Source: Salisaeta longa DSM 21114 (lineage in GTDB: Bacteria > Bacteroidota > Rhodothermia > Rhodothermales > Salinibacteraceae). From it: a stretch of 64,000 nucleotides of DNA. The stretch spans positions 62,001 to 126,000 of the forward strand of contig NZ_ATTH01000001.1 of the NCBI RefSeq assembly GCF_000419585.1, in the 5' to 3' direction. The notes beneath the pieces are model-generated. The model searched no databases and was not told where the DNA came from. It saw nothing but the letters and a program-made list of their open reading frames with translations. Shown in pieces: positions 1 to 64,000 of the stretch (positions are counted from its first letter, which is position 1; each line of letters begins with the position of its first letter). The translations under genes were made by a program, and so were the position numbers.

Positions 1-2
1 AG

Positions 3-425
3 CTTTCCCGCAAAATCGTTGACGAAAACCAAGTCATCGCGCTGGAGACGTTGAATGTGAAGGGGATGCAGCAAAATAGAAATCTGTCCCGATCTATTGC
101 CGACACCGGCTGGTCTACGCTCGTTCGATACATCGAATACAAAGCCAAGTGGGCCGGTCGCACCGTCGTCAAGATCGACCGTTGGTTTCCGTCCACGAAG
201 CGGTGCTCCGAATGCGGGCACGTCGGGGAGACGAAACCGCTGTCGGTTCGGCATTGGCAATGTGAAGCGTGCGGCGAACGTCATGATCGGGACGTAAACG
301 CTGCGAAAAACATTCGTACCGCCGGGCTGGCGGGAGCGCAGAAATCTCTGCGCGAGGACTGTGAAGGACGCGGTAAGACCCACAAAGCCTTTGTGCGAAG
401 TGGGCACGGTCCGGTGAAGCAGTAA
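3..425 (+). CDS. tnpB: TnpB-type RNA-guided nuclease of an IS200/IS605 element, C-terminal part (cut by window edge)
   Basis: The frame is open from the left edge, so the true start lies outside the window; about 140 residues are visible. The glutamate of RuvC motif II lies in the segment LETLNVKGM (codons at 42-68). A four-cysteine zinc finger (CSEC then CEAC) follows, and the RuvC III aspartate is in DRDVNAAKNI. This order is typical of the TnpB/OrfB C-terminus, ancestral to Cas12. TnpB proteins are RNA-guided DNA nucleases that use a transposon-end RNA. No tnpA can be seen. The catalytic core shown here looks intact, but activity cannot be judged without the N-terminal half. The right-end hairpin follows within about 25 bases. 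Confidence 0.9.
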   Translation, partial: LSRKIVDENQVIALETLNVKGMQQNRNLSRSIADTGWSTLVRYIEYKAKWAGRTVVKIDRWFPSTKRCSECGHVGETKPLSVRHWQCEACGERHDRDVNAAKNIRTAGLAGAQKSLREDCEGRGKTHKAFVRSGHGPVKQ

Positions 426-475
426 GTCTTTTGCGTGAGCAAGAATCCTCGCTCTTTAGGGCGGGGAGAAGTCAA
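426..475 (+). mobile_element. Right end of the IS200/IS605 element with subterminal hairpin
   Basis: A hairpin with stem 447-452 (CCTCGC) and 461-466 (GCGGGG, one G-T wobble) lies just after tnpB and is followed by GTCAA at 471-475. This is the usual form of an IS605-family right end. In this family the reRNA/omegaRNA covers the 3' end of tnpB and this hairpin, and the guide is read from the flanking DNA, which here would start near 476. The exact boundary is inferred from the motif because the left end is outside the window. Confidence 0.65.
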
Positions 476-758
476 TCCACATGCATTGTGCCTGTGCATG
501 ACCGGGGGGGTAGCAGCAGGCCGACCACGGGCCATCAGCCGACCAGCTGTGCAGGTTGCAGGCGTCGCACCCAAATGCGCCGCCCTTGTGGGGGGCATGC
601 GTGGCCAGATCGCGCACGTGAGCGCGGGCTACGGTGGGAAGCTTCGCAGAGGGTGGTACCGGCGAGAGGCCCTGAGTGCGGCGGTATGCCTGGGTGCGCT
701 TAACCAGGCGCTGCTCGCGGCCGGAGAGGCAGGCGACTGCTTGGGTTGCTGCAACCGG
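476..758. other. Gene-free stretch between IS right end and a convergent lipoprotein gene
   Basis: No convincing coding region, RNA gene or terminator was found. Open frames here run into the antisense of the neighbouring lipoprotein gene and have no recognisable domain. The run of seven Gs near 504-510 is the only simple-sequence feature. Confidence 0.5.
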
Positions 759-1325
759 CTAGGGGTGTGGGGGCCGGCAGACGTTAGCGCGGCATTGGGC
801 CGCTTCGTCGCAGCGCCGGCCGCCGCACCGGATTACATCATAGCCTACGGGATCTTGCATGTACGTTGCGATCGTACCCACCGAAGCGGCCACATCGGTC
901 ATGAGCGACCAGGCGCCGCTGCCGCGTCCCGGCTGCTTGCCCCATGACACCCGCTGCCAGCTCGTGGGGCGGTACCGGTGGGCAAACTGCCCGGCAATTT
1001 CTACGGTCGCCGAATCGGTAACGACGACGTTGAGCCGCACAAGAAGGGTGTCGTTCATCGCAACGCCCTCGGTGCGCAGGTAGCGGGCCTCGCGGTCGAC
1101 GACATCGAGGGGCAAGGAGGCGCGGCGCGCGACTTTCACGACGCGATCCATGGCCATGCGCGGGGTAGCGGTGCTACCCGCCATTGCGACAACCACGTCG
1201 TCGCCGTCAAACACCCAGCCGCCCTGGGCCAGCATTCCGCCACTTCGGCATCCGATAAGACCGAGCAGGAGCAGGGGTGTGCAAAGGAGAACAAAGCGAT
1301 TGTAGCGCTGGACACGTGAGGGCAT
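759..1325 (-). CDS. Small predicted lipoprotein of unknown function
   Basis: The 188-residue product starts at the ATG at 1325, giving a classical lipoprotein signal: positively charged start, a hydrophobic run of leucines, then the lipobox LIGC near residue 26. An upstream in-frame extension to 1445 would bury this signal, so it was not used. The mature part contains alternating hydrophobic segments (for example VRLNVVVTDSATVEIAG) that suggest a beta-rich fold. I do not recognise the family. It is convergent with the IS end and divergently placed from nothing obvious; the neighbour at 1467 is on the same strand and 141 bases upstream in transcription order. Confidence 0.65.
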   Translation of the reverse strand: MPSRVQRYNRFVLLCTPLLLLGLIGCRSGGMLAQGGWVFDGDDVVVAMAGSTATPRMAMDRVVKVARRASLPLDVVDREARYLRTEGVAMNDTLLVRLNVVVTDSATVEIAGQFAHRYRPTSWQRVSWGKQPGRGSGAWSLMTDVAASVGTIATYMQDPVGYDVIRCGGRRCDEAAQCRANVCRPPHP

Positions 1326-1466
1326 AGGAAAGCCCCTGCAATGTGGATAGGGAAATATGAAGTATGCGTTGGGTGTGTAGATAGAAATGCAACGAGAGAA
1401 GATCAAAGGGACCGCTAGATCCAACGGGGAGCGAGCGTGGATCAAGCGGTACCGGCGGTGTGCATT

Positions 1467-4052
1467 TTAGGGTGTAAGCAGCGCCTCCCGCGCGGCGGGC
1501 CGCAAGTTGTACGGCAGGCTCATGCTGGCGCCGTACGCGCCCACGGTGCTGATCAGCAGCACATCGCCGGGGGCCGTGTCGGGCAGGCGGCGGCTGCGCC
1601 CCAGCACGTCGCCGCTCTCGCAGATGGGGCCCACCACCTGCACGGTGTGTGCGGCCGGGGCGTCGAGCCGGGAAAGGTTCACGATGGGATGGTACGATCC
1701 GTACAGCGCGGGCCGCAAGAGGGTGTGCATGCCCGCATCGAGGCCCACATAGTGCACGGGCCCCTTCGTCTTGGTCTGCGTGACGCGAGCCAGCAGCACG
1801 CCGGCCTCCGCCACCAAAAAGCGACCGGGCTCCATCCAAAGCGCCAGGTGCGGGTGCTCGCGCTTAAACGCCGTGAGCTGTTCGTCGAGGGCCGCAAGGT
1901 CGAGCCCGGGGGCGCCGGGTGCGCGGGGCACGCCCAGCCCGCCGCCCACATTGAGCGTCTCGACGTGCGGAAAGGCATCGGCCAGCGATGCGAGAAAACG
2001 GGCCAGTTCCGCCCAGGTCGAGGGCTCGGTAATGCCGCTGCCTACGTGCACATGCAAGCCGGTAATGCGCGTGCCGGCGGCGTCGGCTGCGCGGCGCAGC
2101 GCCGAAAGGTCGTCCGGCACCATGCCAAACTTCGACTGCGCCCCGGCGGTGCGTACGTGGCGGTGATGCCCGCGGCCCGCGCCCGGATCGATGCGCGCAA
2201 AAATCTCCTGACCGGCAAAGAGGGCCGGGTGCTCCGCGAGCGGCTGCACGTTATCGAGCGTCACGCGGACGCCGCGGGCAAACGCGCGGCGATACTCGTC
2301 GGGCGCCGCAAAATTGGGTTGGAAGAGGATGCCACGCGCCGGATGGTCGGGCAGGGCCGTCTGCACGCGCTCCACCTCGCCCGGCGAGACGCACTCAAAC
2401 GAAAGGCCAGCATCCGCCAGCGTGCGCAGCACCGCGGGGTGCGGGTTGGCCTTGATGGCATAGAACACGCGATCGACGGCCGCAAGCGACTGGAGGTCTG
2501 CGGCGCGGGCGCGCAGCGTTGCCTCATCGTAGACGTACGTGGGCGTGGCGTCCGCGGCGAGGGCGAGCAAGTCGTCGCGGCGCGCGTGCCACCACGCCTC
2601 GGCCGCGGGCGCCGGGGCCTCGTCGGCCACCAGCTCGCTCCAGGTGGGCCCAAACGTGGCATCGGGCGTGCGGGCGGCAAACAGGATGTCGTGCAGCTTG
2701 TGCACCAGCCGCGGCGCCTGCTCCTCGTCTACCACAAAGCTGAAGTTGAGGTCGCTCGCGGCCTGCGAGACCATGTAAATCTGTTGCTCATCAAAAACCT
2801 CCAGGGCGGGCCCCAGCTCGTGCAGGAGCGCCCGGATGTGGCGGCCCACCAGGCTCACCACGCCGCAGCCGCGCACCACGCGCGCCGTGCAGTAGGCGCC
2901 CAGGTCGTGCACGAGCCGGTCGATAACCTCCGGGTCGAGCGCGTTCGCCATCGGGTCGAGGGTCACGGTTACGTTGGCCTCCGAGGTAGCTACCAGATCA
3001 ACCGAGAGGCCATGGTGCTTGAACACAGCAAAGACGTCCGCCAAAAATCCGACCTCTTGCCACATGCCCAGGGTGTCCATGCGGATGGCGGTGATGCCCG
3101 TTTTGGCCGACAGCGCCTTCACTTGTGGACCGGTGTCGGGCACATCCGGACTGATGACGGTTCCGTCGATGGCGGGCGCGTTGGTGGAGCGTACGTGCAA
3201 CGGGATGTCGTACTGCCGCACGGGGGCGAGGCACCGCGGATGCAAGATGCTGCCGCCCATGGTGGCCAGCTCCTGCGCCTCGTCGTACGACAACTGCTTG
3301 AGCAAGCGTGCGGCGGGTACGTCGTGCGGGTTGGTGGTGAAAAGCCCCGGCACGTCGGTCCAGATTTCGAGGCGTTCGGCATCGAGGAGCGCGGCGAAGT
3401 AGGCGGCAGACGTGTCGGAGCCGCCGCGGCCGAGCAGCACGGTTTCGCCGAGGGCGTTGCTCGCAATGAAGCCCTGCGTGATGCATACCGCGTCGGTCGT
3501 TTGGGCGAGATGCTGCTGCGTCACGGGATCGGGGTATACGCTGCACGTGGCCGATCCGTAGCGGCGGGCGGGCGGGAGGTGCGGGGCATCGGCCGCGCGC
3601 AGGTGCTGACGGGCGTCGATCCAGGTGGCGGGCACGTCGTGCGCTGCGAGGATGGCTTCCCCAAGGCGCGTGGACAGCAGCTCGCCCATACCCAGCACCG
3701 CGGCGCGGTCGGCCGGGGTGGCGGCGCCTTGCGCGGCGATAGTCTCGACGCGCGCTTCGAGCGTGGCCCACAGGGCATCGAGCCCATCCGGCGATACGCC
3801 CACACCGTCGGCCAGCGCCGCGTGTTGCGCGCGCACGGCTGCCAGCGTTGCATCAGGCGACGCACCGGCAGCCGCCTCTTGTACCAGGTTCTCCAGTTGG
3901 TCGGAGATGCCGCTAAGCGCGGAGCAGACCAGCACGGGCCGGTAGCCATCGGCGACGTAGCGTTGCGCCACCGTGGCGATGGTGCGCCAGCGCTCGGGAG
4001 TGGCAACGCTCGTGCCACCAAACTTCAGCACGAGCCAGGAGGGAGCGTCCAT
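1467..4052 (-). CDS. lysAC: Bifunctional aspartokinase / diaminopimelate decarboxylase
   Basis: This 861-residue fusion combines the first and last steps of the diaminopimelate route to lysine. The N-terminal half (about 1-460) is aspartokinase, with KFGGTSV at residues 10-16 and an ACT-type regulatory region. The C-terminal half (about 480-861) is a fold-III PLP enzyme: the PLP lysine is in FYAIKAN (Lys534), followed by HVHVGSG, the VGGGLGVP loop and the substrate-contacting CESGDVLG segment. The start is the ATG at 4052, which puts the kinase motif where aspartokinases usually have it; a longer frame to 4157 adds unrelated residues. Such fusions are known in Bacteroidota and Xanthomonas. 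murE, which competes for the same meso-diaminopimelate, lies less than 2 kb away. Confidence 0.95.
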   Translation of the reverse strand: MDAPSWLVLKFGGTSVATPERWRTIATVAQRYVADGYRPVLVCSALSGISDQLENLVQEAAAGASPDATLAAVRAQHAALADGVGVSPDGLDALWATLEARVETIAAQGAATPADRAAVLGMGELLSTRLGEAILAAHDVPATWIDARQHLRAADAPHLPPARRYGSATCSVYPDPVTQQHLAQTTDAVCITQGFIASNALGETVLLGRGGSDTSAAYFAALLDAERLEIWTDVPGLFTTNPHDVPAARLLKQLSYDEAQELATMGGSILHPRCLAPVRQYDIPLHVRSTNAPAIDGTVISPDVPDTGPQVKALSAKTGITAIRMDTLGMWQEVGFLADVFAVFKHHGLSVDLVATSEANVTVTLDPMANALDPEVIDRLVHDLGAYCTARVVRGCGVVSLVGRHIRALLHELGPALEVFDEQQIYMVSQAASDLNFSFVVDEEQAPRLVHKLHDILFAARTPDATFGPTWSELVADEAPAPAAEAWWHARRDDLLALAADATPTYVYDEATLRARAADLQSLAAVDRVFYAIKANPHPAVLRTLADAGLSFECVSPGEVERVQTALPDHPARGILFQPNFAAPDEYRRAFARGVRVTLDNVQPLAEHPALFAGQEIFARIDPGAGRGHHRHVRTAGAQSKFGMVPDDLSALRRAADAAGTRITGLHVHVGSGITEPSTWAELARFLASLADAFPHVETLNVGGGLGVPRAPGAPGLDLAALDEQLTAFKREHPHLALWMEPGRFLVAEAGVLLARVTQTKTKGPVHYVGLDAGMHTLLRPALYGSYHPIVNLSRLDAPAAHTVQVVGPICESGDVLGRSRRLPDTAPGDVLLISTVGAYGASMSLPYNLRPAAREALLTP

Positions 4053-4136
4053 GATGCAGGTATAGGTGAGGAATGAGCAACACACGACAGCATCCATGCC
4101 GAGGGGCGCGTGTCGTTCCGCAGCGGGCGCCACACA

Positions 4137-4178
4137 TGCAAACGCCCCGGCGCGCACAGGGCACGACGGGGCGTTGCA
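4137..4178. terminator. Strong inverted repeat, likely terminator of the upstream minus-strand gene
   Basis: ACGCCCCG at 4142-4149 pairs with CGGGGCGT at 4167-4174, extended by TGCA on both sides with one bulged A. No U-tract follows on either strand, so intrinsic termination is only likely. A hairpin of almost the same sequence flanks the tRNA-Leu gene near 20903-20939. Confidence 0.5.
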
Positions 4179-4207
4179 ACCGAAGGGGCCGTGTGGTGTG
4201 TCGCGTG

Positions 4208-4510
4208 TTAGGCCACAGCATCCGCATCGGGTGAGGCATCATCCGCTTCGTGGGCGGCGGGATGATGCAGGGGGTTCTTGCCGCACTGGAGGCAGCGGAA
4301 ATAGCCGTTCAAGACCCGCGCCATCCACGGCGTTTTTTCCTCGCAGTGGGGGCAGTAATCCCAAACCTTTGCGTGATGCTGGTGGGCGTTGTTCGCTACC
4401 GCCAGGTATTCGTTGCGTAGGCGCTGTAGCAGCTCCATGTAGGCAACCTGGTTGGTGAGTGCAATTCCGAACAGATGACGGATGAACCGGTCATCACTTC
4501 GCCCACTCAA
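4208..4510 (-). CDS. Small zinc-ribbon protein, unknown function
   Basis: About 100 residues with two CxxC knuckles (CPHC and CLQC) separated by about 20 residues, which should form a single zinc ribbon. A helical N-terminal part with several histidines and a short acidic tail flank it. The longest frame begins with TTG at 4510; an ATG at 4438 (MELLQR) would give 76 residues and keeps the whole zinc ribbon, so the start is uncertain. No enzyme family is recognised. It could be a nucleic-acid-binding or assembly protein, but nothing in the sequence or neighbours decides this. It precedes the lysAC fusion on the same strand, with a strong hairpin between them. Confidence 0.6.
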   Translation of the reverse strand: MSGRSDDRFIRHLFGIALTNQVAYMELLQRLRNEYLAVANNAHQHHAKVWDYCPHCEEKTPWMARVLNGYFRCLQCGKNPLHHPAAHEADDASPDADAVA

Positions 4511-4816
4511 ACCCCGCAGTTGAGGGCGGAGTTCGGCCCGTAGCGGCCTGTAACCGCTTTTGGTTGCATGTCTTTAACACATCCGCGCACCAGCCGCGAT
4601 AGGGCGCGCCGGGGGATAAAAATGGCAGCGCTCCCGGAAGCGCTGTCAGCATTTGGGCCGACCTAAAAGGGGACGCACTGGCCTCGTGGGACAGCCCCGA
4701 ACGAACCCCGCTGCCCGCTGTAGTGCAAGACAAGCGGCGTGCAGCCCTGCGGCAGGATGAACTTCGAGGGGCGCGGTCCGTCTCAACGATGCGTTGGTTC
4801 CAAGCGAGGGTATAGC
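4511..4816. other. Intergenic region upstream of porQ, with one hairpin
   Basis: No gene is supported. CAGCGCT at 4626-4632 pairs with AGCGCTG at 4639-4645, extended by GG/TC wobble pairs, making a compact hairpin. The region should hold the promoters of the divergent zinc-ribbon gene and porQ, but I see no clear -35/-10 pair. Confidence 0.5.
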
Positions 4817-5779
4817 ATGCGATACATCGTAGCCTGGGGGATTTTGGTGCTGCTGGGCGGCCATTTGGTGCAGGCACAGCCGAGTGGCGGCCTCACCGGG
4901 TTTGCGTTTTTGCAGCTCCCGTCGAACGCCCGGGCGGCTGCGCTGAGCGATGCGATGGCTGCGGCGCCGGCGGGCGGCCCGGCGGCGTTTTTGTACAACC
5001 CGGCGCTCCTTTCCGCGCGCCAACCGGCGGCCGCGAGCATTGGATACGCCAACTACGTCTCGGACCTCAACGCGGGCCACGTGGCGTACCGCAGCGCGCT
5101 GGGGGCCACGGCTGTTGGGGGGGCCGTGCGGTATTTGCACTGGGGCGCCTTGGAGGGCCGCGACCGGTTTGGGGTGCCTACCGGGTCGTTTGGCGCGGGC
5201 GACGTGGCGCTCACGCTGGGCGCGGCGCGGCGCGGCGGGCCCCACTGGCGCTACGGCGCCAATCTGCACGTCGTGTATTCCTACATCGATGGAAATGGAG
5301 CGGCCGCCGTGGGGGCCGATGTGGGCCTGCACTACCACGTGGGGCCGCGGCTGTCTACGGCCGTGGTGGTGCGGCACCTGGGCGCCACCGTGAAAAGCTA
5401 CGGCACGAAGCGACCGGCGCTGCCGCTTGACGTGCGCGTGAGCGTGTCGAAGCGCCTCGCGCACCTTCCGTTGCGCCTCAACCTGACGGCCTACGACCTG
5501 CGGTGGGCGGGCCGCGGGCTGCCGGGCGGCACAACGCTCGACCACGTGCTGGCGCATCTCACCATGGGCGGCGCGCTCACGCTGGCCGAGGCCCTTACGG
5601 TGCGCATGGGCTACAACCATCGCCGGGCAAGCGGCTTGTCTGCCGCCGACGGGTTCTCGTGGGCCGGCCTCACCGGCGGGTTCGGACTCTCGTATGCCGG
5701 ATGGACGATCGATTACGCCTATGCCGGCTGGGGCGTGCTGGGCAACGCCCACCACTTCACGCTGCACACCGCCCTCTGA
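4817..5779 (+). CDS. porQ: Type IX secretion system protein PorQ-like
   Basis: This 320-residue product has a cleavable signal peptide ending at VQAQ and then a beta-barrel of the PorQ type: a segment FLQLPSNARAAALSDAM followed by FLYNPALL and a row of amphipathic strands. PorQ is an outer-membrane protein of the type IX secretion system; in Porphyromonas gingivalis it works with PorU, PorV and PorZ in the surface attachment complex. The ATG at 4817 is preceded by GAGGG at 4806-4810, which supports this start over an in-frame start at 4739. The gene is isolated from gldKLMN by about 25 kb and sits upstream of murE with its own spacing of 103 bases. Confidence 0.82.
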   Translation: MRYIVAWGILVLLGGHLVQAQPSGGLTGFAFLQLPSNARAAALSDAMAAAPAGGPAAFLYNPALLSARQPAAASIGYANYVSDLNAGHVAYRSALGATAVGGAVRYLHWGALEGRDRFGVPTGSFGAGDVALTLGAARRGGPHWRYGANLHVVYSYIDGNGAAAVGADVGLHYHVGPRLSTAVVVRHLGATVKSYGTKRPALPLDVRVSVSKRLAHLPLRLNLTAYDLRWAGRGLPGGTTLDHVLAHLTMGGALTLAEALTVRMGYNHRRASGLSAADGFSWAGLTGGFGLSYAGWTIDYAYAGWGVLGNAHHFTLHTAL

Positions 5780-5812
5780 AGCTAAAGATTGTGCGTGCTA
5801 TGCGCCGGCTGG

Positions 5813-5842
5813 TTGACATCCCGCGGCCCCCTCCCGTATCTT
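5813..5842 (+). promoter_or_regulatory. Candidate promoter of murE-mraY
   Basis: TTGACA at 5813-5818 matches the housekeeping -35 box exactly. TATCTT at 5837-5842 (4 of 6 matches to TATAAT) follows after 18 bases. Transcription would start near 5850, about 33 bases before murE. Confidence 0.5.
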
Positions 5843-5882
5843 CCAACCGGTTTTTATTGCCCGCTCCCGTTCTGTTTGTCGC

Positions 5883-7370
5883 ATGCCCGAAGCCGCGCTT
5901 ACTGTTGCAGCCCTGCGCGCCCGTCTGGCGGCAGACGGGTGCCTGATCGACGCTGCGGTGTCCGCGCCCGCCCGGCCGGTAACGGCGCTCACCGACGACA
6001 GCCGTGCCGTCACCGCGGGCGGACTGTTTGCGGCCATTCGCGGCACCACCGCCGATGGTCATCGGTACGTGGAGGCCGCGTGGCGGGCCGGCGCCGCGTG
6101 TGTGCTGTGTGAGGCCCCACCCGAGGCGCGCCCCGCGGACGGGGCCGTGCTGCAGGTGTCCGATAGCCGCCGGGCGCTGGCGGTAGCCGCTGCTGCTTTT
6201 TACGACGACCCGGCCGAGGCCCTCACCATGATTGGGGTAACGGGTACCAACGGAAAAACCACCGTCGCCACGCTCATTCATCACCTCCTGCACACCCTGC
6301 ACGGCCCCGCAGGCTTGCTAAGCACCGTTGCGGTGCGTGTGGGAGATGCGGCGCAAGCCCCCACGCACACCACGCCCGATCCCGTGGCCCTGCAGCGCAC
6401 GCTGCGCGCCATGGTCGATGCCGGATGCACCGCGTGCGCCATGGAGGTGTCGTCCCACGCACTTGATCAGCGCCGGGTGTACGGCATTCCCTACGACGTG
6501 GCGGTGTTTACCAACCTCACGCAAGACCACCTGGATTACCACGGCACGATGGCCGCGTACGAACGCGCCAAAAAGCGCTTGTTCGACGGCCTCGACGCGC
6601 AGGCGACGGCCGTGTTCAACGCCGACGACCCCGCCGGGCCGCGCATGGTGGCGGCGACCGATGCGACGCGGTGGAGCTACGGCACCACCCCCGCTGCCGA
6701 TGGTCGCCTGCGGGTGCATCGGGTGGCCATCGACGGCCTCACCGCTTCCATCGACGGGCACCGGCGCACGTTTCGTCTCACGGGGCGCTTCAATGCCTAC
6801 AACCTGGCCGCGGCCTACGGCGCGGGCCGCGCGGTGGGGCTAGCGGGCCCCGCGGTGGCCGATGCCTTGGCTGCCGCTCCGCCGGTGCGCGGGCGCTTAG
6901 AGCAGCATACGTTTGCCGATGGCCGCACCGTCGTCATCGACTACGCCCACACGCCCGATGCCCTCGCCAACGTCCTCGACACGTTGCGCGCGCTCCTCCC
7001 CGACGGCCGCGCGCTGTGGTGCGTATTCGGCTGCGGCGGCGACCGCGACCGCTCGAAGCGTCCGCGCATGGGCCGCATCGCCGAAGCCCGCGCCGACCGC
7101 GTCATCGTCACGAGCGATAATCCGCGAACCGAGGACCCGGCATCCATTTTGGATGACATTCGAGCGGGCCTGCAGGCACCCGCCAAGGCCCAGTGGATCG
7201 TAGACCGCGCGGCGGCCATCGAGGCTGCGGCGCAGCACGCCGCCCCGGGCGATGTGGTGCTTATCGCCGGCAAGGGCCACGAAACGTACCAGGTGGTGGG
7301 CACCGAGCGCCGTCCGTTTGACGACCGCGCCGTGGCGCGTCAGTTTTTTGAGATCCCTTCGCACCGCTGA
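5883..7370 (+). CDS. murE: UDP-N-acetylmuramoyl-L-alanyl-D-glutamate--2,6-diaminopimelate ligase
   Basis: This 495-residue cytoplasmic Mur ligase adds the third stem-peptide residue in peptidoglycan synthesis. The ATP-binding motif GVTGTNGKTT is at residues 118-127. The central domain has the EVSSHALDQ segment. The C-terminal domain contains DNPR (412-415), the motif that marks meso-diaminopimelate rather than lysine as the substrate. Length is normal for the family. mraY begins 15 bases after the stop, so the two are co-transcribed. murF, which normally lies between them, is absent. meso-Diaminopimelate is also the substrate of the lysA half of the fusion gene at 1467-4052. Confidence 0.96.
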   Translation: MPEAALTVAALRARLAADGCLIDAAVSAPARPVTALTDDSRAVTAGGLFAAIRGTTADGHRYVEAAWRAGAACVLCEAPPEARPADGAVLQVSDSRRALAVAAAAFYDDPAEALTMIGVTGTNGKTTVATLIHHLLHTLHGPAGLLSTVAVRVGDAAQAPTHTTPDPVALQRTLRAMVDAGCTACAMEVSSHALDQRRVYGIPYDVAVFTNLTQDHLDYHGTMAAYERAKKRLFDGLDAQATAVFNADDPAGPRMVAATDATRWSYGTTPAADGRLRVHRVAIDGLTASIDGHRRTFRLTGRFNAYNLAAAYGAGRAVGLAGPAVADALAAAPPVRGRLEQHTFADGRTVVIDYAHTPDALANVLDTLRALLPDGRALWCVFGCGGDRDRSKRPRMGRIAEARADRVIVTSDNPRTEDPASILDDIRAGLQAPAKAQWIVDRAAAIEAAAQHAAPGDVVLIAGKGHETYQVVGTERRPFDDRAVARQFFEIPSHR

Positions 7371-7385
7371 TTCGTTTGCTTCTGT

Positions 7386-8543
7386 ATGCTGTATTTCTTT
7401 TTGAAATTTCTGGAGCGACAGTTTGAGCCGCCCGGGTTTCAGGTCTTCCAGTTCATCACGGTGCGCGCGTCGCTCGCAGCCATCACGGCGCTCATCATTG
7501 CCCTGTTTGCGGGGCGGCGCATCATCCGGTGGCTCCGGGCGCAGCAGCTGGGCGAGCGGGTACGCAGCGGGGAAGCTGCCGGCGCGGTGAGCCATGCGCA
7601 CAAGGCCGGTACGCCCACCATGGGTGGCATCATCATCTTGCTGTCGCTGCTGGGCTCCACCGCGCTCTGGGCCGACCTCTCCAACACCTATCTCTGGCTG
7701 CTGTGGGGCGCTACGGCGTGGATGGGGCTCGTGGGCTTCGCGGATGACTACATCAAGACGGTTCGGAAAAACAAGGACGGCCTCGCGGCCCGCTACAAGG
7801 TGTGGGGGCAAGTGAGCATCGGACTCCTGGTGGGCGGCGTGCTGTACTTTCACCCCGATTTTGAGGCGTTCAATGCGCTCACGTACATGCCCTTTCTCAA
7901 AAACCGCGTCATCAACTACGACGTGTTCGAAGGGTGGGTGCACGGCGTGGACCTCGGCTGGGTGGTGTACCTGCCGGTGGCGGTCTTTATCATGACGGCC
8001 GTGTCAAACGCGGTCAACCTCACCGACGGCCTCGACGGCCTCACCACGGGCGTTACGGCCTTTGTGGGATTGGGACTGACGGCGCTGGCGTACATCTCGG
8101 GCAACGTCAACTTTGCGACGTTCCTGAACGTGATGTACCTACCCGGAACGGGCGAGATTGCGGTGTTTGGGGCGGCGCTGGTGGCGGCGTGCTTCGGATT
8201 TTTGTGGTACAACGGATATCCGGCGAGCATCTTCATGGGGGATACCGGCGCGCTGGCATTGGGCGCGGCCGTCGGGGCCATGACGCTGATGGTGCGCAAG
8301 GAGCTGCTTCTGCCCCTACTGGGCATTGTGTACGTCGCCGAGGCGGTGTCGGTGATTATGCAAACCAGCTACTTCAAGTACACGCGGCGGCGCACCGGCA
8401 CCGGCCGGCGCATCTTCCGGATGGCGCCGCTGCACCATCACTTTGAGGCGAAAGGGACGCACGAGGCGAAGATCGTCACCCGGTTCTGGATCGTCACCGC
8501 GCTCACCGTCATTGCGGCGCTGCTCACGCTGCGCATCCGGTAA
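7386..8543 (+). CDS. mraY: Phospho-N-acetylmuramoyl-pentapeptide-transferase
   Basis: This 385-residue integral membrane enzyme moves phospho-MurNAc-pentapeptide onto undecaprenyl phosphate, making lipid I. About ten hydrophobic segments are visible. The conserved aspartate pair is in FADDYIK (Asp120/121), and NLTDGLDGL (about 211-219) is the second signature. The histidine-rich loop PLHHHFE occurs near the C-terminus. It is 15 bases downstream of murE and shares its promoter. The usual division-cell-wall cluster stops here: the next gene is a convergent peptidase, so murD, ftsW, murG and murC must lie elsewhere. Confidence 0.96.
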   Translation: MLYFFLKFLERQFEPPGFQVFQFITVRASLAAITALIIALFAGRRIIRWLRAQQLGERVRSGEAAGAVSHAHKAGTPTMGGIIILLSLLGSTALWADLSNTYLWLLWGATAWMGLVGFADDYIKTVRKNKDGLAARYKVWGQVSIGLLVGGVLYFHPDFEAFNALTYMPFLKNRVINYDVFEGWVHGVDLGWVVYLPVAVFIMTAVSNAVNLTDGLDGLTTGVTAFVGLGLTALAYISGNVNFATFLNVMYLPGTGEIAVFGAALVAACFGFLWYNGYPASIFMGDTGALALGAAVGAMTLMVRKELLLPLLGIVYVAEAVSVIMQTSYFKYTRRRTGTGRRIFRMAPLHHHFEAKGTHEAKIVTRFWIVTALTVIAALLTLRIR

Positions 8544-8590
8544 ATCGACGCGCAGCGTGGAGCACCGAGGCGTACGTAGGGCCGCCGGAG

Positions 8591-11500
8591 CTACAGCGAA
8601 AAGCCCACGAGCCAGCGGAAGGCCCATTCGTCCTGGTTGGGCGCGATGAGGCCGGGGTCGCTGGCCCATAGCGGAAACTTGGCGACGAGGTCGAGCCCCG
8701 AGAGGACATCCGACTGCGCCGTCCAGCGGTCCATAAAGCCGAGCTGCGACAGGTTATAGCGGGCGCCGAAGCCGGCATCGCCCAGGAGGTCGTCCGCTGC
8801 GAAGCCCGCGAGGAACGCCCCGTCGTTCCAGGTGCTTCCGAGGCCCGCAAAGGCACTGAGGCGCAACGGACGCAGCGGCGCTACGCTGCGCACAGGCTGC
8901 GCTTCGAGCGCCAGGCGCCCCGCCAGCAGGTTGCGCCCGGTGGGAGCGCCTTGCAGGCGGTTGCTACCGCGCAGGTAGGCCACCGGACCGCTCGGCCCAA
9001 AGGCCACGAGGCGTGGGGCAAGGTCGTTGGCCTCGGCTGCCGCCGCGTAGGTCTGGCGGAAGACATCGGAGCGCCAGCGGGCTTCGTAGGGCACGCCGCC
9101 CAGCACAAACCGCTTCGACGAAATCAGCGAACGGGGGGCCAGGCCAAACTGCAACGAGGCCGTGCCGGTGAAGCGGCCCCATTGCTTGCGCTGCACGCCG
9201 GTAAGCAGCAGGCGCGTGGCGCTGCCGCTGCCGTCAAGCTCGCTGCCCACCTCCAGCAGGGCCGAGACGCGGTCGCCCGCTTGTTCAGCGCGCAGGTTGA
9301 GCCGCGCCGAGGCGTTGTGCGTTTGTCCGAACGGATTGGAGAGGCGCTCGCCACGAATCGGTGGAATGCACGGCGCCACGCAATCGAAGATGAAGACATC
9401 AGAGGTGGCTCCAAAGACGCGGTCGCTGGGGTTCCACTGATGGCGCAACGAGGCCGTCAGCAGGACGTCCTTCTCCGCGAGGTAGCCGCTGAGGGGCTTG
9501 CGCACCACGTACCGGTTTTCCATCAGGCCCAGGTGCTTCTGGCTGGCCCAGGTGGCGGTGGCGCGGGGGCCCAGCGCTTCAAATGGGTGCGAGGCCCGCA
9601 TCGTGTAGTCGATGCCGGTGTACCACGCCCCGCGGTCGATGGAGCCGCTCGCCACATTGTCGGGGTCGATCAGGTTGGGCTCGTCGCCGCCCGAGAAGAG
9701 GACCTGCGGCCACAGCGTAAGCATGTAGTCGGTGCGGAACTGCCCGAACAGGTAGGTGCCGCGCGACCACATGCCGCCGCCAAACCCGAAGTTGCTAGCA
9801 TACAGGGCCAGCGGGCGGTAGCCCACGGCGTAATGGTCCCACGATTGTTGTGGGCCGCGGAGGAAGCGGGCCTCCAGCGGAAACTCGTAGCTGTTGTTGA
9901 GCCGATTCACATCGGGCGTTTGCTGCAGCGGGTCAATCTCGGCGTTGGTCACGCGCGCGGGGACCTGCACGGTCACTTTGCGCTTCGGGTACACCCAGGG
10001 CCACGGCTCGGTCACAATCCAGTCGTCGGGCACCGGCTTGTGGCCGTGCATGATAAGCAGCGGGACGTTGACCCATTGCGTGGAGCCGTCGGCCAGCGTC
10101 AGCTTGACGTCCTGCGGCATGGCGATGGGCGCCCTCCGCTCCAGGTGGAGCGTGGCCTCGTAGCCGGTGCCGGTGGGCTGTTGGGTGATGTCGTTGAGGG
10201 CGTAATCGAGCGTGCGCGTCGTGTTGGTAAACTGCTCGAAGTACCAATCCAGCCGCAGCCCGCTCACATCCTCGGCGTAATCTTCGAGTTCGTACGGATC
10301 GGGGTGTTCAAATTTGCTCTCGTTGTAGTAATGCTTCAGCCAGGCGCCGCGCAGCGAATCGGAGATCACGTAGCCCATCATGTTGACGAGCATCGCGCCG
10401 CCGGGGTACGCGGCAATGCCGTAGCCGAAGTTGGTCTGAAACCAGTCGGCCGGAGTGCTGAGGCGCTCGAACAGGCCCAGGTCCTGTGCAAAGAGGACGC
10501 TGAGGTACGAGCCCCGATGCGACGGATTGTCCAGCCCCATAACGTGGCCCACGCCCTCCGTATCCATGTAGCTGGTAAAGCCCTCATCCATCCAGGCGTA
10601 GTCGGCCTCGTTGGAGCCCATGGTAGCGTAAAACCACTCGTGCGCCGCCTCGTGGGCGGTAACGCCGAGTAGCGATCGCAGCCCGCGCCGCCCGGTGATA
10701 AGGTTGAGCATCGGATACTCCATGCCCCCGTCGCCGCCTTGTGCTACCGTAAACTGCGGGTACGGGTAGGGCCCAATCTCCTGGCTAAAGAACTGGATGA
10801 GCGACGGCACCCACTGCTCCATGCGGCGCCAGCGCTCCTCCACGCCGGGCTGAAAGAGGAGGTGATACGTGTAGTTGTCGTCCGAAAGCTGCTTGTGGAT
10901 GTAGTCGGGGTCGGCGGCCCAGGCAAAGTCGTGCACGTTGTGCGCCACAAAGCGCCACGTGAGGGAATCGGAGGGGGCGGCGGTGCAGTCTTCGGGGCGA
11001 TAGGTGGTAGCGCCTGCGCCGTAGCCGTGACCAACCGCCTCCGGGTTTTGCAGGACGCCCGTTCCGCCGATGGTATAGCAGGCCGGAAGTGTGATGTCCA
11101 CGTTGAAGGTGCCATAGGGCGCGTAGAACTCGCGGCCCACGTAGGGGTCGGCGTGCCAGCCGCGCTCGTCGTACGCTGCCATTTTGGGGTACCACTGCGT
11201 CATCGAGTAGTCGATGCCTTCCATGTTGTCGCGGCCGCTGCGGCGCGTTTGGAGCGGCACCTGCGAGCGAAAGCGCATCCGAAACGTGGTGGAGGTGCCC
11301 GGCGGAATGGGATGCGCCAGCTTCACCTCCATCACCGTATCCCGAATCTTGAACGTAACCGGCGTGCCGTCTTGCGTGAGCGACTGAATGCGGTGCCAGC
11401 CGACTTCCTTGGGGCCAAGGTTGAAAATGCGCGGCACGATGCGGTCGTCCGGGTCGGGGAGGTGGCGGTTGCGCTCCGCCATCATCGAGGTGGGCTGAAA

Positions 11501-11719
11501 CGCGTTAAAGTACAGGTGATAGTACACGCGGCGGAGCGTATCCGGCGAGTTGTTGGTGTACACAAGGCGCTGCGTGCCGTGTACGCGGTGGCGGTCGGCC
11601 TTCAACGAGATGTCCATCGTGTATTCAACGTGCTGCGCCCAGGTGTCGGGGGTTTGGGCGGTAGCGCACGGCGCCGTGAGGAGAAGCGCAAGGAGCAGGA
11701 GAAGGGGGCGACGGAGCAT
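8591..11719 (-). CDS. M1-family metallopeptidase fused to a C-terminal outer-membrane beta-barrel
   Basis: The product is about 1042 residues. A signal peptide (ending near CATAQ) precedes an M1 peptidase domain with GGMEYP as the GxMEN-like exopeptidase motif and zinc ligands HEAAH (356-360) plus Glu379 (19 residues after the second histidine). After about residue 640 the sequence turns into repeated amphipathic strands with glycine-rich turns and ends in an aromatic/hydrophobic tail (WLVGFSL). That part resembles an Omp85/surface-antigen-type barrel. Typical M1 enzymes are much shorter and end in helical domains. The ATG at 11719 was chosen over a TTG nine bases upstream. It probably trims peptides at the outer membrane; the side the peptidase faces is not known. 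Confidence 0.85.
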   Translation of the reverse strand: MLRRPLLLLLALLLTAPCATAQTPDTWAQHVEYTMDISLKADRHRVHGTQRLVYTNNSPDTLRRVYYHLYFNAFQPTSMMAERNRHLPDPDDRIVPRIFNLGPKEVGWHRIQSLTQDGTPVTFKIRDTVMEVKLAHPIPPGTSTTFRMRFRSQVPLQTRRSGRDNMEGIDYSMTQWYPKMAAYDERGWHADPYVGREFYAPYGTFNVDITLPACYTIGGTGVLQNPEAVGHGYGAGATTYRPEDCTAAPSDSLTWRFVAHNVHDFAWAADPDYIHKQLSDDNYTYHLLFQPGVEERWRRMEQWVPSLIQFFSQEIGPYPYPQFTVAQGGDGGMEYPMLNLITGRRGLRSLLGVTAHEAAHEWFYATMGSNEADYAWMDEGFTSYMDTEGVGHVMGLDNPSHRGSYLSVLFAQDLGLFERLSTPADWFQTNFGYGIAAYPGGAMLVNMMGYVISDSLRGAWLKHYYNESKFEHPDPYELEDYAEDVSGLRLDWYFEQFTNTTRTLDYALNDITQQPTGTGYEATLHLERRAPIAMPQDVKLTLADGSTQWVNVPLLIMHGHKPVPDDWIVTEPWPWVYPKRKVTVQVPARVTNAEIDPLQQTPDVNRLNNSYEFPLEARFLRGPQQSWDHYAVGYRPLALYASNFGFGGGMWSRGTYLFGQFRTDYMLTLWPQVLFSGGDEPNLIDPDNVASGSIDRGAWYTGIDYTMRASHPFEALGPRATATWASQKHLGLMENRYVVRKPLSGYLAEKDVLLTASLRHQWNPSDRVFGATSDVFIFDCVAPCIPPIRGERLSNPFGQTHNASARLNLRAEQAGDRVSALLEVGSELDGSGSATRLLLTGVQRKQWGRFTGTASLQFGLAPRSLISSKRFVLGGVPYEARWRSDVFRQTYAAAAEANDLAPRLVAFGPSGPVAYLRGSNRLQGAPTGRNLLAGRLALEAQPVRSVAPLRPLRLSAFAGLGSTWNDGAFLAGFAADDLLGDAGFGARYNLSQLGFMDRWTAQSDVLSGLDLVAKFPLWASDPGLIAPNQDEWAFRWLVGFSL

Positions 11720-11898
11720 GGGCAACAACGGTTCGGAAAGCAGGGATACGTATGCGACCTGGTCGCATCATCGGAAGATAGGAAAGCGTTTCAGTAGAAT
11801 CAAACGTTGGGGTCGCAGATTGGCGAAACCTTCGGAATCACGTATGGCGCACCGGTCGTTTTCGTACCGTTGATCCTTTCAAACCTGCTTGTGCTGCC

Positions 11899-13080
11899 AT
11901 GTCCGATGCCGCCACCTGTCCGTCCTGCGGGGCCCGCGTGTCTCCCAACCAGGCTGCCTGCGACCTGTGCGGGACGCCGCTCGTTGCGGAGGCCGACGAG
12001 CCGCGCCCGCCTGCTTCCGACGATATGCCCGGTACGGCCTGCCCCTCGTGCGGCTCCACCAACCCCGCGGGGGCGCAGTTTTGCAACCAGTGCGGCGCTG
12101 GGCTAGCGAGCGACGAGGCGGCAGGCGAAGCGTCGGCAGATGAAGGAGCAGAAGGTATTGCGGGGGCGCGCCCCGTGCAGGCCGATCTGCCGCGCGGGAA
12201 GGCCCCGGCGTCGCCTGACGAATCTGCTGCGGCTCCGGAGGCTCCCGCCGACGTCCAGGGGCCACCGGTGGCGTGGGTTGTGGGCGGCGCGGTGGCGGTG
12301 GTGCTGGTGCTGTTTGGCGTTACGCTGTGGAGCCAACAAACGTGGCCCGAGACGCCGTCGGAGGGCCCCACCACGGCCACGCAGGCATCGGCCGAGCAAA
12401 CGGCGGCCCTCCCCGATCTGGTAACGCAGTACAGCGCAGCCGTGCCCGAGGCCCTGGTGCCCCAGATTGATTCCCTGAGGCGCGCCATTGCACAGGCCAG
12501 CGGTGCGCCGCAGCAACAGGTGCGCCAAGCGCTGGTGAACGTGTACATTGGCGCCGGGCAGAACGGACGGGCTGCGCTTGTGCAGCGCCGGTTGGCGCGG
12601 CAAACCGGCACGGCGGCCGACTGGCAGCGGGCGGGCGACCTGCTCTATGCGTGGCTCGACCGCGTGAGCAACCAGCCCCAGGGCATGCCACGGACGGCGA
12701 TCACGGCTACGGCCGATGCCATTGTGCAGGCGTACGAAAAGGTGCTTGCGCAACAGCCCAACAACCTGGATGTGCGCACCGAGATGGCCACGGCGCTTCT
12801 GCAAACCAATCAGCCCATGCGCGGCGTGCAGGAGATTAACCGGGTGCTTGCACAAGATCCGGAGCACTACCAGGCGCGCTTCAACAAGGGCATCATGCTT
12901 GTGATGATTGGGCGCGCACAAGAGGCGATTGCGGAGTTTGAGAAGGTGCAGGAGATTGTGGGCGCCGGGTCGCCGTACTACAAGCAAGCCGCGCAAGCCA
13001 TCGAAACGATTCAGGCGCGCCTGCAGGCCGATTCGAGTGCCACGCCGCGTACGGGAGCACGCCCCGTGCCCTCTCGTTAG
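11899..13080 (+). CDS. Double zinc-ribbon, single-pass membrane TPR protein
   Basis: This 393-residue protein begins with two zinc ribbons (CPSC...CDLC, then CPSC...CNQC, within the first 75 residues). An acidic, proline/alanine-rich linker leads to one transmembrane helix at about 131-150. The C-terminal part is helical and fits tetratricopeptide repeats (for example the segment with AYEKVLAQQPNNLD and INRVLAQDPEHYQA). The topology suggests zinc ribbons in the cytoplasm and TPRs outside the inner membrane. No enzymatic motif is present. It is followed 43 bases later by a yqgE-type gene on the same strand. The function is unknown; an assembly or scaffold role is inferred only from TPR content. 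Confidence 0.8.
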   Translation: MSDAATCPSCGARVSPNQAACDLCGTPLVAEADEPRPPASDDMPGTACPSCGSTNPAGAQFCNQCGAGLASDEAAGEASADEGAEGIAGARPVQADLPRGKAPASPDESAAAPEAPADVQGPPVAWVVGGAVAVVLVLFGVTLWSQQTWPETPSEGPTTATQASAEQTAALPDLVTQYSAAVPEALVPQIDSLRRAIAQASGAPQQQVRQALVNVYIGAGQNGRAALVQRRLARQTGTAADWQRAGDLLYAWLDRVSNQPQGMPRTAITATADAIVQAYEKVLAQQPNNLDVRTEMATALLQTNQPMRGVQEINRVLAQDPEHYQARFNKGIMLVMIGRAQEAIAEFEKVQEIVGAGSPYYKQAAQAIETIQARLQADSSATPRTGARPVPSR

Positions 13081-13122
13081 CATGCTGGCTCTACTCCGCT
13101 GATTGCTCCTCCTGTCTGGTTT

Positions 13123-13686
13123 ATGGCTTCCGATGCCGCCGCGCTTGCGCCGGGTACGCTGCTTTTGGCCGCGCCCGTGCTGCAAGATCCAAACTTTCGC
13201 CGTACGGTGGTGCTGCTCTGCGAGCACAACCCCAACGGCACGTTCGGGCTCACGCTGAACCGCCCGCTCGATGCCACCCTGAGCGATGTCATCGAGGGCT
13301 TTTTCGTCAACGATCCGACGATTTATCTGGGCGGGCCGGTGCAGCGCGACACGCTGCACTACGTCCATCGCCGCGCCGAGGCCATTCCCGATGGCATTCC
13401 GCTGACGGACACCGTGCACTGGGGCGGCGACTTTGAGGCGGTGCAGGCCGAAATTCAACGCGATGACGCGGCTACTGAGGACCTGCGGTTTTTCTTGGGC
13501 TACGCGGGCTGGTCGCCCGGACAACTGGCGTCGGAGCTAGAGGAGCACGCCTGGGTGGTGGTGCCAGAGGCTGCCGATCTGATCTTCGAGACGCCGCCCG
13601 ACCGGCTGTGGAGCGCGGCGATGCGACGCAAGGGCGGCGAGCACGCCCTGTGGGCCAACTTTCCCGACAACCCGCGCATGAACTGA
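13123..13686 (+). CDS. yqgE: YqgE/AlgH family protein
   Basis: A 187-residue protein with the usual features of the family formerly called UPF0301: an N-terminal [20 protein letters not shown] segment, the GLTLNRP motif near residue 45, YLGGPV near 68, and the C-terminal [16 protein letters not shown] block. Family length is about 180-190 residues, so the gene is complete. The molecular role is not settled in general. It may share a transcript with the zinc-ribbon/TPR gene upstream and is convergent with the CrtC-like gene, with 17 bases between the stops. Confidence 0.92.
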
Positions 13687-13703
13687 CGGCCCGCTCGCGG
13701 GCG

Positions 13704-14906
13704 TTACGGGGCAATGCGGCCGGTCTGTTCGCCGTAGCCCGTGAGCTCCACGTAGCCCGTTCCGCGCACCGGCACGCCGCCCTGTGTGCCCGTGACGCGC
13801 ACGGCGCCCTCCCAGTAACGCACCGAGGTGGTAAGCTCCTGGTTCGGAAAGCGCGCGTCCACCGTGAGGTCAAGCTGCTGCCCCGGCACCTGCAGCCGCC
13901 ACGTTACTGGATAGGTGCGCGCGCCATCGGGCGTCGTCCAGGTATCGAGCACCGTAAGGGCCACCTCCTCGCGGGTGAGGCTCGTCTTTTGTGCGCTGGG
14001 ATCCACCCACGCGCCCTCGCTAAAGCGGCTGGGGCGGCCGCTGGCGGTGCGGAGCTGGTAGTACATCAGGTCGTAGCCCGAGTCAAGCTGCAGCGCAAAC
14101 CAGTCCCAGCCCACCTGGTTGGCCCCCAGCGCGCTCGTGCTCCACTCGCGGTCCATCCAGCTGAGGCCGGTAACGGCCAGCGTGTCGCCGCCGGTGACGA
14201 CGCGGCCCTCGGTGGCGAGGCGGGTGTAGGAGTAGTAGTACGACGCGTTGCCGCGGCCGGGGCCCTTCTGACTCAGGCCGCGATTCCCTTGCAGCACCAT
14301 CGGCTTTTGCGGGCGCAGCGTCACGTCGATGGCCATCGTGTCGGTGGCCGCGCGCAGCCGCAGCGGGAAGGTGCGTGCCGAATCGACGCTGGCAATGGAC
14401 CACGGGCCCAGCCACACCCGCAACGGATCGGCCTGCGCACCGGCGAGCCCGGCCGCAGCGCGGGCAAAGCGCTCGGCATCGGGCTGCACGCGGCGCTGCA
14501 CGTCGCTAATGGCAAAATGGCCCATGTAAAACTGATCGGTGGCCCAGGGCGCGGCCGTCGTGTCGGGGTCGGCGGTGGAGGCGCGCCGTGTGGACGGGGC
14601 ATCGGGCGGTGCCATTGCAATCCGGAAGAGCGTGAGCTCGTAGCCCACGTCGCGTCCGTTGGCGGTAGAGAGATTGCCCGTTACGTACCACCACTCGGTT
14701 TTGTAGCCGGGGTGCGGGCCGTGGTCTTCGGGGAATTGAAACGGACGCACCGTGGTGGCGCGCCGGTAGCCGGTGGTGTCGCCGGCCATGGCTTCGCTCA
14801 CCGCTACCGACGTATCGAGGGGCGCGGGCTCTGCGCGGAGGAGAAAAAGGGCGGCCGCGCCCAATCCGAGGAGTCCAGCGAGAAGTATCCAGAAGCTGCG
14901 GGCCAT
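13704..14906 (-). CDS. CrtC/AttH-type lipocalin-like predicted secreted hydrolase
   Basis: This 400-residue protein has an N-terminal hydrophobic segment (residues 4-22) that could be a signal peptide or anchor. Family signatures are TEWWYVTGNL, WATDQFYMGHFAISD, and the paired block SWMDREWSTSAL...GWDWFALQLDSG with MYYQLR after it. These mark the double-lipocalin fold shared by carotenoid 1,2-hydratase (CrtC) and AttH proteins. Most members outside phototrophs are annotated as predicted secreted hydrolases with no proven substrate, and there are no carotenoid genes nearby, so I do not call it CrtC. The ATG at 14906 gives a natural signal; a longer frame to 14978 adds a cysteine-rich stretch. 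Confidence 0.85.
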   Translation of the reverse strand: MARSFWILLAGLLGLGAAALFLLRAEPAPLDTSVAVSEAMAGDTTGYRRATTVRPFQFPEDHGPHPGYKTEWWYVTGNLSTANGRDVGYELTLFRIAMAPPDAPSTRRASTADPDTTAAPWATDQFYMGHFAISDVQRRVQPDAERFARAAAGLAGAQADPLRVWLGPWSIASVDSARTFPLRLRAATDTMAIDVTLRPQKPMVLQGNRGLSQKGPGRGNASYYYSYTRLATEGRVVTGGDTLAVTGLSWMDREWSTSALGANQVGWDWFALQLDSGYDLMYYQLRTASGRPSRFSEGAWVDPSAQKTSLTREEVALTVLDTWTTPDGARTYPVTWRLQVPGQQLDLTVDARFPNQELTTSVRYWEGAVRVTGTQGGVPVRGTGYVELTGYGEQTGRIAP

Positions 14907-15014
14907 CGGGCAGAGGATCGGTCGTGAGGAGGCATTGCAGCCATTGCACGCCGCACGGAAGCAAACGGCTCCTGGCAAGCGGCTATGTTTGGAGGTCTTT
15001 ACAGTCTGGCGGTG

Positions 15015-16220
15015 CTACGACCGGGCGTCGATAGCGGCTCGCAAGACGGTATCGAAGGTGTCGGGAAAGCGGTGGCGCTGCTGCTCGGCGTACGCGGCCG
15101 CCCGCTCGCCCGCGGCCGCACGGGCCGAGGGATGGTCTTTCCAGTACCGGATGGCCTGTACGAGGGCGTCCGCGGTGGCTGCCGGGCATACCGTGCCCAC
15201 CTCATGCTCGCGGATGGTGCGGGCGGCCTCGCTTGCATCGGGACCCAAAAACAGCGCCGGACGCCCTGCCGCCAGGACGCCGTACAGCTTGCTTGGCACC
15301 ACAAGGCCCGTGAGGGCGGTTTCCATCGTGACGACATGCACGTCGGCCGCGCTTAGGCTCTCGGAAAGGCGGTCGAGCGGTTGAAACGGAAGAAACTGGA
15401 CGTTGGCAAGGCCCCGCCGGGCCACGTCCTGCTGCAGGTCGTCCTTGCGCGGCCCGTCGCCCACCAGGAGAAACAGCACCTCCGGCGCGGTGGATTGAAG
15501 GCGTGCGGCGGCATCGAGCACGGCGTCGAAGGGATGCGCCAGCCCCATGTTGCCGGAGTACATGACCACGAAGCGGTCGCCCGAGGCGTGGGCAGCGCGA
15601 AATGAATTGTCGCGGTGCGGAACCGGACGCACGCCGTCCGGCGGCGGGTTGGGGCACACGCTGATGCGGGACGGGGCCAGCCCGCGCGCCAGCATCCGTT
15701 TGCGCATGCACCGGCCCACGGCCACGATGCGGTCGTGGCGGCGCAGGGCCGCGGTGGAGAGGCGGCGCATGACGTTGGCCAGCCCGCCGCCCGGCGCAAT
15801 GACGCCCACCTGCTCGGCCACCTCGGGATACAGATCTTGCGCCCAATGCACGCGGGCCGCGCCCGTGGCACGCCCCAGCAGCGGGCCCAGCACCTTGAGC
15901 ATCGGCGGGTCGGTCTTGGTGACGAGAACGTCTGGGCGGGGCAGCCGCAGGGCGCGCGCCACAAACGCCGGATAGAGCGACAGGTAGGCCCAGGCGCGGC
16001 GCAGCGTGCTGGCGCGGGTGAAACGTGCGGCGCCTACGCGCTCCACGCGCACGCGGTCGGCAGTCGTCTCGCTCGCAGGCGCGTCGGCGGGGCCTGTTAG
16101 CACGGTTACGCGCCACCCGCGCGCCACGAGGGCAGGGGCCAGCTGCGCCAAAACGGCACCGGTTGCGCCGCCGGCGGGTGGATACACGCGATTGACAAAC
16201 AATACATGAGGCGTCGTCAC
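15015..16220 (-). CDS. GT4-family glycosyltransferase
   Basis: About 401 residues with a GT-B fold. The N-terminal half has a glycine-rich donor/acceptor loop (YPPAGGATGAVLAQLA) and the C-terminal half shows the SGNMGLAHPFDAVLDA segment and the downstream E-rich nucleotide-sugar region (SKLYGVLAAGRPALFLG). The likely start is GTG at 16220, giving MTTPHVLFVNRVYPP; no good Shine-Dalgarno precedes it, and a longer frame extends to 16301. It resembles WcaI/WbuB-like transferases involved in surface polysaccharide synthesis, but the sugar cannot be deduced. It stands alone next to a gene-free repeat region. Confidence 0.85.
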   Translation of the reverse strand: MTTPHVLFVNRVYPPAGGATGAVLAQLAPALVARGWRVTVLTGPADAPASETTADRVRVERVGAARFTRASTLRRAWAYLSLYPAFVARALRLPRPDVLVTKTDPPMLKVLGPLLGRATGAARVHWAQDLYPEVAEQVGVIAPGGGLANVMRRLSTAALRRHDRIVAVGRCMRKRMLARGLAPSRISVCPNPPPDGVRPVPHRDNSFRAAHASGDRFVVMYSGNMGLAHPFDAVLDAAARLQSTAPEVLFLLVGDGPRKDDLQQDVARRGLANVQFLPFQPLDRLSESLSAADVHVVTMETALTGLVVPSKLYGVLAAGRPALFLGPDASEAARTIREHEVGTVCPAATADALVQAIRYWKDHPSARAAAGERAAAYAEQQRHRFPDTFDTVLRAAIDARS

Positions 16221-17008
16221 AGAAGAGGTGCGGCAAGCGTTGGGACAAAGGATGCGCGCAAGCGATGAAGCCCTGCAGCGAGCATGCGTTCCCCACCCCA
16301 CATCTTGCGCGGTTGCGGGGCCGTTGCATCAGTGTTTGGGGGGGGGCTGACGCCGTTCAGGAATGATTGGAAAAATGACGATGGCATGCCCCGGAAGCAC
16401 GAGTTGTCTTTGAAGTGCACAGGGCGAATCCAAGTTGCTTCATACAATGGCTCTGTCAGTACGTCTCGCTGATCGCAATGTGCGGCGGATTTTGCTCGCT
16501 TGTGGAGATTGCCACGTCATTCGCATCTGCTCACTCCTCGCAATGACACCTTTGGTTGATGAAAAATGCAGCGTTGATGGTTCAAATGGCCTTTCGGGGT
16601 GGTCTGCCCAGCTGCACGCGCAACGCACCAGAGCAGCATAAAGCAGTGTGTCATCTCGAGGAACGACCGGAGGAAGTGACGCGGGGGCCAAAGGTCATGC
16701 CGTAGGTGCGATCTCCATGTACAGGAATCAACGCCCCATTGCGGAGATTGCCGCGTCGTTCGCATCTGCTCACTCCTCGCAATGACATTGCAGGGTCCGC
16801 GAAAAGACGCGCGTCGATGGTTCAAATAGCCGTTCGGGGTGGTCTGCCCAACTGCACGCCCAACGCACCAAAGCAGCAGCTCCGTCCTTGTCATCGCAAG
16901 GACTGAGGAGCCTTGGTCATGCCACTGGTGCGGACGTGAAGGACGCAGGGGCAGGACGTCATGCCGTAGGTGCGATCTTCATGTACGAATGTGTGCGGAC
17001 GGAAGCGC
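16221..17008. other. Gene-free region containing a duplicated repeat block
   Basis: No protein or RNA gene is supported across nearly 800 bases. It holds a run of nine Gs at 16338-16346 and two imperfect copies of a repeat block from about 16500 to 16985. Short open frames here are translations of the repeat and should not be called genes. Confidence 0.7.
16504..16985. repeat. Two tandem copies of a dispersed palindromic-type intergenic repeat
   Basis: The core at 16504-16547 recurs at 16743-16786 with only 2 differences in 44 bases. A second shared block at 16573-16638 recurs at 16813-16878, offset by 240 bases. A third shared block at 16694-16721 recurs at 16958-16984. Read on the minus strand, the core encodes the phrase VIARSEQMR, which I recognise as a common translation of a widespread intergenic repeat in many bacterial genomes. 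The family has no transposase and its function is unknown. Confidence 0.75.
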
Positions 17009-17037
17009 TTGCAGAGGCCGGTTCCATCTTGTATACT
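17009..17037 (+). promoter_or_regulatory. Candidate promoter of the TRAP transporter operon
   Basis: TTGCAG at 17009-17014 and TATACT at 17032-17037 are separated by 17 bases. The -10 box has 5 of 6 matches to TATAAT; the -35 matches only in TTG. Transcription would begin near 17044, about 33 bases before the dctP start. Confidence 0.45.
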
Positions 17038-17076
17038 TTGGCACACCGCACGTTTTCCACAACATCTGCTGAGTTT

Positions 17077-18204
17077 ATGGACCGACGCGACTTCGCGAAG
17101 ACAGCCGCCCTGGGCGCGCTGGGTGCCACCGCCATTGGATGCAGCGACGATGCGTCTACGTCGCCCGATGCCCCCGCGGTACAAACCCAACCACAGGTAC
17201 GCTGGCGCCTCGCCTCAAGCTTCACCGAGTCGCTGGGCATTCTGTACGGAGCGGCCGAGGTATTGGCCGAACGCGTGTCGGCGTTGACGGGCGGGCGCTT
17301 CCAAATTCGCCCGTACGCTGCCGGCGAGCTGGTGCCCGCGTTTGAGGTGCTGGGGGCCGTGCAAAACGGCATCGTGCAGATGGGCCACAGCGCGAGCTAC
17401 TACTTCGTCGGCAAAAACCCGGCGCTCGCGTTTGATGCGACCGTTCCGTTTGGCCTCACGGCGCGGCAGTACAACGCCTGGTGGTACCACGGCGGGGGGA
17501 AGGACCTGATGCGCGCGCTCTTTTCCGACTTTAACATTTACAACCTGCCCGGCGGCAACACGGGCATGCAAATGGGCGGATGGTTCAAGCAGCCGATTAC
17601 GTCGATGGACGACATGCAGGGGCTGCGCATGCGCATTCCGGGGCTGGGCGGCAAGGTGATGAACCGGCTCGGCGTAAACGTGCAACAGATCGCGGGCGGC
17701 GAGGTGTACCCGGCGCTGGAGCGCGGCACCGTGGATGCGGTGGAGTGGGTGGGGCCGTACGACGATAAGCAACTCGGCTTTCATGAGATTGCGTCCTACT
17801 ACCACTATCCGGGCTGGTGGGAGCCGGGGCCCGCGCTCACGTTCTACGTGAATCGCTCGGACTGGGACGCCCTGCCGACGGCGTATCAGGAGGCCCTGAC
17901 GGCGGCCGCAGATGTCGCCAACGTGCAGATGCTCGCGCGCTACGATCAGGCGAATCCGAAGGCGCTGGAGGACCTGGTGCAGTTGGGCGTTACGCTGCAG
18001 CGCTTTCCGAACGCGGTGATGCGCGCGGCCGAGGACGCAACAGCGGCCATTCTGGAAGAACAAGCCGCCCAAAGTCCGCAGTACCGAACGATCTACGACA
18101 GCTACACGCAGTTTCGCAGCGATGTGTACCGTTGGTTCGAGATGTCGGAGCTGGCGTACGGATCGTTTGCTTTCCCGCAGCCCGGCGCAGACGCGTCGGC
18201 GTGA
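17077..18204 (+). CDS. dctP: TRAP transporter substrate-binding protein, 2-oxoacid/lactate (TakP-like) type
   Basis: This 375-residue periplasmic receptor captures a carboxylate for the TRAP permease encoded downstream. It starts at the ATG at 17077 with RRDFAKTAALGALGATAIGC, a twin-arginine signal ending in a lipobox, so it is probably a folded, Tat-exported lipoprotein. The segments GGEVYPALERGTVDAVEW and VGPYDDKQLGF, then YHYPGWWEPGP, match the subgroup that binds pyruvate-like 2-oxoacids or lactate (TakP and relatives). The dctQ and dctM genes follow at 37 and 41 base gaps. A longer upstream frame to 16888 runs through the repeat block and was rejected. Confidence 0.92.
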   Translation: MDRRDFAKTAALGALGATAIGCSDDASTSPDAPAVQTQPQVRWRLASSFTESLGILYGAAEVLAERVSALTGGRFQIRPYAAGELVPAFEVLGAVQNGIVQMGHSASYYFVGKNPALAFDATVPFGLTARQYNAWWYHGGGKDLMRALFSDFNIYNLPGGNTGMQMGGWFKQPITSMDDMQGLRMRIPGLGGKVMNRLGVNVQQIAGGEVYPALERGTVDAVEWVGPYDDKQLGFHEIASYYHYPGWWEPGPALTFYVNRSDWDALPTAYQEALTAAADVANVQMLARYDQANPKALEDLVQLGVTLQRFPNAVMRAAEDATAAILEEQAAQSPQYRTIYDSYTQFRSDVYRWFEMSELAYGSFAFPQPGADASA

Positions 18205-18241
18205 GGCCCGGCTCGGTTCATAGAAACAACAGCCCCAACGG

Positions 18242-18796
18242 ATGAAACGCTGGTTACAGCTTGCATCGGCCATTGACCGGTTCACCGAGGCCGTGGGCCG
18301 CGTGCTTTGGGCGTTGGTGCTCGTCATGATTGCGGCCGGCGCGTACAGCGCCTTGGCCCGCTACACCGATCCGGTGACGGGCTGGAATTTGAGCTCAAAC
18401 CGATGGGTGGAGCTGCAGTGGTATGCCTTCGCGGCGGTCTTTTTGCTCGGCGCGGCGTACGGGCTGCGCCACGATGCCCACGTGCGGGTGGATGTCGGGT
18501 ATGCGTGGTGCAGCACGCGCACAAAGGCCTGGATCAACCTGATGGGCACGCTTCTTTTCCTGGGGCCGTTTTGCGTTCTGATGATTGACTATTCGTGGCC
18601 GATGGTATACAACGCTTGGGCCACCTGGGAGCAATCGCCCGACCCCGGCGGCTTGCCGCGCTACCCCATCAAAACCGTGATTCCGGTGGCGTTTGGGTTG
18701 CTGCTGGTGCAGGGCGCGGCCGTCGTCATTCGCCACGTGGCCTACCTGCGCGGCCGACTGCCCGCCGACAAGGTCCCGATGCTCGCGGGCGACTGA
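18242..18796 (+). CDS. dctQ: TRAP transporter small permease subunit
   Basis: A 184-residue membrane protein with four predicted helices (around 18-36, 60-78, 98-117 and 143-160), the normal layout for DctQ. The family pattern of a conserved arginine and a glutamate-containing cytoplasmic loop is seen at WVELQWYAFA and LRHDAHVRVD. It pairs with DctM to form the sodium-driven permease. Position between dctP and dctM on one strand, with short gaps, confirms the assignment. Confidence 0.92.
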   Translation: MKRWLQLASAIDRFTEAVGRVLWALVLVMIAAGAYSALARYTDPVTGWNLSSNRWVELQWYAFAAVFLLGAAYGLRHDAHVRVDVGYAWCSTRTKAWINLMGTLLFLGPFCVLMIDYSWPMVYNAWATWEQSPDPGGLPRYPIKTVIPVAFGLLLVQGAAVVIRHVAYLRGRLPADKVPMLAGD

Positions 18797-18837
18797 CAGC
18801 CCTTCGCTGCTCATTTCACCAACCCGTACCCTAACGT

Positions 18838-20184
18838 ATGCCCGCTGATTGGTTGGCACCGCTCATGTTTGTGGGCGCGCTGGTTATCATCTTTTTCGGA
18901 TATCCGGTGGCGTTTGCGCTGGCCGCTACGGCGCTTCTTTTTGCCGGCGTTGGCGCGCAACTGGGCGCGTTCGATCCGGCGCTGCTGATGGCGCTGCCCA
19001 ACCGCGTGTTTGGCATCATGTCCAATTACGTGTTGCTGGCGGTGCCTTTCTTCATTTTCATGGGCACGATGCTGGAGAAGTCGGACCTGGCCAGAGACCT
19101 GCTTACCGCCATCGGCGATCTGTTTGGGACGCTGCGGGGCGGGCTGGCGCTGGCTGTGGTGTTTGTGGGCGCGATGCTCGCGGCGGCCACGGGCGTGGTG
19201 GGCGCTTCGGTGGTGGCGATGGGCCTCATCTCGCTTCCCATCATGCTGCAGTACAACTACTCCGCGCGGCTGTCGACCGGCGTGATTACCGCCGCGGGCA
19301 CGTTGGGGCAAATCATTCCGCCCAGCATCGTCCTGATTGTGCTCGCCGATCAGCTTGGCATTTCGGTGGGCGACCTGTTTATGGGGGCGCTGGTGCCGGG
19401 CGTGTCGCTGGCGGGCTGCTACGCGCTGTACGTGGGAGGTGTCGCGCTGGTGCGCCCCGAGGCGGCGCCCGCGCTTCCACCAAGCGAGCGGACCGACGCG
19501 GTGGGGGCGTTGCTGCGCCGCGTGGTGCTGGTGCTGCTGCCGCCGCTTGGCCTCATCGCGCTGGTGCTGGGAAGCATCTTTGCGGGCATTGCCACGCCCA
19601 CCGAGGCCGGCGCGCTGGGGGCAGTGGGGGCGACCGGGCTGGCAGCGGCCAACGGCCGGCTCTCGTGGGCCGCGCTGCGCGATACGATGGACGAGACCAC
19701 GCGCCTGACCACCATGGTGATGTTCATCCTGGTGGGGTCTACGGCGTTTTCGCTGGTCTTTCGCGGGCTGGGCGGCGACTTCTGGATCGAAGGGCTGCTC
19801 ACCGGGCTGCCGGGCGGGCTGGTTGGCTTTTTGATCCTCACCAACCTCGCCATCTTCGTGCTGGGCTTCTTCATCGACTTCTTCGAGATTGCGTTTATCC
19901 TCGTGCCGCTGCTCGCGGTGCCCGCGGCCGATGTGCTGGTGCCTGCCGTGGCCGCTACGCCCGACGCGGCCCTCGTGTGGTTTGGCGTGATGATTGGCAT
20001 GAACCTGCAAACCTCCTTCCTCACGCCGCCCTTCGGCTTTGCCCTGTTCTACCTTCGCGGCGTTGCGCCCGACGACGTATCAACCACGCAAATCTACCGG
20101 GGCGTCATCCCCTTCATCCTCATCCAGCTTGTGGGACTGGCGCTTCTCATGCTGTTTCCGGGGCTGGTCACATGGGCGCTCTAA
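18838..20184 (+). CDS. dctM: TRAP transporter large permease subunit
   Basis: A 448-residue membrane protein with about 11-13 hydrophobic segments and the classic DctM sequence features: VPFFIFMGTMLEKS near residue 72, GQIIPPSIVLIV near 157, and ATPTEAGALGAVGATGLA near 254. This subunit carries substrate through the inner membrane, driven by sodium. It is last in the dctPQM operon and is followed after 85 bases by a GbsR-like regulator in the same direction, which may or may not control it. Confidence 0.95.
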   Translation: MPADWLAPLMFVGALVIIFFGYPVAFALAATALLFAGVGAQLGAFDPALLMALPNRVFGIMSNYVLLAVPFFIFMGTMLEKSDLARDLLTAIGDLFGTLRGGLALAVVFVGAMLAAATGVVGASVVAMGLISLPIMLQYNYSARLSTGVITAAGTLGQIIPPSIVLIVLADQLGISVGDLFMGALVPGVSLAGCYALYVGGVALVRPEAAPALPPSERTDAVGALLRRVVLVLLPPLGLIALVLGSIFAGIATPTEAGALGAVGATGLAAANGRLSWAALRDTMDETTRLTTMVMFILVGSTAFSLVFRGLGGDFWIEGLLTGLPGGLVGFLILTNLAIFVLGFFIDFFEIAFILVPLLAVPAADVLVPAVAATPDAALVWFGVMIGMNLQTSFLTPPFGFALFYLRGVAPDDVSTTQIYRGVIPFILIQLVGLALLMLFPGLVTWAL

Positions 20185-20269
20185 GCCGGAGGTGCAACCA
20201 TTGCCAGGCGCAGGCGGTTGAGGTTCCGGCTGTTTACCATCGTTTTACTGACCTTCGCCCATCGCCCGT

Positions 20270-20782
20270 ATGTCTGATGCTGCGCCGCTCACTGCCACCG
20301 AGCAAGAGCTCATCGAGGAGTTTGGCAATATTTACGAGTCGTACGGGCTAAAGCGGCTGCAGGGACTGATTGTAGGGCTGCTGCTCACGCAAGACGATCC
20401 GGCATCGCTCGACGACATGGTGGCCCTCCTGAACCACTCGAAGGGGCCCATCTCCATCGCGGTGCGGCGCCTGGCCGATATTGGACTGGTGCGTAAGGTG
20501 AACGGCCCCATCAACCGGCGCAACTACTACGCCGCGCACCCCGATATCTTCTACAACAACTTCAAGTTCAACATGGCCACGGTGCGCAAAAACCGCGCAC
20601 TGGCCGAACGCCTGCTCAACCGCATTGCGGCCGAGGGACGGGCGCACCAATCCGCTACCGCCGACAACCTGGAGCACATGCTCCGCTTCTATCAGCTGAT
20701 GGAATCGTTCTACCAGGACTTCTCGGACGAGTGGGCCAAGGTGAAGGCCGAGCGGCGGGCCGCGGCCAATGGCGAAGCGTAG
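20270..20782 (+). CDS. GbsR/MarR-family transcriptional regulator
   Basis: A 170-residue winged-helix protein. The N-terminal half has the family pattern EEFGNIYESYGLKRLQGLIVGLLL followed by the recognition region LNHSKGPISIAVRRLADIGLV and a wing (RKVNGPINRRNYYA). The C-terminal half is helical and probably dimerises. GbsR-like proteins are best known for sensing choline or glycine betaine, but members with other effectors exist. Its position just after the TRAP operon makes that operon a possible target. A hairpin at 20903-20939 followed by TTTG probably terminates it. Confidence 0.85.
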   Translation: MSDAAPLTATEQELIEEFGNIYESYGLKRLQGLIVGLLLTQDDPASLDDMVALLNHSKGPISIAVRRLADIGLVRKVNGPINRRNYYAAHPDIFYNNFKFNMATVRKNRALAERLLNRIAAEGRAHQSATADNLEHMLRFYQLMESFYQDFSDEWAKVKAERRAAANGEA

Positions 20783-20902
20783 CGGGCGTCAACGAGCGGT
20801 GCGTGCTCCGGAAAAGGCGCCGAATGAAGTTCAGCACGGCAGCGTCTCGTTGAACGCATGTTGCACGTCAGTGCATTTCCGTGCACGACCCCCAAACAGC
20901 GA

Positions 20903-20942
20903 ACGCCCCGGTGCGCCGCGTTGGGCACATGCGGGGCGTGTT
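20903..20942. terminator. Bidirectional terminator between the GbsR-like gene and tRNA-Leu
   Basis: ACGCCCCG at 20903-20910 pairs with CGGGGCGT at 20932-20939. On the plus strand GTTTGTT follows, fitting termination of the regulator gene. On the minus strand the same hairpin lies just downstream of tRNA-Leu. It is nearly the same element as the hairpin at 4137-4178. Confidence 0.65.
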
Positions 20943-20948
20943 TGTTGG

Positions 20949-21033
20949 TGCGAAAGGGGGGACTCGAACCCCCACGGGATACAATCCCACAAGATCCTAA
21001 ATCTTGCGCGTCTGCCAATTCCGCCACTTTCGC
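20949..21033 (-). tRNA. tRNA-Leu, anticodon UAG
   Basis: The minus strand gives a 7-bp acceptor stem (GCGAAAG with CTTTCGC), D-arm GGCGGAATTGGCAGACGC, anticodon stem CAAGA/TCTTG around the loop TTTAGGA with anticodon TAG, a long class-II variable arm typical of tRNA-Leu, and the T-loop GGTTCGAGTCC. The discriminator base is A and the CCA end is encoded (20948 down to 20946). It reads CUA codons and possibly other CUN codons. Confidence 0.95.
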
Positions 21034-21176
21034 AACGCGTAGCGCGCCGTTCTCCGCGCGCCGCCGTTGCCTTATTCTTGCATTCGGAGGCGGTTCCCGT
21101 GGATCTGTAAAGCGCCCGTGGAGTACAGACCACCGTTTGCGTACGCAACTGCTCTGCTTATCTGTTGCCACCCTGT

Positions 21177-23348
21177 ATGCGTTTCCGACTGATTGTTGCA
21201 GCGCTTGGCCTGCTGGCGGTTTACGCGATGCCCGCTCACGCCCAAGACCCGTACGCCCGCCGCACGATCTACGAGATCGATCCGGATACCGTGCAGGCCC
21301 GCCGCTTCGATGACGGCCGCATGTGGACGTTCAACAGCCCGCCGCTCGGCTACCTCGAGGCGCGCTATAGCATCGAGCCGTCGCAGGACTGGCTGACGCA
21401 TGCACGGATGGGCGCGCTGCGCATCCCGGGCTGCACGGCATCGTTTGTGTCGGCGCACGGCCTGATGCTCACCAACCACCACTGCGGGCGTAGCCATGCC
21501 GCCGCGGTGGCGCGCCCGGACGAACGCATCTTGCGCGACGGATTCTATGCCGAGCGCCTGTCTGCCGAGCGCCGCGTGCCGGGGCTCTACGCCGATCAAC
21601 TGGTGGCCGTGAACGATGTGACGGCGACGGTGCAGGCCGCCCTCGATAGTGCCGAGACGGATGCCGAACGCGCCGCGGCCCGCGAGGCGGTGTTTGCCCG
21701 CCTCAGTGCCCGGTTCACGGAAAATGTGGGCGCCGGCGACGAAGATTATCGCACCGAAATCACCGCGCTGTACGACGGCGGCCGCTATGTCGCACACACC
21801 TATCGCCGCTACACCGACGTCCGGCTGGTCTTCATCCCTGAGCTTGACGTGGGCTACTTTGGAGGCGACACCGACAACTTTACGTATCCGCGCTACACGC
21901 TCGATATGTCGCTCTTTCGCGTGTACAACGAGGCGGGCGAGCCGGTGGAGCCGACGCACTTCTTTCCGTGGAGCCGCCAGGGCGCGCGGCCCGGCGATCC
22001 GGTATTCGTGGTGGGCAACCCGGGCAGCACCTTGCGGCTGGAAACCTACGAACAGCTGCTCTTTCGGCGCGACGTGCAAGACGTCGGGCTCCTTCGCTTC
22101 CTGCAGTCGCGCATCGCAGCCATACAGGCCTATCAGTCTGCGGCGGCCGACACAAGCGCCGACGTGCAAAACAAGCTCTTTGGCCTGCAGAACGCCCGAA
22201 AGCTGTATAACGGACGCGTGGAGGCGCTTCGCGACGCCTACTACATGACGCGCATCCAGCGCAAAGACGAGGCGTTTCAGCGGGCCATTCGGGCCGATTC
22301 CAGTTTGCAGGCGCGCTTCGGCGGGCTCTTTCAACGGATGGCTGCTATCCAACAAGAAAAGCGCAGCTATGCGGCGTCGTATCGTGCCTTTTTGGCGCTG
22401 ACGAGCTCGTACGCGTCGGCTACGCTGCGGCGGGCGTTGTTTGCGTATCAGATGGAACGGGGCGGCGGCGCCGGCTCGGCACAGCGCGAACGGCTCATGC
22501 AGCAGTTTCGCCGGGTGGCGGCGCAGCCGGCCGAGCTCGACCGCGAACTGCTCGCGGCCCGCTTGCACGACGTCGTGGAGGCGTTTGGTGCACAAGATAG
22601 CCTGGTACAAACGATTCTTGATGGCCGCACGCCACAGGCCGCGGCCCGAGCTATCGTCGCGCGCTCGGCGTGGGGCGACTCCGCCTCGGCGGCCGCGGCG
22701 CTGCAAGGCCCGTTGCCCGCGCAAGATCCGGCGCTCGCGCTCGTCGAGGCCATGTATCCGCGCTACCAGGCGTTTCGGAGTGCCTGGGCGGGCTTGCAAG
22801 CGCGGCAGCGTGAGGTGGCCCGGCAGCTTGGACGCGCCCGCTACGCCGTGTACGGCGACAACGTGCCCCCCGATGCCACCTTCACGCTGCGCCTCTCCGA
22901 TGGCGTGGTCCAAGGATACCCGTACAACGGCACCGCAGCGCCGCCCTTTACCACCTACTACGGCATGCTCAGCCATCATCACGCCTTCGCGGGCGAGGCA
23001 TGGGATCTTCCGCCACGGTGGAAAGCGCCCCCCGCGTCGTTTAATCCGGAGACGCCGCTCAACCTGGTCTCCACCAACGACATTACCGGTGGCAACTCCG
23101 GCTCGCCGCTGCTCAACGCCAACCTGGAGCTGGTTGGGCTGGTCTTTGATGGCAACATCGAGAGCCTCGCGGGCGACTTCATCTTCCTGCCGGGACAGAT
23201 GCGGACGATCGCGGTTGATGTGCGGGGCATGCTCGAAGCCCTCAGTGCCATCTACAGCGCCGACCGCATCACGCACGAGGTGACCGGCCAGGCGTTCTAT
23301 CGCAGCGAGGCGGCCGTACCCACGCCGCCCACCGTATCGGCCCCGTAG
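21177..23348 (+). CDS. S46-family dipeptidyl peptidase (DPP7/DPP11 type), secreted
   Basis: This 723-residue serine exopeptidase has a signal peptide ending at AHAQ. The catalytic histidine is in the TNHHC segment (His101/102), and the catalytic serine is Ser641 in ITGGNSGSPLLN. S46 enzymes have a trypsin-like double barrel with an inserted helical domain and remove dipeptides from the N-terminus of peptides in the periplasm; they occur mainly in Bacteroidota and Proteobacteria. The residue that sets DPP7 versus DPP11 specificity was not identified. The ATG at 21177 was preferred to a TTG at 21165. A second, diverged copy follows 44 bases downstream. Confidence 0.93.
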   Translation: MRFRLIVAALGLLAVYAMPAHAQDPYARRTIYEIDPDTVQARRFDDGRMWTFNSPPLGYLEARYSIEPSQDWLTHARMGALRIPGCTASFVSAHGLMLTNHHCGRSHAAAVARPDERILRDGFYAERLSAERRVPGLYADQLVAVNDVTATVQAALDSAETDAERAAAREAVFARLSARFTENVGAGDEDYRTEITALYDGGRYVAHTYRRYTDVRLVFIPELDVGYFGGDTDNFTYPRYTLDMSLFRVYNEAGEPVEPTHFFPWSRQGARPGDPVFVVGNPGSTLRLETYEQLLFRRDVQDVGLLRFLQSRIAAIQAYQSAAADTSADVQNKLFGLQNARKLYNGRVEALRDAYYMTRIQRKDEAFQRAIRADSSLQARFGGLFQRMAAIQQEKRSYAASYRAFLALTSSYASATLRRALFAYQMERGGGAGSAQRERLMQQFRRVAAQPAELDRELLAARLHDVVEAFGAQDSLVQTILDGRTPQAAARAIVARSAWGDSASAAAALQGPLPAQDPALALVEAMYPRYQAFRSAWAGLQARQREVARQLGRARYAVYGDNVPPDATFTLRLSDGVVQGYPYNGTAAPPFTTYYGMLSHHHAFAGEAWDLPPRWKAPPASFNPETPLNLVSTNDITGGNSGSPLLNANLELVGLVFDGNIESLAGDFIFLPGQMRTIAVDVRGMLEALSAIYSADRITHEVTGQAFYRSEAAVPTPPTVSAP

Positions 23349-23392
23349 CGCCTCGTGCATCGTCTTTTGCTGTTTGATAGCTTTGCGCCCTT

Positions 23393-25633
23393 ATGATCCA
23401 ATCCACGTCGGTTCGCCTCGGAGCTGCTCTGTTGACGGCCTGGTTGCTTGTGCTGGGGTGTGGCCCCTCGCGCGAGACGGTGGTCGTCACGCAGCGCCCG
23501 GAACCCATCCCCTCAACGGAGACGCCTGCCGACCGCACCGCGGAGCCCGGGCTGCAGGTGCCTGCGCCGTACGATACCGTGAAGGCGCGGCGCTTCGATC
23601 GGGGCCGCATGTGGACGTTTGATACGCCGCCGGTGGACTACCTCAAGGCGCGGTACAGGCTCACGGCCGATTCGGCATGGCTCGCCGAGGCCCGCCTGGG
23701 CGCGCTGCGGTTTGGCAATGGCTGCACGGCATCGTTTGTGTCGGCGCACGGCCTGGTGATGACCAACCACCACTGCGCACGCGAGAGCATCGCCAAGGTG
23801 TCGCGGGGCGACGAGCAGCTCCTCCAGAACGGATTCTTCGCAGCGACGCTCGCGCAAGAACGCACCGTCCCAGACCTGCACGTCGAGCAGCTGGTGGCCC
23901 TCGAAGACGTTACGGAGCGCGTACTCGACAGGGTCGCCGGCACGCCGGGCAGCGAGAGCTGGGCCCAAAACCGCGACCAGCGGATGCAGCAGGTGCAAGA
24001 GCAGATGACGGTGAAGGTGAAGGAGCGCGACGAGCAGCTACGGGTTGAGCTGGTGTCGTTTTACGGTGGCCTGCGGATCTCCGCGTACACGTATCGCCGG
24101 TACGAAGACGTGCGGTTGGTGATGGCGCCGTCCATTCAGCTCGGATTTTTCGGGGGCGCGCCGGATAACTTCACCTACCCGCGGTACGCGCTCGACATGA
24201 GCTTTTTTCGCGTGTACACCAAAGACGGAGAGCCGCTCTCCAACCGCCACTACTTTGAGTGGGCCACGGAGGGGGCTGCGCCGGGCGATGCGGTCTTCGT
24301 GGTGGGGAATCCGGGCGGCACGCAGCGCCTAAACACCGTCGCGCAACTCAAGTACCTGCGCGACCACGACCTGCCGGGGCAGCTGGATGTGCTCAGCACG
24401 CGCGACAGCCTCTTGCAGGCGTACCTGCGGCAGTACCCCGATTCGGCCAGGGCCTACGATCTGCAGAACACCTATTTCAGCATCAACAACTCCATCAAGA
24501 GCCTGAGCGGGCAGCTCAGGGGGCTGCGCGATCCGTACCTGATTGCGCGCCGGGCGGCAGCCGAGCAGCAACTGCGGGACTCCATTCAGGCCAGCGACTC
24601 GCTGCAAACCCTCACCGACAATGCCATCCAGCAGATTCAACAGCTCCAGCAGTCGAAGGCCATTCTTGCCGACAAGGCCGCCGCGTTTGTGGCGTTTGGG
24701 AGCACCGAGCTGGGGTCGCGGGTGCTCTCGCGGGCGGTCTACGGCTACTTTTACGACCTGCTGAAGCGCCGCGGCGCGCGCCCCGAGCGGCTCCAAGATC
24801 TCCGCAAAGAGGCGTTGTCGATCGACGACTGGCCGCTTGCTGTGGAGCGCGATTTTATTGAGGCTCGCCTCCTTGAACTGAAGCGGGCCTACGGCGCCAA
24901 CGATCCCACCATCCGCCGTCTGCTTGCCGAACGCTCGGCTGCCGACATTGCCGAAACCCTCGTGCAGAAAAGCGCGCTCGTGGACTCGGCGCGGTACGCC
25001 AAGATTCTCGACAAGAGCTTTTTGAGCAGCAAAGATCCGGCGGTGCAGGTGATGGAGGCCGTTGCGCCGCTCTACCAAAACGTGTCGCAGCAGCTGCGCG
25101 GCTACAACAGCGTAGAGGAGGGGCTGAACGCGAAGCTCAATCGCGCGCGCTTCGCAGCCTTCGGCCACGAACTGCCCCCGGATGCTACGTTTACGCTGCG
25201 CCTCTCGGACGGCGTGGTACAGGCGTATCCGTACAATGGCACGCGGGCGCCGGCGTTTACCAACTTCTACGGATTGCTTGACCACTACTACTCGTACCCA
25301 AGCGCGGCCTGGACTTTGCCCAAGGCGTGGCTCGACCCGCCCGCGGCCTTCAATCTGGAGACGCCCTACAACCTTGTGTCCACAAACGACATCACCGGTG
25401 GCAATTCCGGCTCGCCGCTGCTCAACAAAGACCTGGAAGTCGTGGGGCTCATTTTTGACGGCAACATCGAGTCGCTCCCGAACGAGTATCTGTACACCAA
25501 CGCGACGGCGCGCGCGGTGTCGGTCGATGTTCGGGGGATGCTGGAAGTGCTGCGCGACTTCTACGGCTATGAGCGGCTGGCGCAGGAACTGACGCGGGGG
25601 CGCTTGGTGCGTGGCACGGCCGCCGCGCGCTAG
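23393..25633 (+). CDS. S46-family dipeptidyl peptidase, lipoprotein form
   Basis: This 746-residue paralogue of the upstream gene keeps the whole S46 layout: TNHHC with His126/127 and ITGGNSGSPLLN with Ser672. Unlike its neighbour it has a lipoprotein signal with the lipobox LVLGC near residue 20, followed by a short Ser/Thr/Pro-rich linker. It is therefore expected to be membrane-anchored while the first copy is soluble. The ATG at 23393 is only 8 bases after TAGCTTTG (23378-23385), a match to the Bacteroidota -7 element TAnnTTTG, so it may have its own promoter and a very short leader. Confidence 0.93.
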   Translation: MIQSTSVRLGAALLTAWLLVLGCGPSRETVVVTQRPEPIPSTETPADRTAEPGLQVPAPYDTVKARRFDRGRMWTFDTPPVDYLKARYRLTADSAWLAEARLGALRFGNGCTASFVSAHGLVMTNHHCARESIAKVSRGDEQLLQNGFFAATLAQERTVPDLHVEQLVALEDVTERVLDRVAGTPGSESWAQNRDQRMQQVQEQMTVKVKERDEQLRVELVSFYGGLRISAYTYRRYEDVRLVMAPSIQLGFFGGAPDNFTYPRYALDMSFFRVYTKDGEPLSNRHYFEWATEGAAPGDAVFVVGNPGGTQRLNTVAQLKYLRDHDLPGQLDVLSTRDSLLQAYLRQYPDSARAYDLQNTYFSINNSIKSLSGQLRGLRDPYLIARRAAAEQQLRDSIQASDSLQTLTDNAIQQIQQLQQSKAILADKAAAFVAFGSTELGSRVLSRAVYGYFYDLLKRRGARPERLQDLRKEALSIDDWPLAVERDFIEARLLELKRAYGANDPTIRRLLAERSAADIAETLVQKSALVDSARYAKILDKSFLSSKDPAVQVMEAVAPLYQNVSQQLRGYNSVEEGLNAKLNRARFAAFGHELPPDATFTLRLSDGVVQAYPYNGTRAPAFTNFYGLLDHYYSYPSAAWTLPKAWLDPPAAFNLETPYNLVSTNDITGGNSGSPLLNKDLEVVGLIFDGNIESLPNEYLYTNATARAVSVDVRGMLEVLRDFYGYERLAQELTRGRLVRGTAAAR

Positions 25634-25655
25634 GCCCTGACCCGAAAGTCAGCGC

Positions 25656-26570
25656 CTAATCGCGGGGCATTTCTTCTGGGGAAAGGGCCTGCTCGATCGC
25701 AGGCACGACCCCGGTCAGGTCCGCTACCGAAGCAAAGGCGCCGGCGTTTGCGCCGTACGCGATGAGCGGTACCGGATGGCGGGTGTGCGGTTTTTGGTCG
25801 AGCGCCTCCAGGTTGCCGTGGTCGCTGGTAATGAGGAGCAGGTCGCGGGCCGGATCCAGCAGGTCAAGCAGGCGATCGAAGAACGCATCCAGCGAGCGGA
25901 GCACGTCCAATGGGCGTTCCAGCCGCCCGTGGCCCGCTTTGTCGGTGAGGTAGTACTCAAAGAGCGTAAAGGTGTGTTGGCGGCCCAGGGCATGCAGGTG
26001 CGCGGCCGCCGCTTGCTCCGTGACGGGCGGTACCGCGGCATCGAGCGCTTGCCAGCCGTGCCGCGTGAGGTCGGCAGACAGGGCGCGGCCCGCTAGCAAG
26101 TCCTCGGTGCTGCGCAGCCGAACGCCCGCCCCCCGGCAGCAGCGGGTGGTCACGGTCCACCGGTTGCGCCGCTCGGCGCGCGCAAAGAACACCGACGGGT
26201 AGGCATTCGCAAACGCAGCAGAGGCCCCGTGCGCCTCCAACCGATGAAAGACGTTGTTCTCGGCGAGCAGCGCATGCGTAGCCGAGTGCGGAAAGGGGCC
26301 AAAGTGCCGCCCCACAAGCGCCGCGCAGTTCACGCCCGTGAAAAGCGACGCCTGCCCGGTGCCGCTCTGGGGCAGTTGCGGAACGCCCAGGGTAGCATCG
26401 ATGGGGCGAACGACGTGCGTGTCGGTGTGCACCGGCGAAAGATCGGCACTCCACGGCTGATCGCCCGCTAGGCGTTCGAGGCCCCTCCACCGATGGGTGG
26501 CCAGCGGATTATTTGGCCCGTGGGGCCCCAGGCCGACGCCGTCCAGAAAAACGAAGAGAATGTGCGGCAT
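25656..26570 (-). CDS. Alkaline-phosphatase-superfamily enzyme (phosphoglycerate mutase / phosphopentomutase-like metalloenzyme)
   Basis: This 304-residue cytoplasmic protein opens with ILFVFLDGVGLGP, the first metal-binding loop of the superfamily. SGTGQASLFTGVNCA (near 71-85) holds the position of the nucleophile threonine or serine, FEYYLTDKAGHGR contributes a metal-binding aspartate and histidine, and ITSDHGNLE near 255-263 is the second metal site. It therefore has both metal sites and a candidate nucleophile. The family includes iPGM, phosphopentomutase and phosphatases; the exact substrate cannot be read from sequence. The ATG at 26570 places the first motif correctly. It is convergent with the S46 gene. 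Confidence 0.8.
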   Translation of the reverse strand: MPHILFVFLDGVGLGPHGPNNPLATHRWRGLERLAGDQPWSADLSPVHTDTHVVRPIDATLGVPQLPQSGTGQASLFTGVNCAALVGRHFGPFPHSATHALLAENNVFHRLEAHGASAAFANAYPSVFFARAERRNRWTVTTRCCRGAGVRLRSTEDLLAGRALSADLTRHGWQALDAAVPPVTEQAAAAHLHALGRQHTFTLFEYYLTDKAGHGRLERPLDVLRSLDAFFDRLLDLLDPARDLLLITSDHGNLEALDQKPHTRHPVPLIAYGANAGAFASVADLTGVVPAIEQALSPEEMPRD

Positions 26571-26780
26571 GCGAGGCGTGCATTGCGAACGGAAGGGGCC
26601 AAGCGCTGGTTGAAACGCCAACGTGTAGACGAGCCCGCGGCGGACGAGTCGGGTGCCATCTGCGATAGATTCCAAACACAGCGCAATCTCTTACGAAGCG
26701 TCGCGCCGTCCGTTCAACATTGCATGTAAGCCCGATGCTACACATCTTTAGCACGCGTTGCAATACTTTCAAAACCCGTA

Positions 26781-28007
26781 GTGCCTGTGATACCGGAAGA
26801 ATGGAAGCATGCGTTCGGGCGGCTCCGTGCGCGATGGATGGACGAAGACACTTCAGGCCGTGACCCGCTGTTTGGGCTTGTGCTCGGCGGCGGCGGGGCG
26901 CGGTCGGCCTACCAGGCCGGGGTGCTGCAATACATTGCGGAGGCGGTTCCGGACGCCTATTTCGACATTCAAACGGGCGTATCGGCTGGAGCGATCAACA
27001 CGGCGCACGTCGCCAACTGGACCGGCTCGCTGCAATCGGGCGCCGATGCGCTGGTCGACATCTGGTCGGCGCTCACTATGGAAGATGTGGTAGCCATTGA
27101 GTCGAGCTTGAGCTTGCTGTGGCACATGCTATGGAGGAGCGACACGAGCGGGGCCGAGGCCAAGGCGCGGCTCACCGCGGCCGACGTGCGGAAGAAACAC
27201 GGCGTGTTAGACACCTCGCCCCTGCACCGGTACCTGTGCACGCATTTGCAAGCACAGGATGGCGTGCTCACGGGCGTTGAGGAGAACCTGTCGCGCGGAC
27301 GGCTGCGCGCTGCGGCCATTGTCACAACCAACTACACCACCGCCCAAACCGTGACGTGGGTGCAGGGCGATGACTTCGACTTATGGGAGCGGCCCGACCG
27401 CATCAGCCGGCACGACACGCTTACCATAGATCACGTGATGGCCTCCACGTCGTTGCCGCTCATGTTTCCGGCGGTGCAGCTTGGGAACGGATGGTATGGC
27501 GACGGCGGCATCCGCCTATCGGCCCCGCTTGCGCCCGCGGTGCACTTGGGCGCCGACCGTATTTTGGCGATCTCGAACCGCTACAAGCGAAGCCGGGCCG
27601 AGGCCGATGTGCCCGTCGTGAAAGGCTATCCGCCCACAGCGCAAATTATGGGCGTGTTGATGAACGCGATCTTTTTGGACGCGCTCGATCAGGACGCGTA
27701 CACCCTTGAGCGCGTGAACACCTTGGTGGACGCCCTGCCCGCGCATCTGCACAACGGCATGCGCAAGATCGACCTCCTGCAGATTCGCCCGTCGATCGAT
27801 CTTGGAAAGCTGGCCTACGACTACGAGGAAAACGTGCCGGGCGCCATCCGCTTTTTGACGACAGGACTGGGAACGGCGGAAACACAGAGTCCGGACTGGC
27901 TCAGCGTTTTGCTTTTTGATGAAGCCTACATCACGCGGCTCATCGAAATCGGCTATCACGACGCACAGGCGCAGCGCGCGGAGATCCTGGCCTTTTTTGA
28001 AGACTGA
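26781..28007 (+). CDS. Patatin-like phospholipase
   Basis: A 408-residue lipid acyl hydrolase. The oxyanion loop GGGGARSAYQ lies near residues 36-45, the nucleophile is Ser68 in GVSAGA, and the partner aspartate is Asp241 in YGDGGIR, giving the Ser-Asp dyad of the family. The C-terminal third (from about 290) is helical and not assigned. No signal peptide is visible, so it should act in the cytoplasm or at the inner face of the membrane. The start is GTG at 26781 with no obvious Shine-Dalgarno. The 210-base gap to the divergent gene at 26570 should hold both promoters. Confidence 0.9.
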   Translation: MPVIPEEWKHAFGRLRARWMDEDTSGRDPLFGLVLGGGGARSAYQAGVLQYIAEAVPDAYFDIQTGVSAGAINTAHVANWTGSLQSGADALVDIWSALTMEDVVAIESSLSLLWHMLWRSDTSGAEAKARLTAADVRKKHGVLDTSPLHRYLCTHLQAQDGVLTGVEENLSRGRLRAAAIVTTNYTTAQTVTWVQGDDFDLWERPDRISRHDTLTIDHVMASTSLPLMFPAVQLGNGWYGDGGIRLSAPLAPAVHLGADRILAISNRYKRSRAEADVPVVKGYPPTAQIMGVLMNAIFLDALDQDAYTLERVNTLVDALPAHLHNGMRKIDLLQIRPSIDLGKLAYDYEENVPGAIRFLTTGLGTAETQSPDWLSVLLFDEAYITRLIEIGYHDAQAQRAEILAFFED

Positions 28008-28085
28008 AGGCAGGCGCCTCGACGTTGCAGTGCGGCAGCGCGTGTGTCTATCCCACGCGAAGCTGTTGGATGAATTGAAGCGCCC

Positions 28086-29639
28086 ATGCTGAGTCACGTT
28101 TGGAGCAGCGCCACGCACGGCGTGGATGCGCTCCCCATCGAAATTGAAACGCACGTCGACTCGGGGATGCCTTGCTACACGGTGGTGGGCTTGCCCAACG
28201 GGGCCGTACGCGAGAGCCGCGACCGGGTGAAGGCCGCACTTAAAAACAGCGGGCTCTCTATGCCCCGCGGCGTGATCACGATCAACTTGGCCCCGGCCGA
28301 TGTGCCCAAAGAAGGCGCGGCCTTCGACTTGCCACTGGCCATTGGGCTGCTCGCGGCGGGTACCGATTGGTTGACGCAGGACGCAGTGGACGGCTACTGG
28401 ATCTTGGGAGAGCTTGCCCTGGATGGAAGTGTGCGCCCCGTGCGGGGCGTATTGCCCATGGCGCTAAAGGCACAGGCTGAATCGTGCGCCGGCGTTATTG
28501 TGCCCGAAGCCAACGCGCCGGAGGCCGCTGTAGTAGACGGGCTGCCGGTGTATCCGGTACAAAACGTAATGCAGGCGGTGCATTTGTTGCGCGACCCCCA
28601 GCATGACGCGGCCCCTGCGCGGTACACCCGCGACCTGGATTCCCTCTTTGCGGAAAGTGTGGAGCACGCCATCGACTTCCAGGACGTACAAGGGCAGGAG
28701 AACGTGAAGCGCGCCCTGGAAGTCGCGGCCGCCGGGGGGCACAATGCGCTGATGGTAGGCCCGCCCGGGTCGGGGAAAACCATGCTCGCCCGCCGGTTGC
28801 CCACCGTGCTGCCGCCCTTGACAACCGCCGAAGCCTTAGAGACGACGAAAATCCATTCCGTGGGTGGAAAACTGGACAATCAGCATGGAATAATAGCCAC
28901 GCGGCCGTTTCGTTCGCCCCATCACACCATCTCGGATGCCGGATTATGCGGCGGTGGGGCAAACCCCTCGCCCGGCGAGATCTCGTTGGCGCACAACGGC
29001 GTCCTCTTTTTAGACGAGCTGCCCGAGTTTCAGCGCCGCGTCCTCGAAGTGCTGCGTCAGCCTCTAGAAGAAGGAAAGATTACGATTAGCCGTGCGCGCA
29101 CCACGGTTACGTATCCGGCACGCTTTATGATGGTAGCAAGCATGAACCCGTGCCCGTGTGGTCATTTGAACGATCCGAAGCGTGAGTGCGTGTGCACGCC
29201 AGCGCAGGTGCAGCGATACCTGGGTAAAATTAGTGGACCGCTGATGGACCGCGTAGACCTGCACGTAGAAGTGACCCCGGTGGCCTTCGATGACCTTGAT
29301 GGGCCGCGGAATGGATCGACATCGGCTGCTGTTCGAGCGCGCGTCGTGAAAGCGCGCGCGATGCAGCGCGATCGCTTCGCTGAACATGCAGCGCACGTTC
29401 ATTGTAATGCCCACATGGGAGCGCGCCACGTGCACGAATACTGCGCGCTCGATGAGGCCGGACGTAACTTGTTGAAAATGGCCATCGAGCGTGTGGGACT
29501 CAGCGCGCGTGCATACACCCGGATTCTAAAAGTGGCGCGCACAATAGCTGACCTTGAAGCGTCTTCAGCTATTCGTCCCGCCCACGTATCCGAAGCGATT
29601 CAGTACCGCTCGCTCGATCGGGACTGGTGGAATGGCTGA
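28086..29639 (+). CDS. comM: YifB/ComM-family Mg-chelatase-like AAA+ ATPase
   Basis: A 517-residue protein with an N-terminal Lon-like fold (start MLSHVWSSATHGVDALPIEIE with GMPCYTVVGLPNGAVRESRDR), then a Walker A GPPGSGKT (225-232), the NPSPGEISLAHNGVLFLDELPEF Walker B region split over about 300-325, and a C-terminal lid domain. NPCPCG near 355 and the following cysteines are also conserved in the family. ComM is a hexameric branch-migration helicase that helps integrate DNA during natural transformation; YifB relatives are widely conserved, and the gene alone does not prove competence. Confidence 0.9.
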   Translation: MLSHVWSSATHGVDALPIEIETHVDSGMPCYTVVGLPNGAVRESRDRVKAALKNSGLSMPRGVITINLAPADVPKEGAAFDLPLAIGLLAAGTDWLTQDAVDGYWILGELALDGSVRPVRGVLPMALKAQAESCAGVIVPEANAPEAAVVDGLPVYPVQNVMQAVHLLRDPQHDAAPARYTRDLDSLFAESVEHAIDFQDVQGQENVKRALEVAAAGGHNALMVGPPGSGKTMLARRLPTVLPPLTTAEALETTKIHSVGGKLDNQHGIIATRPFRSPHHTISDAGLCGGGANPSPGEISLAHNGVLFLDELPEFQRRVLEVLRQPLEEGKITISRARTTVTYPARFMMVASMNPCPCGHLNDPKRECVCTPAQVQRYLGKISGPLMDRVDLHVEVTPVAFDDLDGPRNGSTSAAVRARVVKARAMQRDRFAEHAAHVHCNAHMGARHVHEYCALDEAGRNLLKMAIERVGLSARAYTRILKVARTIADLEASSAIRPAHVSEAIQYRSLDRDWWNG

Positions 29640-29960
29640 TGGAGTATGTGAATTTTTAGAACCTTGACGAATGAGAGTAATTCTTACGACAACGCTGTCT
29701 GTGAACTGTAAACGAGAAAGGCGCGTAACAAGCCCCGTACTGACGGGCCAGAGGGGAAGTGGTTGATAGTAGATGCACTAGACAAGATATTCGCTTGTGT
29801 GTAAGCAATCTGTTTAGTACCCTTTGATCACGGTCGCACAACGCTCCACGTTCTCTGCGCACCATTTGCCCCTAACGAACACGTGCCTTATATTGCTTTC
29901 CGGATGGCACGCAGCAAGGACGAAATGGCCAGCGTTATTTTACAACGATTCGAAGACATC
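29640..29960. other. Leader region of the T9SS operon
   Basis: No gene is supported in these 321 bases, which are visibly richer in A+T than the DNA upstream. The candidate promoter at 29865-29895 is the only signal recognised. Confidence 0.5.
29865..29895 (+). promoter_or_regulatory. Candidate Bacteroidota-type promoter of the T9SS operon
   Basis: TTTG at 29865-29868 is followed, after 20 bases, by TATATTG at 29889-29895. This is close to the Bacteroidota consensus TTTG-N19-TAnnTTTG. Transcription would begin near 29902, giving a leader of about 59 bases before the ATG at 29961. Confidence 0.35.
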
Positions 29961-30707
29961 ATGCCAAGCCGAGCGCTTTTCCGTATAGGGTTGCTAAGTC
30001 TCCTTTTGCTTGCAGGGACCGGCCTCTGTGAAGCCACTGCCCAGAACCAGTGGGGCGGCAGCTGGGACAATCCGCGCCAGGGCAATGAGCCGCAGCGTGG
30101 AAATCAGCCGCAGCAGCAAGGCGATAGCCAAGCGGCGCAGCAACAAGCTGAGGGCGGCTTTATTGACGGCCTAACCATTGGGGCCGGCTTGGGGGCGTAT
30201 CAAGGAGACATTAGCCGAAATCCGAACAACAACTTGCTGAAGTATGTGGGCACTGCCAAGCTCACAGCACGCGTCGGCGTCGATCACCGAATGGGAACGT
30301 TTGAACAGTATGGTGTTGGCGCAGACCTTGTATATACCCGCATTGGAGGCATTACCACAGGGCTTGCCGAATTCAACAGCAACTTGCTGGCACTTGACTT
30401 CTATGGCGACTACGAGCTCCCATATGTCATGCAAGGGCTCTTTCGTGTATTTCTTGGCGGTGGGCCCATGATGGTGATTTCGCCTACGTACAGCAATTTT
30501 CCTGAGAACAATCCATCGTTCAAGAAGCTGGGTACACGCGTCGTTGGTTCTTTTAAAGTGGGCGTTACCATCCTAGACCGCATCCGGGTCGGCGCCCGCG
30601 TGTCAACGTCCGATTACATTGATGGCTACGAAGGGTTCTACAGTGGAGGCATTCCAGATACTGTGGGCTTCGTGACATTTAATTATCGATTTGACCTCAG
30701 TAGATAA
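29961..30707 (+). CDS. Small outer-membrane beta-barrel protein at the head of the gldKLMN operon
   Basis: The 248-residue product has a signal peptide ending at EATAQ, a Gln/Gly/Asn-rich linker (NPRQGNEPQRGNQPQQQ, residues about 36-60), then a barrel-like domain of about 180 residues beginning GLTIGAGLGAYQGDISRNP and ending FVTFNYRFDLSR, with a C-terminal aromatic strand. It stops 8 bases before the longest gldK frame, so it belongs to the operon. In P. gingivalis the barrel gene porP precedes porK, but I do not see the PorP/SprF signature here, and the protein is shorter than PorP. Upstream in-frame ATGs exist; 29961 was chosen because it gives a clean signal peptide. Confidence 0.72.
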   Translation: MPSRALFRIGLLSLLLLAGTGLCEATAQNQWGGSWDNPRQGNEPQRGNQPQQQGDSQAAQQQAEGGFIDGLTIGAGLGAYQGDISRNPNNNLLKYVGTAKLTARVGVDHRMGTFEQYGVGADLVYTRIGGITTGLAEFNSNLLALDFYGDYELPYVMQGLFRVFLGGGPMMVISPTYSNFPENNPSFKKLGTRVVGSFKVGVTILDRIRVGARVSTSDYIDGYEGFYSGGIPDTVGFVTFNYRFDLSR

Positions 30708-30802
30708 TTCGGTCCATGAAAGGCTCGTGTTACAGCCGCCGAGCAGTAACGTATCATACTATGAGTAGCATCGCACGTATGCCGCATATAACCCTACGCT
30801 CA

Positions 30803-32524
30803 ATGTCAATTGCTATGTGGACGAAGCGTCTCGTCATTACACTGATGCTCTGCTGGATGTGCAGTGGAGCTGCCGAAGCATATTCCCAACGGCTCTTCCT
30901 GAATGGTGGAGCTCACATTGCCAGTGGCTCGATTCAGAGCGATTTGGCGGGCACCAATCCAGCAGTGTCGGGGGGCTTGCAGTTTCAGTACACCGACAAC
31001 CTGCGGCTGCGCACGGCGGTGACGTACCAGAATCTGCTGTCGCTCGATGCCATCCTGCAGATTCATTTCTTGGGGGATGACAATAAGATCAACCCCTATC
31101 TTTTCACGGGATACGGCTATTACATCTCGGACGCGGGCGAGCAAGCGCTGCTTCCAGTAGGAGCTGGAATGGAATATGGATTGACCGACAACCTAGCGCT
31201 GAATGTAGAGCTGAGCGGGCGCTGGGGTATCAATCGCTTGCGAAACGGGCAGCGTGTGAGCCTTGATATCATAACAGGCATCATGCCAAGCATCGGTTTC
31301 TCGTACAAACTCCAGCGCATCGAGCGCACCAAGCCGGGTATGACGCCCTTGGAAGACGAGGAAATGGCCAATCAAGGCCCGACGAATCAGCGATACGAAG
31401 GTGGAACCTTTGGGAGGCGTCAGGGCGAAGGGCTTGAAAATCCGTTCATGGACCCAACAGAATACGCAGGTCGCACAGCTGCCCCAACGTTCGAGCGGCC
31501 TAACCTAGATTCCCTCCGTTCTGCTGATCCACTGATTGTGCCACGTAATGGCCCGGCGCCGTATGAAGACCCGGGTATGCCTCCCATCTCGGGCCAAGTG
31601 CAAGTCTCGGATAATGGCGACATGGTGCGGCTTCCTTCGGGTACCTTCATTATGGGGCTGACGGACGAGGATCCATACAACTTGCAGAACGCCGGCCGGA
31701 AGCGCGTTACGGTTAGCTCATTTTATATTGACCGCGTAGAGGTAACGAATCAGCAGTATCGCGAATTCCTTCAGAGCCTTAGCGGGTCGAAGCGTGAGGA
31801 GATGCTTCCTGACTCAACGGCTTTTCAGTCCAGTAGAGCTAACTGGAAGACGTACTTCTATGGCTCAACTTACAATGACTACCCTGTAGTGGCCGTTACG
31901 TGGAACGAACTCCAAGCCTATTGTAAATGGGATGGCAAACGGTTGCCTACAGAGGCTGAATGGGAATACGCTGCGCGTGCTGGTCGGGTTGGTGGTGTTT
32001 ATCCCTGGGCCGGGTTCTCACCCCAGGATGCAGTGGGTCGATACCTGGCTAACTTCAGCCCTGCGCGTCAGGGGCAGGCTGCAGATGGCTATGCCTTTAC
32101 GGCACCCGTCGCATCTTATCCCCCGAGCCGCTGGGGGCTCTTTGACATGGCTGGGAATGTCGCAGAATGGGTGCGCGACGCCTTCGCCCCGACCTACTCG
32201 CAACTGTCGAGCCTCGACCCGCTCTATACCGACCCTGAGGCCAAGCAGCACGTGGTCCGTGGCGGCTCTTGGGCCTCTGACGCCTTCTCAATTGGTGTTG
32301 GCTTCCGTACGGCCCAGAATGCGTCGAGTGCTTCTACGAAGATTGGTGGTCGCTGCGCTGCCGATATCGGACAGATAGAAGGCAACATTCAGCGGTTCAA
32401 TAATACACCGCAGCCGCCCGCAGGTGGACAGCCGCCCGCAGGTGGACAGCCGCCCGCAGGTGGACAACCGCCCGCAGGTGGACAGCCGCCCGCAGGTGGA
32501 CAACCGCCCGCAGGTGGCCGCTAA
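30803..32524 (+). CDS. gldK: GldK/PorK-like T9SS ring protein with an N-terminal beta-barrel and C-terminal PPAGGQ repeats
   Basis: About 573 residues in four parts. A signal peptide ends near AAEAYSQ and has no lipobox. Residues about 28-168 form amphipathic strands resembling a small outer-membrane barrel (GGLQFQYTDNLRLRTAVTY and YLFTGYGYYI). A linker of about 100 residues follows. Residues about 274-535 are a formylglycine-generating-enzyme-like sulfatase-modifying domain: RLPSGTFIMG, VEVTNQQYREF, RLPTEAEWEYAARAG, WGLFDMAGNVAEWV and VVRGGSW. The tail has six PPAGGQ units (538-573). GldK/PorK is normally a lipoprotein that forms the periplasmic ring with GldN/PorN. Several ATGs lie upstream (to 30716); 30803 gives the best signal peptide. 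Confidence 0.85.
   Translation: MSIAMWTKRLVITLMLCWMCSGAAEAYSQRLFLNGGAHIASGSIQSDLAGTNPAVSGGLQFQYTDNLRLRTAVTYQNLLSLDAILQIHFLGDDNKINPYLFTGYGYYISDAGEQALLPVGAGMEYGLTDNLALNVELSGRWGINRLRNGQRVSLDIITGIMPSIGFSYKLQRIERTKPGMTPLEDEEMANQGPTNQRYEGGTFGRRQGEGLENPFMDPTEYAGRTAAPTFERPNLDSLRSADPLIVPRNGPAPYEDPGMPPISGQVQVSDNGDMVRLPSGTFIMGLTDEDPYNLQNAGRKRVTVSSFYIDRVEVTNQQYREFLQSLSGSKREEMLPDSTAFQSSRANWKTYFYGSTYNDYPVVAVTWNELQAYCKWDGKRLPTEAEWEYAARAGRVGGVYPWAGFSPQDAVGRYLANFSPARQGQAADGYAFTAPVASYPPSRWGLFDMAGNVAEWVRDAFAPTYSQLSSLDPLYTDPEAKQHVVRGGSWASDAFSIGVGFRTAQNASSASTKIGGRCAADIGQIEGNIQRFNNTPQPPAGGQPPAGGQPPAGGQPPAGGQPPAGGQPPAGGR
32414..32521 (+). repeat. Six tandem 18-bp units encoding PPAGGQ at the gldK 3' end
   Basis: Units begin at 32414, 32432, 32450, 32468, 32486 and 32504. 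The first five differ only in the last base (CAG or CAA); the last ends in CGC and runs into the TAA stop. The array is coding and in frame, so copy-number change would alter tail length by six residues per unit without a frameshift. Confidence 0.95.
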
Positions 32525-32535
32525 TCTCAAGATTG

Positions 32536-32571
32536 GCTGTTATGGCCTCTTTCTTCCGAGGCCGTAACAGC
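32536..32571 (+). terminator. Strong hairpin between gldK and gldL (attenuator or processing site)
   Basis: A 14-bp stem (32536-32549 with 32558-32571, one G-T wobble) closes an 8-base loop just after the gldK stop. No U-tract follows. It could partly stop transcription or protect the gldK mRNA 3' end after processing. It is much stronger than a chance hairpin of this size. Confidence 0.6.
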
Positions 32572-32614
32572 ACTCCCTAGTACTTTACTTGCAACACGCT
32601 TTACGCTTTAGATC

Positions 32615-33232
32615 ATGACCAACGCTAGAAAGCGAGAAATTCTCGATCGTACGACAAAGGTGCTTAGCTTTGTCATTGGCATCTTTGGTGCCTTGGCGAT
32701 CATTGGGGTGCTGTATAAGATTTTGAAGTGGCCCAATTACACCACATTTATCACCATTGGATTCATGGGCGAGGCCGGTGCGTTCGTCATCATGGGGGTA
32801 CTTGAGCTTGCTCAAGCCTTTGTGATGGAGCCTGGCGCGGAAGGAGGCGGCGGAGGCTCCGAAGCTTCCTTGAGTGGTACGACACCCGTGCGCGCTTCGG
32901 CCCGCAAGATGATCGAAAAGAAAGTTAATGACGACTTGAGCGTCATGATGGGAGCCCTCGGCAAAGAGATTAAGCAGTTTGGCGGGGAGATTCATGAGAT
33001 GGTTGGCGAAATGAAGCGCGCCCGTGTTGCGGTGCAAGACATGCGCTCGAAACTGAGCGAAGTAGCTAGCGGAGAACTTGCCAACAGTGCAGAGAAGCTC
33101 GGCAAAGGCATGAGTACGCTCGGCACGGAAATGGAAGGTGCAGGCTCCACTGTTCAGACGATGCGCAACGACCTGGACACCATGCTTTCTCGCTTCCGCA
33201 AGTTTAACAACCCCAATGGGGCCTCTGAGTAA
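32615..33232 (+). CDS. gldL: T9SS inner-membrane motor protein GldL/PorL
   Basis: A 205-residue protein with two transmembrane helices (about 16-34 and 46-67) joined by YKILKWPNY, then a long cytoplasmic coiled-coil-like tail. The second helix has Glu53 in GFMGEAGAF, which corresponds to the conserved membrane-embedded glutamate of GldL needed to use the proton-motive force; Lys35 is also conserved in position. Five GldL and two GldM subunits form the rotary motor in better-studied systems. Length is near normal (about 215). The tail from residue 95 contains heptad-like repeats (IEKKVNDDLSVMMGALGKEI). It follows gldK by 90 bases and precedes gldM by 48. Confidence 0.9.
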   Translation: MTNARKREILDRTTKVLSFVIGIFGALAIIGVLYKILKWPNYTTFITIGFMGEAGAFVIMGVLELAQAFVMEPGAEGGGGGSEASLSGTTPVRASARKMIEKKVNDDLSVMMGALGKEIKQFGGEIHEMVGEMKRARVAVQDMRSKLSEVASGELANSAEKLGKGMSTLGTEMEGAGSTVQTMRNDLDTMLSRFRKFNNPNGASE

Positions 33233-33280
33233 ATCGGGGGTGCCTATAGTTCGGACGCAGAAGTCAGAAAATAGAAGGTT

Positions 33281-34351
33281 ATGGCTGGAGGATCAGAACG
33301 AATAAAGGAGCTGCGGTACCAGGTGATGCTGGCGTTGTATTTGCCCATCCTGTTGTATGCCGCAACGACCATAGACATCGAGAATGCGGATCAAACCGTT
33401 GCGGTGCGTAACGTTAGCCCAGTGGTTTACGGGACGCAGAACGTTGTGCTTGGCCAAGAATACTCAGCGTACGCTTACCTTGCGGCAGTTCCGCAAGAAG
33501 GTACAACGAAACAAGGGGCCAACATTGAGCTGAAGGTTAATCAGGATGGAATGAAAGTTCTTGACAACCGACAGCTCGTTATGGATACTGGAGCGCTTCT
33601 TGAAAAGGGCCAGGATACCCGAACGGTCGAGTATAAAGGGACAATTGAATATAGCACCCTGGAAGGTGGGGTGAAATCACTCCCTTACAATGGGTCGTTC
33701 ACGGTTCGTCGGCCTGAGCTCGTTGCAACCAGTGTTGCAGCTCAGTCGCTCTATCGCCAGACGCTCAACCAAATCCGCATTGACGTTCCGGGGCTTGAGA
33801 ATCAACCGCTTCGCCTTGAGTACGGAAATACATCGGTTGACGGACGCACCATTCAACTCAGTCCTGCTGGAGATAACGTGACTGTCAGTGCTTACTTACA
33901 GCGGCAAGGGCAAGACGATGTATACCTGGGCGACAAAAGCTTCGGCGTGATTGATCCGCCGCGCCCGGAGATTCGTGTGCTTGATGCGCAGGGCAATCCA
34001 CTCATCAGTGGGCAAAGCTTTCCGGCCGCTCGGCCGCTCATCAACGTTAATGTTGTGGCCGATCAGGAGTTTGCGAAGAGTTACCCGCAAGACGCACGTT
34101 ACCGTGTCGGACAGGTGCAGGTATCGATTCGTCGCGGGCTTGGCGTGAGTGAACGCATTGGTACGTTTAACGTACCATCCGATGGAAGAATCAACTTCCG
34201 GACGTTTTCTGAGTATCGCAGTGCTGACCCAGAGCGCGAAGACCAGATTATTCTTGAACTTCAGGACGTTGTTCGTATCAACCACGCAGGGCAGGCCATT
34301 CCTGTCGATCTGAGTGATGCAAGCCGCTCCTATAGCTTCATCTTGTCCTGA
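33281..34351 (+). CDS. gldM: T9SS motor protein GldM/PorM, short form apparently lacking domain D1
   Basis: This 356-residue protein starts MAGG, as many GldM proteins do, and has one transmembrane helix (about 14-31). Canonical GldM is about 515 residues, with four periplasmic domains D1-D4. Here the sequence goes quickly from the helix to NVSPVVYGTQNVVLGQEYSA, which resembles the start of D2. FTVRRPELVATSVA then LYRQTLNQIRIDVPGL matches the D2-D3 junction. The mostly helical D1 domain therefore appears missing. GldM links the GldL motor to the GldK-GldN ring. AGAAGG at 33273-33278 is a Shine-Dalgarno for the ATG. Confidence 0.85.
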   Translation: MAGGSERIKELRYQVMLALYLPILLYAATTIDIENADQTVAVRNVSPVVYGTQNVVLGQEYSAYAYLAAVPQEGTTKQGANIELKVNQDGMKVLDNRQLVMDTGALLEKGQDTRTVEYKGTIEYSTLEGGVKSLPYNGSFTVRRPELVATSVAAQSLYRQTLNQIRIDVPGLENQPLRLEYGNTSVDGRTIQLSPAGDNVTVSAYLQRQGQDDVYLGDKSFGVIDPPRPEIRVLDAQGNPLISGQSFPAARPLINVNVVADQEFAKSYPQDARYRVGQVQVSIRRGLGVSERIGTFNVPSDGRINFRTFSEYRSADPEREDQIILELQDVVRINHAGQAIPVDLSDASRSYSFILS

Positions 34352-34408
34352 GTTTGACCTAAGGGCGGCATTATATACAAAGTTTCTCAGTTAGCGCGTG
34401 TGTTTTGA

Positions 34409-34416
34409 TACTTTTG
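34409..34416 (+). promoter_or_regulatory. Candidate internal promoter -7 element upstream of gldN
   Basis: TACTTTTG matches the Bacteroidota -7 consensus TAnnTTTG at every fixed base. The upstream -33 element is poor (TTTC at 34383-34386). It lies in the 121-base gldM-gldN gap and could give gldN its own transcript. Confidence 0.3.
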
Positions 34417-34472
34417 TGCAGCTATTGGCGTCTTCGTACATGAGTGCTACCCAAAAATACTTCTTGTGAGTC

Positions 34473-35129
34473 ATGATAAACAAATTTGCAAAGATAGGCA
34501 GCTTCCTCGCTGCACTGTTGCTCCTCGTTGGTGTGTTCTCCACCGCGCAGGCCCAAATGTGGCAGAGCTCAGCGAAGGTCATTGTCCCCGTTGCTGATAT
34601 CGAAGATGGGTATCCCACGCGTGCTCTTTTGGACACGCTGATTAGTCGTTTTCAATCAGTTGATAGTCTGAAAGTATACCGCACAAGTGATAAAGAAGAA
34701 AAAGTATCAATCAGCGAGCTTGAGAGCGAGTTGATTGATCAGGGGTTTGCATTAAGCAGCGCCAATAGTGTCCAAATTGGGTATAAGTTCAGGTACAATC
34801 AGGGGAATTTTTCGGAAACGATCACGGACTTGTACTTCGTGTATCGTCCGCAGGGTACCGGACAGGAGGACATTCCCATCATGTACCTTGACGCCCAGCG
34901 TCCGATTGTGAAGTCGGTCCTGGAAAACAGTGGAACGCAAAATCAGAGCAATCCTTTTCTGACGAATATTTTTGCGGACCAGCTTGCCTTTGCCCGCATT
35001 GCTCGTACGAAAGAAGATGCAACGGTTGTACAAGTTGCGGGGCGGGACTTGCGCTCTGAAGACGTGAGTGCACGTGAGAAGCGACAGCTCGTGCAGCGTA
35101 TTCTGGATATGGCTTACGGGCGCATGTAA
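34473..35129 (+). CDS. gldN: GldN/PorN-like T9SS protein, short form
   Basis: A 218-residue secreted protein with a signal peptide (cleavage near AQAQ). It is last in the operon, where gldN always lies, and its mature sequence keeps the general order of the family: an N-terminal alpha/beta region, a strand pair (YKFRYNQGNFSETITDLYFVY), an acidic-aromatic middle (MYLDAQRPIVK) and a helical C-terminus rich in charged residues (SAREKRQLVQRILDMAYGRM). Canonical GldN/PorN is about 300 residues, so about one quarter is missing. The assignment rests more on synteny than on sequence identity. In known systems it forms the periplasmic ring with GldK. A strong terminator follows. Confidence 0.75.
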   Translation: MINKFAKIGSFLAALLLLVGVFSTAQAQMWQSSAKVIVPVADIEDGYPTRALLDTLISRFQSVDSLKVYRTSDKEEKVSISELESELIDQGFALSSANSVQIGYKFRYNQGNFSETITDLYFVYRPQGTGQEDIPIMYLDAQRPIVKSVLENSGTQNQSNPFLTNIFADQLAFARIARTKEDATVVQVAGRDLRSEDVSAREKRQLVQRILDMAYGRM

Positions 35130-35488
35130 CACTACGTGCTGCATGTATGTGTTGAGCAAAGCGCTCCATGCTACAACGCATGGGGCGCTTTTATTTGGGT
35201 CGGTTTCTTCTACAGGAACTGTGCCTGACTAGGTAGCTGCTAGCCCCTGCGCCCTTCTCTCCAGTCTGGGTGTGGCCACGACGGGGTGCGCTGGCCCCTC
35301 ATTATCGCGGCTTCTGCAACACTCATATTTGTGCATCCGGACGTTTCATACCGGGCCTGGACATGGAGCTGTCATGAAGTGGTACGCGCACGTCATGAAG
35401 TAGCTGGTTATTGCCAACGATCTTTGTATCTTTAAGGTCAAGGCATTGAAGCGCTTACAACTATCTCTCGTAACGAACACTCGATCGC
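35130..35488. other. Intergenic region after gldN, with one terminator
   Basis: No gene is supported. The terminator at 35158-35196 is the only clear feature; the remaining bases up to the M14 gene show no open frame with coding signals. Confidence 0.5.
35158..35196 (+). terminator. Intrinsic terminator of the gldKLMN operon
   Basis: GCGCTCCATG at 35161-35170 pairs with CATGGGGCGC at 35179-35188 (one wobble), extended by AAA/TTT. The loop is 8 bases and TTTTATTT follows. It is a textbook intrinsic terminator. Confidence 0.85.
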
Positions 35489-38068
35489 ATGCGAAAGGCC
35501 GCGTTTATCCTCACGTTCTTTTTGTGCATCGGTACCGGCGCCAAGGGGCAATCCCTGCCGCTAGACCTGCCAACCCCCACCCCAGGGGTCGAAGCATACG
35601 ACGCCTCCATTCCAACGCCCGAAGAGGTGATCGGGCATCGTATTGGCACCCGCCACACGCGTCCCGCGCAGGTGGTCGACTACTTCCAGGCTGTCGCGGC
35701 TGCTTCAGAGCGTGTCGTCTTGAAACGACACGGGGCCACGCACGAAGGGCGTCCGCTCATCCATGCGATCGTAACGAACCCAGCCAATCAGCAGCGCCTG
35801 GACGAGATTAAAGCCGCGAATCAGCGCTTATCGGCCGAGCCGGGCCAAGTGAACGATGCGGCGCTTCAAGCGATGCCGGCCGTTGTCATGATGGGGTACA
35901 GCATCCACGGGGATGAAGCGAGTGGAACCGAAGCGGCCATCTTGTTGCTGTACCACATGGCGGCCGGACAGGGGGCGGGCCTTAGCAGTACGCTGGAAAA
36001 CGTCGTGACCATTATCGACCCGATGTTCAACCCCGACGGCCGCGCGCGCTTCGTGAACTGGGTCAACCAAAACCGTGGCGCAACCGCCACAACCGATCCG
36101 CAAGATCGCGAGCACACCCAGCCGTGGCCCGGCGGACGCACCAACCATTATTGGTTCGACCTGAACCGCGACTGGCTCCTGGCCCAGCATCCGGCGTCGA
36201 AAGGCCGCCTGCAAGTCTTTCACGACTGGCGTCCACAGGTGCTGACCGATTACCACGAGATGGGGCCTAACGCAACCTACTTCTTTCAACCCGGCATTCC
36301 CAGCCGAACAAATCCGAACACGCCCCAGCGCAACCAACGGATTACGGGCGACATCGCAACCTACCACGCCCAATTCCTCGATCGGATCGGCTCGCTCTAT
36401 TACACGAGAGAGTCGTTCGACGATTTCTACTACGGTAAAGGCTCAACCTACCCCGATATCAATGGTGCCATCGGCATTCTCTTTGAGCAGGCCTCGTCGC
36501 GCGCCCTCAAGCGCGAGACCCGACGTGGCGTGCTGCGGTATCCCTTCACCATACGGAATCAATTGACCGCGTCGCTGTCGACGTTGACGGCCGCCACCGA
36601 AATGCGCGAGACGCTGTTGCAACACCAGCGGTCGTTCTACGAGAACGTCGACGAGGCGCTGTCTTCATTTCCTGTGGAGGCGTATGTCGTGGCGCGCGGC
36701 GAGCAGCGCACCCGGGCCGAGGCAATGGCGCGCGTGCTGCACAAGCATCGCGTGCAAATGTACGAGCTGGGGCGGCAAATCACGGTAGATGGGCAGACCT
36801 ACGCGCCGGGCGAGGCGTACGTGGTTCCGCTCGACCAGCAGCAGGGACGCTTCGTAAAGGCCGTGATGGAACGCACGACGACGTTTCCAGACTCGCTGTT
36901 CTACGATGTGTCGACCTGGACCTTTCCGCTCGCGTTCGGCGTGCAGTCGGCAGCCCTGAACGACGCGCCCGAAGACCTTCGGGGCGAGGCTTGGACGCCT
37001 GACCGCTACACCGGCGGGCGGTTGATCGGCGGCCGCTCGGACTACGCCTACGTCATCCCGTGGGGGCGCTACTTCGCGCCGCGCGCGCTGTATCGGCTCC
37101 AAAAGGCGGGCATCAAGCCCCGCCTCATGACCGACCCGTTCACGGCTACGGTGAACGGCAGGCCGCGTGCCTTTGAACGCGGGGCGATTGTGGTGCGGGT
37201 GCAGCAGTTTACCGTACCGGCAGACACCGTCCACGCGGTCATCAACCGGATTCCGGTGCACGACCACGTAAACGTGTACGGCGTAGAAACGGGCCTCACG
37301 CCGACGGGCCCCGATCTGGGAAGCCGGGGCTCGCTTGTGCTCGAAACGCCGCGCATCGCCCTCATCACCGGCACCGGAGGCACCTCGCGCTACAGCGGGG
37401 CCGACGCGTACAACGCCGGCGAGGTATGGCACCTGCTCAGCGAACGCATGCACATGCCGGTATCGCTCCTCGACATGACGCACGTCGCATCGGCCGATCT
37501 CTCGCGCTACAACACGATGGTGCTTGCCGGTGGGTCGTACGGCGCGCTCCCCGTGGACAAGGTGAAGCGCTGGGTGCAAGACGGTGGGCGACTGATCGCG
37601 CTGGCCGATGGCATGGAGTGGCCCATTGCGCACGGCCTGGTAGACCTGAAGCAACGGGAGCTCAAGCTGGATTCGCTGCTGCAAGACGTATCCTACGCCA
37701 ACTTGTCTTCGGCGTATGGCGCGCAATACCTGGGCGGATCGATCTTTTCGGTCGATCTCGACAACACGCACCCCGTAGCGTACGGTTACGACGACAGCGT
37801 ACCGGTCTTTCGGGAAGGCATCACGTTTTACGATGCAAGCAATGCGCCCGGCACCGACGTTGGCGTGTACGACGAAGACCGTGCCCTGCTGAGCGGATAC
37901 ATCTCAGACGAAGTCGCTGAAAAATTGCGCGGCGCGGCAGCGATTGAAGCCCATGACGTAGGCGCCGGAAGCGTTACGCTGATGGCGTTCAACCCCAACT
38001 TCCGCGCCTTTTGGTACGGCACGAACGGCCTCTTCCTCAACGCTATCTTCTTTAGTCAGGCGTATTGA
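35489..38068 (+). CDS. M14-family zinc carboxypeptidase, secreted, large
   Basis: An 859-residue protein with a signal peptide ending near GAKGQ. The M14 zinc ligands are in MMGYSIHGDEASG (His140, Glu143) and DYHEMG (His256), the arginine-containing FDLNRDWLL segment lies near 216, and the catalytic glutamate is probably in AIGILFEQAS near 335. The part after about residue 450 holds additional beta-rich domains that include a class-I-glutamine-amidotransferase-like segment (YNTMVLAGGSYGALP). This layout, with a long C-terminal extension, occurs in several Bacteroidota M14 proteins. No type IX secretion C-terminal domain is visible, so it is probably periplasmic. Confidence 0.9.
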   Translation: MRKAAFILTFFLCIGTGAKGQSLPLDLPTPTPGVEAYDASIPTPEEVIGHRIGTRHTRPAQVVDYFQAVAAASERVVLKRHGATHEGRPLIHAIVTNPANQQRLDEIKAANQRLSAEPGQVNDAALQAMPAVVMMGYSIHGDEASGTEAAILLLYHMAAGQGAGLSSTLENVVTIIDPMFNPDGRARFVNWVNQNRGATATTDPQDREHTQPWPGGRTNHYWFDLNRDWLLAQHPASKGRLQVFHDWRPQVLTDYHEMGPNATYFFQPGIPSRTNPNTPQRNQRITGDIATYHAQFLDRIGSLYYTRESFDDFYYGKGSTYPDINGAIGILFEQASSRALKRETRRGVLRYPFTIRNQLTASLSTLTAATEMRETLLQHQRSFYENVDEALSSFPVEAYVVARGEQRTRAEAMARVLHKHRVQMYELGRQITVDGQTYAPGEAYVVPLDQQQGRFVKAVMERTTTFPDSLFYDVSTWTFPLAFGVQSAALNDAPEDLRGEAWTPDRYTGGRLIGGRSDYAYVIPWGRYFAPRALYRLQKAGIKPRLMTDPFTATVNGRPRAFERGAIVVRVQQFTVPADTVHAVINRIPVHDHVNVYGVETGLTPTGPDLGSRGSLVLETPRIALITGTGGTSRYSGADAYNAGEVWHLLSERMHMPVSLLDMTHVASADLSRYNTMVLAGGSYGALPVDKVKRWVQDGGRLIALADGMEWPIAHGLVDLKQRELKLDSLLQDVSYANLSSAYGAQYLGGSIFSVDLDNTHPVAYGYDDSVPVFREGITFYDASNAPGTDVGVYDEDRALLSGYISDEVAEKLRGAAAIEAHDVGAGSVTLMAFNPNFRAFWYGTNGLFLNAIFFSQAY

Positions 38069-38096
38069 GCGAGCGGTATACATCTTGGGAACGGGA

Positions 38097-38134
38097 GAGC
38101 GGAGCGTCGGCGATAGCGGGCGCTCCGCTCCTTT
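38097..38134 (+). terminator. Intrinsic terminator downstream of the M14 gene
   Basis: GAGCGGAGCG at 38097-38106 pairs perfectly with CGCTCCGCTC at 38121-38130, with a 14-base loop and CTTTGT after it. Confidence 0.75.
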
Positions 38135-38302
38135 GTATGGCGCAGGCTGTGCTTTCTTTCCGCCCCCGAATCATCCAAAAGTATTCCGTCGACTTCGCCA
38201 CACGCCCGTAGCGCCAATGGGCGAAATGTCTGATGTTAGGGACGCATTAGAAGTGCAAGCCGCTGTAGGAGCTTGCTACTGCGTCACTCAACCACCGATG
38301 GT

Positions 38303-39118
38303 ATGCTTCCGCGATCGCTTCAGTACGTTAGTGTCCCGCTTCGCCGACTCGTCATGCAGCACCGCGCCCGCCGGCGCATGGCCGAGATGAATCATCCGGT
38401 CATTATCTATCAGATGGCCAAGGTCGGGTCGCGCAGTGTGGAGCAGGCCCTTGAGCGTGCTGGCTGCGACTCGGTTCACATCCACTACCTGTTTGACCTT
38501 GAGGAGAAAATGGTGCGGCACATCGAGCAGCGCGTGCCCATTCCAGACCACTTTTGGACGAGCGGCGCGCTGCGCAGGCAATGGACAGACCGGCCGCGTC
38601 GCATCATTACGTTGGTGCGCGATCCCGTGGCCCGCTTTATCTCGGGCTGTTTTCATAGCCCCGAGCTGTTGGGGCTCGACCTGTCAACCCGCGAGCAGGC
38701 CCAAGAAGAGGTCGAGCGCCTGTCGTGTCGGCCCGGTGCGTTCGACTATCCGCAGCGCTGGTTCAGCGAGGAGTTGCAGCGCGCTACCGGCATTGATGCC
38801 ATGGCGCATTCTTTTGATGCAGCGCAGGGCTTTGCACGCATCGCAACCGATCGGTTCGAGGTGCTGGTGCTGCAGACCGAACAACTACAGACGCTCCTCC
38901 CAGGCGTTGTAAGCGACTTTGTGGGGCGTCCGTTGCAGGCGGTTACAACCGGCGTACGTGCCGATGCCATGTACCAGACGGTAAAGCAGGCGTTCTATAT
39001 CCCAAGCGATATCCTGGATACCGTGTACGGCAGTCCGTTTGCTGCGCATTTTTACACCGCAGCCCAGCGGGAGCGATTTCGGCAGCGGTGGTCGCAGGAC
39101 CGATCGGTGCCCGCCTAA
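38303..39118 (+). CDS. Sulfotransferase-like / capsular-polysaccharide-type protein
   Basis: About 271 residues. The nucleotide-loop signature VIIYQMAKVGSRSVEQALER near residue 33 resembles the PAPS 5'-phosphosulfate loop of sulfotransferases and the related putative capsular polysaccharide synthesis family. LVRDPVARFISG near 107-118 matches the 3'-phosphate-binding strand and serine. The rest is helical with no further recognised domain. The start is uncertain: ATGs at 38303, 38354 and later are in frame. It lies next to an ABC exporter, a GT61 transferase and a second sulfotransferase, so a role in sulfating an exported glycan is a fair inference. Confidence 0.72.
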   Translation: MLPRSLQYVSVPLRRLVMQHRARRRMAEMNHPVIIYQMAKVGSRSVEQALERAGCDSVHIHYLFDLEEKMVRHIEQRVPIPDHFWTSGALRRQWTDRPRRIITLVRDPVARFISGCFHSPELLGLDLSTREQAQEEVERLSCRPGAFDYPQRWFSEELQRATGIDAMAHSFDAAQGFARIATDRFEVLVLQTEQLQTLLPGVVSDFVGRPLQAVTTGVRADAMYQTVKQAFYIPSDILDTVYGSPFAAHFYTAAQRERFRQRWSQDRSVPA

Positions 39119-39261
39119 CCGCGGCGCCCTCATCCAAAAGCGACGCGCAAACCCGTCCGAGACGTACGGCGCACGGGTCGAACCGGTCAGTCAGCACGCC
39201 GGCGGTTTGCGTACGCTATACATCGTACGCCCCCACCCTTTCCAACTTTGCTTACAGACCT

Positions 39262-41076
39262 GTGGCTACATCCACGACTGCTGGACCGCTGCTCTCGAAA
39301 TACGCCATCCTCTGGCCGGGCATTCGCAAATACTGGCCGTACATCGCAGCAACCGTCGCGCTCTCGTTATCGACAGCCGCATTTGAAGGTTTAAGCATCG
39401 GGATGCTCATTCCCTTCTTGCAAACCCTGGCGAGCGACGGCCCGCCCTTTACCACCGGCGTTGGGTGGATTGACACCTACGTGCTGGCGGCAAGCGCCCC
39501 CACAACCGAGCGCGTGCTTCGCATCTGTGGAATCATACTCGCGGCGACGTGGCTGCGCTCCATCACCGACTATCTGAACGCCGTATACACGGCCAAGAGC
39601 CGGTCGCGCATCATCCAAAACCTGCGCGAGCGCGTTGTGGCCCAGCTTACGTCGGTGGCCTATTCATTCTACGGCACGCGCAAGCCATCCGACATCCTAA
39701 ACACCGTGACAGGGGAAGTGGGCCGGGCGGCGGCCGCGCTCAACGTACTGTTCATGTTTTTTACCACCGGCGCGCTCATTGCGATGTACGCCACGGTGAT
39801 GGTCTACATCTCGTGGGAGCTCTCGCTGGCGGCCTTTAGCGTCTTCCTGGTGCTGGGGCTTGGCCTCAGCCGCATCATCCACCGCGTGCGCGACAGCGGT
39901 GAGGAGATTACCCTCTCCAACATGGAGTTCACCGGGCGGGCGACCGAGTTTTTGGCCGGCGTGCGTACCATGGTGGCGTACAACACGCAGGCCTACGAGC
40001 AGCAGCAGCTTACGCAAAGCGCGATTCGCTCGGCCGATGCCGTGATTGGTACGGCCCGCACGCGCGGCCTCGTCAAGCCGCTGTCGCAGGCTGTCATCAG
40101 CTCCATCATCGTGATTATGGTGGTGTGGGCGGTGTACCGCTTTGTACTGACGGGCGCGCTGGACATGGCGTTCATCCTTACGTTCTTGTTTGCGCTGTTC
40201 CGCCTCACGCCGCTCATGCACCACGTGAACGATCAGCGGGCCGTGCTGGCCGAAACCAAGGCGGGCCTCGATGCGGTGGCCGATCTCCTTGAGACGTCAG
40301 ACAAGCCCTACCTTACGTCGGGCAACCGCGCAACGCAGCCCTTGCAAACAGGCATCACCTTCGAGCATGTGCACTTCTCGTACATCCCCGAGGAGGAGGT
40401 GCTGCACGACATCAACCTGCATATTCCGCAGGGCAAAACAACGGCGCTCGTGGGCGCCTCGGGGGCCGGGAAGTCGACACTGGTCGACCTCATCCCGCGC
40501 TTTTACGACCCCACAAAAGGGCGCATCTTGTACGATGGCGAGCCGCTGGAGACGTTTGATGTGGGATCGTTGCGGAGCCGCGTGGCCATTGTGAGCCAGC
40601 AGACGCACATCTTCAACGATACGGTGACGACAAACATCGCCTACGGGCTTTCGGATGTGCCGTTTGCCGCGGTGCGCGAAGCGGCCGAGCAGGCGAATGC
40701 CCTGCAGTTTGTGGAACGGCTCGAAAACGGGTTCGACACGGTGCTAGGCGACCGCGGCGTTCGATTGTCGGGCGGGCAGCGGCAGCGCATCGCCATTGCA
40801 CGCGCTATCCTGCGCAATGCCGAGATCCTGGTGCTCGATGAAGCGACGAGCAGCCTCGATAGCATTTCGGAGCGCCTCGTGCAACAGTCGCTCGAACGTC
40901 TGATGGCCGGACGCACCGTGATTGCCATTGCGCACCGCCTGTCCACCATCGAAAATGCCGACTGGGTGGTGGTGCTCGAGAACGGTCGCATCGTGGAGCA
41001 GGGCCCTTACGCCGACCTGCTGGAGCGCCAGGGGCGCCTGTGGGATTATCACTCGATCCAGTTTCAAGCGGCCTGA
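39262..41076 (+). CDS. ABC transporter, fused membrane and ATPase domains (MsbA/lipid-glycan exporter type)
   Basis: About 604 residues: an N-terminal six-helix exporter domain (about 20-310), then a nucleotide-binding domain with Walker A GASGAGKST near 398-406, Q-loop SQQTHIFNDTV, the signature LSGGQRQRIAIARA near 500, Walker B ILVLDEATSSLD and the H-loop in AIAHRLST. It works as a homodimer and exports a lipid, glycolipid or peptide. The chosen start is GTG at 39262, which places a short tail before the first helix; a longer frame to 39088 overlaps the previous gene. The neighbouring glycosyltransferase and sulfotransferase genes suggest a glycolipid substrate. Confidence 0.92.
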   Translation: MATSTTAGPLLSKYAILWPGIRKYWPYIAATVALSLSTAAFEGLSIGMLIPFLQTLASDGPPFTTGVGWIDTYVLAASAPTTERVLRICGIILAATWLRSITDYLNAVYTAKSRSRIIQNLRERVVAQLTSVAYSFYGTRKPSDILNTVTGEVGRAAAALNVLFMFFTTGALIAMYATVMVYISWELSLAAFSVFLVLGLGLSRIIHRVRDSGEEITLSNMEFTGRATEFLAGVRTMVAYNTQAYEQQQLTQSAIRSADAVIGTARTRGLVKPLSQAVISSIIVIMVVWAVYRFVLTGALDMAFILTFLFALFRLTPLMHHVNDQRAVLAETKAGLDAVADLLETSDKPYLTSGNRATQPLQTGITFEHVHFSYIPEEEVLHDINLHIPQGKTTALVGASGAGKSTLVDLIPRFYDPTKGRILYDGEPLETFDVGSLRSRVAIVSQQTHIFNDTVTTNIAYGLSDVPFAAVREAAEQANALQFVERLENGFDTVLGDRGVRLSGGQRQRIAIARAILRNAEILVLDEATSSLDSISERLVQQSLERLMAGRTVIAIAHRLSTIENADWVVVLENGRIVEQGPYADLLERQGRLWDYHSIQFQAA

Positions 41077-41090
41077 GGTCCCCGTGTCCT

Positions 41091-42242
41091 ATGCCCGACG
41101 TCCGCGATATACTGAAAGAAAAACTGCCGCCTGCGCTCGTGCAGCCGTTGCGTGCAGCGTACTTCCGGCTTTTTCGCCATCCAGCGCCGCAAACCGTGCC
41201 GTTCGATGCGCTCTTTCCGGCCGTGCAAAAGCACGAGTACGTGCCGCCGCGCAGCGTACCGGTGCCCGTGATGCCGCATCCGTTTGTGCGTCAGGCCCAG
41301 TCGCTGGCCACATCTGCGTACACGATGCCCGAAGACTACGTGGCGGTGCTCGACGACGTGGAGTTCTGCCCGACGAACAACGTGGTCCTTCGCTCGGACA
41401 AGCGCATTCTGTACGAATCGCTGAATACCGGTCAGTTGCCAAACATCGACTTGCGCGCGCTCTACGTCCGCTCAACGGATCGTATTGCGGGGTACGCCAC
41501 GCCGCTGCACTCGCTGTACAACAACTACTACCACGACATTGTGGATGGGCTGCCGCGGCTGTTGGCCTTGCATGGGCCGCCCTTTGATGCCCTGCCGCAC
41601 ATTGCTGTGCTGCATAGTGCGCCGCTTTCCGACCATCAGCGCTTTTTCGTGGAGCGGGTGCTGCCGCCCAATGCGACCCTGCGCCATGTGCCCGAAGGGC
41701 GGCGCTATGTGGTTGAGCACCTTCTGTTTACGCCGTTTAAGACGCGCCGCTTCGCCGGATACATGCCGCCCCCGTACGTGCGGGAGCTCCGCACGCGGTT
41801 TGGGCCGGATGGGCCGGTGGAGCGCGGGCGGCGGCTGTTCATCTCGCGGGAGCGGGCCGGGAAGCGATTCATTACAAACCGCGAGGCGCTGCTGCGGGAG
41901 GTGCTGGAGCCGCTGGGGTTCGAGTCGGTGACGCTGGAGACGATGGCACCCGCGGAGCAACTGGCGTGCATGCACCAAGCCGAAGCGGTGGTGGGGGCGC
42001 ATGGCGCCGGACTCGCCAACGTGCTGTTTGCGCCCGCCGGCACGCGCGTGATCGAACTGTTTCCGGCCCACTTCATGGTGCCGCACTACTTCTTCTTGTG
42101 CCAGTCGCTCGGGCATCCCTATGCCGCGTGGTGCGGCACGGCCACCGCGCGTGATCCCGGCGGATTTGCGGTCGATCTAGCGGCCGTCCACGAGCGGCTA
42201 CACGTTCTCCTGTCCTCACCCGCTACTGCTGCTGCGTTATGA
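41091..42242 (+). CDS. Glycosyltransferase family 61 protein
   Basis: A 383-residue protein with the DUF563/GT61 pattern: YNNYYHDIVDGLPRLLAL (near 145-162) with the conserved histidine and aspartate, then the C-terminal VVGAHGAGLANVLFAPAGTRVIEL segment, split across about 301-325. GT61 enzymes in bacteria and eukaryotes transfer xylose, N-acetylglucosamine or related sugars to glycans. The last codons overlap the next gene by four bases (ATGA), so translation is coupled. The ATG at 41091 lies 14 bases after the exporter stop. A xylose donor could come from the uxs product encoded at 59977-60945. Confidence 0.85.
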   Translation: MPDVRDILKEKLPPALVQPLRAAYFRLFRHPAPQTVPFDALFPAVQKHEYVPPRSVPVPVMPHPFVRQAQSLATSAYTMPEDYVAVLDDVEFCPTNNVVLRSDKRILYESLNTGQLPNIDLRALYVRSTDRIAGYATPLHSLYNNYYHDIVDGLPRLLALHGPPFDALPHIAVLHSAPLSDHQRFFVERVLPPNATLRHVPEGRRYVVEHLLFTPFKTRRFAGYMPPPYVRELRTRFGPDGPVERGRRLFISRERAGKRFITNREALLREVLEPLGFESVTLETMAPAEQLACMHQAEAVVGAHGAGLANVLFAPAGTRVIELFPAHFMVPHYFFLCQSLGHPYAAWCGTATARDPGGFAVDLAAVHERLHVLLSSPATAAAL

Positions 42243-43249
42243 ACGCTCCCTTTTTCATTGTCGGGGCCAGCCGCTCCGGCACCACCTTGCTCCGGCTGTT
42301 GCTCAATGCGCATCCGCGGCTGGCCGTGCCCGATGAGCTCAAGTTCTTCAAGATGGCCGAAGGACGCACCGACCCGACAGCGTGGAGCCGGCCCCTTCGC
42401 GAGGGCGCGCGCGCTGCGCTGATCGATCGGTTTTGCACGTTGCATGCGTCCAAATATGAGTCGATGGAGGCTGTGCGGGCTGCGCTGGAGGGGCACGAGG
42501 CGCTCACGCTCCAATCGTTCTACGCGCTGGTGGGAGCCGCCTGGGCGCGCGAGCAGCAGAAGCCGCGCTGGGGTGAGAAAACGCCGCACAACCTCTTTTA
42601 CGCCGACGTGCTTACAGCCATGTTTCCGTCGGCCGTGCTGCTGCACGTTGTGCGCGACCCCCGGGCGGTGGTGCACTCCATGAACACGATTGCGTACTAC
42701 GCGCACGATCCGGTGCTCAATGCCCTCAACTGGCGGCAAGCCATTCAGGAGGGCATCCATCGAATGCAGGGCGTGCCATCGTCGCGGGTCATGACGCTGC
42801 GGTACGAAGACCTCGTGGCCGATCCGGAGGCCGTGCTGCGCGACGTATGCGACCGCCTCGGGGAAGCCTTTGATCCTGCAATGCTGGCCTTCCACCGGAC
42901 GACCGAGCGCTACATGGGCGGCCCCATCCGCACGCCCGCGATTCAACAACCCGTAAATGAGCGGAGTTTGGAGAAGTGGCGCACGGGGCTATCGCGCGAT
43001 GCTGTGGCACAGGTAGAGGCCATTTGCGCTGTGGAGATGGCGCGCTGGGGCTATGCCCCCACCGGCGCCCGCGAGTCGGTGCGGGCGCGTGCCGAGCGGC
43101 TCCTCAAAACGGCGTACTGGCAGGGCAAGCACCACCAGCACCGCAACCGGCGCGGCTACGAAGTGAACTACGCCATGCTGGGGCGCACCCGCGAGCGCAT
43201 CCGTCGCTGGCGGTCGTCGCACGCTACGGCTCCGATGCTTGAGTCGTAG
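42239..43249 (+). CDS. Sulfotransferase family protein
   Basis: A 336-residue protein. The N-terminal loop FIVGASRSGTTLL (residues 6-18) is the typical 5'-phosphosulfate-binding loop, and VVRDPRAVVHSM (about 137-148) is the 3'-phosphate motif. The fold is that of a cytosolic or membrane-associated sulfotransferase that transfers sulfate from PAPS to a sugar or lipid. Its start codon overlaps the GT61 stop codon, so the two are in one operon. The PAPS supply could come from cysD and cysNC at 60991-63866. The acceptor is unknown. Confidence 0.88.
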   Translation: MNAPFFIVGASRSGTTLLRLLLNAHPRLAVPDELKFFKMAEGRTDPTAWSRPLREGARAALIDRFCTLHASKYESMEAVRAALEGHEALTLQSFYALVGAAWAREQQKPRWGEKTPHNLFYADVLTAMFPSAVLLHVVRDPRAVVHSMNTIAYYAHDPVLNALNWRQAIQEGIHRMQGVPSSRVMTLRYEDLVADPEAVLRDVCDRLGEAFDPAMLAFHRTTERYMGGPIRTPAIQQPVNERSLEKWRTGLSRDAVAQVEAICAVEMARWGYAPTGARESVRARAERLLKTAYWQGKHHQHRNRRGYEVNYAMLGRTRERIRRWRSSHATAPMLES

Positions 43250-43328
43250 CCGGATCATGGGCGCGGATCTTGAGGGCTGAATGGGCGGTACGCTTCATCC
43301 GCGAAGCATAAAAGAGCAGGCAAAGCAC

Positions 43329-43928
43329 ATGCGTGTGCAACGGTATTTGTGGGGCAGTGCCCTAGTTGTTGCCCTAGCGGCTTGTTCTGCCTCCAAACCA
43401 CCCGACGCGGCCGTTCCAACACGTCCGCCGCCGGCTCCGTCTGCCCCGCCGGTGGCCCCGGTGCCCGCCCCATCGGTTTCGCAACGCCCTGCGCCAGCGG
43501 TCGTGCGCGGACTGATCCAGCAGGCGTTACAGTCTGGAGGCAGCATTGACGAGCGCACCCTGCGCGCACGGCTCGGCAAGCCGGTGCGCATGACGACGCG
43601 TCCGGTTGCAAATGCGTACACGCCCACGCAAACCGACACCATTCGCACGCTCCACTATCCGGGCCTTGCGGCGATGCTCTACGACGTTAGTCAATCGCCC
43701 AAGACCTTGCTGGTACGCTTCTCGCTGCTAAGTGCACGTTACGCATCGCCCGAGGGCCTGCGCATTGGTGCCACGCGACAAACCATCCTGCAGCGCGTCG
43801 GCCCTCCCACAACGCGCGACGGCGCCGCCTGGATCTATCGCGAGGACGAGGGCATGCCCACGGCCATGATCCTCACCGTTCGTGACGGCCGGCTCGTGCG
43901 CATCGACTGGGAATTCTACTTTGCCTAG
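43329..43928 (+). CDS. Proline-rich lipoprotein, unknown function
   Basis: A 199-residue product with the lipobox ALAAC near residue 19, a linker of about 35 residues rich in proline, alanine and valine, and a compact C-terminal domain from about residue 60 to the end. The conserved-looking segment GLRIGATRQTILQRVGPPTTRDG resembles the SmpA/BamE-like pattern in which a hairpin of two strands follows a GATRxxILxRxG turn, but the match is weak. The start at 43329 was chosen because it gives a proper lipoprotein signal. It stands alone between the sulfotransferase and the D-amino-acid enzyme. Confidence 0.68.
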   Translation: MRVQRYLWGSALVVALAACSASKPPDAAVPTRPPPAPSAPPVAPVPAPSVSQRPAPAVVRGLIQQALQSGGSIDERTLRARLGKPVRMTTRPVANAYTPTQTDTIRTLHYPGLAAMLYDVSQSPKTLLVRFSLLSARYASPEGLRIGATRQTILQRVGPPTTRDGAAWIYREDEGMPTAMILTVRDGRLVRIDWEFYFA

Positions 43929-44044
43929 AGCCCGCGCCCCGCGAGCGTATGTGAATAGAGCAAAAACCCGGCACCGGCGGCACACCCCACCCGCTGTTGT
44001 GCGTTAGGAATGCTCCACGATCCTCAAGGGACGCCCGCGCATCC

Positions 44045-45199
44045 ATGCTCGTTACCGACCTCCCGACGCCCGCGCTCCTCATCGACCGGGCGCGGCTCCT
44101 CGACAACCTCACAGCGATGGCCGAGCGCGCCACGGCGCAAAACGTCCGCCTGCGGCCGCACATCAAAACGCACAAGATGACGGCCCTGGCGCGCCTGCAG
44201 CAGGATCACGGGGCCGATGGGGTGACGGTAGCTACCGTCGACGAGGCGGAGCATTTCGCGGCCGCGGGCTTTTCCGATGTGCGGGTGGCCTATCCGGTGG
44301 TGGGCGCAGACAAACACGACCGCCTGCTTGCGCTCATGGCGGATGGCGTGGCGGTGTCGTTTACGGTGGATACGCAGGCGGGCATTGCCGGGGCCAATGC
44401 TGCGTATGCTGCGGCCGGTCGCACGGTGCCGGTACTGCTGGAAATTGATGTGGGCCACGGGCGCTGCGGTGTGGCATGGGATGCCGACGAGGCGCTGGTA
44501 GCCCACGCCCAAGCCATACAAGCGGCCGATGCGCTGCGTCTTGAGGGGCTGCTGACTCACGCCGGACAGGCCTACGGCGGCCCGCGCCCCCACGAATCCA
44601 AGACGGAGGCCTTGCAGCGCGCAAGCACGGATGAAGTGGAGCGCCTGCTTACGGCGGCTATGCACCTTCAGGCGGAAGGCCTCGTGGAGCAGCCCGAACG
44701 GTTTGTGCTGAGCGTGGGCTCGACGCCCACCATGCAGCACTTTCAGAACCAAACGAAGGGCGGCTTTCGCATCACAGAAATTCGGCCCGGCAACTATGTC
44801 TTTTACGACGCGATGCAAGTGGGCCTCGGGGCGGCGCGGCTAGAACAATGCGCACTTACGGTGTGGAGCCGCGTGGTGAGTCGGCGGCGCGAGGCCAACG
44901 GCACCGAGCGCGTGTTCGTTGATGCCGGCAAAAAGATCCTAACGACCGACACGCACGATAGCATCCGCGGACATGGGACTGTGCTTTACAACGCCCGTTA
45001 CATGCGCCCACACCCGCACGCCGTCATCGACCGGCTGTCGGAGGAGCACGGTTGGCTGCGCGTGCCCGGCGGGGCCACCTTCGACGTTGGCGATGCCGTT
45101 CGCATCGTGCCCAACCACGCCTGCGTCACCGTCGCCACGCAAGATCACGCCTATCTGGTAGACGGCGATGAGGTGGTCGGTACGTGGTCGATTGCGTAG
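44045..45199 (+). CDS. PLP-dependent D-threonine aldolase / D-serine dehydratase-like enzyme
   Basis: A 384-residue fold-III PLP enzyme. The PLP lysine is in RPHIKTHK near residue 39, the barrel has LLEIDVGHGRCGV near 135 and GLLTHAGQAYGG near 166, and VGSTPTMQHF near 222 is the phosphate-binding loop. The C-terminal beta domain holds VPNHACV, a His-x-Cys pair that could bind the zinc found in eukaryotic-type D-serine dehydratases, while D-threonine aldolases usually have a different second ligand (this residue-level distinction is from memory). It cleaves or dehydrates a D-beta-hydroxy amino acid. The start at 44045 follows a long leader with no SD. Confidence 0.85.
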   Translation: MLVTDLPTPALLIDRARLLDNLTAMAERATAQNVRLRPHIKTHKMTALARLQQDHGADGVTVATVDEAEHFAAAGFSDVRVAYPVVGADKHDRLLALMADGVAVSFTVDTQAGIAGANAAYAAAGRTVPVLLEIDVGHGRCGVAWDADEALVAHAQAIQAADALRLEGLLTHAGQAYGGPRPHESKTEALQRASTDEVERLLTAAMHLQAEGLVEQPERFVLSVGSTPTMQHFQNQTKGGFRITEIRPGNYVFYDAMQVGLGAARLEQCALTVWSRVVSRRREANGTERVFVDAGKKILTTDTHDSIRGHGTVLYNARYMRPHPHAVIDRLSEEHGWLRVPGGATFDVGDAVRIVPNHACVTVATQDHAYLVDGDEVVGTWSIA

Positions 45200-45229
45200 G
45201 CGACGGCTGCACGAGGAGCGCGCAGGCGG

Positions 45230-46126
45230 TTAGGCCGTCGTCTGCTCGCGGTAGGCTGCGGCAATGCAGCGGTCGAGTGGGAGTGGCCAATCGGCCTTGG
45301 CCTGCACCGCAAAGCCCTTCAGCTGCTTCACCTGTTGCATCTCTTCGAGCGACGCCCCGGCCTGGCGCTGGCGCGCGACGTAGCCGTAGAGGGCCGCCAA
45401 GAAATCACGCATCGCCAGCAGATCGTCCCGCGAGCCGGTGATTCCGTACGATGGATTCGGGTGTCCGTGGCCGTGAATGACGATGGTGTCGTCATCGAAT
45501 CGATCGTAGAGCGTTTCCAGCGTCGTCATCCAGTTGGTGATTGAGGCGCCGCCGTCGATGTCGATAAACGGATAGACCCGGTTGAACACGAGGTCGCCGA
45601 CATGTGCGATGTTGGCGTTCTGGAAAAAGACGACCGTGTCGCCGCCGGTGTGCGCCGGACCGTAGTGGTCGAGCTGCACCACCTCGCCGCCCATGTTGCG
45701 CTCCCAGTGGTCGGTGTAGGTCTGATTGGCCACCACGGGGGTAGCGCCGTCATCTGCCGCCGCGCGCTGCAACCGGGGCACGTTGGCGTGCGCCACAAAC
45801 TGGCTGGCTTTGGGGCCAAGCACGGGGTTGCCGCCGGTATGATCGCCGTGGTGATGCGTGTTCACGAGCAGCGACAGTCCGCTCTCGGTGCGCGTCTGCA
45901 GCCCGGACCAACACTGCTTGGCGGTCGCTGGCATCTGCGTATCCACAACCACGAGCGCCTCGGGATGCGCCATCCAGCCGATGGTGCCGCCGCGCTGGGT
46001 GAACACGCCAATGCTGTGGCGAAGCGGCGTAAAGGCATCATCGAAGCGGGGGCGCGCGATGGACGCGAACGGTGCGGCCGCGAGCGCGGCCCCCGAGAGC
46101 TGAAGAAAGCGGCGGCGAGAAAGCAT
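45230..46126 (-). CDS. Tat-exported metallo-beta-lactamase-fold hydrolase
   Basis: A 298-residue protein with a twin-arginine signal: SRRRFLQLSGAALAAAPFASIA at the N-terminus. The metal motif TNHHHGDHTGGN (near 89-100) holds the H-x-H-x-D-H signature, and further ligands are expected at HTGGDTV and VIHGHGHPN. Export in the folded state is consistent with cofactor binding before export. The family covers lactamases, lactonases, thiolesterases and others; the substrate is not readable. It is divergent from the MenH-like gene with 111 bases between the start codons. Confidence 0.85.
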   Translation of the reverse strand: MLSRRRFLQLSGAALAAAPFASIARPRFDDAFTPLRHSIGVFTQRGGTIGWMAHPEALVVVDTQMPATAKQCWSGLQTRTESGLSLLVNTHHHGDHTGGNPVLGPKASQFVAHANVPRLQRAAADDGATPVVANQTYTDHWERNMGGEVVQLDHYGPAHTGGDTVVFFQNANIAHVGDLVFNRVYPFIDIDGGASITNWMTTLETLYDRFDDDTIVIHGHGHPNPSYGITGSRDDLLAMRDFLAALYGYVARQRQAGASLEEMQQVKQLKGFAVQAKADWPLPLDRCIAAAYREQTTA

Positions 46127-46237
46127 CAGACGGTCACATTTCTTTTCGAACGATTAGCAAACACGAAAGCGTACGAAGCACAGGTGCAATATGCCAACAC
46201 CAATAGAAACCGTTCCGTCACAAATCCCGACGCACGC

Positions 46238-47023
46238 ATGGAGCCACTGCATTACGACGTTTACGAAGGTCGGGGCACCGGCTGGACGTGCTTCATTCAC
46301 GGGTTTATGGGATCGGCGCGCGCCTGGCAGCCCATCGTTCAGGCGCTCACAACGCGTACCAACGTGGTGTGCATCGACCTGCCCGGCCACGGACAGTCGA
46401 CGGAGCGGCCGCGCTATCTGTACTCAATGGAGGGGGCTACGCAGGCGCTTGCCGATGTGTTGGATGCGCTGCGCATCACGGCGTGCACGCTCGTGGGGTA
46501 TTCCATGGGCGGTCGTGTGGCGCTCTATTTTGCGTGCTTTCATCCCACGCGGGTGCAGCGGTTGCTGCTGGAGTCGGCCCATCCGGGCCTGGAGCGGGCG
46601 ACGGAGCGGACGGCCCGGCGCGGCCTCGATGCCGAGCGGGCGCTGCGTATCCAAAACGACTTCCGTGGCTTTTTGGAGCGGTGGTACCGCCAGCCCCTGT
46701 TTGCATCGCTTGCGCAGCACGACCTGGTGGAGCCGATGATCGACGCCCGCATGCAAAACGACCCGTCGGAGCTTGCGCGGGCGCTGGAGGGGATGGGCAC
46801 CGGCACACAGCCGCCGCTGTGGGAGGAGCTGGCCCAGTGTGCGCGTCCGGTGCGCTACATCACCGGTGCGCTGGACAGGAAGTACACGGCGGTGGCGCGT
46901 CGCATCGCGCAGCGGTGCCCGGCCGTGGGGTGCCATGTGGTAGAGGGGGCCGGCCACAACGTGCATGCCGAGCGCCCCCAGGCGTTCATCGGTCACCTCT
47001 CGGATTTCGTGCAGGCGCCGTAA
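46238..47023 (+). CDS. menH: Alpha/beta hydrolase, MenH-like
   Basis: A 261-residue hydrolase with the nucleophile serine in LVGYSMGGR near residue 88, an oxyanion HGFMGS segment near 20, and a C-terminal histidine in EGAGHNVHAERP. The pattern WTCFIHGFMGSARAWQPI and DLPGHGQS matches MenH (2-succinyl-6-hydroxy-2,4-cyclohexadiene-1-carboxylate synthase) of menaquinone synthesis. No other men genes are visible, so a generic alpha/beta hydrolase remains possible. The start at 46238 gives a MenH-sized protein; the long upstream frame is antisense to the neighbour. Confidence 0.7.
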   Translation: MEPLHYDVYEGRGTGWTCFIHGFMGSARAWQPIVQALTTRTNVVCIDLPGHGQSTERPRYLYSMEGATQALADVLDALRITACTLVGYSMGGRVALYFACFHPTRVQRLLLESAHPGLERATERTARRGLDAERALRIQNDFRGFLERWYRQPLFASLAQHDLVEPMIDARMQNDPSELARALEGMGTGTQPPLWEELAQCARPVRYITGALDRKYTAVARRIAQRCPAVGCHVVEGAGHNVHAERPQAFIGHLSDFVQAP

Positions 47024-47035
47024 CGCATTCAACGA

Positions 47036-48163
47036 TTACAGCAATCCGGTGAGGGCCTCTGCGAGGCGCGCCGGTGCAAATCGCTCCCGCTGCCGCCGCA
47101 CGCCTGCGGCGAGGGTCTCGCGCATGTCGTCGCGAAAGAACCGCACGATGGCCGCGGCGAGAGCGTCGGGGTTGCGCGGAGGCACCACGAGGCCCGCCTC
47201 CTCATGCGGCACAATCTCGGCCAAGCCGCCCACATCGGTCAAAATCATGGGCCGCGCAAAGTGAAAGGCAATCTGGGCGACGCCGCTTTGCGTCGCCGAC
47301 ACGTACGGCTGCACCACCACATCGGCGGCCGCGAAGTAGCGCGCCACCGCCTCGTTGGGAATGTAGCGGTCGTGCCAATGCACGCGGTCGGCCAGGCCGT
47401 GCGCGTCGATGAGCCGTTGGTAGCGGGCCGGGTCGTCGTAGGCCTCGCCCGCAATGACGAGCTGCGCATTTGGGACCTCGGCAACAACGCGCGGCAGGGC
47501 CTTCAGCAACACGTCGAGGCCTTTGTAGGCCCGCACAAAGCCAAAAAAGAGAAGCACCGGTGCATTGGGCGGCAGGCCCAGGGCATCGCGCGCTGCGGAC
47601 CGGTCGGGGGCGGGTCCGAACCGGGCGTACACGGGATGGTCGATCTGCGCGATGGGCGGCGCGTCGCCCACAAGGGTGCGGAGCGTATCGTGCACCGCAT
47701 CCGACATCACCACGTGCCCGTGGCAGGCGCGCAGAAAGTAGCGGGCCAGCCACGCATCGCCCACATGGCGCTCGTGCGGCAAGGCGTTGTGCACCAGCGC
47801 CAGCGAGGGGATCTGCCGCCGGCGCAAGAGCCGCGCAATGGTGCCGTAGGCCGGCCCAAAGAAGGGCATCCAGTACTGAAAGATAACGGCGTCGGGCGAC
47901 GGGGTGCGCAGGGCGCGTGCCGTGCGCAGCCACGACACCGGGTTGATGCTGTCGAGCAGGCGCGGAGCGGGCGCGGGCGTCGCGTGGGGTTCGAGCTGCG
48001 TTTTGCCCGGAAACAACACCGACGGGTACTGCCGCCGAAAGTTGATGCCGCGCACGTCGTGCCCCTCACTGCGAAGGACCGAAATGGTCATCTCGGTAAA
48101 ATGAGCGATGCCGCCGCGATAGGGCGCCTGCGGTCCAACAACCGTCAGCGAATAAGAGGGCAC
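47036..48163 (-). CDS. GT4-family glycosyltransferase
   Basis: About 375 residues, GT-B fold, with an N-terminal GPQAPYRGGIAHFTEMT loop and a C-terminal donor-sugar region (FFGFVRAYKGLDVLLKALPRV, then PYVSATQSGVAQIAFHFARP with the conserved E-x7-E-like motif replaced by a Gln/Ser run). GT4 enzymes transfer sugars from nucleotide or lipid donors in retaining fashion. The start is uncertain: GTG at 48163 gives MPSYSLTVVGPQ, and a GTG at 48190 extends it by nine residues. It is convergent with the MenH-like gene, and it is divergent from PolB. Confidence 0.85.
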   Translation of the reverse strand: MPSYSLTVVGPQAPYRGGIAHFTEMTISVLRSEGHDVRGINFRRQYPSVLFPGKTQLEPHATPAPAPRLLDSINPVSWLRTARALRTPSPDAVIFQYWMPFFGPAYGTIARLLRRRQIPSLALVHNALPHERHVGDAWLARYFLRACHGHVVMSDAVHDTLRTLVGDAPPIAQIDHPVYARFGPAPDRSAARDALGLPPNAPVLLFFGFVRAYKGLDVLLKALPRVVAEVPNAQLVIAGEAYDDPARYQRLIDAHGLADRVHWHDRYIPNEAVARYFAAADVVVQPYVSATQSGVAQIAFHFARPMILTDVGGLAEIVPHEEAGLVVPPRNPDALAAAIVRFFRDDMRETLAAGVRRQRERFAPARLAEALTGLL

Positions 48164-48306
48164 GATGCAAGGGGCCAAGGGAGAAAACACGCGTGCTAAT
48201 GGTGGTCATGGGGGCGGTTGGTGTTCCATAGCAGAAGCGGTGCAGGCACCTTCTGCCGTGCCAGCGGTACCTACACAAGCAGCCTGTTCATGACAACACC
48301 GCGGGG

Positions 48307-50682
48307 ATGGCCGATAGCACGAACGCAGCGCCCGACGCAGCCCTTTACGGCCGCGATCCGTTGCCGCGCATTGTGGACGTACAGCCGCTGATGGAACGCC
48401 CGTCGCATGCCCCGGCGCAGGTGCGCCTGTACCGCCGCACGGCCGACTTCCAGGCGGTGGAGACGTCCACCGAACGCCTCTATCCGTTCTTCTTTATTTC
48501 CGATATCGACCTGCTGCGCCCGTGCCGCGACACGTTCAAGGCGCAGCGGCTAGACGGCGACAACTTTTTTCAGCATGTGGTGGTGTTTAACACGTGGGGC
48601 GATTACTGGGATGCCCTGCGCACCGTTGAGCGGGCCACGGACAGCGACGAGCGGCGGCCCGAGGAGCTCTACCTCGTAAGCAGCCCGGCCCAGCAGTACC
48701 TGATGCAGACCGGCCGCACGTGCTTCAAAGACATGACGCTCGATGACGTGCACCGCCTGCAGCTCGACATTGAGGTGTACAGTCCGGGCCGGTTTCCAAG
48801 CGCGGAGCGTCCGGAGGATGCGGTGATCATCGTGGCCCTTTCGGACAACCGCGGGTGGCAGCAGCTTTTGTACCAGGACGACGCGACCGACGAGCGCGCG
48901 CTGCTCCAGCGCCTCGTGGCTACCATCCAAGACCGCGATCCCGATGTCATTGAAGGGCACAACATCCACGCGTTCGACCTGGACTACCTCATGAAGCGGT
49001 GCGCGCTGCACGACGTGCCGTTTGCCATTGGCCGCGACGGCTCGGCGCCGCGCGTGTACGACGCCAGCATGCGCTTTGCCGAACGGGTGGTCGACTTTCC
49101 GGCGCACGCCATTGCCGGGCGGCACGTCATCGACACGTACTTTCAGGTGATGAGCTTCGATGTGTTCAAGCGCGACCTGCCGGACTATTCCCTCAAAACC
49201 GCGGCCCGCTACTTTGGCTTCGCCCCCGAGGCGCGCACCTACATCGAAGGCGCCGATATCTCCGCTGCATGGGACCACGACCGCGAGCGCTTGCTGGACT
49301 ATGCCCTCGACGACGTGGTTGAGACCGAGCGCCTCGCGCGGCACCTCTCCGGCTCCTCGTTCTACCTCACGCAAATGCTGCCCATGACCTACGACGACGT
49401 GGCGCGCCGGGGCCCGGCCTCGAAGATCGAGGCGCTCTTTGTGCGCGAGTATTTGCGCCAGCGCGTGTCGATGCCGCGCAGCACGTGGGGCAGCCAGTCG
49501 ATGGGCGGCTACACCGACATCTTTGTGACGGGCGTGGTGGGGCCGGTGGTGTATGCCGACGTCGAGAGCCTGTACCCGTCCATCATGCTCAACTACGACA
49601 TTCAGCCGGCGGGCGACCTGCTCGACTTGTTTCCGAACCTGCTGGAGCGCCTCACCGACCTCCGCTTCGATGCCAAGCGCCAGATGAAAGCGGCCGCCGA
49701 TGAGGAAGTGCGCAGCGAGTTGGATGCGCGGCAGTCGTCATACAAAATCCTGATCAACAGTTTTTACGGCATGCTGGGCTTTAGCCTGGCCACGTTTAAC
49801 GACTTTGCCGAGGCCGACCGCGTGGCGCGCGTCGGGCAAAAGATCTTGCGTCACATCATGGAGGAGATCCGGGCGCGCGGCGGCACCGTGATTGAAGTCG
49901 ACACCGACGGCGTGCTGTTCGTGCCGCCCGACGACGTGCGCGGCGCCGAGGCCGAACGGTCCTTTACGGTGGGGCTGACCGACGCCATGCCGCCGGGCAT
50001 CCGCATCGGCTTTGACGGCCGGTTTAAGCGCATGCTTTCGTACAAGAAGAAGAACTACGCGCTGCTCACGTACGACGATACGCTGAAGTTTAAGGGCTCC
50101 TCGCTCATCTCGCGCTCGAACGAAGCCTTTGGGCGGCGGTTTGTGCGGCGCGCCATTCGCCGGCTCATCGAGGAAGACATCGCCGGGCTGCATCGCCTGT
50201 ACATCGACACGCGCGAGCGCATCATCGCGCACGACTGGGACGACGTGAGCAGCTTTTCGCGCACCGAGACGCTCAAGACCACCCTGGACGCCTACGAAGA
50301 CGCCGTTGCGGCCGGCGAGCGCCCGCGGGCCGCGGCGTACGAGCTGGCGCGTCAGCAGGCCGAGGCCACCGGGCAACCGGTGCGGAAGGGCGACCGCATC
50401 GCCTACTACATCACGGGCGACGACGCAAACGTGACGGCCTTCCGACACAGCAAGCGGGCCGATGCGTGGGACCCGGCCCATCCCGACGAAAACACGGCAT
50501 ACTACCTGAAGCGGCTCGACGAGTTTGCGCGCAAGTTCGAACCGTTCTTTACGGAGCACGACTTCCGCCTCATCTTTTCGCCCGAGGATCTGTTCGGATT
50601 TTCGGCGGAAGGCATCACCATTCAGACGCGCGAGCATGCGCCGGCGGCTTCGGAAGAGCCGACCGATGAGGTGCCGTTCTAG
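48307..50682 (+). CDS. polB: Family-B DNA polymerase with intact proofreading motifs
   Basis: A 791-residue DNA polymerase of the Pol II/archaeal type. Exonuclease motifs: DIE at 154-156, NIHAFDLDYL for Exo II, and YALDD for Exo III. Polymerase motifs: DVESLYPSIM with Asp418 (A), KILINSFYGMLGF (B), DTDG with Asp532/Asp534 (C), and SYKKKNYALL. All catalytic carboxylates are present, so it should be an active, proofreading enzyme. Bacterial Pol II enzymes mainly take part in damage tolerance and replication restart. It stands alone with no SOS box recognised. The C-terminus (TDEVPF) is hydrophobic and could contact a sliding clamp, but this is speculative. Confidence 0.92.
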   Translation: MADSTNAAPDAALYGRDPLPRIVDVQPLMERPSHAPAQVRLYRRTADFQAVETSTERLYPFFFISDIDLLRPCRDTFKAQRLDGDNFFQHVVVFNTWGDYWDALRTVERATDSDERRPEELYLVSSPAQQYLMQTGRTCFKDMTLDDVHRLQLDIEVYSPGRFPSAERPEDAVIIVALSDNRGWQQLLYQDDATDERALLQRLVATIQDRDPDVIEGHNIHAFDLDYLMKRCALHDVPFAIGRDGSAPRVYDASMRFAERVVDFPAHAIAGRHVIDTYFQVMSFDVFKRDLPDYSLKTAARYFGFAPEARTYIEGADISAAWDHDRERLLDYALDDVVETERLARHLSGSSFYLTQMLPMTYDDVARRGPASKIEALFVREYLRQRVSMPRSTWGSQSMGGYTDIFVTGVVGPVVYADVESLYPSIMLNYDIQPAGDLLDLFPNLLERLTDLRFDAKRQMKAAADEEVRSELDARQSSYKILINSFYGMLGFSLATFNDFAEADRVARVGQKILRHIMEEIRARGGTVIEVDTDGVLFVPPDDVRGAEAERSFTVGLTDAMPPGIRIGFDGRFKRMLSYKKKNYALLTYDDTLKFKGSSLISRSNEAFGRRFVRRAIRRLIEEDIAGLHRLYIDTRERIIAHDWDDVSSFSRTETLKTTLDAYEDAVAAGERPRAAAYELARQQAEATGQPVRKGDRIAYYITGDDANVTAFRHSKRADAWDPAHPDENTAYYLKRLDEFARKFEPFFTEHDFRLIFSPEDLFGFSAEGITIQTREHAPAASEEPTDEVPF

Positions 50683-50729
50683 CCGTTGAGGGATCGTTTT
50701 TGGCAGCAAGGAATCGTGTACAGCGCGGG

Positions 50730-51839
50730 CTACGGATCGTTGGGATCCCACCGGCGGGGGGCGCGCAAGAGGCCGAGGGGCACCACGGTGAGGTGGTACA
50801 GGGCGTAGCCCAGCTCCCACAGCAAAAAGCCCCCCAGCAAGTCACGCGCCTTGAACGTGCGGGCGGCCGACCCCACGAGGGCCGCGTGGATGAGCAGGCG
50901 GGCAGCGAGGAGGCCAGCGCCCAGCGGGCCCAGCAGCAGCGGAGCTGCCCACAAGGCCGTGGCGCTGGTTTGGTAGAGCGTAAGGTGCACCTGCGGGGCC
51001 CGCGCGTAGTGCCAGCCCGCCGACACGTGCCGGCGCTTCCGGTGGATCCAGGCGCGCCACGTAGGCGGCGGATGCGTCGGCACGTGCGTCGCGGGGTCGG
51101 TCAGCGCCGTAACCGTGGCCGCCTGGGTCGCCTGCACGGCCTGCACGAACAGGTCGTCGTCGCCGCTCATCGAGGAGGCGCCGTTGGTAAAGCCCGCCAC
51201 CGCATCGAACACGGCGCGCGGATAGCTCAGGTTGCGGCCCACGGCCATGTAGGGCCGCCCGCCGCCAATGGCCGCCGCCGTAAAAGCGCCGGTGAGCAGC
51301 GTCTCGTAGCGAGCAAGTGCGTTGAGCAGGCCCGGGCGCTTCAGCATCGGACTGTAGCCGACGAGCACCTGGGGCATCTCGGCTGCGGCGTGGCGGCGGG
51401 CCAGCGCGGCTGCCCAGGTGGGCGGCGGGGTGCAATCGGCATCGGTGAAAGCCAGCAGGTCGTGGCGGGCGGCGGCAATGCCACGGGCCAGGGCGCGCTT
51501 CTTCCGGGGTGCGCGCGGCTCATCGACGGTCAGCACGCGCCGGTGGGGGGCCGCGCGGGTCCAGTCGTCGAGCAAGGCCGCGGTGCCATCGACCGACGCA
51601 TCGTTGACGATGACAACCTCAAGGCGCGGGTGCGTTTGGGCGGCCAGGCAGCGCAACAGCTCCGGCAGGTGCTCCTCCTCGTCGCGCACGGCCACAATCA
51701 CCGACAGGGGCGGCAGGGCGTCGGCATCGCCAGGCGCGCTGCGGGGCGGCGAGGCCGCAGCAGCATCAAAGCTGCGATACAGCCACCATCCGTACGCGCC
51801 CTGAAGAAGCAGCAGCGCCACAAAGAGAAAAATCCACAT
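50730..51839 (-). CDS. Membrane-bound GT2-family glycosyltransferase
   Basis: A 369-residue protein with an N-terminal membrane anchor (residues 1-20), the GT-A domain with VIVAVRDEEEHLPELLRCL near 44, VVIVNDASVDGT near 72, the DxD-like FTDADCTPPP near 127, and a late SMSGDDDLFVQA motif near 220. Two or three hydrophobic helices follow (from about 285). The layout fits a processive or single-transfer glycosyltransferase that faces the cytoplasm and acts on lipid-linked acceptors. The ATG at 51839 was chosen because it starts just before the anchor helix; the longer frame adds cysteine-rich coding-unlike sequence. Confidence 0.87.
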   Translation of the reverse strand: MWIFLFVALLLLQGAYGWWLYRSFDAAAASPPRSAPGDADALPPLSVIVAVRDEEEHLPELLRCLAAQTHPRLEVVIVNDASVDGTAALLDDWTRAAPHRRVLTVDEPRAPRKKRALARGIAAARHDLLAFTDADCTPPPTWAAALARRHAAAEMPQVLVGYSPMLKRPGLLNALARYETLLTGAFTAAAIGGGRPYMAVGRNLSYPRAVFDAVAGFTNGASSMSGDDDLFVQAVQATQAATVTALTDPATHVPTHPPPTWRAWIHRKRRHVSAGWHYARAPQVHLTLYQTSATALWAAPLLLGPLGAGLLAARLLIHAALVGSAARTFKARDLLGGFLLWELGYALYHLTVVPLGLLRAPRRWDPNDP

Positions 51840-52072
51840 GCAAAGGGGTGCGTTGAGAAACAGGCACCCACAAACTGTTGGATGGAGCGGCAAGATGCAT
51901 CCGCAATGGCAGGCCACGCGGCAAAATATTGATTGATTTCGGGCGCTTGGGCGCAATCGTGCGTACGGGGGGCGGCCTCCCATGCGAAAAGCGTGTGGGT
52001 GCCGAACGACACACCGCGTAACAGGTATTTTGTGGTCCTCCCTCCCCCGTAGTTTAGTTCACGCGCATCACT

Positions 52073-52705
52073 ATGTCCTCTGTTCTGTCTGACGCCCGTT
52101 GGGGACGCTTTTGGACGGTGCCCAATGCCTTGAGCCTGTTGCGGTTGGTGCTGGTTGTGCCGATTGCATGGTTGCTGTGGACCGACGGCTCGCTGGCCTG
52201 GCTCTTCGGACTGGTGCTGACGGCTTGCTTCACCGACTGGCTCGACGGGCGCGTTGCGCGGTGGTCGCACAGCACCTCGGAGTGGGGCAAGGTGCTCGAT
52301 CCGCTCGCCGACAAGTTCGCCGGGTTTCTCACGGTCATCGTGCTCACCTTTCGCACCGCAGAGCCCACGTTGCCGCTGTGGTTTTTTGGTGCGCTCGTGG
52401 CCCGCGACGCCGCAATCCTTGCAGGAAGCTACTTCATCGTTCAGAAGCACGGGCACGTGGCCATGAGCATCTGGTCGGGCAAGGCGGCTACGTTTTGGCT
52501 GGCGCTTACCGTGCTCGCCGCTATCCTTAAGGCCGATCCGCCGGTGCTGCAGTTTTGCGTGTGGATCACCACAACACTTTTAGCGTGGTCCTTCATCATG
52601 TACGTGCGCCGGTTCATTCGGGCCATGACCTACACGCCGCCGCCCACGTCCGAATCGCCGCCGTCGCCCCCCGTTTCGTCTGCTTCGCCTACGCCAACCC
52701 ACTAA
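52073..52705 (+). CDS. pgsA: CDP-alcohol phosphatidyltransferase (PgsA-like)
   Basis: A 210-residue membrane protein with about five to six hydrophobic segments. The family motif D-x2-D-G-x2-A-R-x8-G-x3-D-x3-D is complete, beginning at Asp55 in DWLDGRVAR and ending in the segment KVLDPLADK. These residues bind the metal and the CDP group. PgsA makes phosphatidylglycerophosphate from CDP-diacylglycerol and glycerol 3-phosphate. The C-terminal 25 residues are proline/serine-rich and probably lie in the cytoplasm. It is directly upstream of ftsY (12-base gap), so the two may be cotranscribed. Other members such as phosphatidylserine synthase cannot be fully excluded. Confidence 0.85.
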   Translation: MSSVLSDARWGRFWTVPNALSLLRLVLVVPIAWLLWTDGSLAWLFGLVLTACFTDWLDGRVARWSHSTSEWGKVLDPLADKFAGFLTVIVLTFRTAEPTLPLWFFGALVARDAAILAGSYFIVQKHGHVAMSIWSGKAATFWLALTVLAAILKADPPVLQFCVWITTTLLAWSFIMYVRRFIRAMTYTPPPTSESPPSPPVSSASPTPTH

Positions 52706-52717
52706 CTGCATATCGCC

Positions 52718-53692
52718 ATGGGCATTCTAGATCGCTTCGTTCGTCGCAACGATGAGGAAGAGCAAGAAAAGCTGGAGGACGGCCTGGAAAAAACCCGGTC
52801 CAGCTTCTTTGGTAAGCTCGACCGCATGGTGCGCGGCAAGGATACCGTTGACGCCTCGGTGCTGGACCAGCTCGAAGAGCTGCTCGTCACCAGCGACGTG
52901 GGCGTGGAAACCACGCTCGACATCATCGACCGCGTCGAGGCCCGCGTGGCCAGCGACCAGTACGTCTCCACCGACGAGCTGAACGGCCTGATCCGCGACG
53001 AGATTGCGGCGCTCATGCTGGAGAAAGAGGAAGAGCGGCCGGCCGACTTCGAGGCGCCGCTGCCCCACAAGCCGTACGTCATCATGGTGGTCGGCGTGAA
53101 CGGCGTAGGCAAAACGACGACCATCGGCAAGATGGCGCACCGCTACAAGCAGGCCGGAAAAGGCGTCGTGTTGGGGGCTGCCGATACGTTTCGGGCCGCG
53201 GCCATTGAACAGCTGGAGATTTGGGCCGAGCGGGCCGACGTGCCCCTCATCAAGCAACAGCATGGCGCCGACCCCGCGGCGGTCGCCTTCGACTCGGTAG
53301 AGGCGGCCCGTGCCCGTGACGCCGACGTCGTCATCGTGGATACCGCCGGCCGCTTGCACACCAAGGGCGGCCTGATGGACGAGTTGGCGAAGATCAAACG
53401 CGTCATGGGGCGCAAGGTAGAGGGCGCGCCGCACGAGGTGCTGCTCGTGCTCGACGCGTCCACCGGCCAAAATGCCATCCGCCAGGCCGAGGAGTTTACC
53501 GAGAGCGTCGACGTGACGAGCCTCGCCCTCACCAAGCTCGACGGCACGGCCAAGGGCGGGGTTGTCATTGGCGTGTCGCACCAGTTTCAGGTGCCCGTGA
53601 AGTACATCGGCGTTGGCGAGGCCCTCGACGACCTGCAGGTCTTCGACCGCAAGGGATTCGTAGAGGGCCTCTTCAAGGGCGTTGACGCGTAG
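52718..53692 (+). CDS. ftsY: Signal recognition particle receptor FtsY
   Basis: A 324-residue SRP GTPase that delivers ribosome-nascent chain complexes to the translocon. It has an acidic helical N-domain and a G-domain with GVNGVGKT at 126-133, DTFRAAAIEQL (insertion-box region), DTAGR and TKLDGTAKGG. It lacks the M-domain of Ffh, which separates the two. The A-domain at the N-terminus is short. It lies directly after pgsA and before fmt, all on the same strand. Confidence 0.97.
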   Translation: MGILDRFVRRNDEEEQEKLEDGLEKTRSSFFGKLDRMVRGKDTVDASVLDQLEELLVTSDVGVETTLDIIDRVEARVASDQYVSTDELNGLIRDEIAALMLEKEEERPADFEAPLPHKPYVIMVVGVNGVGKTTTIGKMAHRYKQAGKGVVLGAADTFRAAAIEQLEIWAERADVPLIKQQHGADPAAVAFDSVEAARARDADVVIVDTAGRLHTKGGLMDELAKIKRVMGRKVEGAPHEVLLVLDASTGQNAIRQAEEFTESVDVTSLALTKLDGTAKGGVVIGVSHQFQVPVKYIGVGEALDDLQVFDRKGFVEGLFKGVDA

Positions 53693-53749
53693 CGCGCCGA
53701 CGAATGGCCCGTCCGCCCCGCACACTCTTCTCATCCATTGCCTGCTGCC

Positions 53750-54673
53750 ATGCGTATTGTGTTCATGGGCACCCCCGAGTTTGCGGTGCCATCGCTTCGC
53801 GCCCTCATCGCCCACGATTATCCGCCCGTAGCGGTCGTCACCGGCCCCGATCGGCCGCGCGGCCGGGGGCAGCGCGTAACGCCCACCCCGGTGAAGGCCG
53901 TGGCCCAAGAGGCAGGCATCGCCCCCATTTTGCAGCCAGATTCGGTGCGCGACGCGTCGTTTGCCGATGCGGTGGCCGCGCTGTCGCCCGACGTGATTGT
54001 GGTGGTGGCCTTCAAGATTTTGCCGCCGGCGGTGTACGAGACCGCAGCCCAGGGTGCCTTCAACCTGCACGGCTCGTTGCTGCCCAAGTACCGCGGCGCG
54101 GCGCCGATCAACTGGGCCGTGATGAATGGCGAGACGGAAACCGGGGTGACCACGTTCTTCCTTCAGAAGCAAGTGGACACCGGGCAGATCATCTTGCGCA
54201 AGTCGATGCCCATTGGCCCCAACGAAACCGCGGGCGACGTGCACGACCGCATGATGCACCTGGGCGCCGAGGCGGTGGTTGAGACGGTGCAGCACATTGA
54301 AGCCGGCACGGTCGATCCGCAGCCGCAAGACGACAGCAAGGCAACGCCCGCCCCCAAAATCTTTCCCGACGACTGCGCCATTCCGTGGGGGCGCACCGCG
54401 TCCGACGTGCACAACCACATCCGCGGGCTGTCGCCGTATCCGGGCGCGTGGACGATGCACGGCGACACGCGGCTGAAGGTGTACCGGGCCCGCGTGGCGT
54501 CGGGGCAGGGCGAGCCGGGGACGGTGCTCTCGGCCGGCGAACAGCTCGTGGTGGCTTGCGACACCGGCGCGGTGGCCCTCACTGAGCTGCAGCAGCCCGG
54601 CAAGCAGCGGCACAAGGCCACGGATTTCCTGAACGGCTACGACATTGCCGCGGGCGACGTGCTGACCACGTAA
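53750..54673 (+). CDS. fmt: Methionyl-tRNA formyltransferase
   Basis: A 307-residue enzyme that formylates the initiator Met-tRNA with 10-formyl-tetrahydrofolate. The formyltransferase core has MGTPEFAVPSL near residue 6, HGSLLPKYRGAAPINWA near 108 (catalytic histidine and arginine region), and the KQVDTG segment near 144. A C-terminal OB-fold follows (residues about 205-305). The ATG at 53750 fits the family; an in-frame GTG 12 bases upstream is less likely. The convergent DUF2256 gene starts (its 3' end) four bases after the stop. Confidence 0.97.
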   Translation: MRIVFMGTPEFAVPSLRALIAHDYPPVAVVTGPDRPRGRGQRVTPTPVKAVAQEAGIAPILQPDSVRDASFADAVAALSPDVIVVVAFKILPPAVYETAAQGAFNLHGSLLPKYRGAAPINWAVMNGETETGVTTFFLQKQVDTGQIILRKSMPIGPNETAGDVHDRMMHLGAEAVVETVQHIEAGTVDPQPQDDSKATPAPKIFPDDCAIPWGRTASDVHNHIRGLSPYPGAWTMHGDTRLKVYRARVASGQGEPGTVLSAGEQLVVACDTGAVALTELQQPGKQRHKATDFLNGYDIAAGDVLTT

Positions 54674-54677
54674 GGGC

Positions 54678-54839
54678 TCACGCGTCGTGTGACCGGTGTT
54701 TGTTGCGACGGCAGCGCTCGCTGCAGTACTTCACGTGCTCCCAGTCGTCGGCCCACTTCTTCCGCCACTTGAACGGCCGCCCGCAGACCGGGCAGACCTT
54801 CTCGGGCAGGTCGCGCTTTTTGCGCATCTTGTTGCTCAT
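54678..54839 (-). CDS. DUF2256 zinc-ribbon miniprotein
   Basis: A 53-residue protein encoded between 54839 (ATG) and 54678 (TGA). The sequence has the order [17 protein letters not shown], then [10 protein letters not shown] and [10 protein letters not shown], with cysteines at 16, 19, 39 and 43. This is the complete DUF2256 pattern, a small basic zinc-binding protein found in many bacteria and often located near photolyase/cryptochrome or translation genes. The function is unknown. It is too short for most gene-calling thresholds but is well supported by this match, and its stop codon lies 4 bases from the fmt stop codon. Confidence 0.82.
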
Positions 54840-54998
54840 GGCTAGGCTGTGTTTGAAACATTGACGTGAGCGCGCGCCCGTGGGGGACGCCGAAGGTGCA
54901 CGGCGCTCTAGGCAGCAGTAGCGGGCCTACAGCGCTGCAGGGCAACGCAGCAGCAGCGGCTGCCCAACCAGGCGCGGTCCGCGGGGGGCAGATACAGC

Positions 54999-55751
54999 CT
55001 AAAGCGCCTGCTGAATGGCCGATTCGAGATGCGAGCGGGCCTCGCGGGCGTCGGCGGTGCGAAGCGTAAACCCGGTTTTGTGCTCGTCGCTGTCGAAGGC
55101 TTCCGATAAGAAGCCGCCGCGTCGGTCCACTTCCACAAATACCTGCAGGCTGTTGGCCGAAGGCGCGAAGATGAACTCCACCTCGTCGAGCCTACCGGCA
55201 AACGTGCTGCCGCGGCTGGGCCGAAACGTAAACTCCTGCACAAACGAGCGTCCGCTGACGTAGCGGCTGTAGGGGTCAGCTTCGCAATCGGCCTTTCGGA
55301 AGGCAAGCCCCAGCGCCTCGGCGCCGTCGAATACGGCCTGCATGGTGGGCGTAGGCTGCACCGTGAGCGGATCCTTGTCCGACGGATCGATGGCCATGGG
55401 AACCTCCAGGTCCGTTTCGACCCATACGCGGGCGTCGCCCATGGTGAGCGGCGTGTGGTGCGGAATCTCGATTTCCGCCGAGAGGGTCTTGTCCATGCCC
55501 GGCGTGATGGTAAAGCCGTCGGTTAGGCGATAAGTGGCCAGGGTGGCATCCACATACGCCTCCCCGTCGCCCACTTCATCACGGTAGCGCGTTTCGAGTT
55601 CCAGCTCGATGTAGTGGACCTCCTGCTCGGCATTGCCGCCCTTGATGTGAATCGCCGCATCGACGACATCCCCTGGACGCACGGTGGTAGAGGATAATAC
55701 GGTGTCGACCGTAGCGTTGCCAATTCCGATAGAGGCGAGGAGTTTTTTCAT
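54999..55751 (-). CDS. Spo0M-family (SpoOM) protein
   Basis: A 250-residue soluble protein that begins MKKLLASIGIGNATVDTVL, then STTVRPGDVVDAAIHIKGGNAEQ, and carries two arrestin-like beta-sandwich regions (IYIELELETRYRDEV-like strands in the first half, and ADPYSRYVSG with FTFRPSRGSTFAGRLDEVEFIF in the second). This order is typical of SpoOM proteins. The family was named in Bacillus for an effect on the sporulation phosphorelay, but members in non-sporulating bacteria are thought to have other cellular roles. Start at 55751 matches the family's N-terminus. It follows tsaE on the same strand with 75 bases between them. Confidence 0.85.
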   Translation of the reverse strand: MKKLLASIGIGNATVDTVLSSTTVRPGDVVDAAIHIKGGNAEQEVHYIELELETRYRDEVGDGEAYVDATLATYRLTDGFTITPGMDKTLSAEIEIPHHTPLTMGDARVWVETDLEVPMAIDPSDKDPLTVQPTPTMQAVFDGAEALGLAFRKADCEADPYSRYVSGRSFVQEFTFRPSRGSTFAGRLDEVEFIFAPSANSLQVFVEVDRRGGFLSEAFDSDEHKTGFTLRTADAREARSHLESAIQQAL

Positions 55752-55826
55752 AGCGCGTGGGCTACGTGTTGGGGTTGTGTGAATGGGCACAAGGAAACGT
55801 GTCCATCCGAGGCAATGGTTCCGTGC

Positions 55827-56282
55827 TTAATCATCTGATGTTTTGCGGCCCCATTCGAACCGGCGGGTGGAAGGGCCTTCGTGGCTGAGAGAGAGCCACA
55901 CGGCATCAGGCGGCAGCAGCGAAGCCACGCGCTCGGGCCACTCGATGACGCAGAGGCCGTCGCCGTCGAGGTAGGAGGCAAAGCCCAGTTCCTCAAACGC
56001 TGCGGGCGTGCCCATGCGGTACGCATCGAAATGATGGAGCGGGCGCGTGCCCTCGGTGTAGGAGTGCACGATGGTGAAGGTGGGGCTTCGGACGGTCGTC
56101 GGGTCGATGCCCAGGGCTTCGGCGAGTCCCTTTACAAGATGCGTTTTGCCCGTGCCCAAGTCGCCGGACAGTGCCAGGACGGTGCCGGGGGGAAGCGCCT
56201 CAGCCAACCGGTGCGCCAGGGCGCGGGTGTCTGCGAGACTGTGGCTGGTGTAGGGAAAGAGGCGACGTACGGAGGCGGCCAT
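55827..56282 (-). CDS. tsaE: tRNA threonylcarbamoyladenosine biosynthesis ATPase TsaE
   Basis: A 151-residue P-loop ATPase of the complex that makes t6A37 in ANN-decoding tRNAs. Walker A is SGDLGTGKTHLVKG near residues 39-52, the switch-like segment SPTFTIVHSY lies near 66, HHFDAYR near 83, and the C-terminal EWPERV motif near 115. Length is typical for the family. It works together with TsaB, TsaC and TsaD, which are not in this window. It is upstream of the Spo0M-family gene, with 75 bases between them, and divergent from the unknown gene at 56357. Confidence 0.92.
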   Translation of the reverse strand: MAASVRRLFPYTSHSLADTRALAHRLAEALPPGTVLALSGDLGTGKTHLVKGLAEALGIDPTTVRSPTFTIVHSYTEGTRPLHHFDAYRMGTPAAFEELGFASYLDGDGLCVIEWPERVASLLPPDAVWLSLSHEGPSTRRFEWGRKTSDD

Positions 56283-56356
56283 TGCTTAGCAGGAGATACA
56301 AAAAGAAACTGATGCGTCGGTAAGAAAGAAATCCATCGCCCAATCATTTTCCAAAA

Positions 56357-56764
56357 ATGGCGACGGTGCCCGCGGTGCGGCGGCGCTTTACATCGGCTAA
56401 GGCCTTTCTGAAAGATAATGTGGGCCGCGGGCCGGTTGTGCACGCTTCTTGCTCTTTCAGAAGCACAGTTATTACCAACACCGATTGCGTGTGGACCGAT
56501 ATGTCGTTGACCGATGAATTCTTTGATACTGGGGGTGAAGTTGTCGCCATAGCCGGCGTGCAGCACCTGCGTGTGCGTGCAGAGGCCGTTGATCACCGCC
56601 GCGCCCAACACGTCATCTACGACGTGCATCCGCTGGGGACCGTGTATGTGTTTGAAACCAGTCGGGGCATCGAGCTTGGATGCGTTGCAACGAAGAAGGA
56701 CTGGCTGTGCTTCCAGATGAAGCACCTTCCGGTACTGCGGGGCAATGCTGCGGTTGCCGCGTAG
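56357..56764 (+). CDS. Unknown 135-residue protein
   Basis: A complete frame with ATG start at 56357 and a less G+C-rich sequence than its neighbours (visible by eye). The product has no signal peptide or transmembrane helix and shows mixed hydrophobic and acidic segments (GGEVVAIAGVQHLRVRAEAV, then HVIYDVHPLGTVYVFETS). No family is recognised. It is divergent from tsaE and ends about 100 bases before a MacB-type permease gene. It could be a real small gene or an acquired fragment; coding is supported only by length and codon pattern. Confidence 0.5.
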   Translation: MATVPAVRRRFTSAKAFLKDNVGRGPVVHASCSFRSTVITNTDCVWTDMSLTDEFFDTGGEVVAIAGVQHLRVRAEAVDHRRAQHVIYDVHPLGTVYVFETSRGIELGCVATKKDWLCFQMKHLPVLRGNAAVAA

Positions 56765-56867
56765 AATACAAGGGGCCGAAAACGTGCGGCGCCCGGTTGT
56801 GCAACGCAGCCCGGCACGGCTCGTATGACGCCCGCATGTGTTTTCCTACGAACGGGTACCGGTTGCA

Positions 56868-58205
56868 ATGCGCATCGTTGACCTTTGTCGCCTGGCCTGG
56901 AACAGCATCGGCCGGAATGCGACGCGGAGCGCCCTCACAGGGATTGGGGTAGCCATTGCGGTGGCTGCCCTTTTTGCGTTGTTGTCGTACGGTGCCGGAT
57001 TGCAGCAGGTGGCGCGCAGCGAGTACAATGCGCTGCAGCTCTACAACACGCTACGGGTAACCACGCACTACATCCCGTCGCTCACATCGCCCCGTGAGGC
57101 GATGAGCGCCCCGCAAGAGCCCGTGCCGCTCACCGATAGTTTGGTGCAAGCCATTGAGGCTGTGTCCGGCGTGCGGGCCGCGTATCCGGAAGTGACGTTT
57201 CCGGCGACGGTCGATGCCAACGGGCAGCGGCTGCCGGTTGCTGGGGAAGCCATCCCGCAAACGTTTCAGTCGATCGCGGCCTATCAGCCCATAAGCGGCC
57301 GGTTTTTTTCGTCAAGCAATGCCGCAGAAGTGCTGCTGAGCCCGTCGGTTGCGCGGCGGCTGGGCTTCACGCCGGCCGCGTCCGTTGTGGGCGATACCAT
57401 TCAGCTCTCCACCGCTTCCCTCAACTTCGACCGCCTCACAAGCATGGCGGCGGTGTTCAGCCGCGGGATTGCTGCGCTGCCGATGGGGCGGCGGGTGTAC
57501 GATGTGCGCGTCGCGGGCTTACTTCCGCAGGCGCAACAGCCGCTCTCGGGCCTCACGCGGGTGCTACTGCCGCTGGGCTTTGCAAAGAGCCTGAAGAAGA
57601 TCAGCTTTTTTTCCACGATGGATCTCATCTTTCGCAACGCCGAAACCCAAGAGGGCTACCAGGCCGTACGCGTGCAACTTGCCGAGGGCACCCGGCATGA
57701 CGCCGTCACGCAGCGCATTGAGGCCATGGGCGTGTATGTGACGAGCTTTCGGGATCAGTTTGGGCGCGTAGAGCAGCTCTTTCTTGTGCTCGACCTGGCG
57801 CTGGGCATCATTGGCGGTATTGCGCTGATTGTGGCGGTTATTGGCATTGCCAACACGATCATGATGAACATCCGCGAGCGGTATCCCGAAATTGGCGTGA
57901 TGATGGCGGTGGGAGGCGATGCGCGCGATTTGCGGCGGCTGTTTGTGGCGGAGAGCGGACTGCTTGGCATGCTGGGCGCCACCGCGGGGTTGCTGTTGGG
58001 CTTTGGGGTGGTGGAAGGGATTGACGCGGTCTTGGCGTTTTATTTGCAGCGTATGGGCCTTCCGCTGATTGAGGTGTTTGCGCATCCATGGCCCCTGCTG
58101 CTTGGGATTTGGGGCGGGGCCGTGCTTATCAGCGTGCTGGCCGGCTGGGCCCCCGCCCGGCGCGCGTCGCGCATCGAACCGGTGAGTGCGCTTCGGAGCG
58201 TGTAA
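56868..58205 (+). CDS. MacB/FtsX-type ABC transporter permease subunit
   Basis: A 445-residue protein with one transmembrane helix at about 24-42, a large periplasmic domain (about 45-310) and three C-terminal helices (about 315-340, 365-390, 400-425), the MacB/LolC layout. The FtsX domain has AVIGIANTIMMNIRERYPEIGVMMAVG. Such permeases work with a separate ATPase, usually next to them, to move substrates across the envelope by mechanotransmission or to extract lipoproteins. No ATPase gene lies nearby in this window. The start is ATG 56868; a frame extends to 56838. Confidence 0.87.
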   Translation: MRIVDLCRLAWNSIGRNATRSALTGIGVAIAVAALFALLSYGAGLQQVARSEYNALQLYNTLRVTTHYIPSLTSPREAMSAPQEPVPLTDSLVQAIEAVSGVRAAYPEVTFPATVDANGQRLPVAGEAIPQTFQSIAAYQPISGRFFSSSNAAEVLLSPSVARRLGFTPAASVVGDTIQLSTASLNFDRLTSMAAVFSRGIAALPMGRRVYDVRVAGLLPQAQQPLSGLTRVLLPLGFAKSLKKISFFSTMDLIFRNAETQEGYQAVRVQLAEGTRHDAVTQRIEAMGVYVTSFRDQFGRVEQLFLVLDLALGIIGGIALIVAVIGIANTIMMNIRERYPEIGVMMAVGGDARDLRRLFVAESGLLGMLGATAGLLLGFGVVEGIDAVLAFYLQRMGLPLIEVFAHPWPLLLGIWGGAVLISVLAGWAPARRASRIEPVSALRSV

Positions 58206-58530
58206 GCCGGCGTGCAAAGATTTTCGTAAAACAAAAGGATGGGCGAACAAGCACCGCCCATCGTGCAACCTTGGTTACAATGTTCCTATACGCGGTATCA
58301 CTAGCACGGGGGGCTCATGCAACGTTACAACGTGCGCACCGGCGCATGCACCATCATTTCGTGAACGGAATACGCCAAAAGTGGTAGCACGATGCGCCAT
58401 CGCACAGTCGTCGGTTATGCTCTGCGATGGGTATGCTGTGTCCGTGTCGGTGCGTTGCTGTACCACAAAGCGCTCACGACACGCTCCCGCGTGTTGATTT
58501 ACTCCTTCGGAAGAACATCCTGACCTCCTC
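58206..58530. other. Intergenic region before ugd, with two inverted repeats
   Basis: No gene is supported. GATGGGCG at 58238-58245 pairs with CGCCCATC at 58255-58262, which may be a terminator of the permease gene though no T-run follows. CCATCGCA at 58397-58404 pairs with TGCGATGG at 58423-58430. The second could be a leader hairpin or a regulator site for the ugd operon. Confidence 0.5.
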
Positions 58531-59919
58531 ATGAACATTACGATTATTGGGACCGGCTATGTGGGCCTGGTCTCTGGCACGTGCTTCGCCGAAATGGGCA
58601 ACACCGTGACCTGCGTAGACATCGACGACGCAAAAGTCGAGAAGCTGCGCGCCGGTACGCTCCCTATCTACGAACCCGACCTGGAGCACTACTTTGCGCG
58701 CAACCGCAAAGAAGGACGGCTGCACTTCACCACCGACCTGCGCGCCGGAATCGCCGACAGCGACGTGATCTTTATGGCCCTGCCCACGCCTCCTGGGGCC
58801 GACGGCGAGGCCGACCTGTCGTACGTCTTGGGTGCCGCCGGCGACGTAGCCGATCTGCTGCGGGCCGAAGACGATGCGGACTATCGCATCATCGTGAACA
58901 AGAGCACCGTGCCGGTGGGTACGGCGGATAAGGTACGCGACGTGATGACGGAGCGCGGCCTGGTACCGGGCACCGATTTCGACGTGGTGTCGAATCCGGA
59001 ATTCCTGCGCGAGGGCGCGGCCGTCGATGACTTCATGAAGCCCGACCGCGTCGTCATTGGTACGTCGAGCGACCGCGCGGCCGAGATTATGGAGCGCCTC
59101 TACGAACCGTTCGTGCGGCAGGGCAATCCCATCCTGGTGGTGGACGAGCGCTCGGCCGAGATGATCAAGTACGCGGCCAATTCCATCCTGGCAACGCGCA
59201 TCTCGTTCATGAACGAGATCGCCAACCTGTGCGAGAAGGTGGGGGCGAACGTGGACAAGGTGCGCCTCGGGATTAGCAAAGACCATCGCATTGGGCGACA
59301 CTTCCTGTACTCGGGCATTGGCTTTGGCGGGAGCTGCTTCCCGAAGGATGTGCAGGCGCTGGCCCGCACCGGCGCGCAGAACGACTACAACTTTCAGATC
59401 CTCAACGCGGTGCTCGACGTGAACGACGCCCAGCGCCGCCTCATGGTGGATCGCCTCGACGACTACTTCGATGGCGACCTAGCAGGCAAAACCATCGCCC
59501 TGTGGGGCCTGGCGTTCAAGCCCAACACCGATGACATTCGGGAAGCGCCCGCACACGTTATCATCGAAGGACTGCTGGAGCGCGGCGCCAACGTTGTGGC
59601 GTTCGACCCGGAGGCCATCGAGACCACGCGCGAGGTGTTTGGCGATGCCATCACCTACGCCGACAGCATGTACGACGCCCTGCCCGATGCCGACGCCCTC
59701 GTCATCTGCACCGAGTGGCACGAGTTCCGCCGCCCGGATCTTGGCAAGGTGCGCGACCTGCTGAAGGCACCGCTCATCTTCGACGGCCGCAATGTGTTCG
59801 AGCCGCAGCGCATGGCCAACATGGGCTTTGCCTACTACAGCATTGGCCGCCCGCACGTGGCGCCGCAGCAAGATGACGAAGCGATCGAGGCCGCGCTTGC
59901 CACCAACGGGCAGGCCTAG
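58531..59919 (+). CDS. ugd: UDP-glucose 6-dehydrogenase
   Basis: A 462-residue enzyme that oxidises UDP-glucose to UDP-glucuronate in two NAD-dependent steps. The N-terminal Rossmann fold has [12 protein letters not shown] at 4-15; the catalytic cysteine is Cys269 in [10 protein letters not shown]. The C-terminal domain contains [12 protein letters not shown] near 330-341. It is followed 57 bases later by the UDP-glucuronate decarboxylase gene, so the pair feeds UDP-xylose and UDP-glucuronate into surface polysaccharide. Confidence 0.96.
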
Positions 59920-59976
59920 CAGCGGTCGCCAGGCTGCGGCCTGTCGCGTTTTCTTTCCTTTTCGGATTTCGGATCT

Positions 59977-60945
59977 ATGCCACGTACACTCATCACCGGG
60001 GGGGCTGGCTTCCTCGGCTCGCATCTGTGCGACCGGTTCATCGCGGAGGGCCACGAGGTCCTCTGCATGGACAACCTGATCACGGGCAACCCGGACAACA
60101 TCGCGCACCTTTTTGAGCGCGATGACGAACGGTTTACCTTCATCAAGCACGACGTCACCAACTACATCCACGTAGGCGGCGACCTCGATTACGTGCTGCA
60201 CTTTGCCAGCCCGGCCTCGCCCATCGACTACCTGAAGCTCCCCATCCAAACGCTAAAGGTGGGGGCGCTGGGCACGCACAAGGCGCTGGGACTGGCCAAA
60301 GCCAAGAACGCGCGCTTTTTGCTCGCCTCAACCAGCGAGGTGTACGGCGATCCGCAAACGCACCCGCAGAAGGAAACGTACTGGGGCAACGTCAACCCTA
60401 TCGGGCCGCGGGGCGTGTACGACGAGGCCAAGCGCTTTGCCGAGGCCATCACCATGGCCTACAACCGGTACCACGGCGTAGAGACGCGCATCGTGCGCAT
60501 CTTTAACACCTACGGCCCGCGCATGCGCATCGACGATGGCCGCGCGCTGCCCACCTTTATGAGCCAGGCCCTGCGGGGCGATCCGCTCACGGTGTATGGC
60601 GATGGTAGCCAAACGCGTTCGTTTCAGTACGTGGACGATCTCGTGGAGGGGATTTACCGCCTGCTGATGAGCTCCGTCGAAGAGCCTGTCAACATTGGCA
60701 ACCCCGACGAGATTACGATCAAGGAGTTTGCGGAAGAGATCATCCGGCTGACGGGATCGTCCAGCACCATCACGTACGAGGAGCTGCCCAAGGACGACCC
60801 GCAGGTGCGCCAGCCCGACATTACGCGGGCCCGCGAGCGTTTGCAGTGGGCGCCGGCTGTTGACCGCGCCGAAGGGCTAGCGCGCACGCTCGACTACTTC
60901 CGCAGTGCCGTGCCAACCAGCGATACCGCATCGGTGTCCTCCTAG
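59977..60945 (+). CDS. uxs: UDP-glucuronate decarboxylase (UDP-xylose synthase)
   Basis: A 322-residue SDR-family enzyme. [10 protein letters not shown] (8-17) is the NAD loop, [11 protein letters not shown] near 73 is the UXS signature, and the catalytic Ser/Thr-Glu-Tyr-Lys set is in ASTSEVYG and YDEAKR (Tyr148, Lys152). [10 protein letters not shown] and [15 protein letters not shown] complete the family pattern. It converts UDP-glucuronate made by ugd into UDP-xylose. It lies between ugd and cysD on the same strand and ends 45 bases before the chosen cysD start. Confidence 0.95.
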
Positions 60946-60990
60946 GGCACCGTGTCTACCGTTAGCATTTCTCGACAGAACATACCCTCT

Positions 60991-61902
60991 ATGGTTATCG
61001 CAGACGATACCTCGAAGCATCTCAAGTGGCTGGAGTCGGAAGCCATCCACGTGATTCGCGAAGCCGAGGCGCAGTTTGAGCGTCCGGTGCTCATGTTTAG
61101 CGGCGGGAAGGACTCGCTCCTGCTGGCGTACTTGGCCCGCAAGGCGTTTTACCCGGGCACGGTGCCGTTTCCGTTGCTGCACGTGGACACCGGCCACAAC
61201 TTCCCCGAGGCCCTCGACTTTCGCGACGACCTCGCCGAGCGATGGGACCTCAACATCATTGTGCGCACCGTGCAGTCGTCCATCGACAAGGGGCGCGTGA
61301 AGGAAGAAACCGGCCCCAATGCCAGCCGCAACAAGTTGCAGATCGTGACGCTGCTGGATGCCATCGACGAGTTTAAGTTCGACGTGGCCCTGGGCGGCGC
61401 GCGCCGCGATGAGGAGAAGGCGCGCGCAAAGGAACGCTTCTTCTCGCACCGCGACCGCTTTGGGCAGTGGGACCCCAAGAATCAGCGGCCCGAGCTGTGG
61501 AACCTGTACAATGGGCGGAGCAACCCCGGCGAGCACTTCCGGGCCTTTCCGCTTAGCAACTGGACGGAGCTCGACGTGTGGCAGTACATCTTGCAGGAGG
61601 ATCTGGAAATTCCGAGCCTCTACCTGGCGCACCAGCGCGAGATGGTTGAGCGTGACGGCGTCCTCCTGGCCAAGTCGCCCTACATCACGCTGAAGGACGA
61701 CGAATACTACACCGAGAAGATGGTGCGCTTCCGTACCATTGGCGACATGACGTGCACCGGCGCCGTGGAGTCGACCGCCACAACGCTGGAGGAGGTTGTG
61801 GCTGAGGTGGCTACCACCCAGCAGGCCGAGCGCGGCGCGCGTGCTGACGACCAGCGCTCGGAGGCCGCCATGGAAGACCGCAAGCGTCAGGGCTACTTCT
61901 AG
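60991..61902 (+). CDS. cysD: Sulfate adenylyltransferase subunit 2
   Basis: A 303-residue ATP sulfurylase small subunit that makes adenosine 5'-phosphosulfate (APS) together with CysN. The PP-loop is SGGKDS at 37-42, and the family blocks LDFRDDLAERW near 90, GGARRDEEKARAKERFFSHRD near 141 and PLSNWTELDVWQYI near 188 are present. The ATG at 60991 gives the same length as E. coli CysD (302); a GTG at 60952 adds 13 residues and cannot be excluded. It is 80 bases upstream of cysNC. Confidence 0.95.
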   Translation: MVIADDTSKHLKWLESEAIHVIREAEAQFERPVLMFSGGKDSLLLAYLARKAFYPGTVPFPLLHVDTGHNFPEALDFRDDLAERWDLNIIVRTVQSSIDKGRVKEETGPNASRNKLQIVTLLDAIDEFKFDVALGGARRDEEKARAKERFFSHRDRFGQWDPKNQRPELWNLYNGRSNPGEHFRAFPLSNWTELDVWQYILQEDLEIPSLYLAHQREMVERDGVLLAKSPYITLKDDEYYTEKMVRFRTIGDMTCTGAVESTATTLEEVVAEVATTQQAERGARADDQRSEAAMEDRKRQGYF

Positions 61903-61982
61903 GGGCTGCCTGCCCTTTTGCGGGCGGCGCCCCAACTGGGCCGAATCATTGCTTCCACCCATTGTCACCTTCCCTTTTCTTT

Positions 61983-63866
61983 ATGGACGTTCTTCGCTTT
62001 ACAACCGCCGGTAGCGTAGATGACGGCAAGAGCACGCTCATTGGCCGGCTGCTCTACGATACCCAGCAAATTTTTGAGGATAAGCTCGACGAGATTCAGC
62101 GCAACACGCAGCGCGAGGATGAGGAGCTGGAGCTTGCGCTTCTCACCGACGGCTTGCGCGCCGAGCGGGAGCAGGGCATTACGATTGACGTGGCCTACCG
62201 CTACTTCTCGACGCCCAAGCGCAAGTTCATCATTGCCGACACGCCGGGCCACGAGCAGTACACGCGCAACATGGTCACCGGCGCCTCTACCGCCGAGCTG
62301 GCCATCGAGCTGATTGACGCACGCAAGGGCGTGCTGCAGCAGTCGAAGCGCCACGGATTCATCGCCTCGCTCCTCCAAATTCCGCACATGATTGTGTGCG
62401 TGAATAAGATGGACCTGGTGGACTACGACGAGCAGGTGTTTCGCGATATCGTGGCCGAGTACGAAGCGTTTGCCACGCAGCTGGACATGGACGACATCAC
62501 GTTCATTCCGGTGTCGGCCCTGCGCGGCGACAACGTCGTCAACAAGTCCGACCGCACGCCGTGGTACGACGGCGCGACGCTCCTGCACCGCCTGGAGACG
62601 GTAAAAACGCATGCGAGCCGCAATCAGGTGGACTTCCGCTTTCCGGTGCAGAACGTCATCCGGCCGCACCAGGACTTCCGCGGCTTTGGGGGGCAGGTGG
62701 CCTCTGGCAAGATTCGCCCCGGCGAAGAAGTCGTCATTCTGCCGTCGAACCTCACGTCGCACGTTGACTCGATTGTGACGCTGGCCGGTGAGCAGGAAGA
62801 AGCCGGGCCGGGCGATTCGGTGGTGATCTCGCTGACCGACGAGATTGATGTGAGCCGTGGGTCCATGATTGTGCGCAGCCGGAACCGTCCGGAGGCCACG
62901 CGCAACATCGACGCCGACCTCTGCTGGATGAGCGAGGAGCCGATGCGCACCGACCGGCCCTACATCATTCAGCACACCACGCGCCGCACGCAGGCGTTTG
63001 CATCGAAGCTGGTGTACCGCCTCAACGTCGATACGCTGCACCGCGAAGAGGCCGACACGTTCAAGCTCAACGAGATTGGCCGGGTAGAGCTCGAAACCGC
63101 CGATCCGTTGTTCATTGATCCCTACAAGATCAACCGGTCGACGGGCAACTTCATTCTCATCGACCCAGACACCAACGCAACGGTGGCTGCTGGCATGATT
63201 CGCGGCAAGGCCGAAAACGTAGCGCCCTTCGGCGAGCAGACCGAGCAGGTTGAAGAGCCGATGGTGTCGCCGAACGTGGTGTGGGAAGGCCTCAACATTC
63301 CGCGGGAAACGCGCGAGGAGCGCAACGGCCATAAGGCCGCTGTGCTGTGGCTTACCGGGCTCTCGGGCGCCGGCAAGTCGACCATTGCGCGGGCCCTCGA
63401 AGAGCGGCTGTTTGCCCGCGGCGCGCACACCATGCTGTTGGATGGCGACAATGTGCGCCACGGCCTGTGCGGCGACCTGGGCTTCACCGCCCGCGACCGC
63501 GAAGAAAACATCCGCCGCGTTGGCGAAGTTGCGCGTCTCTTCTTTGAGCAGGGCACCCTCACGCTGTGCACTTTTGTGTCGCCCTACCGCGAGGATCGCG
63601 ACCGGGCCCGTCAGCTCATCGCCGAGGGTCGCTTCTTTGAGGTGCACGTCGACTGCGACATCGAGGTGTGCAAGGAGCGCGATCCGAAGGGGCTGTACGA
63701 GAAAGCCGAGAGTGGTGAGATCACCAACTTTACCGGGATCTCGGCGCCGTACGAAGCGCCCGAAGATCCGGAGATTGTGGTGCACACCGATACCGACGAC
63801 GTGGAGACGTGCGTCGATCAGATCATGGAGGCGCTGGAAGCAGCCGAGATACTGCAGGCCCGCTAG
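61983..63866 (+). CDS. cysNC: Bifunctional sulfate adenylyltransferase subunit 1 / APS kinase
   Basis: A 627-residue fusion. The N-terminal part (1-430) is the elongation-factor-like GTPase CysN: GSVDDGKST at 10-18, DTPGHEQYTRN near 90 and NKMD near 145. The C-terminal part (about 445-627) is APS kinase: Walker A GLSGAGKST at 459-467 and LLDGDNVRHGL near 485. Together with CysD it converts sulfate to PAPS, the donor for sulfotransferases or an intermediate of assimilation. The ATG at 61983 begins right before the GTPase motif. Frequent aspartate and glutamate residues fit a halophile. A terminator follows. Confidence 0.97.
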   Translation: MDVLRFTTAGSVDDGKSTLIGRLLYDTQQIFEDKLDEIQRNTQREDEELELALLTDGLRAEREQGITIDVAYRYFSTPKRKFIIADTPGHEQYTRNMVTGASTAELAIELIDARKGVLQQSKRHGFIASLLQIPHMIVCVNKMDLVDYDEQVFRDIVAEYEAFATQLDMDDITFIPVSALRGDNVVNKSDRTPWYDGATLLHRLETVKTHASRNQVDFRFPVQNVIRPHQDFRGFGGQVASGKIRPGEEVVILPSNLTSHVDSIVTLAGEQEEAGPGDSVVISLTDEIDVSRGSMIVRSRNRPEATRNIDADLCWMSEEPMRTDRPYIIQHTTRRTQAFASKLVYRLNVDTLHREEADTFKLNEIGRVELETADPLFIDPYKINRSTGNFILIDPDTNATVAAGMIRGKAENVAPFGEQTEQVEEPMVSPNVVWEGLNIPRETREERNGHKAAVLWLTGLSGAGKSTIARALEERLFARGAHTMLLDGDNVRHGLCGDLGFTARDREENIRRVGEVARLFFEQGTLTLCTFVSPYREDRDRARQLIAEGRFFEVHVDCDIEVCKERDPKGLYEKAESGEITNFTGISAPYEAPEDPEIVVHTDTDDVETCVDQIMEALEAAEILQAR

Positions 63867-63893
63867 CCCCGTCCTCGTCATCGGCGAAGTAGT

Positions 63894-63932
63894 CAGGGCG
63901 CGTCGGCAACACCGGCGCGCCCTGTTGTTTTA
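63894..63932 (+). terminator. Intrinsic terminator after cysNC
   Basis: CAGGGCGCG at 63894-63902 pairs perfectly with CGCGCCCTG at 63916-63924, extended inward by CGG/CCG pairing, and TTGTTTT follows directly. It should end the ugd-uxs-cysD-cysNC transcript. Confidence 0.85.
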
Positions 63933-64000
63933 CGAAGGGCAAGCAGCGTGGCGCCGGATCGACCGCGGGCGGCGGACGTTGGTGCTCCTCGGCGCTTTTT

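Follow-up and report, generated by a model that had tools for sequence, protein, structure and literature searches.

A predicted outer-membrane β-barrel fused to the N-terminus of GldK probably anchors the type IX secretion ring of Salisaeta longa

In this work we analysed a stretch of 64,000 nucleotides of the Salisaeta longa DSM 21114 genome (the window) and found that its gldK gene encodes a single polypeptide in which a signal peptide without lipobox and a predicted eight-stranded β-barrel precede the GldK-type FGE domain. We consider it likely, with a probability of roughly 0.7, that this barrel anchors the ring of the type IX secretion system (T9SS) in the outer membrane, substituting covalently both for the lipid of the studied GldK proteins and for the disulfide that joins them to PorG. 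The two parts of this reading differ in strength: a function of the barrel as the outer-membrane anchor of GldK is strongly supported, while we infer from the comparisons given below that a replacement of PorG's role is plausible. A chemical cross-link thus appears to have been exchanged for a gene fusion in evolution. The first-pass annotation of this DNA had already proposed that a barrel fixes the ring to the outer membrane, and the eight predicted strands, the lack of a lipobox and the conservation of the fusion support this proposal, which would imply that the barrel physically holds the ring. What that annotation overlooked is that the studied GldK already has a covalently attached eight-stranded barrel, PorG. 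The features of the locus are:

28086–29639, + strand: ComM-like Mg-chelatase/AAA protein (Pfam; same place in most related loci)
29883–30707, + strand: "up", a separate predicted eight-stranded outer-membrane barrel (AlphaFold2, hhalign, conservation near gldK)
30803–32524, + strand: fused GldK, 573 residues, one open frame without internal stop
30803–30886, + strand: signal peptide, no lipobox (residues 1–28)
30881–31309, + strand: predicted eight-stranded β-barrel domain (residues 27–169; AlphaFold2, Foldseek, amphipathicity, homologous domain at 18 related loci)
31310–31612, + strand: disordered periplasmic linker (residues 170–270; pLDDT mostly <50, length variable among homologues)
31613–32359, + strand: FGE/SME-type GldK domain (residues 271–519; PF03781, TIGR03525, PorK in the PDB)
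31922–31924, + strand: C374, a conserved cysteine that aligns with a PorK cysteine and is invariant in A1 homologues
32039–32041, + strand: R413, at the site of the PorG-reactive cysteine in the RGCF motif of PorK (PorK C356; alignment, motif survey, PMC12635249)
32354–32356, + strand: C518, second conserved cysteine; the mature protein has no cysteines other than C374 and C518
32408–32521, + strand: low-complexity C-terminal tail of PPAGGQ hexapeptide repeats (translation)
32615–33232, + strand: GldL (GldL_N, E = 5.6e-6, over the Pfam cut-off)
33281–34351, + strand: GldM, short form without domain D1 (TIGR03517 positions 227–512 only; hhalign to full-length GldM starts at column 227)
34473–35129, + strand: secreted protein in the GldN position (position in related loci)

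The coordinates first given for the fused gene, 30803–32524, are correct: the frame can be read from 30716, and homologues favour a start at 30803 or 30815. The signal peptide is of the Sec/SpI type and ends with GAAEAYS, immediately before a Q. Its two cysteines, C17 and C20, follow L and M, respectively, which is the wrong context for a lipobox, and most homologues have a signal peptide without any Cys. No lipobox was found in the window protein or in 16 aligned homologues, and a lipobox created by an alternative start was rejected, as there is none anywhere in the extended frame. The signal peptide without lipobox described at first is therefore borne out, and the translation and the PF03781 and TIGR03525 matches confirm the order of the other parts, with the linker followed by the GldK-type FGE domain and the PPAGGQ tail.

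AlphaFold2, run on a 17-sequence alignment, predicts exactly eight strands in the N-terminal part (residues 27–40, 50–62, 67–75, 79–88, 96–107, 113–126, 131–148 and 151–169), with a pLDDT mostly of 85–93 that goes down to 65 in some turns; the FGE half of the same full-length model is of low confidence. Foldseek matches this block with OmpA, NspA, OprF-N and designed eight-strand barrels, and the family-averaged hydrophobicity of the strands alternates more strongly than in any of 5000 shuffles. What had been described as about 140 barrel-like residues is thus predicted, by AlphaFold2 and Foldseek, to be a closed eight-stranded barrel at residues 27–169. The Pfam OMP_b-brl profile matches 16 of the 17 homologous barrels weakly, the window copy being under the cut-off, and the PorG HMM NF052316 gives 12.1 bits on fused GldK (12.6 in the genome search) for a cut-off of 130, with E = 0.12. 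In hhalign comparisons the best E-value is obtained with PorG (2e-12), ahead of the generic OMP_b-brl set (1.9e-6) and the OMP_b-brl_2 set (0.0085), these values being those of single profile pairs, among small barrels (PorG, OMP_b-brl and the fused barrel) that all belong to one broad group. Of the small barrels tested, PorG is the nearest both to the fused barrel and to "up", and neither of these two is above the PorG cut-off; the profiles are suggestive of PorG homology for both. The two are not duplicates of each other, as they show no profile similarity.

The GldK/PorK proteins of Flavobacterium and Porphyromonas are lipoproteins, and PorG is an eight-stranded barrel disulfide-bonded to Cys343 of GldK (F. 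johnsoniae) or Cys356 of PorK (P. gingivalis), a cysteine that belongs to an RGCF motif located on the side of the ring that faces the membrane; in F. johnsoniae, Type A export depends on the PorG cysteine pair (PMC12635249). Through this disulfide the moving ring or track pushes its outer-membrane clients. In the window protein, the segment DAVGRYLANF aligns with TGRGCFLGNF of PorK, which puts R413 in the place of the cysteine. None of the 28 full-length fused proteins and neither of two fragments has the reactive RGCF-type cysteine, which is kept in 24 of 24 GldKs from other classes; these counts amount to effectively few events and not to independent ones, because fusion and cysteine loss split along one deep branch. 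Since C374 and C518, which both align with PorK cysteines, are the only cysteines of the mature window protein, there is no third cysteine for a PorG-type link. Barrel and linker are devoid of cysteine, hence of an equivalent of the PorG C-tail cysteine, which was found 13 residues or less from the end in all 23 above-cut-off PorGs that were read (one more was left unread). Outside the class (Rhodothermia), 24 of 27 genomes have a canonical PorG that scores over the cut-off, against none of 7 inside it; canonical PorG was not detected in the window's own genome, one of 8 class genomes searched. In PorK, membrane attachment is provided by the lipid, and a cross-link to PorG/PG0189 was obtained for K39, which lies at the mature N-terminus (PMC4980022); an N-terminal barrel is therefore rightly placed.

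With the barrel alone as query, and counting matches at E = 5e-9 or better, the barrel type of the window was found in 18 other genomes, from the window's family and one further family. A scan of named genomes gave mostly FGE domains from other bacteria, with no relative carrying the fusion among the inspected records. A GldL search over 245 class genomes yielded 31 T9SS-positive genomes, a 32nd match that was very weak and had stops in frame being left out. The N-terminus of gldK is readable in 29 of these 31, and in all 29 it encodes a signal peptide and a barrel-like domain. Three types of barrel occur, types 2 and 3 being assigned from sequence pattern and profile comparison. Type 1 is that of the window (families f1 and f51). 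Type 2, with a PorG-like DYTGDF start, is found in three genomes inside f1 (L176, L177 and L178) and matches PorG (1.9e-5) better than the generic sets. Type 3 is a larger barrel-like domain of about 250 residues (families f13, f16 and f55); it could not be assigned to PorG, the match being not significant. On the tree of FGE domains type 2 is nested within type 1 (97/92), and the barrel was therefore exchanged in these three genomes while the fusion was retained.

Several other arrangements were seen in the class. In genome L070, one operon contains two tandem gldK genes, one with and one without the fusion (7734–9467 and 9585–10763), which could allow mixed rings. Genomes L005, L006 and L188 (for L188 the class is assigned by inference) encode lipoprotein FGE paralogues, 47–48% identical to the FGE domain of the window protein, which cluster in the tree with type 3 GldKs, group with the lipoprotein paralogue of a Balneolales MAG and might be GldJ counterparts; the reactive cysteine is absent from lipoprotein FGE paralogues of the class too, which counts against the main reading. 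Six near-complete genomes of one genus of the window's family, g2 (G147, G195, G199 and G427–G429), have neither GldL nor fused GldK, and T9SS is therefore patchy within one genus. In genome G434, contigs C85 and C299 hold partial GldL-like matches in addition to the operon copy.

The main reading presupposes that the protein is GldK and that the fusion is real. The FGE part matches PF03781 with E = 3.8e-59, and the closest PDB chains of the C-terminal part are PorK of P. gingivalis (E about 1e-38). The TIGR03525 GldK score, at 213 bits, is under the 350-bit equivalog cut-off of NCBIfam, and the alignment shows nothing equivalent to the PorK insertion of about 150 residues (between residues 82 and 241), two observations that would fit a different FGE-family surface protein present in the operon by chance. 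We regard this as highly improbable, because GldK is by far the best NCBIfam family (E = 8.4e-63, versus 1.7e-29 for the runner-up), because the position beside gldL–gldM is fixed in readable operons, and because the genome offers no alternative candidate: in this 98.5% complete assembly the fused protein is the only GldK-type FGE protein found. An additional, lipidated GldK at another site was considered and rejected, as the only other full FGE protein resembles EgtB and the frame read at a third FGE match shows no protein of this type. The chance that an assembly or gene-calling artefact has merged two genes is negligible, given the uninterrupted frame, the identical fusion in independently assembled genomes from two families, and the occurrence of other barrel types at the corresponding fusion site in additional genomes and families. 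Assembly error had been named at first as one case that could overturn the proposal; it is excluded by the conservation of the fusion in the gldKLM operons of many other genomes.

The barrel could also be cleaved off, or serve as a transient export carrier, leaving mature GldK as a soluble periplasmic ring subunit. The long disordered linker is a potential protease target, yet it varies from about 40 to more than 130 residues across homologues, is conserved neither in sequence nor in length and shows no cleavage motif, and the barrel is kept in one chain in every readable genome despite the changes of type, which makes this scenario unlikely. The main rival, doubtful in our view and weaker than the main reading, is that the fused barrel replaces just the lipid, "up" being the PorG of this lineage and linked to the ring non-covalently or barrel to barrel. 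In its favour, "up" adjoins gldK in the majority of the genomes with the fusion, conserved in families f1-main and f51, its AlphaFold2 model has eight strands (pLDDT 78.9), and its whole length can be aligned with PorG, GD and TDYxDG-like motifs included; its hhalign E-values, again of single profile pairs, are 1.2e-10 for PorG, 8.7e-9 for the generic OMP_b-brl and 9e-5 for OMP_b-brl_2. However, "up" has no C-tail cysteine (its mature part contains none, and its aligned homologues have none beyond residue 32), the B2 genomes and families f13, f16 and f55 showed no such gene next to gldK, and the fused barrel is at least equally PorG-like by profile. Judged from its sequence, "up" is a possible, tail-less counterpart of PorG; it also has a Gln/Pro-rich N-terminal stretch, and the window copy is without Pfam match. 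A barrel that replaces only the lipid and a barrel that replaces PorG as well are not mutually exclusive readings.

SprA is encoded at full length in the genome of the window (1747 bits), together with 35 cargo tails (CTD) of the T9SS. The order up, fused gldK, gldL, gldM and the gene in gldN position was observed at every locus with a long enough contig; the conserved ComM-like upstream neighbour is probably outside the secretion machine. An identity of the 34473–35129 product as GldN found no support in Pfam, NCBIfam, the PDB or hhalign (24% probability with Bacteroidota GldN); the protein is conserved in the lineage. Domain D1 corresponds to residues 32–232 of GldM in F. johnsoniae (PMC5790014). 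In the window GldM this helical domain is missing, the transmembrane helix being followed directly by D2–D4, and the motor arm should therefore be shorter. Such a short, D1-less GldM is found across the class.

According to the main reading, in which the barrel anchors the ring in place of lipid and disulfide, fused GldK would be exported by Sec through its type I signal peptide, and the barrel would insert in the outer membrane with both ends periplasmic, the flexible linker hanging the FGE domain below the membrane. The FGE domains would then assemble a ring driven by GldL/GldM, and motor force would reach the barrel in the membrane with neither a lipid anchor nor a PorG–GldK disulfide, the covalent link being most likely the peptide chain itself. 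The PorKN ring is a 33-mer of 380–540 Å, from which we compute a spacing of about 36–51 Å between subunits. The width of an eight-stranded barrel is such that one per subunit fits this spacing. PorK extensions participate in ring contacts. With the PorK insertion missing and no recognisable GldN partner, it is not certain that the ring is PorKN-like, and it may differ from PorKN in detail. A broader proposal, to which we give slightly less than an even chance, is that throughout the class each ring subunit has its own barrel and the motor drives about thirty barrels through the membrane, the peptide bond replacing the disulfide, the barrel having been swapped for unrelated-looking ones with the linkage kept, and GldM having been shortened by the loss of D1.

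The fusion bears on how the T9SS motor transfers force to the outer membrane, a question that the field has yet to settle. A 2025 paper proposed that disulfides attach the barrels of PorG and SprF covalently to GldK, a mechanism described as unprecedented, and we found no paper describing a barrel–GldK fusion in the open-access literature. A fused barrel combined with the loss of the reactive cysteine provides independent evolutionary support for the idea of an obligatory covalent tie between GldK and a membrane barrel, and implies the prediction that a PorG–GldK fusion should rescue cysteine mutants. A barrel-anchored GldK also questions the need for GldK lipidation at all.

Compared with the known systems, the window protein shares with GldK/PorK the FGE/SME domain, the gene order gldK–gldL–gldM, the two conserved FGE cysteines and a signal peptide with envelope location, and differs from them by its N-terminal eight-stranded barrel, the absence of a lipobox, of the RGCF cysteine and of the long PorK insertion, and a score under the NCBIfam equivalog cut-off. 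With PorG (PG0189, Fjoh_1692), which of all families compared gives the fused barrel its best profile match, it has in common an eight-stranded outer-membrane barrel tied to GldK (predicted for the window protein), but this barrel is in cis at the N-terminus of GldK, whereas PorG uses the disulfide of its C-tail cysteine. OmpA and OprF show the same succession of N-terminal eight-stranded barrel, linker and periplasmic domain, with a match in fold, but their periplasmic domain binds peptidoglycan, whereas that of the window protein is an FGE-type ring subunit. Finally, as in the SprF–GldK client link of gliding, an outer-membrane protein would be held covalently on the moving GldK structure, by a peptide bond and with one barrel per GldK subunit in the window protein, in contrast with the disulfide of SprF.

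Follow-up and report, generated by a model that had tools for sequence, protein, structure and literature searches.

A GldM without the helical D1 domain, encoded next to GldL and a barrel-fused GldK in Salisaeta longa and conserved in its class

The window analyzed here (the whole stretch of 64,000 nucleotides from Salisaeta longa DSM 21114) contains a gldM gene for a protein of 356 residues that lacks the D1 domain. Most likely (probability roughly 0.8), its membrane helix leads almost straight into domains D2-D4, without a D1 bundle in between, and the protein works in a GldL-driven motor that reaches the GldK ring. In the periplasm, D1 is the domain of GldM that comes first, located just above the motor, and it is included in the solved GldM and PorM structures. 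The D1-less protein represents a genuine and conserved version of a known machine rather than a broken gene; it is a new variant of GldM and not a new kind of system. The gene and its domains were placed as follows:

33281..34351, + strand: gldM, 356 aa, D1-less (TIGR03517, AlphaFold2 fold, 17 aligned sequences)
33290..33367, + strand: GldM transmembrane helix, residues 4-29 (AlphaFold2 helix, with low pLDDT here; R12, Y20, and P22 invariant)
33404..33709, + strand: GldM D2-like domain, ~residues 42-143 (weak GldM_2nd match, TIGR03517; borders approximate)
33710..33958, + strand: GldM D3-like domain, ~residues 144-226 (weak GldM_3rd match; fold match to PorM 315-516, Z 9.6)
33959..34348, + strand: GldM D4-like domain, ~residues 227-356 (TIGR03517 match up to 512/524; fold match)

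Positions 227-512 (of 524) of the NCBIfam model for GldM, TIGR03517, matched residues 37-338 of the protein (E 6.6e-15), and no match was obtained for model positions 1-226. In the crystal structure of Flavobacterium johnsoniae GldM, D1 comprises residues 32-232, D2 233-320, D3 321-405, and D4 406-513 (PMC5790014), so that the onset of the match coincides with the D1/D2 border. A first-pass annotation, made from the sequence alone, had described a GldM of 356 residues apparently without D1, with D2-like sequence beginning soon after the membrane helix. Both statements held: the helix covers residues 4-29, D2-like sequence begins at ~42, and residues 32-130, whose placement in D1 would have spoken against this description, align with D2.

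The TIGR03517 score (54.9 bits) was far under the curated cut-off of 180 bits. As this cut-off was set on D1-containing proteins, we filed the protein as a D1-less variant and not as a standard member. Pfam matches to GldM_2nd (residues 39-142) and GldM_3rd (154-212) were both weak and under their curated cut-offs, and Pfam gave no first-domain match. Searching the PDB with the single sequence yielded no match, and with the family profile only weak PorM matches (E 0.023). Because the Pfam and TIGR03517 scores lie under the cut-offs, the assignment of the 356-aa protein as a genuine GldM is based on sequence, gene order, and fold combined.

In the AlphaFold2 model (mean pLDDT 83.7), a single helix (4-29) is followed by a weakly predicted link to ~46 and by strands from 47 onwards; past the helix there are beta domains only, and no D1 helical bundle. 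The best match among solved structures was GldM 6ey4 (Z 10.5 over 246 residues, model residues 34-356), and further best matches were 7cmg and 6ey6 (PorM), the latter, covering D3-D4 of PorM, with Z 9.6 and an rmsd of 4.9. The first four ranks in a Foldseek search were all PorM. Values of Z near 10 are modest and other multi-domain beta proteins score 8-9, so that the fold is no proof of identity by itself; in combination with sequence and gene order it is.

The length alone (356 versus ~515 residues) could suggest a truncated or misassembled gldM that lost D1 by a frameshift or sequencing error. We consider the probability of this negligible: 16 relatives (41-55% identity) have the same length and a conserved N-terminus, frames of 342-368 aa occur in the order, the 358-aa stop-to-stop frame has its stop two codons 5′ of the ATG start, and the 48 nt between the gldL stop and the gldM start are too short to hide a domain of ~200 residues. 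A frameshift or truncation, which the first-pass annotation had named as a finding that would overturn it, was ruled out by the upstream stop and by the length conserved in relatives, which is kept in dozens of genomes.

D1 might instead be supplied in trans by another gene, which would leave the assembled motor no shorter; such a D1 might be too diverged for the family model. Nevertheless, a profile search of the whole genome for a second GldM or a stray D1 found none at E up to 10, the sole TIGR03517 match in the genome was this GldM (model positions 227-512), and the operons read contain no extra gene among K, L, M, and the gene in the gldN position. A D1 in trans is thus very improbable.

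The hydrophobic N-terminal stretch is kept in all relatives, with R12, Y20, and P22 invariant in 17 aligned sequences. An R-x7-Y/F spacing in the membrane helix was present in 18/18 GldM compared, both long and short. Judged from sequence, the arginines of the long and short helices may be equivalent one-to-one; as the alignment program favors a helix register shifted by three residues between the two forms, this match is only a proposal.

End to end, the 17 GldM of the same order align over 340-356 aa. Across the class (its name was taken from the record titles of relatives), a profile of the order sequences detected GldM in 32 of 244 genomes, and in 16/162 among the good genomes. One group of families had frames of 341-368 residues, a second group frames of 382-403. 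All intact class GldM that were detected are D1-less; in one genome gldM was cut by a contig end, and no class GldM has room for D1. In the relatives, the TIGR03517 match started at model positions 224-230, as for the window protein. Named relatives with a D1-less GldM include Salinivenus sp., Longimonas halophila, and Rhodothermales/Rhodothermia MAGs. One relative encodes an additional, second GldM-like protein (266 aa; L020 37-837, G010:C62), which matches D3-D4 only and has a lipoprotein-like signal at its start.

A survey of GldM lengths, suggested in the first-pass annotation, was carried out at class and phylum scale and gave frames of 341-403 aa within the class and 506-605 aa outside. 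The phylum part covered 394 genomes: a single continuous match in frames of 342-400 aa was seen in all seven class genomes (7/7), whereas all genomes outside it (83/83) had their main match in a frame of 506-605 aa. Many non-class GldM gave two separate matches, one for the membrane helix (profile 1-31) and one for D2 (starting at ~35). A search of the open literature found no description of a D1-less GldM, of Balneola GldM, or of GldK fusions.

In the GldM tree, all long forms grouped together (support 1.000), and hence a single change in D1 suffices. Beyond the D1-less forms of the class and the long forms elsewhere in the phylum, no further GldM was detected. For this reason there is no outgroup, and the tree does not fix the polarity of the change, which may have been a loss in the class or a gain outside it. 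The occurrence of the D1-less form suggests that D1 is not essential to the assembly of such motors.

The partner protein of the motor is encoded directly upstream of gldM:

32615..33232, + strand: gldL, 205 aa (Pfam GldL_N; E53 = E49 of F. johnsoniae)

GldL passed the cut-off of Pfam GldL_N (PF22827; 26.9 bits, cut-off 24, E 5.6e-6). Its E53, invariant in 16 sequences, occupies the position of the TMH2 glutamate E49 of F. johnsoniae, which is proton-carrying and essential for secretion (PMC8986121). The order gldK-L-M-(N) is kept in the window and in the relatives' operons that were read, and GldL and GldM occur in nearly the same genomes of the class. In some relatives, GldL is 317-354 aa long (L003 283-1344, L016 74-1024), its cytoplasmic coiled coil being lengthened by internal repeats.

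Retention of this glutamate also bears on the reading that this GldM homologue does another job, e.g. as an anchor or as an adaptor for cargo, instead of forming the rotor of a GldL motor. Most class genomes encode SprA but have no detectable GldLM, and the module is therefore maybe not the general energiser of their secretion. Against another job stands the membrane helix with its invariant R, Y, and P, encoded beside a GldL with a conserved proton-carrying glutamate. We regard such a role as unlikely and retain the rotor of a GldL-driven motor as the preferred reading.

Upstream of gldL, the ring protein GldK carries an additional domain:

30716..32524, + strand: gldK, 602 aa, barrel plus FGE-like ring domain (TIGR03525, AlphaFold2 model, fold matches)
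30887..31309, + strand: GldK 8-stranded barrel, residues 58-198 (block pLDDT mostly 80-93; PorG profile match 98.1%, not specific)
31310..31615, + strand: GldK linker, predicted disordered, ~residues 199-300 (pLDDT <50 at 202-300)
31616..32380, + strand: GldK FGE-like ring domain, ~residues 301-555 (Pfam FGE-sulfatase, E 4.2e-59; PorK 9p6h)

GldK matched TIGR03525 with E 1e-62 and 212.8 bits, under the cut-off of 350 bits. Its FGE-like domain superposed on PorK 9p6h with Z 19.1 and an rmsd of 3.4 over 203 residues, and its barrel matched barrels of the OmpA/OprF/NspA type (Z ~15-16). The layout of barrel, linker, and FGE-like domain was found in nearly all relatives read and in both groups of the class (the window and loci L060, L062, L065-L068, L070, L072-L074, L076, L077, and L079-L084), with linkers of 40-139 residues in the barrel-bearing relatives. 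A lipobox pattern was not found in 17/18 GldK sequences of the class. GldK from ten other Bacteroidota have a lipoprotein-like start and no barrel; the lipobox pattern occurred in 8/10 of these, and the other two, with SVSC or MQGC, are lipobox-like by eye. Two tandem GldK-type genes are present in Longimonas halophila (L063 812-2548 and 2666-3841), one barrel-bearing (578 aa) and one barrel-less (391 aa). The C-terminal end of the window GldK (~32416-32520) is a tandem PPAGGQ repeat, and other Pro/Gln/Gly-rich tails occur in some relatives.

Directly 5′ of gldK there is a further barrel gene, which is found at this place in most relatives read:

29883..30707, + strand: stand-alone PorG-like outer-membrane barrel, 5′ of gldK (PorG profile match 96.3%)

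The fused barrel of GldK resembled PorG (NF052316, E 0.13; hhalign 98.1%), a similarity that is not specific, as the stand-alone upstream barrel, taken as a control, reached 96.3%; the barrel of second-group GldK gave 3% only. PorG is thus one possible source of the fused barrel.

A conserved gene also follows gldM:

34473..35129, + strand: protein in the gldN position, 218 aa, signal-like N-terminus (conserved in 16 sequences)

The first-pass annotation had called it a short GldN. We could not uphold this name: there was no GldN family match, and neither profile-profile comparison nor PDB searches detected homology to GldN. By hhalign, the gldN-position proteins of the class scored 0.3% (order of the window protein) and 2.6% against GldN, whereas those of the two class groups were distantly linked to each other with 82%. 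The label GldN is a positional name only for this gene. The compact T9SS core that the short GldN and the missing D1 had been taken to indicate is supported in part only: the absence of D1 stands, but GldK is not compact, being enlarged by the fused barrel and long linker.

The genome encodes SprA and 36 T9SS cargo tails, so the secretion system is present. Within the class, SprA was detected in 235/238 genomes (~99%; 161/162 among the good genomes) and GldL in 32/238, which leaves GldL/GldM detectable in ~13% of the class. Cargo tails were found in 10/10 tested class genomes without GldLM; in these ten, there was no convincing GldL_N match, and for GldK there were at most weak matches of the FGE type. 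These genomes either have a motor too diverged to detect or work without one. Possibly, GldLM is optional for type IX secretion in the class, most members exporting via SprA without it, and the motor, where present, has a three-domain form, either older or streamlined, that is coupled to a barrel-bearing ring. In that case D1 would be a later addition outside the class and not part of the basic motor. We consider this reading doubtful.

Under the preferred reading, a D1-less GldM driven by GldL, two GldM helices would sit inside a GldL pentamer, by analogy with F. johnsoniae, and proton flow via GldL would turn or rock the helix pair. A rod of three rather than four domains would carry the motion via D4 to the GldK-based ring. 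The D4 domain of PorM touches PorN, a ring component, in Porphyromonas gingivalis (PMC12421860); as D4 is present here, force generated at GldL can still be transmitted. From anatomy, the absence of D1 implies a shorter shaft, and the transfer of torque might be altered, as the first-pass annotation had expected. The reported length of the four-domain rod is 180 A (PMC5790014), and if the domains contribute equally, the rod here may be estimated at ~135 A, perhaps a quarter less. The GldK barrel with its linker of 40-140 residues, and not a short lipid-anchored tail, might hold the ring at the outer membrane. A ring on such long linkers could hang lower and offset the shorter reach of GldM; this idea of ring height relies on the predicted disorder of the linker and on structures that come from other lineages.

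A published UniProt survey found GldM length to be rather uniform (PMC9389320), and the class-wide absence of D1 shows what a minimal GldM may be. A D1-less GldLM also represents a smaller natural complex for structure work. As PorK and GldK were found in 2025 to form disulfide links with partners in the outer membrane, PorG among them (PMC12635249), the question of how the ring is held at the outer membrane has become sharper, and a barrel-fused GldK offers an independent view of this attachment. Furthermore, SprA and cargo without detectable GldLM in most of the class make the power source of type IX export directly testable.

Compared with GldM of F. johnsoniae and PorM of P. gingivalis (6ey4, 6ey5, 6ey6, 7cmg), the window protein has in common (i) the membrane helix together with D2, D3, and D4, and (ii) the K-L-M-(N) gene order with GldL as partner. 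It differs in the absence of the five-helix bundle of D1, and D1-less GldM of the class have 340-400 aa as against 506-605 aa in standard GldM/PorM. The ring protein shares the FGE-like domain with GldK/PorK (Z 19 to PorK), but unlike the known proteins the class GldK carries an outer-membrane barrel and a long linker in front and usually has no lipobox. As with PorG, a barrel is found beside the ring protein (profile similarity 98%, not specific). In the class it sits within the GldK chain, whereas PorG of P. gingivalis is a separate protein disulfide-linked to PorK (PMC12635249). Finally, as in the 5:2 motors MotAB, ExbBD, and TolQR, a pentamer around a dimeric axle would be expected here too, as inferred from GldLM (PMC9389320). 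The likeness to these motors is one of design: in contrast to MotB, the periplasmic part is a rod of GldM domains D2-D4 and not a peptidoglycan-binding domain.
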